DNA of 37,476 nt, taken from IMG/VR virus record IMGVR_UViG_3300032087_004624, positions 1 through 37,476 of that record; one strand, written 5' to 3'. The DNA comes from a virus. Position numbers and translations under genes: made by a program. The notes beneath the pieces are model-generated. The model saw only the letters and a program-made list of their open reading frames with translations, did not search any database and had not been told where the DNA came from. The first letter of the stretch is position 1. Each line of letters begins with the position of its first letter. Below are positions 1 to 37,476 of this stretch, one piece after another.

Positions 1-172
1 ACTGTACCAATGTATTACGAGCTATTGTTACTAAAGACTCATTACCGATTGTACCAAATTGTAACTCTACTTTTTTAGTAGCTGCTAAAGCTGTAAGTTG
101 TAAACAGCTTTTAAAATAATCTGCGGTAATCATATTACCATAACAAGGTGTACCTATAAATATTTTTGTCAT
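1..172 (-). CDS. Glycosyltransferase-like protein, C-terminal part outside window
   Basis: The gene starts at the ATG at 172-170 on the minus strand and runs off the left edge, leaving 57 residues. They open MTKIFIGTPCYG and later read GNESLVTIARNTLVQ. This pattern (first beta strand followed by GTPCYG, then an ARNxLV segment) matches the GT-A-like glycosyltransferases I know from marine phages, in which the second segment lies in the nucleotide-sugar pocket. The start overlaps the stop of the upstream oxygenase gene as ATGA, so it is the last visible member of a coupled operon. A role in modifying surface polysaccharide or virion glycans is inference. The catalytic DxD region is not in the window. 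Confidence 0.55.
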   Translation of the reverse strand, partial: MTKIFIGTPCYGNMITADYFKSCLQLTALAATKKVELQFGTIGNESLVTIARNTLVQ

Positions 173-699
173 TCAATATGTGATTTAAAATTAAAAGCTA
201 AAGATATTCTTTCTTTTTTTGAATCTATTACTCTATGAAAAGTTGTTGAATCAAATAATAACAAATCTCCTTTTTCTGGAGTAATTTTTTTTCTTGTATT
301 TTCTGGAAAAACTGCAAACTCTATGGATGAATTTTCGTTTGAAAGATACAAAACTCCTGAGCCTGAGCTGCCAAGATGTTGATGAAATTCTTGATATCCA
401 TTTTCTTGTAAAACATTTATCCAAGATTCATCAATGTAGAAGGGCACTGATTTTTTATAATTATTTAAATAAAGGTTTTCTATTTGTTCATAAATATTTT
501 TTCGTACATATTTAAATTCTTCGATATCATGAAGAATATTTTTATAAACATCATAAGATGTTTTTATGTTGCAATCCCAAGATCTTGCTAAAAAGTTTTT
601 TTTATTTTGTTCTATGTATGAAAAAATAGTCTCAAACAAATGAGGATTTATTTTTGTTTTATATACACTTACCTTTTTTAATTCTATTTCTTCAATCAT
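169..699 (-). CDS. 2OG-Fe(II) oxygenase superfamily protein (first of three)
   Basis: A 176-residue protein. The C-terminal half has the double-stranded beta-helix signature: ESWINVLQENGYQEFHQHLG (His106 and His108 as the HxH/D iron pair), then SGVLYL, then GDLLLFDSTTFHRV with the distal His155, and ERISLAFNF with Arg164 as likely 2-oxoglutarate ligand. This arrangement resembles the TIGR02466 group of phage oxygenases. Such enzymes couple 2-oxoglutarate decarboxylation to hydroxylation; the substrate cannot be read from sequence. The N-terminal 85 residues are not recognisable. The gene overlaps its neighbours by 4 bases on both sides (ATGA), so it is translated as part of the left-end operon. 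Family assignment is fairly firm; function is open. Confidence 0.75.
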   Translation of the reverse strand: MIEEIELKKVSVYKTKINPHLFETIFSYIEQNKKNFLARSWDCNIKTSYDVYKNILHDIEEFKYVRKNIYEQIENLYLNNYKKSVPFYIDESWINVLQENGYQEFHQHLGSSGSGVLYLSNENSSIEFAVFPENTRKKITPEKGDLLLFDSTTFHRVIDSKKERISLAFNFKSHIE

Positions 700-977
700 G
701 TTTTAGAATAACTCACTGTTAAATATTCTATTTTTTTTATCCATCCTTTAGGTATTGCTATTGCACCTCCGCCATGATTATCATCCTTGTCCGCGCACCA
801 TGAGCGCATAACAACAATTTTCTCAGGTGAATTGGTTACTAACCAACCTACTTCTTGGCATGTGGCTAAAGGAGCATTAACAATATCCTTTATAGGAAGC
901 CAACCTGTTTCTGTATCACGGGCATCGAGCCACGTCACACGGACCATAGGTGTTTTATTTATATCAAAAAGCGCCAT
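696..977 (-). CDS. Conserved small phage protein, function unknown
   Basis: A 93-residue protein starting MALFDINKTPMVRVTWLDARD. I do not recognise a named domain. The core VRVTWLDARDTETGW ... EVGWLVTNSPEKIVVMRSW looks like a compact all-beta fold with regularly spaced tryptophans, a pattern I associate with small conserved phage proteins. There is no signal peptide, membrane segment or cysteine cluster. It starts 14 bases inside the end of the preceding oxygenase gene and overlaps the next oxygenase by 4 bases, so it is embedded between two 2OG-Fe(II) oxygenases and is probably co-translated with them. An accessory role to these enzymes is only suggested by position. Confidence 0.7.
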   Translation of the reverse strand: MALFDINKTPMVRVTWLDARDTETGWLPIKDIVNAPLATCQEVGWLVTNSPEKIVVMRSWCADKDDNHGGGAIAIPKGWIKKIEYLTVSYSKT

Positions 978-1494
978 CTTTTTTCGTTACTTCTCTGTAA
1001 AAAATATTAAGAGTATATCTATTCGAGCTATCTCCAAACGATTGTAAATCTGAGTGTGGTATTTTTAAGCCGTTAAAAAACAAAGCTCTGTTCTCTACAA
1101 AACCTATATGTGATGATAACTTTTCATTATGTAAAAAACCTGTACCATTATTAAGTAAAGGTTCTCCCTTTACAAATAAAAGAAAGTTAGCAACATTATC
1201 TTTATCATCATCAGTATGAAACAAAGGTTCTTTGTTATTCTCTCGTAAATGTGCACTTACGGATATTGGTTCAAGATTTCTATGTGGAAAGAAATATTGT
1301 TTAATTAAATTAACTAAAGGATCACTGTGAATACTTTTGTTAAAAGTATGTCGCATACCATATAGTTGACCCTCTGGATTTTTTACTTCCTGATATTCAA
1401 GCTTTGTAACTGTATCTTGAAGTGACTTTAACGTAGCTTCATCTAAAAAATCATCAACATACATGACAAACTTTGTCTCTTTATGATGTTGCAT
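964..1494 (-). CDS. 2OG-Fe(II) oxygenase superfamily protein (second of three)
   Basis: A 176-residue protein. The iron-binding motif is FHTDDD (His93, Asp95), followed by NFLLFVKG, a turn, and FFNGLKIPHSDL with distal His147; RYTLNIFY supplies the likely 2-oxoglutarate arginine (Arg159). The order and spacing match a prolyl-4-hydroxylase-like double-stranded beta helix. It is not a recent duplicate of the flanking oxygenases, because residues outside the motifs differ. Its ATG overlaps the stop of the upstream oxygenase gene (TAATG), consistent with coupled translation. The target (protein, nucleic acid base or small metabolite) is unknown. Confidence 0.75.
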   Translation of the reverse strand: MQHHKETKFVMYVDDFLDEATLKSLQDTVTKLEYQEVKNPEGQLYGMRHTFNKSIHSDPLVNLIKQYFFPHRNLEPISVSAHLRENNKEPLFHTDDDKDNVANFLLFVKGEPLLNNGTGFLHNEKLSSHIGFVENRALFFNGLKIPHSDLQSFGDSSNRYTLNIFYREVTKKDGAF

Positions 1495-2186
1495 TAGTTT
1501 TCTAAAGGCTGTGGCTCGTCTTTTTTAATCAAATGTAAGTTAAAAGATACCGATCTTCTCTCTTCATTTGGTGTTCTAAACGGATACACGCCGTGTGCTA
1601 ACCAATTTGGAAACAGAAATATATCACCAACCTTTGGAGATTCTTGATGCTTATGTCCACTGAACGTCGCCGCTTGACCATTGAACCAACATATATCGCC
1701 AACAGTTGGGTAGTGATCTTCTTTCGCATATTCATCAGGTAGGCTTGGTGGCACTCGTAGATAACACACACCAGATAATTGACCCTCGTGTATATGAAAA
1801 GGATTAAAGTCTCCTGACCATTGGCTCACGGCCCACATAGATTCAATAACCATCTTACCAACAAACTCTGGTTTGATTGTTTCACTTGCTGGCGGTATAG
1901 AAATATAATTCTTAACCATCTCACCAATTAGTTGAACCATTGGCATAAACTCCTCTGTGTTCATCCAGTCTTGAGGATAACGCACTTCTTGTTTAACATT
2001 ACCTGCTAAGTTACCTGAATGATCAAACTCTTTTGATAATTTTTCATCCGTTAACATTTCTGTTGCTTTTTTATCTAGCATTTCAGTAATAAAGTCAGGC
2101 ATCTTGCCTCTCATTATTGTAGGACCAAAAGGTCTAATGGTGTCAAACTTTAAGACTTGCTCTTGAGGCTTTTTCTTTTTTGCCAT
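1494..2186 (-). CDS. 2OG-Fe(II) oxygenase, TIGR02466-like (third of three)
   Basis: A 230-residue protein starting MAKKKKPQEQ. An in-frame extension of 28 residues to 2270 is possible, but the ATG at 2186 has an ideal Shine-Dalgarno (AAAAGGAGTTAAT) and the extension has none. The motif SGDFNPFHIHEGQLSGVCYL gives His131-x-His133; GDIFLFPNWLAHGV gives distal His198; ERRSVSFNLHL gives the 2-oxoglutarate arginine. This is the classic TIGR02466 pattern of T4-like and marine phages. It is the first gene of the left-end minus operon and lies directly downstream of a sigma70-like promoter at 2232-2260. Confidence 0.85.
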   Translation of the reverse strand: MAKKKKPQEQVLKFDTIRPFGPTIMRGKMPDFITEMLDKKATEMLTDEKLSKEFDHSGNLAGNVKQEVRYPQDWMNTEEFMPMVQLIGEMVKNYISIPPASETIKPEFVGKMVIESMWAVSQWSGDFNPFHIHEGQLSGVCYLRVPPSLPDEYAKEDHYPTVGDICWFNGQAATFSGHKHQESPKVGDIFLFPNWLAHGVYPFRTPNEERRSVSFNLHLIKKDEPQPLEN

Positions 2187-2210
2187 ATTAACTCCTTTTT
2201 CAATTAGATA

Positions 2211-2239
2211 TTGTAATATAGCAATATTTTGCCTATAAA
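2211..2239 (+). promoter_or_regulatory. Sigma70-like promoter for the virion-protein operon
   Basis: TTGTAA (2211-2216) and TATAAA (2234-2239) are 17 bases apart on the plus strand, a good match to sigma70. The start would be near 2246, giving a leader of about 65 bases before the ATG at 2311. The spacer contains AATAT-AGCA-ATATT (2215-2228), an AT-rich inverted repeat. Confidence 0.5.
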
Positions 2240-2260
2240 TAAATAGATTATTATCTTCAA
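2232..2260 (-). promoter_or_regulatory. Sigma70-like promoter for the left-end oxygenase operon
   Basis: On the minus strand TTGAAG (2260-2255) and TATAGG (2237-2232) are separated by 17 bases. Transcription would start near 2225, leaving a short leader before the ATG at 2186. It faces the plus-strand promoter at 2211-2239 and partly overlaps it. Prediction only. Confidence 0.5.
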
Positions 2261-2278
2261 GTTTATCCAACTTGCCCC

Positions 2279-2293
2279 CAATATAGAATATTG
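2279..2293. promoter_or_regulatory. Palindrome CAATAT-AGA-ATATTG, possible operator
   Basis: A perfect 6-bp inverted repeat with a 3-base centre lies between the divergent promoters and the first virion gene. It is followed by GTTATAACTTA (2293-2303), one of the AAGTTATAAC-like motifs found in other promoter regions of this genome. A regulator-binding role is inference. Confidence 0.35.
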
Positions 2294-2310
2294 TTATAAC
2301 TTAGGAGATT

Positions 2311-4173
2311 ATGTTTAAAAAATTATTTAAGAAAATCAAAGATGTTGCTGGAGATATTGCCCCTTATGCTGGGCTTATAGCTTCAGGCTTTGGTTTAGGC
2401 CCTTTATATTCAACTTTAATTGGTGCTGGAGTTCCTTTAGTTGCTGGTCAAGATGCAGGCAAAGTTATGTCTGGTGGATTAGGTGGATACTTTGGTGGTA
2501 AGACTTTTGGTAGTAAAGGTGCTGGCACATATATTTCTCCTTTAGATATGATAAAAAACAAAGGTGTTAATTTCGGTGGCACAGGCGGAATGCAAAAAGC
2601 AAGAGATTTAGCTTTGGATAGATTAAAAGGTGCAGCTTCTTTCTCTGGTTTAGATGATGACAATCCATTTAAATATGCTCCTGGCGTACTTGGTGGTTTG
2701 ACATTTGCTAGTGGTCTTGGTTTATTTGGTGATGAAGAAGTTCCACAAAATAGAGGATCAAACTTTGTTTACAATCCAGATGACAACACCTTAGATGATA
2801 TTCAATCAGGATTTTTTCAACAAGCTCAAGACTTTGATTACTTACCTAATGTCCCAGGTGGCATTGAAGATTATTTAAGAAAGATTGGTTTACTAGCTAA
2901 TGGAGGCAGATCATTTAAAGATGGAGACATGACAACGTATGCTGCTCCTCCGCCCGACCCTAATAATCCTGAAGATTTAGAATTAATATTAAATAACATG
3001 GTATTTCGTAGATTAAATGATCCTAATAGATTTGATGATCAAAGATCAAGATACGGGGACAATGATGAAATGTTGCGTATGTATAGATTTACTTTAGATC
3101 CAGATGAGTCAAAAGCAATAGCTATGGAACTTGCGAAAAAAACTGGTGTAACAAGTGATAGCCCTGAGTTTGAAAAATACAGAAATATTATTTATGATCA
3201 ATCACTCATGATTGGTGGTAAACAAGATAAAGAAAGAAGAAAACTATTTGGTTTATTTGCCGAAGGAGGCGTTGCATCAATGATGGATCCTAACTTAGTA
3301 GGTGGGGACAGAATAAATCCTACTGGCGGAAGAATACTTGGTAGAGGTGCGGGTAGAGAAGATTTATTAGAAGGTGAAATTGTTGATCCAAATTCTGGTA
3401 AAACTCAAGAGATAAGAGTAAGTAATAATGAACACGTAATACCTGAGTATGCTTTATTTGCAATGGGTGGTGGCAATACAGAAAAAGGTCAACAAATGAT
3501 GGATGATCTACGAGCTAAAACAAAACCAATGGCTAAACAAATGGGTTATGATTTTGAAGGTGCGGAAGATGGTTCAATGAATTATGCTCCAATTATGGCA
3601 CAAGATGGCACACAAACTCGCGGACCTAATATGGATATGAGGAAAATGATACAAAAGCTTATGGCTCAAGGTAAATCAATTGAAGAGATCATGGCAATAA
3701 TTCAAAGATTGAACACAGGTAGTCAAACAAAACAACAGCAAATGCCAATGATGGCTGCTGATGGGGTAAAAATAATGCCAGAACCAGCGCCGACACCTAA
3801 TGTATCAATGGATAAAATAATTGAAAATAGAATTAAACAACAAGAATTAACTAAAATGTTCCAAGAAAATCCTTCAGAGTTTACTAAAATGTTTGGGCTA
3901 CAAGCAGCCGAAATGATGAGAAAAAAATTAGGAATGCGAACTCAAAAATCTATGGAAGAAGATTTAGGTGCAGTTTTCAGACCAGGTAGTGCAGAGTTGG
4001 TAGGTTATAATATTGCAAATGGAATAGGAACAGATCAAGTAAATGGTTTAGAAAGAATGAGTAGAAACATGCAAGACGGATCGATGACCGCGGACCCTAT
4101 GATGACCGCAGGTTTAGGTTCGGTGGTAAAAGGTCTTGAAGATGCGCAACAAATGAGTAGGATGATAAGATAA
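2311..4173 (+). CDS. Large virion-associated protein with glycine-rich N terminus
   Basis: A 620-residue protein. The N terminus starts MFKKLFKKIKDVAGDIAPYAG and continues into a glycine-rich stretch (residues about 20-70) rich in GLG, GGY and GGK, like phage proteins that enter or cross membranes. Later come repeated GG-containing linkers (LANGGRSFKDGD, FAEGGVASMM, GGRILGRGAGRED) and the segment NNEHVIPEYALFAMGGGNTEKG, which resembles the VIP-containing segment of many tape-measure or internal virion proteins. The C-terminal third is methionine- and glutamine-rich (for example QKLMAQGKSIEEIMAIIQRL). It is first in the plus-strand virion operon, with Shine-Dalgarno AGGAGA. A structural or ejection role is likely; the exact position in the particle is unknown. 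Confidence 0.65.
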   Translation: MFKKLFKKIKDVAGDIAPYAGLIASGFGLGPLYSTLIGAGVPLVAGQDAGKVMSGGLGGYFGGKTFGSKGAGTYISPLDMIKNKGVNFGGTGGMQKARDLALDRLKGAASFSGLDDDNPFKYAPGVLGGLTFASGLGLFGDEEVPQNRGSNFVYNPDDNTLDDIQSGFFQQAQDFDYLPNVPGGIEDYLRKIGLLANGGRSFKDGDMTTYAAPPPDPNNPEDLELILNNMVFRRLNDPNRFDDQRSRYGDNDEMLRMYRFTLDPDESKAIAMELAKKTGVTSDSPEFEKYRNIIYDQSLMIGGKQDKERRKLFGLFAEGGVASMMDPNLVGGDRINPTGGRILGRGAGREDLLEGEIVDPNSGKTQEIRVSNNEHVIPEYALFAMGGGNTEKGQQMMDDLRAKTKPMAKQMGYDFEGAEDGSMNYAPIMAQDGTQTRGPNMDMRKMIQKLMAQGKSIEEIMAIIQRLNTGSQTKQQQMPMMAADGVKIMPEPAPTPNVSMDKIIENRIKQQELTKMFQENPSEFTKMFGLQAAEMMRKKLGMRTQKSMEEDLGAVFRPGSAELVGYNIANGIGTDQVNGLERMSRNMQDGSMTADPMMTAGLGSVVKGLEDAQQMSRMIR

Positions 4174-5186
4174 TGGCTGAGACACAAACGATTACTTATG
4201 GTAAACCCGCCTATATTGAAAAGGCACAGCAAGATTTATTAAATGCCTTAAATCAATATATTACAGACATTCCAGGTCTTCCTGAAAAACAAGCTACTGG
4301 ATTATCCGACACACAGAAGTTTGCTATTGAACAATTAAAAACTGGTCTTGGACAATATGATCCTACCTTAACAGCAGCTCAAGATGCTTTTACTTCAGGT
4401 ATTACTACGGCTGGTGCTGCTCTTCCTGATTTCTTAACACAAGGTCAACAGTATTTAAGTGACGCGGCAAGCGCACAGTTTGATCCTTCTAGTGCTGGTC
4501 AATACATGAATGAATATCAAAAATATGTCATTGATGAAATTAACAAACAAGCAGATTTAGCAAAGAAACAAGCAACTGATGCAGCTCAAAAAGCTGGTGC
4601 TTTTGGTGGAGATAGAGAAACTGTGGCATTGGGTCAGATAGAAGATGCACGTTTAGGTCAAGTAGGTAAAGCTTCACAAACAGCGATTGATAAAGCTCTA
4701 CAATTAGCGCTTGGTTCTTTTGGTCAAGAACAAAAATCAAAACAAGTAGCTGGTCAGTTAGCTCCTTATTACACAAGTGCTGCTTCAAAAGCACAGACAG
4801 ATCAAATAAAAAGTTTATTATCTGGTGCTCAAGTAGGTGGAGGTTTAGCAAGTTTGGAAAACAAGCTTGGCTTACAAGATATTTCTGCTCTGCTAGGTGC
4901 TGGTTCTTTAGAGCAAGCTGCAATAAAAGAAGCTCAAGATACCGAATATCAAAATATTCTTGCAGCACAAAACAGACCTTTACAACTATACGGAGCTTAC
5001 TCCGATGCTATAAGTGGATTACCAAGTAATCAAGGATATCAAATACAAGAAACTTATGGTTCAACGTCTTCGCCTCTTCAAGATATATTAGGTGCTGGAG
5101 CTGCTATTCTAGGTGGATCTAATATTTTTAATAGTAGAGATGGTGGATCGATGAACAAGGGAATAATGGCTTTAAAACATGGCTGA
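4173..5186 (+). CDS. Conserved virion-operon protein, Ala/Gln-rich helical
   Basis: A 337-residue protein starting MAETQTITYGKPAYIEKAQQ. It contains the segment QYMNEYQKYVIDEINKQADL followed by KKQATDAAQKAGAFGGDRETV, a pattern (NPYQ-like segment, long amphipathic helix, then GAFGGxRE) I recognise from marine phage virion operons. Composition is rich in Ala, Gln and Leu and suggests long helices. It ends in a glycine/serine tail with NSRDGGSMNKG. The start overlaps the preceding stop (TAATG) and the end overlaps the next gene by 8 bases. A structural or ejection role is inferred from context; no enzymatic motif is seen. Confidence 0.65.
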   Translation: MAETQTITYGKPAYIEKAQQDLLNALNQYITDIPGLPEKQATGLSDTQKFAIEQLKTGLGQYDPTLTAAQDAFTSGITTAGAALPDFLTQGQQYLSDAASAQFDPSSAGQYMNEYQKYVIDEINKQADLAKKQATDAAQKAGAFGGDRETVALGQIEDARLGQVGKASQTAIDKALQLALGSFGQEQKSKQVAGQLAPYYTSAASKAQTDQIKSLLSGAQVGGGLASLENKLGLQDISALLGAGSLEQAAIKEAQDTEYQNILAAQNRPLQLYGAYSDAISGLPSNQGYQIQETYGSTSSPLQDILGAGAAILGGSNIFNSRDGGSMNKGIMALKHG

Positions 5187-7266
5187 GGTAAATCAAAATT
5201 CAGATCTTTTTAACTTTGACTTTAGTGAAGCAATTCCTAATCTTCAAAAAAATTTAGGTGAGTTTGGTGAAGATGTTAAATCTATTGGTGGATTTTTAAA
5301 AGCTGTAAATGAATTTAATCCAGCGGAAAAAGCAAATTACATAAACGATAACTATCAAACTTTTGATGTAAATCAACTTAACGAAGCTTTAAAAGAAATG
5401 AATTCAGGCATATTACAATACAATGCTAATCATGATGAAATAGTAAGAAATTTACAGGCAAGAATAGCAAATCTTACAAGCAATAATATAGTTCCGGGTG
5501 CAAACACTAGTAATGACACAGTAAGTAACAATACTCCTGACTCTATAGTCAGCCCTACCTTAGCTTCAACAGCAAGTCAATTTGGACCTGTTATTACAGG
5601 TAAAGATCAATATGACACGTCAACTGAATATCAAAAAAGAAAGTATGAAGAAGAAGCAAATACTCCAGATATAGATGAAGCGGAAGTTAATGCATTTTTG
5701 ACAAATGAAAAAAGAGGTAACGAAGGTACTAGAGAAGCAAGAAATGAATTACAAATAAAAAATTCTCTTTATCAGCTTAGAAACTCGGAAGCAGAACAAC
5801 AATTTGAAATTTTAAAAAGCACTGAAGGTAGGATGACTGATGCAGAAAAGAAAAACAGAGTGGCAACTCTTACAGAAGAGTTAAAAGAGTCAATTGGTTA
5901 TGATGAAAAATTAGATAAAAATATGTTGTTGTTTAAATTTGGTGTTGACTTACTAAATGCTAGATCAAACAGAACAAAACCTTTACCAAAATTTCTTGAT
6001 GCGGTGGCTCAAGCATTAGCTCCTACTTCACAGTACATTATGCAACAAAAAGCACAAAAACAAAATGATTTAAAAGAAATTGGTTTAACAGCCTTTAGTT
6101 TAGTTAAAGAAGAAGATGATGCAGCACGAAAAAGATTTGAAGAAGATCCTCGTTTTGCTTCTGCTGTTATGGCAATTGATTATGATGACGACGGCAATAG
6201 ATCTGGACAAACTTCATTCTTTAAACCTATCATGACACCTGCTGAAGCTACTTTTTATTCTAATTTTAAATACCCTGAAACAATTGGAGGAGTGCCCGTG
6301 CCAGCAGAATTAGTAGGTAAACAAATGTTTACAATTACACAAACTCCTAACGCAACAGATCAAGTGTATTCGAGTGGGTTAGTTGGAAAAGATTTAAAAG
6401 CATTACAAAAACATGCTGACGTATTAAAATTTTTAGAGCAAGGTTTAGACTCTGTACAGAAAGTTTTACAAGTTGGTAATAAATATAATGAACAAGGTAA
6501 AGCTGTGTATGGTCCTTCCTATAATGCTAGAATTTTCAAAAAAACTTTGACCGCAATTTTAGATGAGGGTTCCAACACTTTTGCAGAGTTTTTTGGTACA
6601 GGTGATAAATTTAAAGCTATTAAAGAAAAAATAGCTGGAAAAGATAAACTATCTCAACAACAAATTATTTTAAATGAATTGGGTGTTGACGTGGATGTTA
6701 ATAGTTTAGTTTCTATTGCCAATAGTCAAAAAAATGCTGTCATAGCTGAAATAAATAGTAGTGACTTAACTGATGAAGAAAAAGCCCAATCACGTTCACA
6801 AGTTGCAGAATATTTTGGAGAATTTCAACGAGATTTATCTGGAGATCCTGATTTGGATATATTAAAAATATTAGAGACAACAAACACATTTGCATTTGCA
6901 CGATATTTACAAGGTTCAAACAGACTACTTAAAGATGTTATTAATACCGCAAGAAAAAATGTTCAACTTGGTGGACTTAATAACTCACATGAAATGACAA
7001 TGAATAGATACAAAAAATTTTTAAATTATTTTGCTGATGAGTATAACAAAGAACTTGAATATGTTCTTAGCCCAGAGGAATTTGAACAACATAAAATAAG
7101 AGTATCAGGAGATGGTTTATCTTATCAAGGTGGTTGGAGCCCACAAAAAACCGATACGGGCTCTGAAAGTTCATCCGCTCAAACATCAAATTATTATAAT
7201 AATGAAAAGATTGACAAGTTAGACGGACTTGTACCCCCTGAATTATTAAATCAATTAAGAAATTAA
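5179..7266 (+). CDS. Large virion-operon protein, function unknown
   Basis: A 695-residue protein starting MAEVNQNSDLFNFDFSEAIP. No domain is recognised. Acidic, asparagine-rich N-terminal residues are followed by a charged helical region around residues 150-245 (many KR/E pairs, for example NEKRGNEGTREARNELQIKN), a segment near 260-290 (RSNRTKPLPKFLDAVAQALA), and a long alpha-helical C-terminal half. It ends in a low-complexity linker (QKTDTGSESSSAQTSNYYNN). Lack of signal or membrane segments and its place between other large proteins point to an internal virion or ejection protein. It overlaps the previous gene by 8 bases and ends 1 base before the next. Confidence 0.6.
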   Translation: MAEVNQNSDLFNFDFSEAIPNLQKNLGEFGEDVKSIGGFLKAVNEFNPAEKANYINDNYQTFDVNQLNEALKEMNSGILQYNANHDEIVRNLQARIANLTSNNIVPGANTSNDTVSNNTPDSIVSPTLASTASQFGPVITGKDQYDTSTEYQKRKYEEEANTPDIDEAEVNAFLTNEKRGNEGTREARNELQIKNSLYQLRNSEAEQQFEILKSTEGRMTDAEKKNRVATLTEELKESIGYDEKLDKNMLLFKFGVDLLNARSNRTKPLPKFLDAVAQALAPTSQYIMQQKAQKQNDLKEIGLTAFSLVKEEDDAARKRFEEDPRFASAVMAIDYDDDGNRSGQTSFFKPIMTPAEATFYSNFKYPETIGGVPVPAELVGKQMFTITQTPNATDQVYSSGLVGKDLKALQKHADVLKFLEQGLDSVQKVLQVGNKYNEQGKAVYGPSYNARIFKKTLTAILDEGSNTFAEFFGTGDKFKAIKEKIAGKDKLSQQQIILNELGVDVDVNSLVSIANSQKNAVIAEINSSDLTDEEKAQSRSQVAEYFGEFQRDLSGDPDLDILKILETTNTFAFARYLQGSNRLLKDVINTARKNVQLGGLNNSHEMTMNRYKKFLNYFADEYNKELEYVLSPEEFEQHKIRVSGDGLSYQGGWSPQKTDTGSESSSAQTSNYYNNEKIDKLDGLVPPELLNQLRN

Positions 7267-7267
7267 C

Positions 7268-9922
7268 ATGCTTACAATACAAGAGTTATCAGAAATAAGA
7301 GAACAGGCAGTTAAACAACAATCTGCTCCTCAAATGCAAGATGGCGATGATACGTTTCTTCCAAAAGATTCTAAGCTACCAAAATTTTTAGGGTTTACAC
7401 AAGCTGCTGAAAGTGCAACTGGTACAACTAGATATGATCCCAACAGGCACAAACTGCCTTTTGATGAATTTAGAAATGGCATGGCCGATATTATTAGAAA
7501 TGGTTTAGCTCAAGGTAAAACTCAAGGCGAAATAATGGAAGCCACAGATCAATTTCAAAGTTTAGTTGGTTACACTGATGCTGAAATGAATCCAAGATTA
7601 ATAAGTGGTAAAGAAATTACTTCAGATCAATACAACACAGCAATGGTAAATCCTTTTCCTGCACTTAAACTTATACTTGGTTTAGGAGGAAGTGTTGGGG
7701 GAACAGTAGGTGGTGCTGTCACTGGAGCAAGATTAGGGATGTTTGGTGGTCCAGCGGGTGCTGTAGCTGGTTCAGTTATAGGTGGAACATTAGGCTATCT
7801 ATCTGGATTAGTTGGTTACGAAAAAATGTTAGACAATTTAAATAGTAAGGGCATGCTTTACACACCCACATACAATGAGATTGGCGAGTTTTTAGGTTAC
7901 AATCAAGGTATTGATAGACCTTCTCAAGAAGAATTTAAAAGTTATTTAGCAAAAGAAGCTGCTGTTGATTTAGCATTTGGTACAGCATTTGGTTTCTTTA
8001 GACCTGCTGTTAACGCACTTAGACCAATTGGAAGAAAATTAGTGGGTGTAGGTAAAAAAGAAACAGCATATGCAAGGCAAGTACAAGATGTAACAGGTAT
8101 AGCTCCTTCTTTAGCTGATGTTTCTAAATTTGAAATTATGAGAATAATTCCAAATGCTCTTGGTAAAATTCCTTTTTTTGGATCAGGTGTAAAAAGAGCA
8201 TTTAGTGAAACACAAAACAGATTTATGGAAGCATCAAAAAGTGTTTTTTATAATGGTCCATCTTTTAATTTAGCTGAACTTGGTCATGATTTATCTAAAG
8301 TTAGAGATAATATTTCTAAAAAAATTATTCAAAATGTGTCAGGAAAGTATGACAATTTTTTTGATACTATAGGTAATAAAACTGTTTTAGATATCAGTGA
8401 CACAATTAATATTGCAAAAGCACAGCTTAAAAGAATAGATGAAATTTCTGCTTTGAATCCAGCAGTAACAAGAACTCCAATGTATGAACAATTGCAAAGA
8501 ATTGCAAATTCTCCTCAACAAATGATTAATGGTGAGACATGGAAAGAAACAAGAACAGCAGTTAATGATTTAATTTATGCTTATGGAGCAAAAGGAACAG
8601 CTCAAACAGGTAATGTGGCTCTTCGTGATGCTCTCTATGAAGTGACTAAAGGATTAGAAAAAACACTTGGTAAGTATGCAGATGGTTCTGACATAGGTCC
8701 TCAACTTAAAACTTTATTAAAGGATGCGGATCAAGCTTATTCTGACATGGTAGTGTTGTTTGGTCAACCAACAGCTAAATCTTTGGGAGCAGATTCTAAA
8801 TTTGCTTATCAAGCTTTAATGAAAGCACCTGGAAGTATTGAATCCGATAGATTATTTAATGTAGTATTTAGAGATTTTCAAAGCCCCAAAGCTGTTCAAT
8901 CAATGAGAAGTTTAATGGGCGATGAAATGTTTGCAAAAGGAGTTAAAGCAAAACTACTTTCAACTTTTGAAGATTCTTTTATTTTAGGTAAACAAGATAA
9001 GCCAGGAATTTTAGATTTTGATTTAAATGTATTTAAAAATTTTGATAATCTTACTTTTGATTCAAAAAGATTTAAACGTCTTTTAGGTTTAGATCAAATG
9101 GGTAAATCATTAGAAGTAAAAGGTTCTGCTTTAGAAGAAGCTCTAAATATTGCTGGTAAGAATATTGAAATACCTGATGCGAAAAAACTTTTAGCGTTTG
9201 CTAATGCAGCAGATACTTTCTTTAATGGTAAAAATTTGAATATGTCACAATTCTTAGCAAGAAGAACAATGCTAGGTGGTGCTAGTGCGTTTGCAACTGC
9301 TGTATTTCCTATTGCTGGAGGAGTTGCTTCAGGAAACATACCTTTGACTTTATTGGGCATAATAATTGCACGTAAAGGAGGTTATTTAATTTCTTCTCCA
9401 ATGGCACTTGATGCAGCAACAAAAGCAATGGAAGCTAGTGCTAAATCTGCTACGAATATTTTTGTGAAACCTGGATTAAAAAAACCTTTACCAATATCTA
9501 ATAGGTATGCATTAGAAGCTATTGAAACTTTGTATAAACAATTTCCTGAATTACCGGGAGAACTTGACAATGAATTTAACAGACTACAAGCACAGACAAA
9601 TGAAGGTGATCCTTTAGCAAAAGATTTATATTTGCAATCGCAAGAACAATTAGATAGTTTAGGAACAATGGACGCTGTTGATCAATATTTGGATAAGAGA
9701 TACCGAGATAAAGGATTAATTGTTCCTCAAATATTTGGTACACAGAAAGAAGCACCGCAGTCAATTGAACCTACGAGCTTTGAAGTTCCAGCAGAAGCAA
9801 TTGCTCCTGATACGGGAACCGTGGCTGAAATTGAAACACCACAAAAGTTAAACCCACAATCTAGACTTGCATTAGCTGGAGATGATCCATTGATGCGAGC
9901 AATAGCAACGGAGACAATATAA
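7268..9922 (+). CDS. Very large virion protein with glycine-zipper membrane segment
   Basis: An 884-residue protein. Around residues 137-178 is a pronounced glycine-zipper (GGSVGGTVGGAVTGARLG ... GPAGAVAGSVIGGTLGYLSG), typical of proteins that insert into or pass through membranes, followed by a mostly helical body. A second hydrophobic alanine/glycine stretch lies around residues 677-710 (GGASAFATAVFPIAGGVASG). It ends with a proline/threonine-rich tail. It is the longest gene of the operon and the best candidate for an internal virion protein ejected with DNA. No lytic transglycosylase motif was found. The start ATG follows the preceding stop by 1 base with only a weak Shine-Dalgarno. Confidence 0.6.
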   Translation: MLTIQELSEIREQAVKQQSAPQMQDGDDTFLPKDSKLPKFLGFTQAAESATGTTRYDPNRHKLPFDEFRNGMADIIRNGLAQGKTQGEIMEATDQFQSLVGYTDAEMNPRLISGKEITSDQYNTAMVNPFPALKLILGLGGSVGGTVGGAVTGARLGMFGGPAGAVAGSVIGGTLGYLSGLVGYEKMLDNLNSKGMLYTPTYNEIGEFLGYNQGIDRPSQEEFKSYLAKEAAVDLAFGTAFGFFRPAVNALRPIGRKLVGVGKKETAYARQVQDVTGIAPSLADVSKFEIMRIIPNALGKIPFFGSGVKRAFSETQNRFMEASKSVFYNGPSFNLAELGHDLSKVRDNISKKIIQNVSGKYDNFFDTIGNKTVLDISDTINIAKAQLKRIDEISALNPAVTRTPMYEQLQRIANSPQQMINGETWKETRTAVNDLIYAYGAKGTAQTGNVALRDALYEVTKGLEKTLGKYADGSDIGPQLKTLLKDADQAYSDMVVLFGQPTAKSLGADSKFAYQALMKAPGSIESDRLFNVVFRDFQSPKAVQSMRSLMGDEMFAKGVKAKLLSTFEDSFILGKQDKPGILDFDLNVFKNFDNLTFDSKRFKRLLGLDQMGKSLEVKGSALEEALNIAGKNIEIPDAKKLLAFANAADTFFNGKNLNMSQFLARRTMLGGASAFATAVFPIAGGVASGNIPLTLLGIIIARKGGYLISSPMALDAATKAMEASAKSATNIFVKPGLKKPLPISNRYALEAIETLYKQFPELPGELDNEFNRLQAQTNEGDPLAKDLYLQSQEQLDSLGTMDAVDQYLDKRYRDKGLIVPQIFGTQKEAPQSIEPTSFEVPAEAIAPDTGTVAEIETPQKLNPQSRLALAGDDPLMRAIATETI

Positions 9923-10938
9923 TGCCACATATAGCGGGACATGGAAGAGGAAATGTAGTAGGGCTTTCACAAAGAAATCCAAACATGGTTCAAAATAATT
10001 CTAGTTACAATCCATCTCAAGATTTAAATCAAGCGATGATTCAATCAGCATTAGATAGAATAAATCAAACTGTAGATATGAAAAATCAACCTGGAGGGTT
10101 ATCTACTACTGCATTAAATCCAAATGTACAATTTGGTAAAAGAACAGGTAAATACAATTATGTAAGAGATAAAATGTTAACGGGGCAACCGTTAAGTGCC
10201 GCAGACCAAGTGTTCGCTGATTTTTATACAGGCAATTTAGGCGGAGCTGGTACAGCACCGGGGTTAACTGAATATTCAAGTGCTATGCAAGATTTTAAAA
10301 CAGGTAGCCCAGAAGAACAAGCTGCATTTAAACAAAGGTTTCCAAATCCTATAGCAAAAGTATTTGGCGGTATTGGGGATTACATTAGAGATGCAAGTCT
10401 TTTTGGAAAGGTAATGGATGCTGCTGATTATGTAGGAGGGCTTTTTTCAGGCGATGGTAAAATTGCAAATGTAACTGATGCAGTAGTACAAGGAGCAAGA
10501 GATGCAGGAGGAGATTTAACTACCATGGTTAATGATCTTACGCCTAAAGATGTTAAAACAATGTATAGAGATTTAACACCAGACATGGATAAAGGTATAA
10601 ATGCATTTAGAAATTATCTTGGAGTTGAGAAAAATAATGCAACAGATATAGCTGAGACTGCTTTAGGTGAAGTTCCAATGGCTGATCCAATGATTAATCA
10701 AACTGGAGTTACATCTGATGACTACAATCAAATGTATGATTTTCCTTTGGCAAATTTTTTAAAGGGCACAGGTTTACCTGAACAAGAACGTGTCGTAAGT
10801 AGTGAAGATGTAGCAGCTAAAATTCCTGATAGAACTTTACAAACATCACGATTTACACAAGCGGATATTGCAAACGCATTAGCATATCCAGGAACTCGGC
10901 AAGCTGAAACATTAAGACAATTAGGAATTATTAAATGA
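9922..10938 (+). CDS. Virion-operon protein, function unknown
   Basis: A 338-residue protein starting MPHIAGHGRGNVVGLSQRNP, with an asparagine/glutamine-rich N terminus (residues 12-60) and then alternating polar helices. A short segment KVFGGIGDYIRDASLFGKVM may be amphipathic. It ends FTQADIANALAYPGTRQAET, then LRQLGIIK. I recognise no family. The start overlaps the previous stop (TAATG), and the end overlaps the next small gene as ATGA, so it belongs to the same polycistronic unit as the other virion proteins. A minor structural role is inferred only from position. Confidence 0.6.
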   Translation: MPHIAGHGRGNVVGLSQRNPNMVQNNSSYNPSQDLNQAMIQSALDRINQTVDMKNQPGGLSTTALNPNVQFGKRTGKYNYVRDKMLTGQPLSAADQVFADFYTGNLGGAGTAPGLTEYSSAMQDFKTGSPEEQAAFKQRFPNPIAKVFGGIGDYIRDASLFGKVMDAADYVGGLFSGDGKIANVTDAVVQGARDAGGDLTTMVNDLTPKDVKTMYRDLTPDMDKGINAFRNYLGVEKNNATDIAETALGEVPMADPMINQTGVTSDDYNQMYDFPLANFLKGTGLPEQERVVSSEDVAAKIPDRTLQTSRFTQADIANALAYPGTRQAETLRQLGIIK

Positions 10939-11138
10939 AAATAAATCCTCTCAACATTACTGCAATAGGTATCGCTACTGTAACTGTGATTTATAGTTAT
11001 GGAATGTTGGTAACAAGGGTTAATGCTAATGAAAGTAAAATAAAAGATTTAGATATGCTTCGCATTGATGCAAGGCTATCTGTTATTGAAGCTAATGTTG
11101 TTTCAATAGATGATAAAATTGATCAATTAATAGATTAA
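10935..11138 (+). CDS. Small single-pass membrane protein with coiled coil
   Basis: A 67-residue protein. Residues 8-27 (ITAIGIATVTVIYSYGMLVT) form one transmembrane segment; the rest (NESKIKDLDMLRIDARLSVI and onward) has heptad-like spacing and probably forms a coiled coil on the far side of the membrane. This resembles XhlA-like or spanin-like small phage proteins in layout, but not in any residue motif I can name. It is last in the virion operon, and its final 12 bases overlap the convergent gene on the minus strand. Its location 23 kb from holin and lysozyme weakens a lysis assignment. Confidence 0.6.
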   Translation: MKINPLNITAIGIATVTVIYSYGMLVTRVNANESKIKDLDMLRIDARLSVIEANVVSIDDKIDQLID

Positions 11139-11324
11139 TTCTAACCAAGAATCTTCTTTAATTAACTCAAAATATTTCCACGTACAAAACTCATCACTAA
11201 AGTCACCTAATTCGTTTACGCGACAATCGCGCAAAAATGTTTGGTAGGGTGAGTTATAAATGTAAAGGTAAACACAACCTACAATCGTTAAACAAATTAT
11301 GATGATTTTAAAAAATTGAAGCAT
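11127..11324 (-). CDS. Small exported or membrane-anchored cysteine-containing protein
   Basis: A 65-residue protein from the ATG at 11324. A TTG start at 11372 would add 16 basic residues but has no ribosome site. The N terminus MLQFFKIIIICLTIVGC is a signal-anchor or a possible lipoprotein signal (IVGC is lipobox-like), followed by VYLYIYNSPYQTFLRDCRV and later FCTWKYFELI. The hydrophobic stretch continues past the cysteine, so a membrane anchor is as likely as a lipoprotein. It converges on the plus-strand virion operon with a 12-base overlap. Together with the next gene it forms a pair of small envelope-directed proteins; a spanin-like or superinfection role is speculation. Confidence 0.45.
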   Translation of the reverse strand: MLQFFKIIIICLTIVGCVYLYIYNSPYQTFLRDCRVNELGDFSDEFCTWKYFELIKEDSWLELIY

Positions 11325-11424
11325 TTTATGCAATACCAAAACCAATTCTCTTTCTTTTTTCCTTTTTGCCAAACTAACATTACGTCAACAATGTAAGTTC
11401 TACTGCATCGTTCACAGCACTTTT

Positions 11425-11637
11425 TCATTTTTTAATAAACATGTCTGTTTCCAAGCACCAAGAGTCAAACCAAAAAGCTTCAACGCCAGATTGTAAAGCA
11501 GCTTTTTCCAACTCTCTTTCATTCTTCACTCGTTTCATTTGACACTCCTCTTCACTAAACCAAACTTCTGAAGTAGTTTTAACACTAGGCCACCCTTGAA
11601 CACTTAACATTGTTATTAACAACCATATTTTTATCAT
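11425..11637 (-). CDS. Small secreted cysteine-containing protein, function unknown
   Basis: A 70-residue protein beginning MIKIWLLITMLSVQGWPSVK, which reads as a short signal peptide. The mature part has EVWFSEEECQMKRVKNEREL and later FWFDSWCLETDMF, i.e. two cysteines about 30 residues apart that could form a disulfide in the periplasm. I know similar small W/C-containing exported proteins from marine phages but no function for them. Its first 53 bases overlap the end of the endonuclease VII-like gene in another frame, a large overlap that suggests coupled translation. The ribosome site is weak. Confidence 0.5.
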   Translation of the reverse strand: MIKIWLLITMLSVQGWPSVKTTSEVWFSEEECQMKRVKNERELEKAALQSGVEAFWFDSWCLETDMFIKK

Positions 11638-12061
11638 TGAGATAGTTTATACAAGATTGTAGCCGTTGAATATCATCATTTGCAATTCCTAATATTAAAT
11701 TACATTTATTACAAAGCATTCCCCTGGGTAAAAGTGAAGGATTTTTCTTAAAATCTTTTTTTGAATACTTGTGATCATGATCAATAACCATTTCTTTTTC
11801 CCAATCAGGGGCGTTCTTTTTGGCTCTAATTGGTGCTTTTTCATAAAATTGTTTATTGCATATTTTACATTGACATTTTTGATTGATCCACCAATCAGCT
11901 ACATTTCTACCCCATAAGGATTGTATTTTACTGTATCTAACTTTTATTCGCCCTGAGATAGTTTTCTTTAAGTTTTCTATATATTTTATTTGACTTTTGT
12001 TATGAGCTGCACGCCCTTTGTCCGTGTTCCGATACCTTGCCATTCTTTGATTTTTAATCAT
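11585..12061 (-). CDS. Endonuclease VII-like HNH nuclease
   Basis: A 158-residue protein, from the ATG at 12061 with Shine-Dalgarno GGGGAG; the ATG overlaps the polymerase stop. A basic N-terminal half (RYRNTDKGRAAHNKSQIKYI) precedes the zinc/HNH core: CQCKICNKQF, then MVIDHDHK, then RGMLCNKCNLILGIANDD. The two CxxC pairs and the DHDH segment are the recombination endonuclease VII signature (PF02945). Members resolve branched DNA such as Holliday junctions during packaging, or act as homing-type nucleases. It follows the polymerase gene directly, so debranching replicating or concatemeric DNA is the more likely role. Family call is strong; cellular role is inference. Confidence 0.85.
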   Translation of the reverse strand: MIKNQRMARYRNTDKGRAAHNKSQIKYIENLKKTISGRIKVRYSKIQSLWGRNVADWWINQKCQCKICNKQFYEKAPIRAKKNAPDWEKEMVIDHDHKYSKKDFKKNPSLLPRGMLCNKCNLILGIANDDIQRLQSCINYLNDKNMVVNNNVKCSRVA

Positions 12062-13925
12062 TAGCTTCTCCCCAATTATTACCAAGAGCAACGTCAACCT
12101 TGCTTGGTACTTTTAAATTTACAGAGTTTTCCATTATCTCAATAATTTTCTTTTGATCTTTTTCTGAGCCAACAGAAAAATCAAGCTCATCATGAATTTG
12201 AATAAGAGGTAATAAACCTTCAGAAGCTAAATCTACCATTGATTTTTTTGTTTGATCTGCTGCTGAACCTTGAATTAATCTATTAAGCGCCCGAAAAGTA
12301 CCCGCACGTTTGATTTGATTGAAGCCCGTGCCGTATTCAAGCTCTGCCTTCTCTTTAGGTAGTGGCTTAAAAACACCCCACTCAGTTGGAACATATAAAT
12401 TAAAACGACATTTTCTTCCCATAATCGTGCGAATAAACCCATATTTCTCTGCTCTGTTAGTAGCAATATCTATCAATTGTTTTACAAAAGGTACTCTTGA
12501 ATGATATTTATTAAATAATTGTTTTGCATCATTTAGTTCCATGCTTAGTTCACCAGCTAACTTTGTAATTCCCATGCCATAAGACAAGCCGAGGTTAATT
12601 GTTTTTGCTGTCTTACGATTTATTTCAGCCATATCTGCAATTTGTTGATGAAAATCTGTCTTAGGATCTTTGAAAGCTTCAACAACATCCATAACACCAT
12701 ATAAATTTTTACCATCTACTTTTACACTTGATGCAAAATGTGTCATTATTCTTGGTTCTTGTTGAGAATAATCAAACGCTCCCCACTTCTCACCTTCCTC
12801 TGGTAAAAATAAAGATCTTATTATGTTTGATACTTCAGGGTTACGTGCTGGCATTTGTTGTAAGTTTGGATTACGCATTGATATTCTACCAGAAACAGTG
12901 CCTCCCATATCATTACGTAATTGATTAATGCTTGCATGAATTCTACCTTTATATGAATGTTTTTTAATTGTTTCTATAAATGTGGTTCTCGCTTTATTAA
13001 TTTCACGTAATTGAACAACGTTTTTAGCAAGATCAGAGCTGTGATTTGAAAGGAAGTCTTTATCAAATTTAGGCTGACCAGACTTCTCAGTGCGTTCGTA
13101 TGGAATTTTCTTCGCATCAAAAGCTCGACCAATAGCACGCGCATTGAAAGGATCAATTGCGACACCTGTGTCTTTAAGGATGTAATCAAGTATCTTTTTC
13201 TCTCTTCGTAATAAATCTTTTTCCGATTTTTCAGCTTGCTCAAAATCAATTCTAACTCCTTTTGATATCATTTTAAATATTATTGGTAATAACTTCATTT
13301 CTAGTTGATAAACTTCATTCATCTCTTCTTGATCAATAAGAGCAGAAAATTTATGAAAAAGTTTAAGTGTCAATACTGTGTCTTGTTCCGCGTAAGGACC
13401 TACATCCATGGCTGGTAATTTATACATTTCTGCTTTAGCATCTGCATTGAACTCTTCAGCAGCTTTATATAATCCCGACTCAGATTTTTTATCATCCAGG
13501 TAATCTTTTGATAAATTATTTAACGAGTAACTAAGTCTATTCTCATCAACCAACGCACCCATAACCATTGTGTCTCGTATTTCTCCGTGAACCGTGAGCC
13601 CCATATGTTGTAACCAACCAAGATCATAAGTTGCATTATGAAATACTTTTGTAGAGTCAGTTGCTAATAATTTTTTAAGAATTCTTTTTAAAACTTTCTC
13701 GTCAAAGTTTGGACCCACTTCATGATTAGTAGGAAAATAACCTTTCCAACCATCAACAGCAATTGCAACACCAATAGTATTACCATCATTTCTTGACCAG
13801 CCAGCGCCTAATTTTTTTAGATTAGGATCTTTTGTTTCTAAATCTATTGATACAATATCTGATTCAAAAACTGCATCAGGTATATTTTCGGGCATAACCC
13901 ATTCATGTTGTTTTACAAATTTCAT
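12054..13925 (-). CDS. polA-like: DNA polymerase, family A, with 3'-5' exonuclease domain
   Basis: A 623-residue protein. The DnaQ-like exonuclease occupies residues about 20-190: SIDLETKD (Asp28, Glu30), FHNATYDLGWL (Asp101) and YAEQDTVLTL. The polymerase part has motif A GAFDYSQQEPRIM near 383, motif B RKTAKTINLGLSYG near 440 and motif C QIHDELDFSV near 577. There is no 5'-3' nuclease domain, as is usual in phages. The position equivalent to E. coli Phe762 is leucine (INL), and motif A has Gln-Glu-Pro instead of the bacterial Ile-Glu-Leu. It overlaps the helicase upstream by 4 bases (ATGA) and the endonuclease VII-like gene downstream. It is the genome's replicative polymerase. Confidence 0.95.
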   Translation of the reverse strand: MKFVKQHEWVMPENIPDAVFESDIVSIDLETKDPNLKKLGAGWSRNDGNTIGVAIAVDGWKGYFPTNHEVGPNFDEKVLKRILKKLLATDSTKVFHNATYDLGWLQHMGLTVHGEIRDTMVMGALVDENRLSYSLNNLSKDYLDDKKSESGLYKAAEEFNADAKAEMYKLPAMDVGPYAEQDTVLTLKLFHKFSALIDQEEMNEVYQLEMKLLPIIFKMISKGVRIDFEQAEKSEKDLLRREKKILDYILKDTGVAIDPFNARAIGRAFDAKKIPYERTEKSGQPKFDKDFLSNHSSDLAKNVVQLREINKARTTFIETIKKHSYKGRIHASINQLRNDMGGTVSGRISMRNPNLQQMPARNPEVSNIIRSLFLPEEGEKWGAFDYSQQEPRIMTHFASSVKVDGKNLYGVMDVVEAFKDPKTDFHQQIADMAEINRKTAKTINLGLSYGMGITKLAGELSMELNDAKQLFNKYHSRVPFVKQLIDIATNRAEKYGFIRTIMGRKCRFNLYVPTEWGVFKPLPKEKAELEYGTGFNQIKRAGTFRALNRLIQGSAADQTKKSMVDLASEGLLPLIQIHDELDFSVGSEKDQKKIIEIMENSVNLKVPSKVDVALGNNWGEAND

Positions 13926-15499
13926 GCGTAAAGTTCCTTAAAAACATACCCGCGATCATTCCGAGTAATAAATAAATTTTTTCTTGCTCTAGTCATTCCC
14001 GTGTAAAAAACTTTTCGCAAGTCATTAATGTTTTCTCTGAGTGCAGCTTGAGCACTTGGAGATATGTTTGAAAATAAAATGACGTTATCAGCTTCTCCTC
14101 CTTTCACGCCGTAAATTGTATTGACAGTAATTTGTGGTTCTGAATTTATATTGATGTTACGTTCCATAACTTTTTCAATGTAGGTTCTATCACCCGCGTT
14201 TACTGTGTCTAATGCTTCATGCCAAGGCACATCTTTATCTAATAGTAAACCTAAATCACAAAGACCATCATAATTATATTTTGCATCAATATCTAAATTT
14301 TTAAATTGTTTTGCACCTGTTTTTAAAGCACCGTAAGGTTTCTTTTTATTTCGTGTTGACATAAAATTAAATAAATTTTTTATGCTATCCGCATATACTT
14401 CTCCGCCTTCTTGTATTTTTTTCCAAGTGTTGATTGCGTAAATAACTTCTTCTTTTATTGAAAGTGTTTTAAATTTTTTATAGAACATTCCATGTTGTCG
14501 TAATGTTCGAACTACATTGTCTAACATATAACCACAGGTAGCTAAGAAGTAATAAGATCCTTCTAACCTATAATTTATAAATTTTTCATTATCCAGATAA
14601 TGTATATTACCACCTTCGTGAACCGCTTCCCATTGTTTTTGTTCTCTTAACTCTGGAGAGATGCGTTCAATAAGTTTTTTTGACTTGTCTGCTATCAATT
14701 TTGGTACTCTATATGACTTATTTAACACTTTAGATTGACCTTCTAAGTTCTTGAAAAACAAGGATTCTGCTCCAGCCCAGTCAAATATCTCTTGATCATC
14801 ATCACCAGCAATGTAAACTCTCTCCGCTTGATTAATAAATTTTAAAATCATAGCCCATTGTAAACGTGTAAGATCTTGAGCTTCATCAACAATGACAACT
14901 TTTAATTTTGGAACATGAACATCCTCGTAAACAATTTTTTCAATACTATCTGTAAAGTCAAAGACTTGATTTTTATCTTTGTACTTTCTCAATGTGTCTG
15001 CAATAAATTGCAAAGTAAGATAGCCCCCATCTAATGATCGTGATACTTTATGAAATGTTTTTAGGTCTTGCATTCTTTGACGCGCTAAATCAACTAAACG
15101 TATGTAAGGATTATCGCTTATACTTCGACCCATTTCATCGACATCTAAATCACCTCGCATATTTATATCCATTGTTATTTTTTGTGATCTACATAACTCG
15201 GCAAACTCATACCAATTTTTTGGTTTCATTTTATTCTGTGGTTGAAAGCCTCCTATCTTCCAAGCAATGCTATGCAAAGTTTTAAAGTATTCAAATTTTT
15301 TAGCGTCGACTTTCAAAAGTTTTGTCGCCCTACTTATCGCTTCGAGTCTGGCTTTGCGAGTGAATGTAAAAAATCCAATGTCTTCGGGTGTACAGTGATC
15401 TTGCAACTCCCGTTCTATAATATCAAGAAGAGTTTTAGTTTTACCTGTTCCTGGTGGACCAAATATTTTTAAAGTATTTTTATTTAAATTTTTTAACAC
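13922..15499 (-). CDS. UvrD/Rep-like superfamily 1 DNA helicase
   Basis: A 525-residue protein starting at GTG (15499) behind a good GGAGG site. Motif I is GPPGTGKT at residues 14-21, then a Q-rich helical part with FFTFTRKARLEA (motif Ia), motif II VDEAQD near 203, motif III AGDDDQEIFDWAGA near 236, motif V TIYGVKGGEADN near 466 and motif VI VFYTGMTRARKNLF near 500. These are all SF1A signatures; the length is short compared with UvrD (about 720), in keeping with Dda-like phage helicases. It likely unwinds DNA 3'-5' at forks or removes bound proteins. The gene sits between the methyltransferase (7-base overlap) and polymerase. Confidence 0.9.
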   Translation of the reverse strand: MLKNLNKNTLKIFGPPGTGKTKTLLDIIERELQDHCTPEDIGFFTFTRKARLEAISRATKLLKVDAKKFEYFKTLHSIAWKIGGFQPQNKMKPKNWYEFAELCRSQKITMDINMRGDLDVDEMGRSISDNPYIRLVDLARQRMQDLKTFHKVSRSLDGGYLTLQFIADTLRKYKDKNQVFDFTDSIEKIVYEDVHVPKLKVVIVDEAQDLTRLQWAMILKFINQAERVYIAGDDDQEIFDWAGAESLFFKNLEGQSKVLNKSYRVPKLIADKSKKLIERISPELREQKQWEAVHEGGNIHYLDNEKFINYRLEGSYYFLATCGYMLDNVVRTLRQHGMFYKKFKTLSIKEEVIYAINTWKKIQEGGEVYADSIKNLFNFMSTRNKKKPYGALKTGAKQFKNLDIDAKYNYDGLCDLGLLLDKDVPWHEALDTVNAGDRTYIEKVMERNININSEPQITVNTIYGVKGGEADNVILFSNISPSAQAALRENINDLRKVFYTGMTRARKNLFITRNDRGYVFKELYA

Positions 15500-16461
15500 T
15501 GTTCCTCCACTTGTAAAATTGATTGTGCAATGAAGTAAGGTATTTGCGGTACTAAACTATTTCCTAGTCCTTTAAGTCTGTCCACCCTATTGGGTATCCC
15601 ATGAGCCACTCTACCCAGTTCGGGTTCAATGTCCCACCAGTTTTGTCCTTGTTGTCCGTGTGCTGCACTGTTACGTCCAAAGTGTCTCTGCTGACTTTCC
15701 CATTCCTTATTCTGCCTCCTATGTATCCTCCCTTGCCGTCCCTCGATGTTGGTGTCGGCCATAGTTTCGCCTCTTTTGATAGACTCTGTTGTTTCGCTGT
15801 GTCCATGTTTTTCCAATCCGAGTTCAACGGAGTCGGCCAAAGTCTCTTCTCCCTTACTTGATCGGCTAATCGTATCTGTATCTGCTGACCGCTCGGTCGT
15901 TTCAAGTGGCCCGCGTCTAGTGCTTTCTGTATTCCCGGTAGGTTCGATCCGCCCGCCATGTTGTCTGGCGTTCGCCACAATCCAGATTCTTTCTCTTTGG
16001 TGTTTTGCACCGACGCTCGAAGCTGAAATACTAAATGTCCTTGCGGAGTAACCTTCACTTTCCAAGTTCTCGAGTACGGTGTCGAGACCGAGTTTAATGT
16101 GTCCACTAACGTTTTCTCCAATAACCCAAGACGGTCTGAGTTCTTTGATAAGTCTAAAATACTCTGGCCAGAGGTGTCTCGGATCTTCTTCACCTTTTTT
16201 TCTACCTGCGACGGAGAAAGGTTGGCAAGGGTATCCACCTGTGATGATGTCGATAGGCCCAATTCCATCTGCTTTAAGTCTTTCATAGTTTAACTCCTTT
16301 ATATCTTCATATTGTTTAACGCTTGGCCATTGTTTTTTTAAAACTTTTTTTGAATACTTATCAATATCACAAAACGCTACTGTTTCAAAACCACCCGTGG
16401 CTTCTAGTCCTAAACTGAAGCCACCGATACCACTAAATAAATCTAAGTGTTTTAATTTCAT
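15493..16461 (-). CDS. C5-cytosine DNA methyltransferase (Dcm type)
   Basis: A 322-residue enzyme. Motif I is LDLFSGIGGFSLGL (residues 6-19), motif IV GGYPCQPFSVAG with catalytic Cys79, motif VI ENV (116-118), motif VIII QRERIWIVA (155-163), and motifs IX/X RLKGLGNSLVPQ near 295-306. It transfers methyl from S-adenosylmethionine to cytosine C5, probably protecting phage DNA from host restriction. The part between motifs VIII and IX (about 165-285), where target recognition should lie, is unusually hydrophilic and low in complexity (many E, R, T, S, G), with repeated ADT/ADS. That stretch also encodes another protein in a second frame (15564-16286). Its own ribosome site is weak. No cognate restriction enzyme is adjacent. 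Confidence 0.92.
   Translation of the reverse strand: MKLKHLDLFSGIGGFSLGLEATGGFETVAFCDIDKYSKKVLKKQWPSVKQYEDIKELNYERLKADGIGPIDIITGGYPCQPFSVAGRKKGEEDPRHLWPEYFRLIKELRPSWVIGENVSGHIKLGLDTVLENLESEGYSARTFSISASSVGAKHQRERIWIVANARQHGGRIEPTGNTESTRRGPLETTERSADTDTISRSSKGEETLADSVELGLEKHGHSETTESIKRGETMADTNIEGRQGRIHRRQNKEWESQQRHFGRNSAAHGQQGQNWWDIEPELGRVAHGIPNRVDRLKGLGNSLVPQIPYFIAQSILQVEEQC
15564..16286 (-). CDS. Overlapping gene nested in the methyltransferase: WPTP/GWT-type phage protein
   Basis: A 240-residue reading frame wholly inside the methyltransferase gene, same strand, other frame. Its ATG (16286) is preceded by AAAGGAGTTAAACT, matching this phage's best ribosome sites and stronger than that of the methyltransferase itself. 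The protein has tryptophan motifs LWRTPDN (103-109), LWPTPLNSD (149-157) and LWPTPTSRD (175-183), and ends LNPNWVEWLMG then YPIGWTDLKD (220-240). I recognise this pattern from phage proteins usually called hypothetical and often found near C5-methyltransferases. The WPTP codons are the same bases that give ADT/ADS repeats in the methyltransferase. Function is unknown; a partner or specificity role for the methyltransferase is inference. Confidence 0.75.
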   Translation of the reverse strand: MKDLKQMELGLSTSSQVDTLANLSPSQVEKKVKKIRDTSGQSILDLSKNSDRLGLLEKTLVDTLNSVSTPYSRTWKVKVTPQGHLVFQLRASVQNTKEKESGLWRTPDNMAGGSNLPGIQKALDAGHLKRPSGQQIQIRLADQVREKRLWPTPLNSDWKNMDTAKQQSLSKEAKLWPTPTSRDGKGGYIGGRIRNGKVSRDTLDVTVQHTDNKDKTGGTLNPNWVEWLMGYPIGWTDLKD

Positions 16462-16736
16462 ATGCCTATCTTCACATTGTTTTTAGCATACCACTCTTCT
16501 AATTTCTTTTTCGGGTCTTGTAATTTAGAAGAACCTTCTCCAGGTTTTAGATCTCTTAGTTTTTTTAATTTACGTTTTTCTTGTTTTTCCCAAACAGCTT
16601 TTAGCCATTTAGTTGTTTCTTCTTTCATTGGTATGTAAGTGTAATCACCTTTTTTATCGAGAGCGATATCCCATTCTTTATCTTCTAAAGCAATGCACTT
16701 TAAAATGTAATCGTATATTTCTTTTGATAGTTTCAT
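16458..16736 (-). CDS. Small basic protein of the replication operon, function unknown
   Basis: A 92-residue, lysine/glutamate-rich helical protein (MKLSKEIYDYILKCIALEDK at the N terminus, a basic segment EKQEKRKLKKLRDLKPGEGS in the middle). No family recognised. It has a perfect ribosome site (AAAGGAGTTCGA) and is the first gene behind the promoter at 16760-16788. Its stop overlaps the methyltransferase start (ATGA), so it may feed ribosomes to that gene, whose own site is weak. A nucleic-acid-binding role is suggested only by charge. Confidence 0.65.
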   Translation of the reverse strand: MKLSKEIYDYILKCIALEDKEWDIALDKKGDYTYIPMKEETTKWLKAVWEKQEKRKLKKLRDLKPGEGSSKLQDPKKKLEEWYAKNNVKIGI

Positions 16737-16759
16737 TCGAACTCCTTTGTTATAAATAA

Positions 16760-16788
16760 GTTATAACATATTATAATCCACAAGTCAA
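16760..16788 (-). promoter_or_regulatory. Sigma70-like promoter with AAGTTATAAC motif
   Basis: On the minus strand TTGACT (16788-16783) is followed after 17 bases by TATAAC (16765-16760). The -10 is embedded in AAGTTATAAC (plus 16758-16767), and a second GTTATAA lies at 16749-16755. It drives 16736 and, by operon structure, methyltransferase, helicase, polymerase and endonuclease. It is one of the clearest promoters in the window. Confidence 0.6.
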
Positions 16789-16793
16789 ACAAT

Positions 16794-18299
16794 TTAAAAT
16801 GGTACTTCATCTTCTTGATCCTTGGTTGGTAATGGTGCATTGTCAAAATTAACTGCTGGCATATACCACAAGTGTTCTAGCGCACCCTTTACTCTTTTCT
16901 TTTTACTGCCTCCTTCAAGTTCTCGAATGCGTCCACAAATTTGTGTTTCATTATATTCCGTAAATTTTCTTGATTTTAAAAATGTCTCCAAAGCGCTTAG
17001 TGTAAACCAAGATACATCTTCTTTATCTGTAAAAACTTTATCAATTAAAACTTCGTCAATGGATAATGCTTCACCATTCTCACGCATAAAAGATCTTAGG
17101 TGCTCATCAAATCTACCTTGCTTACTAATTTCTTTTGGCATTGGAATAATGTCACAGCCCTCCAATAAAAAATTTATTTTAGCTGCCCAATCAACTTCTT
17201 TCATTCGTGGTGGTAACTCTGTTAAAACATCCATACATTTTTTTCTAAATCTATTTTGATCATACAAAGTATCTGTATCTAATTCGATACGTTTACCATC
17301 AACATTTAAAAACCAAACGGGTTCATCACTTTCTAATTTTTGTAAGTCTGTTAATTGATGTTGATATGCTGAACCAATACCATGCTTACGTAATTTACAT
17401 TGCACAGGATTACATACCGAACACATTGGTTGATCTTTACACTTGTACTGATAATCTTGTTTTTCATGTTGCTTAATTGTTTTATTAACTTGTTCTATTG
17501 ATAGTTCTGGTTCGAAGTATTGATAATTAAATTTACCAATCTTTGTTTGCCAATTATCGGGAAAAGCTTTTTTTGCATACACTGCATACTGATATAAAAC
17601 TTGATCTCTACCACCTTCAGATATACCCATTGCCATTAATGTTTGAAGACAAGGTGGACCATCGTCTAATTCTTTATTCGTTTCTCTCTTTGCTTTTTTT
17701 CTAGATAATTGCTCTTTAGTAATTGATATTTTTTCTGCTGCATCTAAAAATTGTTCAAGGGTAAGACTAGATCCATCGTCTGCAAATGCATATCGAAAAG
17801 ATTCATCTCCACCAAAGTAAGGTAAATTTAAAAAGTTACCTACGTCTCCTCGTTCGGTGTTAAGACTAATTTGTTTTGGAAAAACTTCTGTGTCTGCATG
17901 ACCGAGATCCGCGGCCCATTCAATTAATTTAGATCGTAATAATTTTGCTGGTACAAATTCTTGTAAGAAAACAAAAATGTGAGCTCCACCACTTTTTGAA
18001 CGACAAACAATTAAAGGTAATTCTAATTTTTTTATTTCGTCGACAATAGACTGATGATCAATAGGATAGGTGTCAACATCAATGCAACCCCATTGACAAG
18101 CACTATCATCATTAATAGGAACAATGCCAAGACTAGGGTCTTTACCAAGTAAATGATTTTCCCAAAGGGTATCTGTAACAATTGCTTTTTTAATAAAAGC
18201 TTTACCACCCTTTTTTCCTTTTTCGTCAAGCTCGCCAGCCACATACTGCCCGTGCGCTCTTTCTAAACCTGTAAATAAACTTTTAAATCTTTTAAACAT
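16794..18299 (-). CDS. Archaeo-eukaryotic-type primase with cysteine cluster
   Basis: A 501-residue protein. The primase/polymerase core has WGCIDVDTYP (metal-binding Asp74 and Asp76), CRSKSGGAHIFVFL (the SxH motif, 102-107), TEVFPKQ near 137 and GNFLNLPYFGG near 153. These match AEP-family primases such as the TOTE-type group. A cysteine cluster CKDQPMCSVCNPVQC near 286-300, followed by KLRKHGIG, looks like an iron-sulfur or zinc site of PriCT-like phage primases. The C-terminal part is helical, and the last residues are EDEVPF, like the tip of bacterial SSB. No Walker motif is present, so it is not a primase-helicase fusion. It makes primers for the polymerase. Its ribosome site can be sequestered in the upstream leader. 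Confidence 0.85.
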   Translation of the reverse strand: MFKRFKSLFTGLERAHGQYVAGELDEKGKKGGKAFIKKAIVTDTLWENHLLGKDPSLGIVPINDDSACQWGCIDVDTYPIDHQSIVDEIKKLELPLIVCRSKSGGAHIFVFLQEFVPAKLLRSKLIEWAADLGHADTEVFPKQISLNTERGDVGNFLNLPYFGGDESFRYAFADDGSSLTLEQFLDAAEKISITKEQLSRKKAKRETNKELDDGPPCLQTLMAMGISEGGRDQVLYQYAVYAKKAFPDNWQTKIGKFNYQYFEPELSIEQVNKTIKQHEKQDYQYKCKDQPMCSVCNPVQCKLRKHGIGSAYQHQLTDLQKLESDEPVWFLNVDGKRIELDTDTLYDQNRFRKKCMDVLTELPPRMKEVDWAAKINFLLEGCDIIPMPKEISKQGRFDEHLRSFMRENGEALSIDEVLIDKVFTDKEDVSWFTLSALETFLKSRKFTEYNETQICGRIRELEGGSKKKRVKGALEHLWYMPAVNFDNAPLPTKDQEDEVPF

Positions 18300-18447
18300 T
18301 TTTGACCTCTCAAAAGTGAAGAGTGCTCAGGAGTTACGGCGAAGTAACTATTACTTTTTTCAATTTCCCGAGCACAATTCACGCGCAAATTACCAACAGT
18401 ACAACGAGGTCAAATCTTTGCCTTGTTAATAACTCACGAACCATTTC
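18300..18447 (-). promoter_or_regulatory. Structured leader with occluded ribosome site and short upstream frame
   Basis: Between the SSB-like stop and the primase ATG the minus-strand RNA can form three stacked helices. P1 pairs TTTGACCTC (18414-18406) with GAGGTCAAA (18309-18301), covering the GAGG of the primase ribosome site. P2 pairs GTGCTCGGGA (18375-18366) with TCCTGAGCAC (18332-18323; one G-U). P3 is GTTAC/GTAAC (18348-18344 with 18337-18333). A 21-codon frame (18444-18379) begins 3 bases after the SSB-like stop, covers the 5' arm of P1 and ends just before P2. Translation-dependent opening of P1 is inference. Confidence 0.5.
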
Positions 18448-19293
18448 TTAAAACTTTACGCCCGTTACTTCCTCTTTTTCTTCAGTAGGAGTAACATCAA
18501 CCATGGAGTCAGAACTAGATGATTGTTCTTCGTCATGATCAGCAGCCACGCCAACATCTCCCTCTTGGAAGGATTTAGCAAAGCTGATGCATTGTTCTAA
18601 GGTTTCTTTTTTCTTAACCATACCTTCTCTTTCAATAACCCATCCGTGAACAGGATTACCTCCAGATGACTCTAAGGTAGAAGTTAATTTATAAACAAAG
18701 CTGTAGCTTGGTGGATTTTGTATAACTCTTTCACCAACTTTTAAAATAGCTGTCTTTTGCATATACAACCACATTCTACTTTTCTTCATTTGCGAAACTT
18801 TCATAGTAATCATAGCTTTTGATAAAGGTAAATCATCTTCATCTAATACAACAACTAAATGATTTGCCACTTCATCAACATAATTACCATTAGGTAGATA
18901 ATTTAAATTGTCATTTGGATCTCTTTTTGTCTTAGACATGATATCCGATGTTGCTGGATGTACGTTGACAGGTGCCTTACTTGTACCTTGTCCTCGTTTT
19001 TCCCACTCAACATAATTTCTATAAAACTCACATGGTATGACACGAATTCCTGTGTCACCATCAAAAGTTTCTTTATTAGCTTTGTTAATAATATTTCCTG
19101 GTCTATTATTTTTTACAGTTTTATCACTGACTTCTGGTGACATTGGTTGTAAAATTTGAAACCTTGGGATTAATATATCTTGTGTAGTAACGTTACTTAA
19201 ACCGTCACCAAGATTTTGCACTATAAGATCTAGCGCGTCGTCATTTATTGCTACCTCTGTTTTCTTTTTAGTAGCTACTTCGTTTTTAGCCAT
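18448..19293 (-). CDS. Phage single-stranded DNA-binding-like protein
   Basis: A 281-residue protein. A short lysine-rich start (MAKNEVATKKKTEVAINDDA) leads into DILIPRFQILQPMSPEVSDK and a beta-rich domain (GIRVIPCEFYRNYVEWEKRG, HLVVVLDEDD, AMITMKVSQMKKSRMWLYMQ). The C terminus is a long acidic tail rich in E, D and S and ends EEVTGVKF. This domain-plus-acidic-tail layout fits the T7 gp2.5-like and related phage SSB families that recruit polymerase and primase, but the match is to a pattern, not to a residue signature. A strong AGGAGG site precedes the ATG. It sits between the primase and another replication-module protein. Confidence 0.6.
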   Translation of the reverse strand: MAKNEVATKKKTEVAINDDALDLIVQNLGDGLSNVTTQDILIPRFQILQPMSPEVSDKTVKNNRPGNIINKANKETFDGDTGIRVIPCEFYRNYVEWEKRGQGTSKAPVNVHPATSDIMSKTKRDPNDNLNYLPNGNYVDEVANHLVVVLDEDDLPLSKAMITMKVSQMKKSRMWLYMQKTAILKVGERVIQNPPSYSFVYKLTSTLESSGGNPVHGWVIEREGMVKKKETLEQCISFAKSFQEGDVGVAADHDEEQSSSSDSMVDVTPTEEKEEVTGVKF

Positions 19294-19301
19294 GCGACCT
19301 C

Positions 19302-19889
19302 CTATTTATTTTTAATTTTAACGTTGTGATAACGAAAAATTCCGAACAACTCTTCAGGAAAAGTTTTACCCTCTCTTGCATAATTTTCGATTGTCTCTCT
19401 GCACCATGCGTCGAGAGTATTCCAAGCTACACCTTGCTTCTCTTGAGGAACAAGGCCTTTGCTAATTAAAAATTCACGAAACTTTTCTGCATCTTCATCT
19501 TGACCTTTACCAAATTGCATTTTTATTTCGTTTTTAATTAGATCTCCAGCACCTAGCGACCGAATGAATTCATATGCTTTATGCATGTTTTCTCTTTTAA
19601 TGTTTGCTCTTAACTTTTCGTCGTATTCAACAAGACTACCATCAGTTAATTTTAAAGAAGTTAAATTTTTTTCTTTTAAGTATGTGCCAATTGTTGCACT
19701 TAAATTTTGTATTTCTTGCGTTGCTTCTTCAGCAGCTTTTTCATGTAATTGTTTTTGTTCTTTTGTTTCTACTAATTTTTTACAAAGAGCCCCAATGTCT
19801 GATAAGCCTTCTCCATCAAGGTCTTTTAATTTTTGATCAACAGCCTGTGTTGCAAGTGTGTCAAGTATAGAATCTAAATCTTTGGGCAT
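19302..19889 (-). CDS. Conserved phage replication-module protein, function unknown
   Basis: A 195-residue protein: a helical, probably coiled-coil N terminus (QAVDQKLKDLDGEGLSDIGA, then KEQKQLHEKAAEEATQEIQN), a short beta segment (LTSLKLTDGSLVEYDEKLRA), then AYEFIRSLGAGDLIKNEIKM followed by QFGKGQDEDAEKF, and a C-terminal LPxDLF-like end (FPEELFGIFRYHNVKIKNK). I know this layout from phage proteins encoded next to SSB-like genes; no activity has been assigned that I can name. Its ribosome site (ATAAGGAGTTACG) is excellent. It is the promoter-proximal gene of the minus replication unit and is co-directional with the SSB-like gene 8 bases downstream. Confidence 0.7.
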   Translation of the reverse strand: MPKDLDSILDTLATQAVDQKLKDLDGEGLSDIGALCKKLVETKEQKQLHEKAAEEATQEIQNLSATIGTYLKEKNLTSLKLTDGSLVEYDEKLRANIKRENMHKAYEFIRSLGAGDLIKNEIKMQFGKGQDEDAEKFREFLISKGLVPQEKQGVAWNTLDAWCRETIENYAREGKTFPEELFGIFRYHNVKIKNK

Positions 19890-20103
19890 CGTAACTCCTT
19901 ATGTTAATCGTTGCAGCTAACAACTTATAACTTCTTTACATGAAAGTATATCTGCTTGTCAACAAAAGAAAAAGGCTAGGAGTCGAGTTCCTAGCCTAAT
20001 TCTTTTAGCCTTGATCTGGGACGAAAGGAGTTACGTAAATAACAGTACCAAATCAATATTACATTTAGTTGTTTTTTATGCATTTTACAACTATAAAGGG
20101 CAA
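19890..20103. promoter_or_regulatory. Divergent early control region
   Basis: This gap separates the minus replication operon from the plus early operon. For the minus strand TTGACA (19962-19957) is followed by a weak -10 (TAAAGA, 18 bases on); AAGTTATAAG (minus strand, within 19922-19932) lies just downstream. A strong hairpin is annotated separately. For the plus strand CGAAAGGAGTTACGTA (20022-20037) is an excellent ribosome site with no start codon behind it. No clear plus-strand promoter pair could be chosen. Confidence 0.4.
19973..19997 (-). terminator. Hairpin with T-rich flank, minus-oriented terminator
   Basis: AGGCTAGGA (19973-19981) pairs with TCCTAGCCT (19989-19997), a perfect 9-bp stem with a 7-base loop. 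On the minus strand the stem is followed by TTTTTCTTTT, a good intrinsic terminator; on the plus strand by AATTCTTTT, weaker. It lies upstream of the minus operon, so it may block readthrough from antisense transcription of the plus operon, or act as an attenuator or insulator. Confidence 0.6.
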
Positions 20104-21588
20104 ATGGAGTTACAATATCGTTTCAAAACGAAACCTTTTGTACATCAGAAAAAAGCATTAGAAGAGTCATGGAGCCGTGACAGTTTTGCTTATTTCATGG
20201 AGATGGGCACAGGTAAATCAAAGGTTTTAATAGATAATATTTGTTTATTATATTTAACAAATAAAATTAAAGGCGCGTTAGTAGTTGCACCTAAAGGTGT
20301 TTATCGTAATTGGAAAGTAGAACAATTACCCGCGCACATGTCACCACTAATTGAAGATTATGATGTGTATGATTGGAATCCTGTGGATACAATTAAAGAA
20401 AAAAAGAGACGTAATGATTTCTTATATAAAGATGGAAATAAATTTAAAATTTTTTTAATGAACGTTGAAGCGTTCTCAAGTGTTAAAGGTAAAAAGATTG
20501 CTGATAAATTTTTACAATTATATCCAGCGATGTTTGCGATCGATGAGTCTACGACGATTAAAAATCCTAAAGCTGCTAGAACTAAAAGTATAATGAAACT
20601 TGGTACACTAGCGAGGTATCGTCGGATCCTGACTGGTTCGCCCGTGACCCGCAGTCCGTTGGATTTATTTTCTCAATGTTATTTCTTGGACCCAAAACAT
20701 TTACAACAACCAAGTTATTGGTCTTTTAAAAATAAATATTGTGTCATGGAAACAGGTTATGCAGCAGATTATACTTATCAAAAAGTTCTTGGCTATCAAC
20801 GTCTTAGTGACCTTACAGGTTTGTTAAATAATTTTTCTTTTCGTGTAAAAAAAGATGACTGTTTAGATCTTCCTCCAAAAACATTTGTTACCAGGGAAGT
20901 ACAAATGAATAAAAAACAAGAAGATGCATATTTACAAATGCAAGCATTACAAATTGCTAGACTAGACTCAGGAGAAGAAACAACGGCTGTTGCAAAACTT
21001 ACAATGATGTTACGTCTGCATCAAATCGCTTGCGGTTTTTTAGTTACCGATGATGATGGCATTGTCGATCTTCATGATGAAAAAGGAATGATCCCAAGAT
21101 TGGAAACATTAATGGATTGTTTAGATGAGATTGATGGTAAAGTTATTATCTGGGCAAACTATCGTCACAACATTGAACACATAGTAAAAGCAATTACAAA
21201 AAAGTATGACAATCATTCTATTGTAGAATCTTTTTATGGAGGAACAAAAGATAAAGAAAGAGTTGACATCATAGAAAAATTTAAAGATCCAAACTCTGAG
21301 CTGCAATATCTTGTCGCCAATCCAAAGACAGGTGGGTACGGTTTAAACTTAACTGTGTCAAAAACAATTATTTATTATTCTAATAATTATGACTTAGAAG
21401 TACGCATTCAATCGGAAGATCGTATTCATCGATATGGCCAAGATCAAAAAACTTTATATGTTGATCTACAATGTGTTGGCACAGTCGATGAACACATAAT
21501 CGCTAATTTGGTAGGAAAAGTCAAGATTTCCAACAAAGTTCTAAATGAACAGTACCGTGATTGGATAAAAGTAATAAAAAAAACTTGA
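20104..21588 (+). CDS. SNF2-family DNA helicase/translocase
   Basis: A 494-residue protein from ATG 20104 (MELQYRFKTKPFVHQKKALE). Upstream in-frame codons have only a TTG start and cross an unrelated ribosome-site sequence, so I reject them. SF2 motifs: FMEMGTGKSKV (Walker A, 35-39), ALVVAPKGVYRNW (Ia), AIDESTTIKNP (motif II, DEST near 146), RILTGSPVTRSP (III), KVIIWANYRHN (IV), TGGYGLNLT near 411 (V) and QSEDRIHRYGQ near 435 (VI). The SNF2 core is complete without accessory domains. Such phage proteins probably remodel DNA-protein complexes or assist recombination. The ribosome site is weak (AAGGG). Confidence 0.88.
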   Translation: MELQYRFKTKPFVHQKKALEESWSRDSFAYFMEMGTGKSKVLIDNICLLYLTNKIKGALVVAPKGVYRNWKVEQLPAHMSPLIEDYDVYDWNPVDTIKEKKRRNDFLYKDGNKFKIFLMNVEAFSSVKGKKIADKFLQLYPAMFAIDESTTIKNPKAARTKSIMKLGTLARYRRILTGSPVTRSPLDLFSQCYFLDPKHLQQPSYWSFKNKYCVMETGYAADYTYQKVLGYQRLSDLTGLLNNFSFRVKKDDCLDLPPKTFVTREVQMNKKQEDAYLQMQALQIARLDSGEETTAVAKLTMMLRLHQIACGFLVTDDDGIVDLHDEKGMIPRLETLMDCLDEIDGKVIIWANYRHNIEHIVKAITKKYDNHSIVESFYGGTKDKERVDIIEKFKDPNSELQYLVANPKTGGYGLNLTVSKTIIYYSNNYDLEVRIQSEDRIHRYGQDQKTLYVDLQCVGTVDEHIIANLVGKVKISNKVLNEQYRDWIKVIKKT

Positions 21589-21612
21589 ATATAAATTATA
21601 AATAGTTATATG
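21585..21612 (+). promoter_or_regulatory. Sigma70-like promoter ahead of the structured leader
   Basis: TTGAAT (21585-21590), just at the helicase gene end, and TATATG (21607-21612) are 16 bases apart; TATGTA at 21609 is an alternative with 18. The start would fall at about 21618-21621, exactly where the closing helix of the leader begins. AT-rich ATAAATTATAAATAGTTAT resembles the motif seen in other early promoters. Confidence 0.45.
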
Positions 21613-21618
21613 TAGTTA

Positions 21619-21705
21619 TAGGTTAGCATAGCGTGAGCCACATGTCCGACTTAGTAATAGTAAGCCGAATTGTGGGGGTAGATATACCACCGAGTTGCTA
21701 ACCTA
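21619..21705 (+). ncRNA. Candidate structured leader RNA (three-way junction)
   Basis: TAGGTTAGCA (21619-21628) pairs perfectly with TGCTAACCTA (21696-21705), a 10-bp closing helix. Inside, CCACA (21638-21642) pairs with TGTGG (21671-21675), enclosing CGACTTA/TAAGCCG (21647-21653 with 21661-21667; one mismatch, 7-base loop); GGTA-GATA-TACC (21677-21688) forms another hairpin. It is not a tRNA: no T-arm precedes the 3' strand. A 19-codon frame (21642-21701) runs through it and stops in the 3' arm of the closing helix. A second hairpin, GGGAA-TTA-TTCCC (21706-21718), sits directly before the ribosome site. No known riboswitch class recognised. Confidence 0.5.
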
Positions 21706-21735
21706 GGGAATTATTCCCGTCGAAAGGAGTTACGT

Positions 21736-21870
21736 ATGACAATGTTACATGGAGTAATAGCTATCATATTAATAGCGGGAATAGTTCTCTACAGACATAC
21801 TTTGCTTTTTGCATTGTTGTTTGGTTTATGGATCGTTTGGAGTAGGGGAGGTTTCGAATGGTTATTATAA
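21736..21870 (+). CDS. 44-residue hydrophobic membrane protein
   Basis: A small frame beginning MTMLHGVIAIILIAGIVLYR, with a second hydrophobic stretch (HTLLFALLFGLWIVWS), ending RGGFEWLL. Two short transmembrane segments with a charged turn, or one hairpin, are likely. It has the strongest ribosome site of the early region (CGAAAGGAGTTACGT) and is the first gene behind the structured leader. It overlaps the next gene by 13 bases. A holin-like, exclusion or membrane-modulating role cannot be told apart from sequence. Confidence 0.65.
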   Translation: MTMLHGVIAIILIAGIVLYRHTLLFALLFGLWIVWSRGGFEWLL

Positions 21871-22058
21871 GCTGGCAGTCAGGAATAAATTCTATTCATC
21901 CAGGTTCAACGGTTGATTATCAGCCGTTACCGATGACGGAAGAATTATTTTTAAATCGCCAACAGAATCTTATTAATGCGATGTTAGGTGCTGATGATAT
22001 TGAATTTAGAATAATCTATTTTCATAAACTACAGGAGCTCATGCGCCGTGTCCCGTGA
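21858..22058 (+). CDS. Small early protein, function unknown
   Basis: A 66-residue protein starting MVIISWQSGINSIHPGSTVD and continuing to EELFLNRQQNLINAMLGADD, then a helix ending LQELMRRVP. No family recognised and no membrane segment. It is preceded by AGGGGAGG-like sequence at a suitable distance, starts inside the 44-residue membrane gene and overlaps the next gene by 11 bases. It is one of a chain of tightly overlapping early genes, typical for host-takeover functions, but that role is not shown. Confidence 0.6.
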   Translation: MVIISWQSGINSIHPGSTVDYQPLPMTEELFLNRQQNLINAMLGADDIEFRIIYFHKLQELMRRVP

Positions 22059-22257
22059 ACAAGATAAAATTAATCCGTCTTATTATAGAAAAAATATTGA
22101 AGTGACTGATTTTATTATTGAATATGGCATGGATTTTTTAGAAGGGAATATAATTAAGTATGTTACCCGTTATAAAGATAAGAATGGCATTGAAGATCTA
22201 AAAAAAGCTAAATGGTATTTAGATAAATTAATTAAACAAAAGGAGAAAAATGAATAA
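22048..22257 (+). CDS. DUF3310-family small protein
   Basis: A 69-residue protein from GTG 22048 (MSREQDKINPSYYRKNIEVT). The core IEYGMDFLEGNIIKYVTRYK, then DKNGIEDLKKAKWYLDKLI, is the DUF3310 (PF11753) signature: NxxKYxxRYxxKNGxxDLxKAxWYL. Members are common in phages, sometimes called nucleotide-kinase-like, but no activity can be inferred at this size. AGGAG lies 11-15 bases upstream of the GTG. It overlaps the next gene by 8 bases. Confidence 0.85.
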   Translation: MSREQDKINPSYYRKNIEVTDFIIEYGMDFLEGNIIKYVTRYKDKNGIEDLKKAKWYLDKLIKQKEKNE

Positions 22258-22408
22258 ATCAAACTCACCCTACTCAACGATTGCTGTGAGGCATGAAGTG
22301 CATGCACGATTAAAAAAGTTGGCTGTTAAACGGTTTCAATCAATTACAAAGTTGATTGAACAGTTGATTGAGAATGAAGAACAAAAAGAAAAGAAGAGGA
22401 AAAAATGA
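22250..22408 (+). CDS. Ribbon-helix-helix DNA-binding protein
   Basis: A 52-residue protein: MNKSNSPYSTIAVRHEVHAR, then LKKLAVKRFQSITKLIEQLI and a lysine/glutamate tail. The pattern (short strand STIAVR, helix with HARLKKLA, turn, helix beginning SITKLIEQLI) is that of Arc/MetJ/CopG-type ribbon-helix-helix repressors, which bind DNA as dimers through the strand. The ribosome site AAGGAG lies 5 bases from ATG. It is the only recognised transcription-factor-like gene in the window and thus the prime candidate to bind the recurrent AAGTTATAAC-like sites. The stop overlaps the next start (ATGA). Confidence 0.75.
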   Translation: MNKSNSPYSTIAVRHEVHARLKKLAVKRFQSITKLIEQLIENEEQKEKKRKK

Positions 22409-22611
22409 TAAAAGTCTATTCTTTTTTTATATTGTTTTTCTTCGTTAGGTTTTACCACTCTATCATTATGAAACAGCCCATGCGTACGTTTATATTTTTT
22501 ATAAAGTATGCACCTGAGGAGATACGAAAAGGTTTTATGCATAAGTTATTTTTTAAAAATAATGATGTGTATAAAATATTTAACGATTATTTAGAGGAGC
22601 AAAAATTATGA
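22405..22611 (+). CDS. Small protein with hydrophobic N terminus
   Basis: A 68-residue protein. Residues 1-16 (MIKVYSFFILFFFVRF) are strongly hydrophobic, followed by a helical C-terminal part (FIKYAPEEIRKGFMHKLFFK, NDVYKIFNDYLEE). A signal anchor with an internal or cytoplasmic helical domain is likely. The start overlaps the ribbon-helix-helix stop as ATGA and its end overlaps the next gene as ATGA, so it is translationally coupled on both sides. Unknown family. Confidence 0.6.
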   Translation: MIKVYSFFILFFFVRFYHSIIMKQPMRTFIFFIKYAPEEIRKGFMHKLFFKNNDVYKIFNDYLEEQKL

Positions 22612-22781
22612 CATCTTTTTTATTTTATCATTTAGTTGCTGTTTTCAGCGTTCTTTTCCTAGGCTATTGTTTAGGAAGATGGCACATACGACGAGTCTAT
22701 GATGCTCGCCTGGAAGAGGAATATAATAAAGGTTTACGTGATGGAGATCCAGAATGGCGCGCAAGAAAAACAAGAATATAG
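22608..22781 (+). CDS. 57-residue single-pass membrane protein
   Basis: It reads MTSFLFYHLVAVFSVLFLGY, then CLGRWHIRRVYDARLEEEYN and KGLRDGDPEWRARKTRI. There is one N-terminal transmembrane segment with a basic stop-transfer (RWHIRR), then a charged tail. A good GAGGAG site precedes the ATG, which overlaps the previous stop. The last 28 bases overlap the following gene in another frame. No named family; probably an inner-membrane early protein. Confidence 0.6.
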   Translation: MTSFLFYHLVAVFSVLFLGYCLGRWHIRRVYDARLEEEYNKGLRDGDPEWRARKTRI

Positions 22782-22954
22782 AAAAGTGTTTACGTGCTGC
22801 ATTGGAGAAGATTAGTAAAAAAGCCGTACGGGAACCCCGTACCGCGCGCGAAGTCGCCGATCGATTGTTGTGGGAACGATTGAGAATTATTATTTGGAGA
22901 AGATATGAAATTAGAGGATTTGACCAAGAAACCGTGTCCCGCGTGCAAGGGTAA
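22754..22954 (+). CDS. Small basic early protein
   Basis: A 66-residue, strongly basic protein (MARKKNKNIEKCLRAALEKI, then SKKAVREPRTAREVADRLLW and ERLRIIIWRRYEIRGFDQET). A nucleic-acid-binding role fits the charge but no motif supports it. A GGAG site lies 7 bases from the ATG. It overlaps the previous gene by 28 bases and the next by 50, and its stop overlaps another start (TAATG at 22952-22956), so three frames are in use here. Confidence 0.5.
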   Translation: MARKKNKNIEKCLRAALEKISKKAVREPRTAREVADRLLWERLRIIIWRRYEIRGFDQETVSRVQG

Positions 22955-23093
22955 TGGGTATATACGTCTTACGTTCGAAGGTGAAAGTGCAACGCAACAA
23001 TGTCAAACGTGCGAGAGTGAGGGAGAAATTTGGGTTCGACGTGTACCGCGATCCGTGGTTCAAGAGCAAGAAGAAAAGAAGCAAATTCATTGA
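22905..23093 (+). CDS. Small zinc-finger protein, DnaJ-like cysteine repeats
   Basis: A 62-residue protein with two CxxC pairs: KKPCPACKGNGYIRL and QQCQTCESEGEIWV. CxxCxGxG is the DnaJ zinc-finger half-motif, found alone in many phage and bacterial small proteins, where it may bind zinc and unfolded protein or nucleic acid. There is a good GGAGA site. Its 3' three-quarters share DNA with a second plausible gene (22954-23142) in another frame. Confidence 0.65.
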   Translation: MKLEDLTKKPCPACKGNGYIRLTFEGESATQQCQTCESEGEIWVRRVPRSVVQEQEEKKQIH

Positions 23094-23142
23094 TGCATGT
23101 CCCGTGGTCCGTGTTCAACAAGGAAAACCTATACCTTTTTAA
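22954..23142 (+). CDS. Overlapping small basic protein
   Basis: A 62-residue basic protein (MGIYVLRSKVKVQRNNVKRA, then REKFGFDVYRDPWFKSKKKR and FIDACPVVRVQQGKPIPF). Its ATG overlaps the stop of the gene at 22754-22954 (TAATG), so ribosomes finishing there could restart here. It overlaps the zinc-finger gene for 140 bases. It extends 49 bases beyond that gene, where no other coding exists, which argues that it is used. No family recognised. It could still be a chance frame in GC-richer DNA. Confidence 0.4.
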   Translation: MGIYVLRSKVKVQRNNVKRARVREKFGFDVYRDPWFKSKKKRSKFIDACPVVRVQQGKPIPF

Positions 23143-23164
23143 AAGTTTAGTATAAAATTATAGG

Positions 23165-23202
23165 TGTAGACGGAGTTTTTATTCTTTTTCACTTCGTCTA
23201 CA
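23165..23202 (+). terminator. Hairpin terminator after the small-gene cluster
   Basis: TGTAGACGGAGT (23165-23176) pairs with ACTTCGTCTACA (23191-23202), 12 bp with one G-T wobble, around a T-rich 14-base loop; TTTTATTAT follows. It ends the chain of small early genes. Confidence 0.6.
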
Positions 23203-23217
23203 TTTTATTATAAGTTA

Positions 23218-23246
23218 TTGTGTACTTATAAATTTTCAGGTATACA
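23218..23246 (+). promoter_or_regulatory. Sigma70-like promoter with ACTTATAA in its spacer
   Basis: TTGTGT (23218-23223) and TATACA (23241-23246) are 17 bases apart. The spacer begins ACTTATAA and the upstream flank contains TTATAAGTTA (23208-23217), both forms of the recurrent early motif. It would drive the two genes before the terminase region. Confidence 0.5.
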
Positions 23247-23295
23247 ATTAAGACTGTTATATGGCTGAACCGTTATGGTGGCTAAGGAGCAGTTT

Positions 23296-23502
23296 ATGAG
23301 TGATGATATTTTACTGGAAGCGCAAGCTAATGTCATCGATCACTTATTGGAGGGTCTTGCACCTAATGATTTTTCCTCCAGGTGCGCCCTCCTAATTAAC
23401 GAATTTAAATTTATTGATCATCAAGCAGCTTCTAAATATATTAATAAAAAATTAAAGGAGAGACATGGTAACGTCCTCACATTTACCCCGAAGTCCGATT
23501 AA
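23296..23502 (+). CDS. Small early protein, function unknown
   Basis: A 68-residue protein from ATG 23296 (MSDDILLEAQANVIDHLLEG). An in-frame ATG at 23275 would add MVAKEQF but would place the clear Shine-Dalgarno AAGGAG inside the gene, so I use 23296. It is acidic and helical, containing CALLINEFKFIDHQAASKYI, and ends KERHGNVLTFTPKSD. No family recognised. It overlaps the next gene by 38 bases in another frame. Confidence 0.55.
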   Translation: MSDDILLEAQANVIDHLLEGLAPNDFSSRCALLINEFKFIDHQAASKYINKKLKERHGNVLTFTPKSD

Positions 23503-23671
23503 GGAAGTTTTTACCTGTCCTGATTGTAATAAAGTTCACGTTACATTTTGGGATAATGTTAAAAAAATTTATAGTCAACAAGAGTGGCAATATATCGTAG
23601 ATCAAGGCGTACAAGCATTGAAGAAAATTACAAATGTAATGCCTATATCTGATGATCCAAAAGTATTTTAA
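23465..23671 (+). CDS. Small protein with one CxxC, function unknown
   Basis: A 68-residue protein starting MVTSSHLPRSPIKEVFTCPD. FTCPDCNKVHVTFW resembles the first half of a zinc ribbon, but no second cysteine pair follows, so metal binding would need a dimer. The rest is a helix (QQEWQYIVDQGVQALKKITN). AAGGAGAGAC gives a good ribosome site. It is the last gene before the iteron cluster. Confidence 0.6.
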   Translation: MVTSSHLPRSPIKEVFTCPDCNKVHVTFWDNVKKIYSQQEWQYIVDQGVQALKKITNVMPISDDPKVF

Positions 23672-23733
23672 AGTTCTCTCTATATAAGTAATTATTTTGA
23701 AAAAAATATTTTTTTACTTTTTGCTCAAATATG

Positions 23734-23841
23734 AGGTAACACAGGTAACATTTGGCTACAACATGCAGAAAACCTACAAAAAAGTGTTACCTATTGTGTT
23801 ACCTGAGAGACTTTTTTTCAGGTAACAGGTAACAGGTATAA
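23734..23841. repeat. GGTAACA iteron cluster with long hairpin, upstream of terS
   Basis: GGTAACA occurs at 23735-23741, 23744-23750, 23821-23827 and 23828-23834, and inverted (TGTTACC) at 23785-23791 and 23797-23803; a degenerate seventh is at 23835-23841. The first four form a hairpin: AGGTAACACA (23734-23743) with TGTGTTACCT (23795-23804) and GGTAACA with TGTTACC inside, 17 bp with a 3-base bulge. The whole gap 23672-23918 has no gene; it also contains poly-A/T tracts and a CGCGCGCG run (23855-23862). Candidate terminase recognition (pac/cos) or replication origin. Confidence 0.6.
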
Positions 23842-23918
23842 ACCTTTCTGGTATCGCGCGCGGGGGTAAAATGGTAAAAATTTTAATTTTGATAAAAATG
23901 CTGTATAAGGGGTAAACT

Positions 23919-24434
23919 ATGAAAAAAACTAATATTGTTGAAATAACTCCTCAACAAAGAAAATTTTGTGAGTTAATTATTATGTATGATGGCGAATGGA
24001 CAGCAACTCAATGTGCCATTGAAGCAGGATATTCTGAAAAGTCAGCTAGAGTTATTGCTAGTCAATTACAAAATAGAGAGAAGTATCCAAAAGTTTATGA
24101 TTATTTGCTAGAGCTAAGAGAAGAGCAACACAAAAAATATCATGTCAATTATAATCGTCACATGAGAAGGCTTGCGAGTTTATCAAAAGCAGCAGAAGAA
24201 AAAGGCAATTATACGGCAGCCGTAAGTGCTGAAGTTTCAAGAGGAAAAGCAGCAGGTTTGTATGTTGATAGAAAAGAAATTTTGACAGGATCAATTGATA
24301 GTATGCCTAAGGCAGAGGTTGAAAGAAGACTTGCTGACTTGAAAAAAAGGTTTCCAAAAGTAGTAAATGCACTTTCACGTGAAAAGAAAAAAGGAAATGA
24401 AAGAGAAGAATATTTGGAAAACGATAAGACTTAA
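23919..24434 (+). CDS. terS: Terminase small subunit
   Basis: A 171-residue protein. The N-terminal part TPQQRKFCELIIMYDGEWTA then TQCAIEAGYSEKSARVIASQ and LQNREKYPKVYDYL is the Terminase_2 (PF03592) DNA-binding helix-turn-helix pattern (QxxFxE ... ATQxAIxAGYS ... AxxxASxLL). A helical oligomerisation part follows, with a basic C-terminal tail (ALSREKKKGNEREEY). It binds phage DNA at the packaging start and feeds it to the large subunit. Ribosome site AGGGG. It is separated from terL (27251) by a 2.8-kb accessory island, which is unusual. The GGTAACA cluster just upstream is its likely target by position. Confidence 0.85.
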   Translation: MKKTNIVEITPQQRKFCELIIMYDGEWTATQCAIEAGYSEKSARVIASQLQNREKYPKVYDYLLELREEQHKKYHVNYNRHMRRLASLSKAAEEKGNYTAAVSAEVSRGKAAGLYVDRKEILTGSIDSMPKAEVERRLADLKKRFPKVVNALSREKKKGNEREEYLENDKT

Positions 24435-24825
24435 CAGTAATATTGTTAAGTGGGATAGAGTTGAATCTAAAACATCTCCTGGAATCCCTGATTTACATGG
24501 GTTTTTTAAAGATATTGATACAGGCTTTGGACATACGTTTTGGGTCGAATTAAAATTAACTAAGACTAACAAAGTTTTGTTAAGTTCTAAGCAAATTGCA
24601 TGGCATCATCGCTTTGAAAAGTATGGTGGAACATCTTTCATCTGCGTTAAGGCCCTCTTACAGAGGTCACTGCTGATATATGTGGGAAAAAGGGCCACGG
24701 ATCTCGGGGAAAAAGGCTTGAAGCTCGCCCCAGACTTGGTCATGACCGAAACATGGGCCGAGGACCGCTTTGTGGAGCTCGTAAAAATACGCCAAAAATA
24801 CGCCAAACCCTACGCCTCTATATAG
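24367..24825 (+). CDS. VRR-NUC-like nuclease
   Basis: A 152-residue protein (start uncertain: ATG 24367 or ATG 24397). The catalytic pattern is SKTSPGIPDLHG, then FWVELKLTKTNKVLLSSKQI, then FEKYGGTSFICVKA: G-x-P-D, E-x-K and a glutamine in helix 3, as in VRR-NUC/Holliday-junction-resolvase-like PD-(D/E)xK enzymes (PF08774). It would cut branched DNA or act in repair or recombination. Base composition turns GC-richer in the second half, and the last residues (RQKYAKPYASI) are encoded by a copy of the boundary repeat, suggesting a re-made C terminus. It overlaps terS by 68 bases. Confidence 0.75.
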   Translation: MHFHVKRKKEMKEKNIWKTIRLNSNIVKWDRVESKTSPGIPDLHGFFKDIDTGFGHTFWVELKLTKTNKVLLSSKQIAWHHRFEKYGGTSFICVKALLQRSLLIYVGKRATDLGEKGLKLAPDLVMTETWAEDRFVELVKIRQKYAKPYASI

Positions 24826-24860
24826 ATTGATTAGCATCACCTGGCGTGCAGCTGGGATGG
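24783..24860 (+). repeat. Boundary repeat, copy 1
   Basis: AAAAATACGCCAAAAATACG ... TATATAGAT ... CATCACCTGG ... GCAGCTGG. It covers the end of the nuclease gene. A related fragment (GAAATCCGCCAAAAATTACC) follows near 24884-24903. Confidence 0.5.
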
Positions 24861-24942
24861 CGGGAAGACTTTAAAATATGGCAGAAATCCGCCAAAAATT
24901 ACCCTGAGGCGTGAGCTGGCCCTGCCAGGGCCCTGGAAGCTG

Positions 24943-25033
24943 GGGAAAAAATACGCTGACTTTTCGCCGTTTTCTGGGCTTTTATATAGATTCGTTCAGG
25001 TCTCCTGTCCCGCAGCTGAGTTTGCCGCTGGGG
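24943..25033 (+). repeat. Boundary repeat, copy 2
   Basis: GAAAAAATACGCTGACTTTT, then CGCCGTTTTCTGGGCTTT, TATATAGAT, CAGGTCTCC and GCAGCTGAG. This is the fullest copy, non-coding, ahead of the GP88-type gene. A GGCCCT-GCC-AGGGCC hairpin lies just upstream (24918-24932). Confidence 0.55.
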
Positions 25034-25053
25034 AAAAATAAATTTTTAATTGG

Positions 25054-25081
25054 TTGACTTATAATAAGTTATAACTATATT
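25054..25081 (+). promoter_or_regulatory. Sigma70-like promoter with AGTTATAACT palindrome in spacer
   Basis: TTGACT (25054-25059) and TATATT (25076-25081) are 16 bases apart. The 10-bp palindrome AGTTATAACT (25067-25076) sits between them, an ideal place for a repressor. It drives the GP88-type gene. Confidence 0.6.
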
Positions 25082-25103
25082 CTATTATAAAAAAGGGGTT
25101 ATT

Positions 25104-25739
25104 ATGTTTACAGTAAAAGAAGCGTGGGCGCTGGTCGGGGGCTTGTCTAAGCCGTCCAAGATGCCGGGCCACGGCTATGGATTAAGTGCTAAAGATTGCA
25201 AGACAGGAAGTATATTAAGAAAAGTTGCTAACAGTGTTTGCTCTGCTTGTTACGCGTTAAAGGGTCGTTATGTTTTCCCGAATGTGTACGAGGCGCACCA
25301 GCGCCGATTAAAATCAATTGAAAATAAATTATGGGTTGAGGCGATGGCCTCATTAATTAATTGGTATAAGAACAAATCAAAATATTTTAGATGGCACGAT
25401 AGCGGAGATCTCCAGGGCGTGGCTCATTTAAAGAAAATTGTTGAAGTGTGCAACAAAACGCCGGGCGTGATGCACTGGCTGCCAACGCGTGAAGCTGGTT
25501 TCATTAAAGAATATAAAAACAAATACGGCGAGTTTCCAAAAAATTTAGTTGTCAGGATATCGGCGACGATGGTCAACGGCGTCCCGCATAAGTTCCACGG
25601 TCACAGCTCCACGGTTGTCACCAGCGAAGACCTGGCGACGTCACACCTATGCAAAGCATATAAACAAGGCAATGAATGCAAGACTTGCCGGGCGTGTTGG
25701 GATCCAAAACATCCTGATATAGCATACTTAAAACATTAG
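25104..25739 (+). CDS. GP88-family phage protein
   Basis: A 211-residue protein. Motifs: LSAKDCKTGSILRKVANSVC followed by SACYALKGRY, then RWHDSGDLQG, MHWLPTREAG, NLVVRISATMV and C-terminal CKTCRACWD. This is the GP88 (PF17338) pattern of mycobacteriophage and marine phage proteins. Three or four cysteine groups (CKTG, CxxCYA, CKTCRACW) point to a metal or iron-sulfur site; the chemistry is not known to me. The first 40 codons are GC-richer than most phage genes. It stands as a separate cassette between two boundary repeats and has its own promoter. Confidence 0.8.
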   Translation: MFTVKEAWALVGGLSKPSKMPGHGYGLSAKDCKTGSILRKVANSVCSACYALKGRYVFPNVYEAHQRRLKSIENKLWVEAMASLINWYKNKSKYFRWHDSGDLQGVAHLKKIVEVCNKTPGVMHWLPTREAGFIKEYKNKYGEFPKNLVVRISATMVNGVPHKFHGHSSTVVTSEDLATSHLCKAYKQGNECKTCRACWDPKHPDIAYLKH

Positions 25740-25747
25740 GGGGAACG

Positions 25748-26002
25748 ATGTCGACAAAATACGCTGACTTTTCGCCACGTCTGTGGCCTTACTATACATT
25801 ACACAAGCCGCCAGCGGCGAGTTTCTCCGTTGTCAAGCCCAAAGAATCGGCAGAAAACAGCCATTTTTTACGTCCATCTGAGCCTGAAGCTTCGCCTCCA
25901 GGTGAGCTTCTGAGAAAAAATACGCTGAAATATCGCCGTTTTCTGGGGTTTCTTATAGATCCAGGTGCCCCGGAACGGGATGCAGCTGAGTGGCAGCTAT
26001 GA
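25748..26002 (+). CDS. Possible small protein built from boundary repeats
   Basis: An 84-codon frame starting MSTKYADFSPRLWPYYTLHK behind a GGGGGA ribosome site, ending in an ATGA overlap with the next membrane-protein gene. Both features favour translation. Yet much of it is made of two boundary repeats (its start and its last 28 codons), and the product is proline-, serine- and arginine-rich without recognisable fold. It may be a recently formed frame or a leader that couples translation of the next gene. Treat as doubtful. Confidence 0.35.
   Translation: MSTKYADFSPRLWPYYTLHKPPAASFSVVKPKESAENSHFLRPSEPEASPPGELLRKNTLKYRRFLGFLIDPGAPERDAAEWQL
25754..25800 (+). repeat. Boundary repeat, copy 3 (left half)
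   Basis: ACAAAATACGCTGACTTTTC then GCCACGTCTGTGGCCTTAC. It begins inside the first codons of the following frame and lacks the TATATAGAT and GCAGCTG parts. Confidence 0.45.
25913..25998 (+). repeat. Boundary repeat, copy 4
   Basis: GAAAAAATACGCTGAAATAT, then CGCCGTTTTCTGGGG, CTTATAGATCCAGGTG and GCAGCTGAGTGGCAGCT. It ends right at the start of the 39-residue membrane gene. Confidence 0.55.
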
Positions 26003-26118
26003 TGTTTTTCTTTATCACCTTTATTATTTTGGTTGCTGTCGGTCGAAACCCTTTTGTTGCGTTCCTTTTTGCTAGTTTGTTCGCACTATTCTTCGCAGTT
26101 CATGGGTTCTTGTCGTGA
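25999..26118 (+). CDS. 39-residue hydrophobic membrane protein
   Basis: A tiny frame MMFFFITFIILVAVGRNPFV followed by AFLFASLFALFFAVHGFLS. Two hydrophobic segments around GRNP form a likely membrane hairpin, very like the layout of the 44-residue protein at 21736. It starts by ATGA overlap with the preceding frame and is flanked by boundary repeats on both sides, so it looks like a single-gene cassette. Function unknown. Confidence 0.55.
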   Translation: MMFFFITFIILVAVGRNPFVAFLFASLFALFFAVHGFLS

Positions 26119-26195
26119 AAAATACATCAGTTGTTCGCCACTCGTGTGGTCTTTATATAGATCTAGAACACATCACCTGGGCTGACCTGGAGTGA
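26116..26195 (+). repeat. Boundary repeat, copy 5
   Basis: GTGAAAAATACATCAGTTG, TTCGCCACTCGTGTGGTC, TATATAGATCTAG, CATCACCTGGGCTGACCTGG. In this copy TTGTTC and TATATA are exactly 17 bases apart, a promoter-like arrangement. Confidence 0.5.
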
Positions 26196-26200
26196 TTAAT

Positions 26201-26222
26201 TTTTCCTGTCATTTTCCTGTCA
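26201..26222 (+). repeat. Tandem 11-bp repeat
   Basis: TTTTCCTGTCA occurs twice in immediate succession (26201-26211 and 26212-26222). The 11-bp period puts both copies on about the same face of the helix, as for operator half-sites. Confidence 0.5.
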
Positions 26223-26273
26223 TCAGAATTTTTGGAGTTTAAATTATATGAAAAAATAAATTATTATTTTCTT

Positions 26274-26295
26274 TACTTATAATTAATTATAAGTA
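26274..26295. promoter_or_regulatory. Perfect 22-bp palindrome, ACTTATAA half-sites
   Basis: TACTTATAATT and its exact reverse complement AATTATAAGTA meet without spacer. It carries the early motif on both strands and lies 63 bases before the ATG at 26358. Likely operator. Confidence 0.5.
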
Positions 26296-26297
26296 GA

Positions 26298-26326
26298 TTG
26301 GTATTTGTATTAATAGTTAATACTAG
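26298..26326 (+). promoter_or_regulatory. Possible promoter for the 26358 operon
   Basis: TTGGTA (26298-26303) and TACTAG (26321-26326), 17 bases apart, downstream of the 22-bp palindrome. The -10 match is weak. Confidence 0.3.
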
Positions 26327-26357
26327 CCTTAAACGATTAAACTAAAGGAGTTACATC

Positions 26358-26720
26358 ATGGCTAAAAAATTAAATGCTTTTGAAATAAAGTTATTACTTG
26401 AGTACAGACAGTACCAAGATATTAAAAACCTTGCAGATAAAAAGTGTAAGGAATTACAAAAACAAGTCTATCAATTAATTGATGATAAGAACTTAACTGA
26501 AAAAGAAAACTTTATCTTTACTCATAACAATAATGTTTTCTCAATTAGTGAAGTGAATAGATCATTAACTGATATGAAACAAGTAAGGGAAATCTTAACA
26601 CAGAAAAAGATACAAATTCCAGTTAAGACTTCAAGTTACTATGCTATCAAGAATGTAACCAATTCTAAAGAGGTTGAGTTACAAATTGAAGAGCAACTAG
26701 GGAGGATAGCTAATGCCTAA
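26358..26720 (+). CDS. Small helical protein, function unknown
   Basis: A 120-residue protein starting MAKKLNAFEIKLLLEYRQYQ. It is lysine- and glutamine-rich, with a coiled-coil-like first half (KNLADKKCKELQKQVYQLID), then a beta-like segment FIFTHNNNVFSISEVNRSL. An ideal ribosome site (AAAGGAGTTACATC) precedes it. It overlaps the following gene by 8 bases. Composition returns to the AT-rich phage average here, marking the end of the GC-richer island. No family recognised. Confidence 0.65.
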   Translation: MAKKLNAFEIKLLLEYRQYQDIKNLADKKCKELQKQVYQLIDDKNLTEKENFIFTHNNNVFSISEVNRSLTDMKQVREILTQKKIQIPVKTSSYYAIKNVTNSKEVELQIEEQLGRIANA

Positions 26721-26982
26721 CGATTTAGTAACACAATTACAAAACCTAAGAAATTTAACTAATACTAACCGCTCAAATAGAGCGGTTAACAACAGAGAGA
26801 ATTCGGAGGTCGCAGAACCTTTAGTAAGTAATGATCAAGATGTAGATTGGCAATTGGTTGCTAGTTACCTTGATAGTGAAATGTTTTCTTTCATACTAAA
26901 GAATAGAGATAACCAAACAATAAAAGAGTTTGGCTTACATCTATCATCTAACCTAGCTAGTAAATTTGGCTTGACTAGATAA
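26713..26982 (+). CDS. Small protein, function unknown
   Basis: An 89-residue protein with an Asn/Arg-rich first half (NLTNTNRSNRAVNNRENSEV) and a more ordered second half (DWQLVASYLDSEMFSFILKN, then FGLHLSSNLASKFGLTR). It starts within the previous gene (AGGGAGG site) and is the last gene before the terL leader region. No recognised family. Confidence 0.55.
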   Translation: MPNDLVTQLQNLRNLTNTNRSNRAVNNRENSEVAEPLVSNDQDVDWQLVASYLDSEMFSFILKNRDNQTIKEFGLHLSSNLASKFGLTR

Positions 26983-26991
26983 CCTACGAAA

Positions 26992-27018
26992 TGGAGATGG
27001 TATTTGCTACCATCTCCA
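26992..27018. terminator. Perfect 11-bp hairpin after 26982
   Basis: TGGAGATGGTA (26992-27002) and TACCATCTCCA (27008-27018) around loop TTTGC. There is no T-run on either side, so it may be a factor-dependent terminator, mRNA-stabilising hairpin or protein site rather than an intrinsic terminator. Confidence 0.45.
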
Positions 27019-27250
27019 CACACTCTTCCACCAGCGTAACCAGCCAGTCCTGAAATAATCCCCGACTCACACGCCACTATATATAGTAGCTATTACATTT
27101 AGATATACCTCATCTAGAGTCCCAACTCGATTTTGCCAGAAATAATCCCTTAAAACGACGCCACCCCCCTCTCCCCCCTATACATTGTGGGCATGCACGT
27201 AGCGTGTAAGTTTTACACAAACGAATATATGTGCTAAACATCACAGAAAA
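27019..27250 (+). promoter_or_regulatory. Gene-free stretch upstream of terL
   Basis: With the hairpin it makes a 268-base gap. It holds CTATATATAG (27077-27086), a C-rich tract of CCACCCCCCTCTCCCCCC type near 27161-27178 (odd for this genome), and the inverted repeat GTGTAA-GTT-TTACAC (27204-27218). No convincing -35/-10 pair or ribosome site was found before the terL ATG. Confidence 0.35.
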
Positions 27251-28714
27251 ATGGATTACGATCAAATTACTTATTCCGAAGCTGAAGACTTAATTAAAAA
27301 ATTAGAATTAAAAAAAGCTGAAATAGAAACGTCACATCATTCAAGAGAAGATTATTTGTCTTTCGTACGTGCCGTATGGCCAGAATTTATTGCAGGGTAT
27401 CACCATAAAAAAATTGCAGAAAAATTTAATTTGATCAAAGAGGGCAAGTTAAAACGCTTAATCGTTAATATGCCTCCACGTCATACCAAATCAGAATTTG
27501 CTTCTTTTCTTTTTCCCGCATGGATGATGGGCCACAATCCGAAGTTAAAGATTATTCAAACTACGCACACAGCAGAACTCTCTTATCGTTTTGGTCGTAA
27601 GGTACGTAACCTTATGGACTCAGAGGATTATAAAAATATTTTTACAGATATAAAACTATCACAAGATTCGAAGGCCGCGGGCCGTTGGGAAACGAATAAG
27701 GGCGGTGAATATTTTGGCGCGGGTGTTGGTGGTGCAATCACGGGCCGTGGTGCGGATTTATTGATCATCGATGACCCTCACTCGGAACAAGATGCGCTTA
27801 GTCAAACCGCGTTCGATAACGCGTACGAATGGTATACCTCTGGTCCTCGTCAGCGTCTACAACCTGGTGGAGCCATTGTTATTGTTATGACCCGTTGGTC
27901 CGTTAAAGATCTAACAGGTAAATTGGTTAATGCACAAAAAGAAGTTAAAGCAGATCAGTGGGATATGATTGAGTTTCCTGCAATCTTTCCTGAGACGGGT
28001 AATCCTATGTGGCCTGAGTATTGGAAAGCAGATGAATTACTTTCTGTCAAAGCATCTCTGTCAGAACAGAAGTGGCAAGCACAGTGGCAACAGCAACCCA
28101 CCAGTGAAGAAGGTTCCATAATAAAACGTGACTGGTGGAAGTTATATGAACATGAGGATCCCCCTCCCCTCCAACATATAATTCAAAGCTACGATACAGC
28201 GTATAGTAAAAAAGAAACAGCCGATTATTCGGCGATTACCACATGGGGAGTTTTCTTTAGAGATGAAATGCGTGCACCTGCTTGTATTTTGTTAGACGCG
28301 AAACGCGGGCGGTGGGAATTTCCAGAGTTAAAACGGATCGCGGTCGAACAGTACAATTACTGGGAACCAGAAACCGTGATCGTCGAAGCGAAAGCGTCAG
28401 GCCTTCCGCTCACGTACGAGTTACGTCAAACAGGAATTCCTGTTGTTAACTTTACACCGAGCAAAGGAAATGATAAACATTCAAGAGTAAACGCTGTAGC
28501 ACCTCTATTTGAATCAGGACAAGTTTATTATCCTGACGAAAGGTGGGCGCAAGAGGTTATTGAGGAATGTGCTGCTTTTCCTTTTGGTGAACACGACGAT
28601 TATGTTGACTCCACCACTCAAGCTCTGTTAAGATTTAGACAGGGAAATTTTATTACGCACCCAGAAGACTACGAGGATGAGCCAAGTATGTTGAAGATGC
28701 GAGAATACTATTAG
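27251..28714 (+). CDS. terL: Terminase large subunit
   Basis: A 487-residue protein. ATPase: LIVNMPPRHTKSEFAS (variant Walker A, residues 73-82), LLIIDDPHSEQD (Walker B, near 170-177), VMTRWSVKDLTG (coupling motif). Nuclease: IQSYDTAYSKKETADYSAIT near 310-330 (first Asp), VIVEAKASGLPL near 377 (Glu) and GEHDDYVDS near 447 (Asp). This is a full-length phage motor that cuts and translocates concatemeric DNA into the prohead. The ribosome site is poor (no GGAG before the ATG). It heads the plus-strand packaging and morphogenesis operon. Confidence 0.95.
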   Translation: MDYDQITYSEAEDLIKKLELKKAEIETSHHSREDYLSFVRAVWPEFIAGYHHKKIAEKFNLIKEGKLKRLIVNMPPRHTKSEFASFLFPAWMMGHNPKLKIIQTTHTAELSYRFGRKVRNLMDSEDYKNIFTDIKLSQDSKAAGRWETNKGGEYFGAGVGGAITGRGADLLIIDDPHSEQDALSQTAFDNAYEWYTSGPRQRLQPGGAIVIVMTRWSVKDLTGKLVNAQKEVKADQWDMIEFPAIFPETGNPMWPEYWKADELLSVKASLSEQKWQAQWQQQPTSEEGSIIKRDWWKLYEHEDPPPLQHIIQSYDTAYSKKETADYSAITTWGVFFRDEMRAPACILLDAKRGRWEFPELKRIAVEQYNYWEPETVIVEAKASGLPLTYELRQTGIPVVNFTPSKGNDKHSRVNAVAPLFESGQVYYPDERWAQEVIEECAAFPFGEHDDYVDSTTQALLRFRQGNFITHPEDYEDEPSMLKMREYY

Positions 28715-28722
28715 GGGGCAAT

Positions 28723-29109
28723 ATGAGAGCTGTTAAAGATATGGCAAGATTAAAAGCAAATTTAGATTCTATTAATCAAGATCTGAAAGATCCAGACATA
28801 AGCGATGCAGAAAAAAAAGATCTTAAACAAAAGAAAAAAGATATAATGAAAGAACAGAAATTAGGAAAATTAGGAAAAATGGTAGGTATTGCTGCAGAAT
28901 TTCCTAATAAATCCGTTGGTGGGGGAAAATTAAAAGATGGTAAGAAAACTGACTTCGGTATGCTATCAGTAAAAGCTGGTATTGATAAAAATCCAAAACC
29001 AACAAAAGCGGATAGAATTGCTGGTGCAACAATGAAAGACGGTTCGCGTACCAAGGTTCGTGGTGTTAGAATCGCTAACAAAGGTTATCGAAAAGCAAAA
29101 CTTAGTTAA
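28723..29109 (+). CDS. Small basic protein next to terminase, function unknown
   Basis: A 128-residue, lysine-rich protein: MRAVKDMARLKANLDSINQD, a charged helix with many K (AEKKDLKQKKKDIMKEQKLG), then a glycine/lysine-rich second half ending RGVRIANKGYRKAKLS. A good GGGGG site precedes the ATG. It overlaps the next gene by 1 base (TAATG). The basic charge suggests contact with DNA in the head, but nothing in the sequence proves this. Confidence 0.6.
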   Translation: MRAVKDMARLKANLDSINQDLKDPDISDAEKKDLKQKKKDIMKEQKLGKLGKMVGIAAEFPNKSVGGGKLKDGKKTDFGMLSVKAGIDKNPKPTKADRIAGATMKDGSRTKVRGVRIANKGYRKAKLS

Positions 29110-31148
29110 TGGATAAAAAGAAAAAATTTCAATCGGGCGCAGCTAGTGTTCTAGATGATCCAGATATATTGGATGTCATTCCTCAGATAATGAGACCTAA
29201 TTTAATGGGCGATCCTACTAAGCTAGGAACCGCGGACCTCGGGCCGTTGTTAGCGATGATGGCTGCTGGAACGTATCCCGCTGTTAGTGCTATGACAGAA
29301 GCAGAAGCAAGAGATAGAGGAATTATTATTCCGCCTGATGAACTCTCCGAAGAAGAGAAAAAAAGATTAGGTTTATATGGAGGCATGGTCGGTGGTGGTT
29401 TTGAGCAACTTTCAGAAAAGGATAGATTACCTAATACAACTGCTGGCGAGATTCCTAAAGTAGATACTGAACTTCCTCCTACAACTCAAATACCTGAAGA
29501 AAAAATTGAGCCAGTTGGTGGTGGCTTTACGCAATTAACAGATGAAGAAAAAATTCCTACAATTTTGACAATGGCAGATCAAAAGAAAAAAGAGGATACA
29601 TCCAAGGCACTTGTTCCGACCAAGATGATGGAGAGTTTGGCAGATCTACCTGATCCTATGGAAAAATATCAAAGTGATATTGCTCCACGTTTTTCTCAAA
29701 CAGAAGATTATATTAAAACAAATTATACAGGCGGTGAAATAAAATTACTTAACGATTGGGTTAATGAATTATTTAATACAGATAAAGGGTTGACATTAGA
29801 ACTAAGAGATACTGGTATTGCCGCTCAGTTAGAACAGCTTAATCAAGCAGACCCAAAGAAAAAAGTTACCTCTAAAGAATTATTAGAACTAGTACAAGCA
29901 GCAGATAATCAATTAGCAGGTTTTGGTAATTATCAAATCATGGGTGGAGATCAAGAGCTCTTTCCTCAAACAGTACAAAATGCAATTCAAGGTATAAATC
30001 AAATGGATGTTGTCATGCGTCCAGGTCAACTATCAGATTTTGTAGATAGGTATAAAAATTTGGTAACGGATAATTTGAAAAGTATACAAAATGTTACTGA
30101 TAGAGATACAGCAGCAGATGCGTTAGCTAGAATACAAATACAAACACAAGAGTTATTGGCCGAAGAAGATCTTGATCCAGCCATACTTGAGAGAAATAGA
30201 GAGTACGCAAAGATACAAGATTATATTCGTCAAGTAGGTCAAACATTACAAGGCACTGTGTTTACAAATGAACATATGAATATTGGCTTACCGGGCACTC
30301 GTGCAGAAGATTATTCTGTCATTACACATAATTTTAATCCTAAATTTGATCAAGATGCAAGAACAAGTGACCACAACACTGCACATCCTACAGCGGATAA
30401 TACAGTCGCATTTAGTAGAGCTACAAAAATACAGAATTATGAAAACGGTGATCAAGGAACAGTTATTATGGAAATGCAATCTGATTTACATCGTCAAATG
30501 CCAACAATTCAATATCCAACATCGTCAAACGATTTTACTTCTAGTAAAAATAATTATCCCTATGCTGGAGGTCAACAATACTGGGTAAAACAAGTAATGA
30601 AAGATAGACTCACACAAGCTCTTAAGGAGGGCGATGATTTTTTAGGGTGGGTTCCTGGTGAAGTTGTATCTCATTATGAAGGTGCAAGTGACGACAATTA
30701 TAGGGGATTTAAAACTATTTATAATAAAAGAATTACTCAATATATTAACAGACTTAATAAGGATATTACAAAAAGAGGTAAGGCACTTGGTATGAGTGAG
30801 GAAGAAATTAACATGGCAACTCTTAAAGTAAGAAATGATGGCCAGTATAAATTTGATAGTGGAGGAGATGAATATTTTGCAAGAGTAAGACAGAATCAAT
30901 ATCCTGGAATGGAAAAGTATGTCAGAGCTGGAGAAAAAATGAAAAATCGAGATAGATATGGATATGAAGAAAGTGCAAATACTTTGCAGCTTATTAACAT
31001 GCCTTATATTGACTTAAAACCTAGAGAAGATTTTGATCCTAACCTTTTAAAGAAAATTGGCTTTCCTCAATTCAAAAAGGGTGGTAAAACAAAAACTTCA
31101 AAGGCAGATCCTTTGATTGACATCGAAATATTCTTTGAAAGCATATAA
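29109..31148 (+). CDS. Large virion-associated protein with QSDLHRQ-type domain
   Basis: A 679-residue protein. The N-terminal part (residues 1-170) is acidic and proline-rich with two copies of a VGGGFxQLxxxxxxP unit (GGGFEQLSEKDRLP, GGGFTQLTDEEKIP). The region near 390-460 (LPGTRAEDYSVITHNFNP, NTVAFSRATKIQ, then GTVIMEMQSDLHRQMPT) matches the phage segment ending in ExQSDxxQ that occurs in large polyvalent-type and internal virion proteins of marine phages. It ends with KKGGKTKTSKADPLIDIEIF. It sits between terL and portal. Probably carried in the particle; enzymatic activity unproven. Confidence 0.6.
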   Translation: MDKKKKFQSGAASVLDDPDILDVIPQIMRPNLMGDPTKLGTADLGPLLAMMAAGTYPAVSAMTEAEARDRGIIIPPDELSEEEKKRLGLYGGMVGGGFEQLSEKDRLPNTTAGEIPKVDTELPPTTQIPEEKIEPVGGGFTQLTDEEKIPTILTMADQKKKEDTSKALVPTKMMESLADLPDPMEKYQSDIAPRFSQTEDYIKTNYTGGEIKLLNDWVNELFNTDKGLTLELRDTGIAAQLEQLNQADPKKKVTSKELLELVQAADNQLAGFGNYQIMGGDQELFPQTVQNAIQGINQMDVVMRPGQLSDFVDRYKNLVTDNLKSIQNVTDRDTAADALARIQIQTQELLAEEDLDPAILERNREYAKIQDYIRQVGQTLQGTVFTNEHMNIGLPGTRAEDYSVITHNFNPKFDQDARTSDHNTAHPTADNTVAFSRATKIQNYENGDQGTVIMEMQSDLHRQMPTIQYPTSSNDFTSSKNNYPYAGGQQYWVKQVMKDRLTQALKEGDDFLGWVPGEVVSHYEGASDDNYRGFKTIYNKRITQYINRLNKDITKRGKALGMSEEEINMATLKVRNDGQYKFDSGGDEYFARVRQNQYPGMEKYVRAGEKMKNRDRYGYEESANTLQLINMPYIDLKPREDFDPNLLKKIGFPQFKKGGKTKTSKADPLIDIEIFFESI

Positions 31149-33541
31149 TGGCCATAGATAAAAAAATTCAACCTACAGAAAATGACATTGTAATAGATCA
31201 ATATGCAAGTAGCCCTATTGAAATAAATATTGAAGGGCAACCACAAAATAACATAGAAATGTTACAAGATGGCGGTGCTATCATCGGTCCACAAACACTT
31301 AACATGCAAGCTACTTTTGATTCTAATTTAGCAGAATTTGTTGATGAAGATGAATTAGAAAAAATGAGTTCAGACTTGATTGCTGACTATGAGACTGATA
31401 AAGAAACAAGAAAGGATTGGGAACAAGGCTACACACAAGGATTAGACCTTCTAGGATTTAAATACGAAGAGAGATCACAGCCCTTTCAAGGAGCAAGTGG
31501 TGTAACCCACCCAATGTTAGCAGAATCTGTTACGCAGTTTCAAGCACAAGCATACAAAGAATTACTTCCAGCAGGTGGTCCAGTAAAATGTGACATTGTT
31601 GGAGCTCTTAATCCTCAAGTTGAAGAACAAAGTAAAAGAGTTCGAGACTACATGAATTATCAAATAACTTCTGTAATGGAAGAGTATGATCCTGACATGG
31701 ATCAAATGTTATTCTTTTTAGCATTAGCAGGTTCTTCTTTTAAAAAAGTTTATTACGATGCAAACTTAGGTAGAGCGGTTGCAAAATTTATTCCCGTTGA
31801 AGATTTAGTTGTTCCTTATCATTCTACAGATTTAGAAACAGCTCCGCGTATTACGCATGTTTTAAAACAAAATAAAAATGAAGTTAGAAAAAGTCAAGTT
31901 AATGGTTTTTACCGAGATGTTGATCTTGAGTCAATGCTGCCAAACGAAAGTGCTATTCAAGAAAAATATAATTCTATTGAAGGAGTAAGTCCTAGTGATA
32001 TTCAGTATGATAACGAATGTACTTTACTTGAAATACATTGTGATTTGGACATACCAGGATTCGAAGATATCGGTTTGAATGGTGAGCCTACAGGTATTAA
32101 ATTGCCTTACATAATTACAATCGATGAAGGATCAGGAAAAGTTTTATCAATCTACAGAAACTATAAACAAGAAGATCCTCAAAAAAAGAAGATACAATAT
32201 TTCGTTCACTATCGTTTCCTTCCAGGTCTTGGCTTTTATGGTTTTGGTCTTATCCATATGTTGGGAGGTTTATCAAGATCGGCTACCTCCTCGTTACGTC
32301 AACTTATTGATGCGGGAACATTATCAAACTTACCAGCAGGATTTAAAGCAAGAGGTCTTCGAATTAGAGATGATGACAATCCATTACAACCGGGCGAGTT
32401 TAGAGATGTTGATGCTCCAGGAGGAGACCTAAGAGCAAACTTTGTACCTCTTCCATATAAAGAACCAAGTCAAACTTTATTTATGCTTCTTAGTTTTTGT
32501 GTAGATGCAGGAAAAAGATTTGCTGCTGTAGCAGACGCAAAAATTTCAGATTCAAACAATGCTAATCCAGTTGGAACAACAATGGCAATGATTGAACAAG
32601 GAACTAAAGTAATGAGCGCAATTCATAAAAGAATGCATTATGCTCAAAAAGTTGAATTTAAATTATTAGCAAGAGTATTTCAATTATATCTTCCACCAGA
32701 ATATCCTTACAATGTTTCAGGTGGCGAACGAATGATTAAGGTTCAGGATTTTGATGATAGAATTGATATCATCCCAGTATCTGACCCAAACATCTTTTCA
32801 ATGTCACAAAGAATTCAATTGGCTCAAGCACAATTACAACTTGCACAATCAAACCCACAAATACATAATCCTTACGAAGCATATAGAAGAATGTATCAAG
32901 CACTTGGAGTACAAAATGTTGACGCTATTTTACCTCCACCTGCTAAGCCACAACCAAAAGATCCTATTACAGAAAATGCAGAATTACTTATGAAGAAAAC
33001 TGCTCAATCTTTTGCTGAACAAGATCATGTTGCTCATATCAATACACATAGAGCTTTTATTTCCTCAGTATTAGTAAGAACTATGCCTGATGTAATGGTA
33101 AATATTACCTCTCACATTCTCCAACATACTTCAATGTTGGCAACACAAAATGTTTTAGAGAAGAATAAAGAGAAAATTGATGCACTTACTCAACAATTTG
33201 GAGGTCAAATACCTGAACAAATACAATCGGCTGTTAATAAATTATTAAATGAACAAATTGCTCAAGTAGAAATGGAGCTAATGTCTCAAATGATCGCAGA
33301 AGAGCAGGAATATCTTGAAGGCGGAGGTGAAGATCCATTAGTAGAGCTTAAAAAAGAAGAAATAAACATTGAAAAACAAAGAGTACAAGCCGATAACATG
33401 GCTAAAATGGCTAAAACTGAACTTGATATTGCAAAATTACAACAAAAATCTGAAATAGATGAAGCTAAACTACAACAAACAGCAGAATTAGCTGCAAAAC
33501 GTAATAATATTCAAATGCAAAAGTTAAATAGGGGAAGATGA
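31148..33541 (+). CDS. Portal protein
   Basis: A 797-residue protein. After an N-terminal linker it reads DYETDKETRKDWEQGYTQGL, then RSQPFQGASGVTHPMLAESV and TQFQAQAYKELLPAGGPVKC, followed by PVEDLVVPYHSTDLETAPRI: this is the portal signature of uvMED-type and podovirus-like marine phages. The C terminus is a long glutamine-rich coiled coil (for example KTELDIAKLQQKSEIDEAKL), perhaps the barrel or crown. It forms the dodecameric vertex through which DNA passes and contacts terminase. Starts by TAATG overlap with the previous gene, and ends in ATGA overlap with the next. Family by pattern; the size is within the upper portal range. Confidence 0.8.
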   Translation: MAIDKKIQPTENDIVIDQYASSPIEINIEGQPQNNIEMLQDGGAIIGPQTLNMQATFDSNLAEFVDEDELEKMSSDLIADYETDKETRKDWEQGYTQGLDLLGFKYEERSQPFQGASGVTHPMLAESVTQFQAQAYKELLPAGGPVKCDIVGALNPQVEEQSKRVRDYMNYQITSVMEEYDPDMDQMLFFLALAGSSFKKVYYDANLGRAVAKFIPVEDLVVPYHSTDLETAPRITHVLKQNKNEVRKSQVNGFYRDVDLESMLPNESAIQEKYNSIEGVSPSDIQYDNECTLLEIHCDLDIPGFEDIGLNGEPTGIKLPYIITIDEGSGKVLSIYRNYKQEDPQKKKIQYFVHYRFLPGLGFYGFGLIHMLGGLSRSATSSLRQLIDAGTLSNLPAGFKARGLRIRDDDNPLQPGEFRDVDAPGGDLRANFVPLPYKEPSQTLFMLLSFCVDAGKRFAAVADAKISDSNNANPVGTTMAMIEQGTKVMSAIHKRMHYAQKVEFKLLARVFQLYLPPEYPYNVSGGERMIKVQDFDDRIDIIPVSDPNIFSMSQRIQLAQAQLQLAQSNPQIHNPYEAYRRMYQALGVQNVDAILPPPAKPQPKDPITENAELLMKKTAQSFAEQDHVAHINTHRAFISSVLVRTMPDVMVNITSHILQHTSMLATQNVLEKNKEKIDALTQQFGGQIPEQIQSAVNKLLNEQIAQVEMELMSQMIAEEQEYLEGGGEDPLVELKKEEINIEKQRVQADNMAKMAKTELDIAKLQQKSEIDEAKLQQTAELAAKRNNIQMQKLNRGR

Positions 33542-33756
33542 TTAATCCAAAATTAAATATTGATGAAATTGTTCATGATTTAACTAATTATGCTTTTGAG
33601 AATAATAGAAATCAAGAAGAGATGTTAATTGTTGCATCTATGATGATGGTTACTGCAAAAATGATTTATTTACAAACCTTAGGTAATAATGGTAATACAG
33701 TCTTTGAGAATGATAAAGAAATTATTCTTGAGCAATATAAACCAACAGTACATTAA
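33538..33756 (+). CDS. Small helical protein after portal, function unknown
   Basis: A 72-residue acidic helical protein (MINPKLNIDEIVHDLTNYAF, EEMLIVASMMMVTAKMIYLQ) with a methionine-rich, moderately hydrophobic helix that could pack in an oligomer; it is not long enough to be certain of membrane insertion. It overlaps the portal gene by 4 bases. I recognise no family. Small proteins in this place of marine phage genomes are usually uncharacterised. Confidence 0.6.
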   Translation: MINPKLNIDEIVHDLTNYAFENNRNQEEMLIVASMMMVTAKMIYLQTLGNNGNTVFENDKEIILEQYKPTVH

Positions 33757-33764
33757 GGGGTCGT

Positions 33765-33950
33765 ATGAAATTTAAGAACGCAAAAATGACCGAAGTTCCA
33801 CAAAAAAATCCTTTTCCAAATAGAAAAGTAGCTTCAGACGCTGAAATAGTTTATTCACCTTTTGTCGTTAAAGATAATAAGGGAAGTGGACCTCAAGGAC
33901 AGACAAGCAGAATGCAAATTAAAAAAGTAGCTTTCAAGGGCGTAAAATAG
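33765..33950 (+). CDS. Small basic protein, function unknown
   Basis: A 61-residue protein (MKFKNAKMTEVPQKNPFPNR, then DAEIVYSPFVVKDNKGSGPQ and GQTSRMQIKKVAFKGVK). Basic, with a glycine-rich loop; no domain recognised. AGGGG site 7 bases from the ATG. It lies between the portal-linked small gene and the lysis cassette, all on one transcript by spacing. Confidence 0.6.
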   Translation: MKFKNAKMTEVPQKNPFPNRKVASDAEIVYSPFVVKDNKGSGPQGQTSRMQIKKVAFKGVK

Positions 33951-33981
33951 TATATAAATCTACTTTAATAAAGGAGGTTCT

Positions 33982-34116
33982 ATGAACTTACTAAAAGATC
34001 TATGGTCACACATTAAAGAGTGGAGTGACTGGCAGATGAAAGATTGGATCAAGGCCGCTATTGTAGCGATCGTTGTTATCTGGGTAATTAGCTGGATGAC
34101 AGGCGGAGCAGCATAG
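33982..34116 (+). CDS. 44-residue single-pass membrane protein of the lysis cassette
   Basis: MNLLKDLWSHIKEWSDWQMK, then DWIKAAIVAIVVIWVISWMT and GGAA. An amphipathic, tryptophan-rich N terminus precedes one transmembrane helix. A strong AAGGAGG site precedes it, and its stop overlaps the GTG start of the holin gene (TAGTG). Its position next to holin and endolysin suggests a second holin, antiholin or membrane regulator of lysis; this is inference from context. Confidence 0.65.
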   Translation: MNLLKDLWSHIKEWSDWQMKDWIKAAIVAIVVIWVISWMTGGAA

Positions 34117-34526
34117 TGCTTCAAGCTCTCGGAGGACTACTAGGTGGTAAAGGCGGAGCCTTAAAAACTATCGCAAAAGTTGTCGACGAGATTCATACAT
34201 CAGAAGAAGAAAAATTAGATAAAAAGATTTTAATGCAACGCATTCAACAAAAGCTTGCAGAAAAGCAATTAGATGTTAATGCAAAAGAAGCCACCCATCG
34301 CAGCGTATTCGTTGCTGGGTGGCGACCATTCATAGGCTGGATTGGAGGGCTTGCTTTAATGTTTTCCTTCATCCTATCTCCCTGTATTGAATGGTATGCA
34401 AAATTTTCAGGTATAGATATTGTACCACCTGTCATAGAGACTGGGCCTCTTCTGGCCATAGTCACCTCAATGCTCGGGGTCGCCGGGATGAGATCATTCG
34501 AAAAGGCAAAAGGATTAACTAAATAA
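34116..34526 (+). CDS. Holin of the GTA_holin_3TM type
   Basis: A 136-residue protein from GTG. A helical N terminus (KVVDEIHTSEEEKLDKKILM, then QQKLAEKQLDVNAKEATHRS) is followed by FVAGWRPFIGWIGGLALMFS, a second hydrophobic region and a third (GPLLAIVTSMLGVAGMRSFE), ending KAKGLTK. The N-x-x-EA, GWRPFIGW and LGxxGxRxxEK motifs are those of PF11351 (3TM holin, first described in gene-transfer agents). It oligomerises in the inner membrane to time release of the endolysin encoded 0.4 kb downstream. Confidence 0.88.
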   Translation: MLQALGGLLGGKGGALKTIAKVVDEIHTSEEEKLDKKILMQRIQQKLAEKQLDVNAKEATHRSVFVAGWRPFIGWIGGLALMFSFILSPCIEWYAKFSGIDIVPPVIETGPLLAIVTSMLGVAGMRSFEKAKGLTK

Positions 34527-34942
34527 TGAGTTGGAATTTTAATGAAATGTTAGACAAGTGTTGGATGACAGCACTTAAACATGAACCAGACGCAAAACTT
34601 TATCAAGGGTTTGCTACAAAAGAAATGAAATTTGTAAATTGTGTTTTTAGAGGAAAGAATAATACAACTCTTTTAGTAGAGTGTAATGATGAAGGAGAAT
34701 CACATTTACATGATGTTGACAGTCCTTATATGGATGATTGTGTTATTCACCCACCTATAAAAATGTCACAAGAAGAATCACTAAAAATATTAACAGAGCA
34801 TTTGGTAAATCCAGAGTGGTCAAATGTTGTTCTACGTAAACCTCTTGGACCAGAACCAATTAACACTTCTTATATTTATACATGTGTTACTGGTTATTGG
34901 GCCGTGGATACAGAAACAGGAGCCGTTACTAAATTCTCATGA
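34526..34942 (+). CDS. Conserved protein between holin and endolysin, function unknown
   Basis: A 138-residue protein (MSWNFNEMLDKCWMTALKHE; FVNCVFRGKNNTTLLVECND; SYIYTCVTGYWAVDTETGAV). Four or five cysteines and an all-beta pattern in the second half; no signal peptide. The start overlaps the holin stop (TAATG), the end overlaps the endolysin start (ATGA). Because it is placed in the lysis cassette it could be a lysis modifier or an unrelated structural protein. No family recognised. Confidence 0.6.
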   Translation: MSWNFNEMLDKCWMTALKHEPDAKLYQGFATKEMKFVNCVFRGKNNTTLLVECNDEGESHLHDVDSPYMDDCVIHPPIKMSQEESLKILTEHLVNPEWSNVVLRKPLGPEPINTSYIYTCVTGYWAVDTETGAVTKFS

Positions 34943-35379
34943 CATACGACGAATTAGCTGGTTCCGTAAAATTATCTGAAGGCTTTAGAGATCACGTATA
35001 TATGGATACGGAAGGATTTCGCACGATTGGCTGGGGCCATAAAGTAGTACATGAGGATAAATTTGAAGATGGTAAAACATATACTAAAGAAGAATTACAA
35101 GACGTATTTGATAAAGATTTAAACAAAGCGATAGGTCAAGCAAGGCAACTCATGGAAGAACACGGCGTTACCGATTTGCCTATTTTATCGCAACATACAC
35201 TAACTGAAATGGTTTTTCAGCTAGGTAAATCAGGGGTTTCCAAGTTCCGTAATATGTGGAAACAACTGCAAAACCGAAATTTTGAAGGTGCGAGTTTAGA
35301 AATGTTAGACTCGAAATGGAATCGTCAAACTCCAAATCGCTGTAAAAAATTATCGGATCAAATGAAATCGTGCGCTTAG
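34939..35379 (+). CDS. T4-lysozyme-type endolysin (GH24)
   Basis: A 146-residue muramidase. SEGFRDHVYMDTEGFRTIGW carries the catalytic triad with Glu14, Asp23 and Thr29 in the family spacing E-x8-D-x5-T, followed by GWGH. Later FQLGKSGVSKFRNMWKQLQN and SKWNRQTPNRCKKLSDQM match the C-terminal lobe. No signal peptide or anchor, so it depends on the holin for export. It cuts the N-acetylmuramic acid-N-acetylglucosamine bond of peptidoglycan. It overlaps the next gene by 10 bases. Confidence 0.93.
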   Translation: MTYDELAGSVKLSEGFRDHVYMDTEGFRTIGWGHKVVHEDKFEDGKTYTKEELQDVFDKDLNKAIGQARQLMEEHGVTDLPILSQHTLTEMVFQLGKSGVSKFRNMWKQLQNRNFEGASLEMLDSKWNRQTPNRCKKLSDQMKSCA

Positions 35380-35567
35380 AAAATTTCTTTACAGCTTATA
35401 AAAAAGATTTAATTGCTAGACAAAAGCAGATAGAAGAAGTTATATTAAGCGGACAGGTAAAAGACTGGTCACATTATAATTATTTGACTGGAAAATTAGC
35501 TGCTTTAAGACAAGAAACTCAGGAGCTTACGCTCTTGCTCAAGAATACGGAGTTAGAAAATGACTAA
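35370..35567 (+). CDS. Small coiled-coil protein, function unknown
   Basis: A 65-residue helical protein starting at GTG (MRLENFFTAYKKDLIARQKQ, then WSHYNYLTGKLAALRQETQE). The heptad-like leucines and the DWSHYNYLTGKLAALR stretch are familiar from small phage genes near head genes, with no function known to me. It overlaps the endolysin by 10 bases and the co-chaperonin gene by 8, so translation is coupled. Confidence 0.65.
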   Translation: MRLENFFTAYKKDLIARQKQIEEVILSGQVKDWSHYNYLTGKLAALRQETQELTLLLKNTELEND

Positions 35568-35976
35568 ACCAAAATTAATCGTACCAAAACATGTTTGGGA
35601 TGGTGCGCAGGCTGAAAAAAAGAAAGACGAACTTGAAAAAGTACCAACACCGACTGGTTGGAGAATAGTTTTATTTCCATTAAAATTACAAGGTAAAACA
35701 AAAGGAGGCGTTCTTCTTACTGATGATACCGTTGCTGAATCGCAAATGACTACAAACATTTGTAAAGTTTTAAAAGTAGGACCCTTAGCTTACACAGACA
35801 AGACAAGATATCCTGATGGTAAACCTTGGTGTAAAGAAGGCGACTGGGTTATTATAACTACTTACGCTGGATCAAGAATAAAAATTGATGGCGGAGAACT
35901 TAGAATTGTCAATGAGGATGAAATAATTGCAACTGTGGATGACCCACGCGATATTTTACCTAAAAATATAATGTAA
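35560..35976 (+). CDS. GroES-like co-chaperonin (Cpn10)
   Basis: A 138-residue protein. VPTPTGWRIVLFPLKLQGKT, then KGGVLLTDDTVAESQ, ICKVLKVGP, CKEGDWVIITTYAG and RIVNEDEIIATVDDP follow the Cpn10 order (P-x-x-x-R-hhh, GGhhLxD, VhxVGxG, GDxVhh, Ehhhh). The mobile loop is KLQGKTKGGVLLTDDTVAES. The protein is longer than bacterial GroES (about 95) at both ends. Like T4 gp31, it may replace host GroES to fold the capsid or other large proteins, consistent with its place just before scaffold and capsid genes. No GroEL partner is seen in the window. Confidence 0.85.
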   Translation: MTKPKLIVPKHVWDGAQAEKKKDELEKVPTPTGWRIVLFPLKLQGKTKGGVLLTDDTVAESQMTTNICKVLKVGPLAYTDKTRYPDGKPWCKEGDWVIITTYAGSRIKIDGGELRIVNEDEIIATVDDPRDILPKNIM

Positions 35977-35988
35977 ATGGAGAATACT

Positions 35989-36954
35989 ATGCAACCACAA
36001 TCACTTAACGAAGAAAAATTAATTCCTCTTGATACTTCAGGGGAAAATGTAGATGTTGAATTAAAAGAAGATAAAAAGGAAGAAAATAATGAAAAAAATA
36101 TAGAAGTAAAAGAAGAAGTTGCAGTAAATGATCACAAACCTAACGAAGAAGGGACTGAACACGAACAGTATCTTAAAAAGAAAAATGATCCTGTAAAAAG
36201 AATTAAAGAATTAACTTTTAAGCAAAGAGAAGCAGAAAGACAGCAACAAGCTGCTATTGAATATGCTAAAGCATTGCAAAAAGAAAACGAAGAATTAAAA
36301 AAGAAAAATTCTACCTTAGATAATTCTTATATTGAAGAGTTTAAAACAAGAGCAACTTCTGAAGAGAATAATATTAAAAGAGAACTTCAAGAAGCTATGC
36401 AAGCGGGTGATTTTGGTAAACAAGCTGAATTACAGTCAAAGTTAACTGATACAATTCTTCAAAGACAAAGAGCTGAAATGACTCTTCAGAAAAAAATTCA
36501 GGAAGAAAAAAATAAACCTGAAGAAAAACCTGTTGATTTTACAGCTATGCAACAAAAACAACCTCCTACACCTGAGCCTTCACCAAAAGCTCAAGCGTGG
36601 GTTGAAAAAAATTCTTGGTTCGGTAACGGATCAGATACTGGACATGATGTCGTAAAAACTATGGCGACTTATGGTATTCATCGTCAATTGATTAATGAAG
36701 GAGTAGATCCTGAGTCAGATGATTATTATAATGAAATAGATACTAGACTTTCTAGGTATTTTAATGCTAATACAGACACATCACAAGTCGCATCCAACAG
36801 GGCCACCCAGACTGTTGCGAGCGCAGCCAGAAATGGCAAAGCAACTGGGCGCAAAACTGTGACGCTCACGCCATCACAGGTAGCATTAGCTAAAAAACTT
36901 GGTGTGCCATTAGAGAAATACGCAGAACAACTGCAATTAATGCAGAAATCGTGA
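35989..36954 (+). CDS. Scaffolding-like coiled-coil protein
   Basis: A 321-residue protein from ATG 35989 (MQPQSLNEEKLIPLDTSGEN), preferred to ATG 35977 because a GGAGA site (35979-35983) precedes it. An acidic N terminus (many E/D/N) is followed by a long coiled coil (KRIKELTFKQREAERQQQAA; QKENEELKKKNSTLDNSYIE; RQRAEMTLQKKIQEEKNKPE), then KAQAWVEKNSWFGNGSDTGH and a C terminus ending LAKKLGVPLEKYAEQLQLMQ. This is the usual layout of marine-phage scaffold proteins upstream of the capsid gene. A head-assembly role is inferred. Confidence 0.7.
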   Translation: MQPQSLNEEKLIPLDTSGENVDVELKEDKKEENNEKNIEVKEEVAVNDHKPNEEGTEHEQYLKKKNDPVKRIKELTFKQREAERQQQAAIEYAKALQKENEELKKKNSTLDNSYIEEFKTRATSEENNIKRELQEAMQAGDFGKQAELQSKLTDTILQRQRAEMTLQKKIQEEKNKPEEKPVDFTAMQQKQPPTPEPSPKAQAWVEKNSWFGNGSDTGHDVVKTMATYGIHRQLINEGVDPESDDYYNEIDTRLSRYFNANTDTSQVASNRATQTVASAARNGKATGRKTVTLTPSQVALAKKLGVPLEKYAEQLQLMQKS

Positions 36955-36968
36955 AGTAAGGAGGCGTT

Positions 36969-37436
36969 ATGGAAGAAATAAAAGAATTAAAAAAGACTTC
37001 GCGCAAACAAGAGACCCGTGAAAAGGTTGCTCGTAAGAGGGGATGGGTCCCTCCTTCGAACTTAGAAGCGCCAGAACCACCAGAAGGTTTTCACCATCGG
37101 TGGGTACGATCTGAATATCGTGGTATGACTGATGAAAAAAATATCATTGGTAGACTACGAAGTGGATATGAATTTGTGAGAATAGATGAATATCCTGATA
37201 GAGCGGATTTACCCTCTATCTCTGAAGGAAGATACCAAGGCGTTATAGGTATTGGCGGATTATTATTAATGCGTTGTCCAGTTGAAGTGAAAGAAGACCG
37301 AGATGAATATTTTCGTAATCTTACAAATCAAAAGACAGATGCAATTGAAAATGATCTTCACAAAGATGAGCATCCAGCGATGCCAATCCATCAGGAAAGG
37401 CAAAGCAGAGTAACTTTTGGAGGCAAAAAATCTTAA
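36969..37436 (+). CDS. Conserved head-region protein, function unknown
   Basis: A 155-residue protein. A basic N terminus (SRKQETREKVARKRGWVPPS) leads to NLEAPEPPEGFHHRWVRSEY, RLRSGYEFVRIDEYP, YQGVIGIGGLLLMRCPVEV and HPAMPIHQERQSRVTFGGKK. I recognise this set (RWVR, GYEFVR, GLLLxRxPxE, PxxRxSRVTFG) from proteins lying between scaffold and capsid genes in marine phages; no function is known to me. AAGGAGG site 6 bases before the ATG. The end overlaps the next start (TAATG). Confidence 0.75.
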   Translation: MEEIKELKKTSRKQETREKVARKRGWVPPSNLEAPEPPEGFHHRWVRSEYRGMTDEKNIIGRLRSGYEFVRIDEYPDRADLPSISEGRYQGVIGIGGLLLMRCPVEVKEDRDEYFRNLTNQKTDAIENDLHKDEHPAMPIHQERQSRVTFGGKKS

Positions 37437-37476
37437 TGAGTAAGGTTCATGTCTCTAAAAAAGTAATAGGAGACTG
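37436..37476 (+). CDS. Start of another morphogenesis gene, cut by the window edge
   Basis: ATG 37436-37438 overlaps the preceding stop (TAATG); 13 codons are visible (MSKVHVSKKVIGD). Given the order scaffold, conserved head protein, the major capsid gene is expected here or soon after, but so few residues cannot decide. Confidence 0.4.
   Translation, partial: MSKVHVSKKVIGD

Follow-up and report, generated by a model that had tools for sequence, protein, structure and literature searches.

A cluster of short iterons lying directly upstream of the terminase small-subunit gene, terS, in a 37,476-nt stretch of viral DNA (IMG/VR record IMGVR_UViG_3300032087_004624, positions 1 to 37,476; here, the window) is probably a phage-encoded replication origin of the P4 crr/ori type, judging from its sequence, its conservation and the genes with which such iterons associate. 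The first-pass annotation of this DNA had allowed two roles, a TerS-binding pac or cos site or an iteron-bearing origin. Our analysis favours the latter and makes the former less likely, because the same iterons adjoin primase-helicase genes in many phages without a neighbouring terS, P4 crr and ori share this kind of layout, and in relatives another such cluster precedes the primase gene.

All six GGTAACA 7-mers described in that annotation are exact and fall within 100 bp, in the layout ++ -- ++: a direct pair, R1 (23735..23741, +) and R2 (23744..23750, +), whose starts are 9 bp apart, the same distance as in P4 crr; an inverted pair, R3 (23785..23791, -) and R4 (23797..23803, -); and R5 (23821..23827, +) and R6 (23828..23834, +), arranged head to tail. 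Beside R1/R2 is an AT-rich tract (23690..23733), its richness equalled in 0.2% of the window's 50-bp windows, which by composition and position is a candidate DNA-unwinding element. Between the inverted pairs lies the conserved element ACAACATGCAGAAAAC (23758..23773, +), recognisable by eye in the distant phage G001, and beyond R6 is a conserved GGTATCGCGCGCG box (23850..23862). The motif CGCGCGCG, noted earlier as following the iterons, is present at 23855-23862 and also adjoins the iterons of phage 023Pt_psg01. As had been remarked, the gap is otherwise empty, with no other convincing gene between a 68-aa ORF ending at 23671 and the next gene, terS (23919..24434, +), whose assignment as the terminase small subunit is borne out by PHROG 51 (8.7e-16) and Pfam PF03592. 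After terS comes a gene for a VRR-NUC-like nuclease (24367..24825, +; PHROG 2165 and a weak PF08774 match), and VRR-NUC genes also come after iterons in several unrelated primase phages.

No other 7-mer cluster in the window comes close to the array in strength (p ~1e-10.8; the runner-up, at ~1e-4, is in coding DNA). Six copies of any one 7-mer within 107 bp occurred in none of 300 Markov-shuffled windows, where the maximum was four, and the window as a whole holds nine copies of GGTAACA versus a shuffle mean of 3.6. No second GGTAACA cluster was found in these 37 kb, which may be an incomplete contig, even with one mismatch allowed. The first four copies can indeed pair, as the annotation proposed, into a bulged hairpin of 17 base pairs (10 + 7, interrupted by a 3-nt bulge; z = -3.4 when folded as single-stranded DNA), and so could be read as an RNA or DNA element acting through its fold. 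This pairing, however, arises because the iterons are inverted, which explains it fully; R3 mismatches such as TGTTACT are tolerated, the third, tandem pair R5/R6 lies outside the hairpin, and Rfam returned sub-threshold matches only. We rejected the fold element as highly improbable.

The annotation had proposed a check on whether repeat spacing is conserved in relatives. In IMG/VR relatives with TerS 81-99% identical, the iteron sites are kept in the same order, R3 or R4 being degenerate in some. Identity between two clades is 99% for R1+R2, 90% for R3, 96% for R4 and 100% for R5R6, and 92% over 23853-23863 in the GGTATCGCGCGCG box, but 73% in the long central spacer, 71% in the AT tract, 42% in the leader to terS and 31-47% in the gaps around and after R3-R4. 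Near-invariant iterons separated by mostly poorly conserved DNA are the pattern of protein-binding sites. The protein could be a phage regulator for which the iterons are an operator, controlling the terS/late operon and, where relatives have a cluster there, that of the primase: clusters do lie in long gaps upstream of operons, those of terS and primase both in some phages, and the leader has a weak TTGATA/TAAACT promoter match. Promoter matches are nevertheless at chance (4 found, 3.9 expected), no terminator was found, the leader is far less conserved than the iterons, and the clusters of most unrelated phages follow the 3' end of a primase-helicase gene, all of which make an operator unlikely.

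Among known origins, those of P4 resemble the element in several respects. The type-1 repeats of P4 are bound by its alpha primase-helicase, a fusion of a primase with an SF3 helicase. The P4 record annotates the crr type-1 repeats at offsets 0+, 9+, 52-, 70- and 84+, with an AT tract alongside, to be compared with 0+, 9+, 50-, 62-, 86+ and 93+ in the window; the iteron extracted from that record, GGTGAACA, is nearly the same as GGTAACA, and P4 crr/ori and the window thus nearly agree in iteron, ++ -- + geometry and spacing, and both have an adjoining AT-rich tract. As a positive control, our de novo scan recovered P4 ori unaided. The two differ in that P4 crr lies by the alpha gene, whereas the window array lies by terS (23.73-23.84 kb), 5.4 kb from the gene (16.79-18.30 kb) of a TOTE-type primase without an SF3 helicase, and in that P4 has two iteron sites, ori and crr, while the contig, possibly a fragment, has one. 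By Pfam scan, the replication proteins of the window are the TOTE-type archaeo-eukaryotic primase (16794..18299, -; PF22548, 5.4e-13), with homologues in iteron-carrying phages, PolA, and UvrD- and SNF2-type helicases (SNF2 at 20011..21588, +; PF00176), and no SF3/D5 helicase domain was detected among them in this possibly incomplete contig. The element most likely works like a P4-type origin in a contig where two defining features of P4, the SF3 initiator and the two sites, are not seen.

Other origins are similar in part. PICI (SaPI-like) origins, Gram-positive as well as Gram-negative, have two iteron sets around a possible melting site (PMC6092414), as does the window. In Gram-negative PICIs, where the origin lies directly 3' of pri-rep, the stretch flanked by these sets is AT-rich, and for the EcCICFT073 origin a plasmid test supports function (PMC6092414); in the window, in contrast, the AT tract flanks the array, which is not immediately 3' of the proposed initiator gene. 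Similarly, the annotated origin of Streptococcus phage Sfi21 (302 bp, noncoding) is AT-rich and contains GTAAC-core repeats in both orientations but, unlike the window element, it directly follows the primase gene, arranges its repeats differently and belongs to a phage of a Gram-positive host. GC skew, suggested earlier as a test for an origin, does switch in the window, at ~19.5-20 kb and not at 23.8 kb; since skew follows gene direction, it is uninformative here.

We then surveyed viral sequences with the pattern GGTAACANNGGTAACA-N25-45-TGTTACC, which matched at least 119 viral stretches, compared to none for a control pattern with the 7-mer reversed. Because the pattern itself prescribed the 9-bp pair and a gap of 25-45 bp, these spacings are no independent evidence in the survey; the step of 18-35 bp to the next pair was left free. 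In 82 of 118 cluster loci (outside the window's own family and after removal of collagen-like coding matches; loci rather than independent lineages, as some are near-duplicates), a protein of at least 350 aa is encoded within 300 bp. Most of these proteins are primase-helicases, with most clusters 5-27 bp from the 3' ends of their genes, and are of several kinds: VapE/DUF5906; DUF927 with Toprim and a primase zinc ribbon; NrS-1-polymerase-like; and D5_N with Herpes_UL52. One array next to a DUF927 gene recurs in E. coli, in 448 of 5426 complete genomes. At three loci (L067, L072, L080) the GGTAACA arrays adjoin a D5_N/Herpes_UL52-type primase, which suggests that an element resembling eukaryotic viruses carries these iterons too. 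Many exact matches to the 17-mer AGGTAACACAGGTAACA were set aside as Gly-Asn-Thr collagen-like or other coding repeats; this 17-mer is frequent in collagen-like Gly-X-Y coding repeats (the contigs behind L027, L028, L037, L048 and others), a source of false positives. In the literature, a search for the 7-mer alone yielded largely papers on macrophages and no comparable repeat.

Homologues of the TOTE primase occur in phage isolates of Pelagibacter, Acinetobacter, Klebsiella, Providencia, Salmonella and others, and when complete genomes of phages with such a homologue were scanned blind, iterons turned up in most. Of the phages tested, the majority carry a cluster of their own upstream of terS. 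The 7-mer differs by lineage (GGTAACA, GTGTAACC, GTAGCAG, CGTTCCA, CGGTTGC); the scan returned TGTGCCA in 023Pt_psg01, CTAGGAA in HTVC023P, GGTTCCA in Kokobel2, CGGTTGC in SH-Ab 15497, CGTTTGC in Barton, and CGTTCCA in PSA28, VLCpiS6a and PMBT28. In Barton, six of the seven genomic GGTAACA copies are inside its two clusters. No convincing cluster emerged from the scan in MW202510, HTVC027P or DSL-LC04; the TOTE primases of DSL-LC04 and MW202510 are ~40% identical to that of the window, and this counts against the origin reading. A tie between the GGTAACA sequence itself and the primase family was also weakened, as isolates with 34-40% primase identity gave no paired GGTAAC match; most of them carry other iterons. 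We also examined 79 more viral loci, whose primases are 45-98% identical. Wherever such a locus has a terS hit, iterons or iteron-like repeats occur upstream of terS, with the motif drifting to GTGTAACC, AAGTAACC, GTAACCA, GTAGCAG or a degenerate GTAATG; of the 63 loci lacking a terS match, none showed a noncoding cluster.

These placements bear on the other role once proposed, a pac or cos-type site at which TerS would bind the iterons by its own gene and start packaging. TerS proteins bind near their own genes, and repeats adjoin terS at TerS-binding pac sites as they do here. The adjacency is moreover real and recurrent, so that TerS may bind here too: iteron-like repeats are just upstream of terS in all 16 marine relatives with terS (a scored cluster in 11, the degenerate GTAATG version in 5), and HTVC023P, SH-Ab 15497 and Barton have a cluster in the same place. 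Across phages, however, the repeat family seems to go with replication genes rather than with terS. GGTAACA arrays adjoin primase-helicases in many phages without a neighbouring terS; on the G001 contig, GGTAACA iterons and a TOTE primase occur but no terS was recognised; and an equal array precedes the primase in several relatives, of which Kokobel2, PSA28, VLCpiS6a and PMBT28 have their other array ~2 kb from terS. Furthermore, two loci (L273, L281) with TerS 34-36% identical to that of the window keep the GTAAC core, yet a third (L307) with 46% identical TerS has GTAGCAG. Motif similarity in these loci does not track TerS identity, and this is suggestive only, the primase being no clean discriminator of the three either. 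On balance, we consider a packaging site improbable; both this and the operator role may exist alongside that of an origin.

A second cluster just upstream of the primase gene is found in Kokobel2, PSA28, VLCpiS6a, PMBT28, SH-Ab 15497 and Barton. In the first five of these genomes the two clusters are about half a genome apart (22-25 kb of 43-48 kb), one before the primase and the other before terS or ~2 kb from it. Just outside the iterons, a short TTGTC...GACAA-like palindrome accompanies both clusters of PSA28 (MZ089737; ~8290 and 31230) and Kokobel2 (MW145138; ~39160 and 14150), and is also found upstream of the primase in SH-Ab 15497 and Barton.

The likely reader of the iterons is the TOTE-type primase, through its C-terminal domain (~residues 385-485; 16845..17147, -). 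This is the fastest-diverging part of the protein, with 22-39% identity where the N-terminal part has 48-62%, and AlphaFold2 models it as a winged helix with the order H-b-b-H-H-wing (pLDDT ~90 or more over the winged-helix part). Its best structural matches in the PDB are oriT-binding TcpK (Z 8.6), the C-terminal domain of SCCmec Cch (Z 6.9) and, slightly lower, that of SaPIbov1 Rep (Z 6.1). The C-terminal domain of PICI initiators modestly resembles the one modelled here; the P4 origin-binding domain was absent among the structural matches listed. For the C-terminus of VapE the model is likewise a winged helix, its elements in the same order, and it matches PriRep1-DNA (Z 6.0). Matches at Z 6-8.6 are modest, and a common fold is no proof of binding. 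At the sequence level, profile-profile comparison of TOTE and VapE C-termini detected no homology (probability 0.6%), and searching PDB sequences with a profile of the C-terminal alignment produced no match. The motif and the primase C-terminus co-vary only to the extent expected from shared ancestry, and TerS co-varies too.

We infer an origin composed of an AT-rich melting tract, direct and inverted pairs of 7-bp iterons, a flanking CGCGCG box and, between the inverted pairs, a conserved A-rich core. The TOTE-type primase would most likely bind the paired iterons from both sides via its C-terminal winged helix, melt the AT-rich DNA alongside and load the replication proteins of the phage, namely the SNF2 and UvrD helicases and PolA. 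Gene order, being conserved, would then account for the position of the cluster upstream of terS, whose transcription the site may also affect. It is possible, though we do not at present favour it, that GTAAC-core iterons in P4-like geometry are an origin code shared by phages and elements with different primase-helicase families (TOTE-AEP, VapE, DUF927/Toprim, NrS-1-type and D5/UL52-like), each reading it through its own C-terminal winged helix, in which case the origin design could be older than the replication enzymes or exchanged between them.

For this marine phage group, which includes Pelagibacter phages such as HTVC023P, no described origin was found in the literature searched, and the element provides a specific, testable candidate whose proposed initiator, a TOTE-type primase, is not one of the primase-helicase fusions known from origins of this kind. 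Given that one short repeat is linked to origins in many unrelated phages, pattern searches could find origins in metagenomic contigs.

In another phage family, nine loci (L024, L031, L053, L054, L062, L073, L076, L079 and L086) combine GGTAACA iterons with one to seven boxes per locus of TTATCCACA, the DnaA-box consensus, every one of them within ~600 bp of the GGTAACA cluster, which also speaks for the origin reading; iterons and boxes lie upstream of a small basic protein, followed in L062 by a terL-like gene. Elsewhere in the window, by eye, an apparent cytosine-C5 DNA methyltransferase is encoded within the replication block (15493-16461), and two or three neighbouring ORFs at 169-2270 (- strand) resemble 2-oxoglutarate/Fe(II) oxygenase-type proteins.

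Follow-up and report, generated by a model that had tools for sequence, protein, structure and literature searches.

The window analysed here, a 37,476-nucleotide stretch comprising the whole of the viral record IMGVR_UViG_3300032087_004624, contains an interval bordered on the left by terS (23919..24434) and on the right by terL (27251..28714), both on the + strand and assigned by family match. Between them, motif and profile matches place a stand-alone VRR-Nuc nuclease resembling Holliday-junction resolvases (24367..24825, +, with an alternative start at 24388). The VRR-Nuc motif PD...ExK...Q is present, with E, PD, ELK and Q invariant in the alignment, and the profile matches the solved VRR-Nuc proteins 4qbn (E = 3.6e-4) and 4qbo (E = 0.055); the window nuclease's own Pfam match falls below the cutoff. 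A GP88 (PF17338) cassette gene lies at 25104..25739 (+; family match and codon-position test), with a sigma-70-like promoter, TTGACT-N16-TATATT, found by promoter scan at 25054..25081 (+), and a 39-residue membrane-type ORF lies at 25999..26118 (+).

Counts of differences at codon positions 1, 2 and 3 are 53/18/275 in GP88 and 5/1/31 in the membrane-type ORF, the latter indicating coding selection. By contrast, the 84-residue frame at 25748..26002 (+), which the first-pass annotation had listed with repeats at its ends, gave 78/78/81 across seven relatives; we therefore rule it out as a gene and regard it as a non-coding unit running from one repeat copy to the next (copies 3 and 4 below). The cassette-gene promoters share a palindromic box (TTATAACTnnTTATAA-like; window 25054–25090 and 26252–26299, and 6671–6700, 7277–7305 and 8093–8125 of the related contig L048), which suggests, from its sequence, a possible common operator. 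Elsewhere in the window, two long minus-strand frames (15493–16461 and 15564–16286) overlap in full: the first is a cytosine methyltransferase frame, and the second ends in NPNWVEWLMGYPIGW, which resembles a methyltransferase C terminus.

Homologous terL, terS, VRR-Nuc and GP88 genes make up the same interval in HTVC023P-type pelagiphages, a very common marine phage group. The window terL is 61–66% identical to those of HTVC023P, HTVC027P and 023Pt_psg01 in global alignment (63–69% over the part aligned by tblastn), and on the basis of the global identity we assign the window to an uncultured HTVC023P-type phage. Its host is inferred to be Pelagibacter, from the isolates only.

A 45-bp element of fixed geometry

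Five repeat copies had been reported between terS and terL. They are real, beginning no more than 5 bp from the positions first given, and they share a 45-bp element of fixed geometry, AAAATAC-N10-CGCC-N18-TAnAT. All were located on the + strand by alignment, pattern search and weight scan: copy 1 at 24784..24828, copy 2 at 24948..24992, copy 3 at 25756..25800, copy 4 at 25917..25961 and copy 5 at 26119..26163, immediately 3' of the stop codon of the membrane-type ORF. Of the longer unit originally proposed, this 45-bp core is fixed, whereas the CAGG/CCTGG/CAGCTG stretch after TATAGATT is alike in flavour but not in sequence. The DNA around the repeats is GC-richer than the rest (0.42–0.48 versus about 0.34), as had been noted. 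Copy 1 holds three ATACGCC-type boxes 11–12 bp apart and, as also proposed, forms the C terminus of the nuclease, encoding the last residues and stop of its frame.

In a gap-free 47-nt alignment, the five copies are 62–87% identical to one reference copy. The core pattern with up to three mismatches occurs four times in the window, against 0.09 expected by chance. A position-weight scan, whose matrix was partly trained on the five window copies, scored them at 43–51, against a maximum of 6.0 under a Markov null in which each base is drawn from the two preceding bases. Because the matrix includes the five copies, cleaner evidence comes from a sixth, a C-rich diverged version just 5' of terL (27142..27186, +), which scores 19.6 though absent from the training set. 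Similarly, the TAnAT box is the informative part of the geometry, since AAAATAC and CGCC served in the pattern by which copies were picked. A degenerate copy 7 (27055..27099, +) was recognised by eye, by analogy with position 8835 of L048, and lies below the scan threshold. Two half-elements were read directly from the + strand: AAAATATGGCAGAAATCCGCC at 24873..24893, which has only the first 21 bp of the geometry and is near-invariant in eight relatives, and AAAGAATCGGCAGAAAACAGCC at 25841..25862, between copies 3 and 4. Owing to the degeneracy of the copies, exact 11-mer counting failed to reveal most of the repeats.

Confinement to one interval and turnover of cassettes

A loose form of the pattern matched in 19 of 24 records, giving about 100 pattern matches rather than verified copies (a few carry two mismatches or a shifted register), all within the terS–terL interval and on the terL strand. 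The reversed control pattern had no match in those 24 records. The five records without the element are deeper relatives. In the longer records, the terS–terL interval alone scores in the position-weight scan. Across the viral collection, matches to the stricter full pattern were confined to this phage lineage, and shorter patterns also returned single, unrelated-looking matches. The bacterial collection yielded seven single genome matches in unrelated phyla, against about three expected from a base-count estimate; a mobile element of the hosts is ruled out, these matches being single and at chance level. blastn against the phage collection found no match to known phage DNA, and a pattern search found no element in the genomes of HTVC023P, HTVC027P and 023Pt_psg01, despite their having the same interval gene set. 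A 2022 survey of genomes in this group does not use the word 'intergenic' in its main text, and its relevant passages describe no such repeats.

Within the lineage, the genes between the repeats differ. The near clade carries the genes of the window. In a sister clade of five contigs (L048–L051 and L053; terS 82% identical), a different gene, geneX, takes the place of GP88 between the same repeats, and an additional gene, geneY, precedes p26358, again between the same repeats. In two further contigs, L077 and L078, a PAPS-reductase-domain gene separates terL from the terL-proximal copy (L077 1267–2022), and two near relatives, L017 and L043, carry one extra unit of ~165 bp with both ends in the AAAATAC box. 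Identity to near relatives drops in the repeat-bearing intergenic stretches. Since the sister genes differ and close relatives gain or lose the ~165-bp unit, the repeats delimit cassettes in this lineage, and the earlier proposal that they bound single-gene cassettes holds at this scale. The leaders of these genes also vary: in four near relatives (L042, L004, L044 and L046), a GP88 leader of ~80 nt (GGGTTAATACCTGAAACATGCTTAAGAGTAGC...) differs from that of the window, and in three of the sister clade (L049 2080–2250, L050 and L051) a long, GC-rich and partly duplicated leader (GGGCCGGTACCGAATCCGTTTGGAAGTTCC...) precedes geneX. Rfam searches were empty for the L042 GP88 leader and gave no match for the geneX leaders of L049 and L051.

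Between lineages the picture is different. GP88 occupies the same interval in HTVC023P, HTVC027P and 023Pt_psg01, but is flanked there by unrelated repeats, so across lineages gene and repeat do not move together. Same genes with unrelated flanks is what the first-pass annotation had named as evidence against it, and its suggestion of mobile units moving with their genes is set aside: no relative of the element turned up outside this lineage, and copies in unrelated phages or hosts, the mark of an independent mobile element, were found in neither the viral nor the bacterial collection. Judged from this comparison, the repeat is a property of the locus and not of the individual gene, and recombination between copies is the inferred route of exchange.

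Oriented repeats of other lineages

Among 43 loci with enough sequence, direct-repeat families of at least three copies lie upstream of terL in 22 and downstream in one; on inspection, some five of those 22 resemble repeats of promoters or ribosome-binding sites. Two motifs, GGGCCCACCC and (GCwTGnn)x3, taken from 023Pt_psg01 and HTVC027P, were tallied at 80 terL loci, some of which had helped to choose the motif. All matches (23/23 and 67/67, respectively, the latter being overlapping heptad registers and not 67 separate sites) lie upstream of terL and on its strand; the opposite strand and 433 kb of downstream sequence gave no match. These counts led us to use the heptad as a probe of the viral collection.

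The scan for (GCTTGnn)n, in which a few contigs recur from an earlier search, found one-strand arrays in 79 of 80 loci among the matches listed. The strand counts tally records, not evolutionary changes, because the records are metagenomic fragments and homologous contigs are non-independent events; among the matches listed, the heptad strand is that of VRR-Nuc in 68/68 and of terL in 20/20 (leaving out a 24%-identity match in L211), and opposite to that of GP88 in 61/61 and of terS in 66/67. Arrays lie within 600 bp of GP88 on both sides in 31 of the loci listed, on one side in 28 and on neither in two; in two loci an array position falls inside the GP88 match. Most arrays listed begin −15 to +75 bp from the end of the nuclease match, and in HTVC027P (16164–16520) and the heptad-type loci the C terminus of VRR-Nuc is itself written in GCTTGnn heptads (DACGLKLEPCCLGLEACGL...). 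In 023Pt_psg01, a copy on the terL strand sits between two opposite-strand genes. HTVC023P (L070) has its own repeats after terS (8568–8666; three copies with a 33-bp period) and after the nuclease gene (11017–11188; spaced 56–58 bp).

Because orientation follows terL and VRR-Nuc and not the neighbouring genes, we favour a genome-level DNA function over a gene-level transcript signal: the repeat is very probably an oriented DNA site of a locus with cassette turnover. One orientation would equally be preserved if a simple repeat spread by unequal crossing-over, and the repeats might be passive, expanding, minisatellite-like sequence tolerated in gene-poor junction gaps with no selected function. 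Copy number does vary among close relatives, the sequence is wholly different between lineages, and heptad arrays have extended into the nuclease gene. However, the 45-bp geometry, with AAAATAC, CGCC and a near-invariant TAnAT at set distances, is kept in copies that have diverged at other positions and between clades with 82% terS identity, and no copy was seen elsewhere in the genomes scanned. We consider a passive origin very unlikely.

A role as promoters, terminators or stoperator-like operators of the cassette genes would account for the placement of the window-clade copies, which come after gene ends and before gene starts and share the strand of the genes. TCGCC(A/G)-N17-TAGATT also has sigma-70 spacing, in line with the promoter first suggested for the repeats. 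Against this, each hexamer matches at only about four of six positions, the promoter scan called no repeat copy, GP88 has a promoter-like box of its own, and in relatives the heptads point against GP88 and terS, or, in 023Pt_psg01, a copy lies between genes of the other strand. Sites resembling promoters or terminators are about as frequent in the region as in shuffled sequence. Some copies can form a hairpin followed by T-rich sequence, but there is no RNA structure on average; the mean folding z of the core is −0.11 ± 0.19 (52 copies), with a weak effect in the 50 nt downstream (mean z −0.49), and an Rfam search of the repeat region returned one sub-threshold chance match only. An RNA element or terminator is ruled out, the core folding no better than shuffles, and a transcriptional role of any kind appears improbable.

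Known phage repeats resemble these units in some features and differ in others. The promoter early stem-loops of T4-type phages (PeSLs; Arbiol 2010, Comeau 2014), described in the citing paper PMC4503421 as composites of promoter and stem-loop, resemble the present units as repeated intergenic sequences bounding exchangeable single genes. Unlike PeSLs as described there, the units have no structured core, promoters appear to be separate from them, and their orientation follows terL and not the cassette genes. Mycobacteriophage stoperators are likewise asymmetric sites in short intergenic spaces with one orientation (PMC9283540), but they are 13 bp long, genome-wide, repressor-bound and aligned along transcription, whereas the element here is 45 bp, occurs in one interval and is not gene-aligned in relatives. 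The SAS/ESAS of Cluster K are phage-restricted oriented repeats beside different genes (PMC3203893); SAS sit 3–7 bp before start codons, a proximity that the window copies, at gene ends and in gaps, do not have.

Candidate readers of the sites

Replication could also read oriented sites at the junction between replication and structural modules, as origin iterons or as oriented priming or termination sites. Iteron-like direct repeats with 7-bp and 11–12-bp periods and lineage-specific units would suit such a role, as would their overlap with coding sequence; the lambda ori, too, overlaps a coding sequence. Against this, GC skew shows no switch at the interval beyond that of the inverted genes themselves in three complete genomes, and the copies are dispersed among cassettes instead of clustered. 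We regard replication sites as unlikely, on a par with a transcriptional role.

We propose instead that the repeats are oriented cis-acting sites belonging to the terS–terL interval of HTVC023P-type phages, which a phage DNA-processing machine would read directionally. The reader would most likely be the terminase, with the repeats as packaging-initiation sites, and recombination between copies would allow single genes to be gained and lost. Ends cut in packaging, together with the adjacent junction-cleaving VRR-Nuc, may help such recombination. Packaging initiation fits the location, the polarity, the lineage-specific sequence and the precedent of SPP1 and SF6: direct repeats occur in the pac site of SPP1, in the vicinity of terS, and SF6 lacks the boxA repeats of SPP1 but carries another pair (PMC4737164). 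HTVC023P-type genomes, moreover, were circularised from terminal overlaps (PMC9599517). Here, too, direct repeats lie near terS, were absent elsewhere in pattern and weight scans, and differ between relatives, and a nuclease of junction-cleaving type adjoins them. Known pac sites are compact, however, whereas these copies, known from sequence alone, are spread over 2–4 kb among cassettes, and the TerS of SF6 shows no sequence preference when it binds its own pac DNA (PMC4737164). Contig ends within the interval were set aside as packaging ends, because assemblies also break at repeats and where populations vary. Nor does strand agreement separate terL from VRR-Nuc, which are always co-directed here. 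We consider pac-like sites specifically to be possible, with the balance against them; the whole explanation, oriented cis-acting sites that are most likely pac-like, with cassette turnover, remains tentative at a little under even chances.

The nuclease itself might instead be the reader. The repeats would then be its target or docking sites, and the enzyme would nick or resolve its own lineage-specific repeat in a homing- or integron-like insertion and loss of genes. In the window and HTVC027P clades a repeat starts within the nuclease gene's 3' end or right at it, in HTVC023P and 023Pt_psg01 a repeat starts close by, and the strand agreement with the nuclease is complete among the loci listed. 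Across 15 phages, element type requires two changes on the nuclease tree against three each on the terS and terL trees, so that TerS is not favoured as the reader, although a difference of one change among 15 taxa is too small to decide. On the other side, terL lies on the same strand, and characterised stand-alone VRR-Nuc enzymes select four-way junctions, no sequence specificity being reported in the relevant part of PMC4103454. Targeting by VRR-Nuc is doubtful, and a more elaborate form of it, a rapidly diverging system of DNA addresses through which the VRR-Nuc and oriented repeat of each lineage, as a pair, dock and exchange single terS–terL genes as a phage counterpart of the integron, is more doubtful still.

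A strictly oriented, lineage-specific repeat restricted to one interval provides a marker for finding these phages. It is also a candidate signal for packaging or processing, open to testing in two cultured isolates, and the interval offers a concrete place in which to follow the exchange of single genes among phages.
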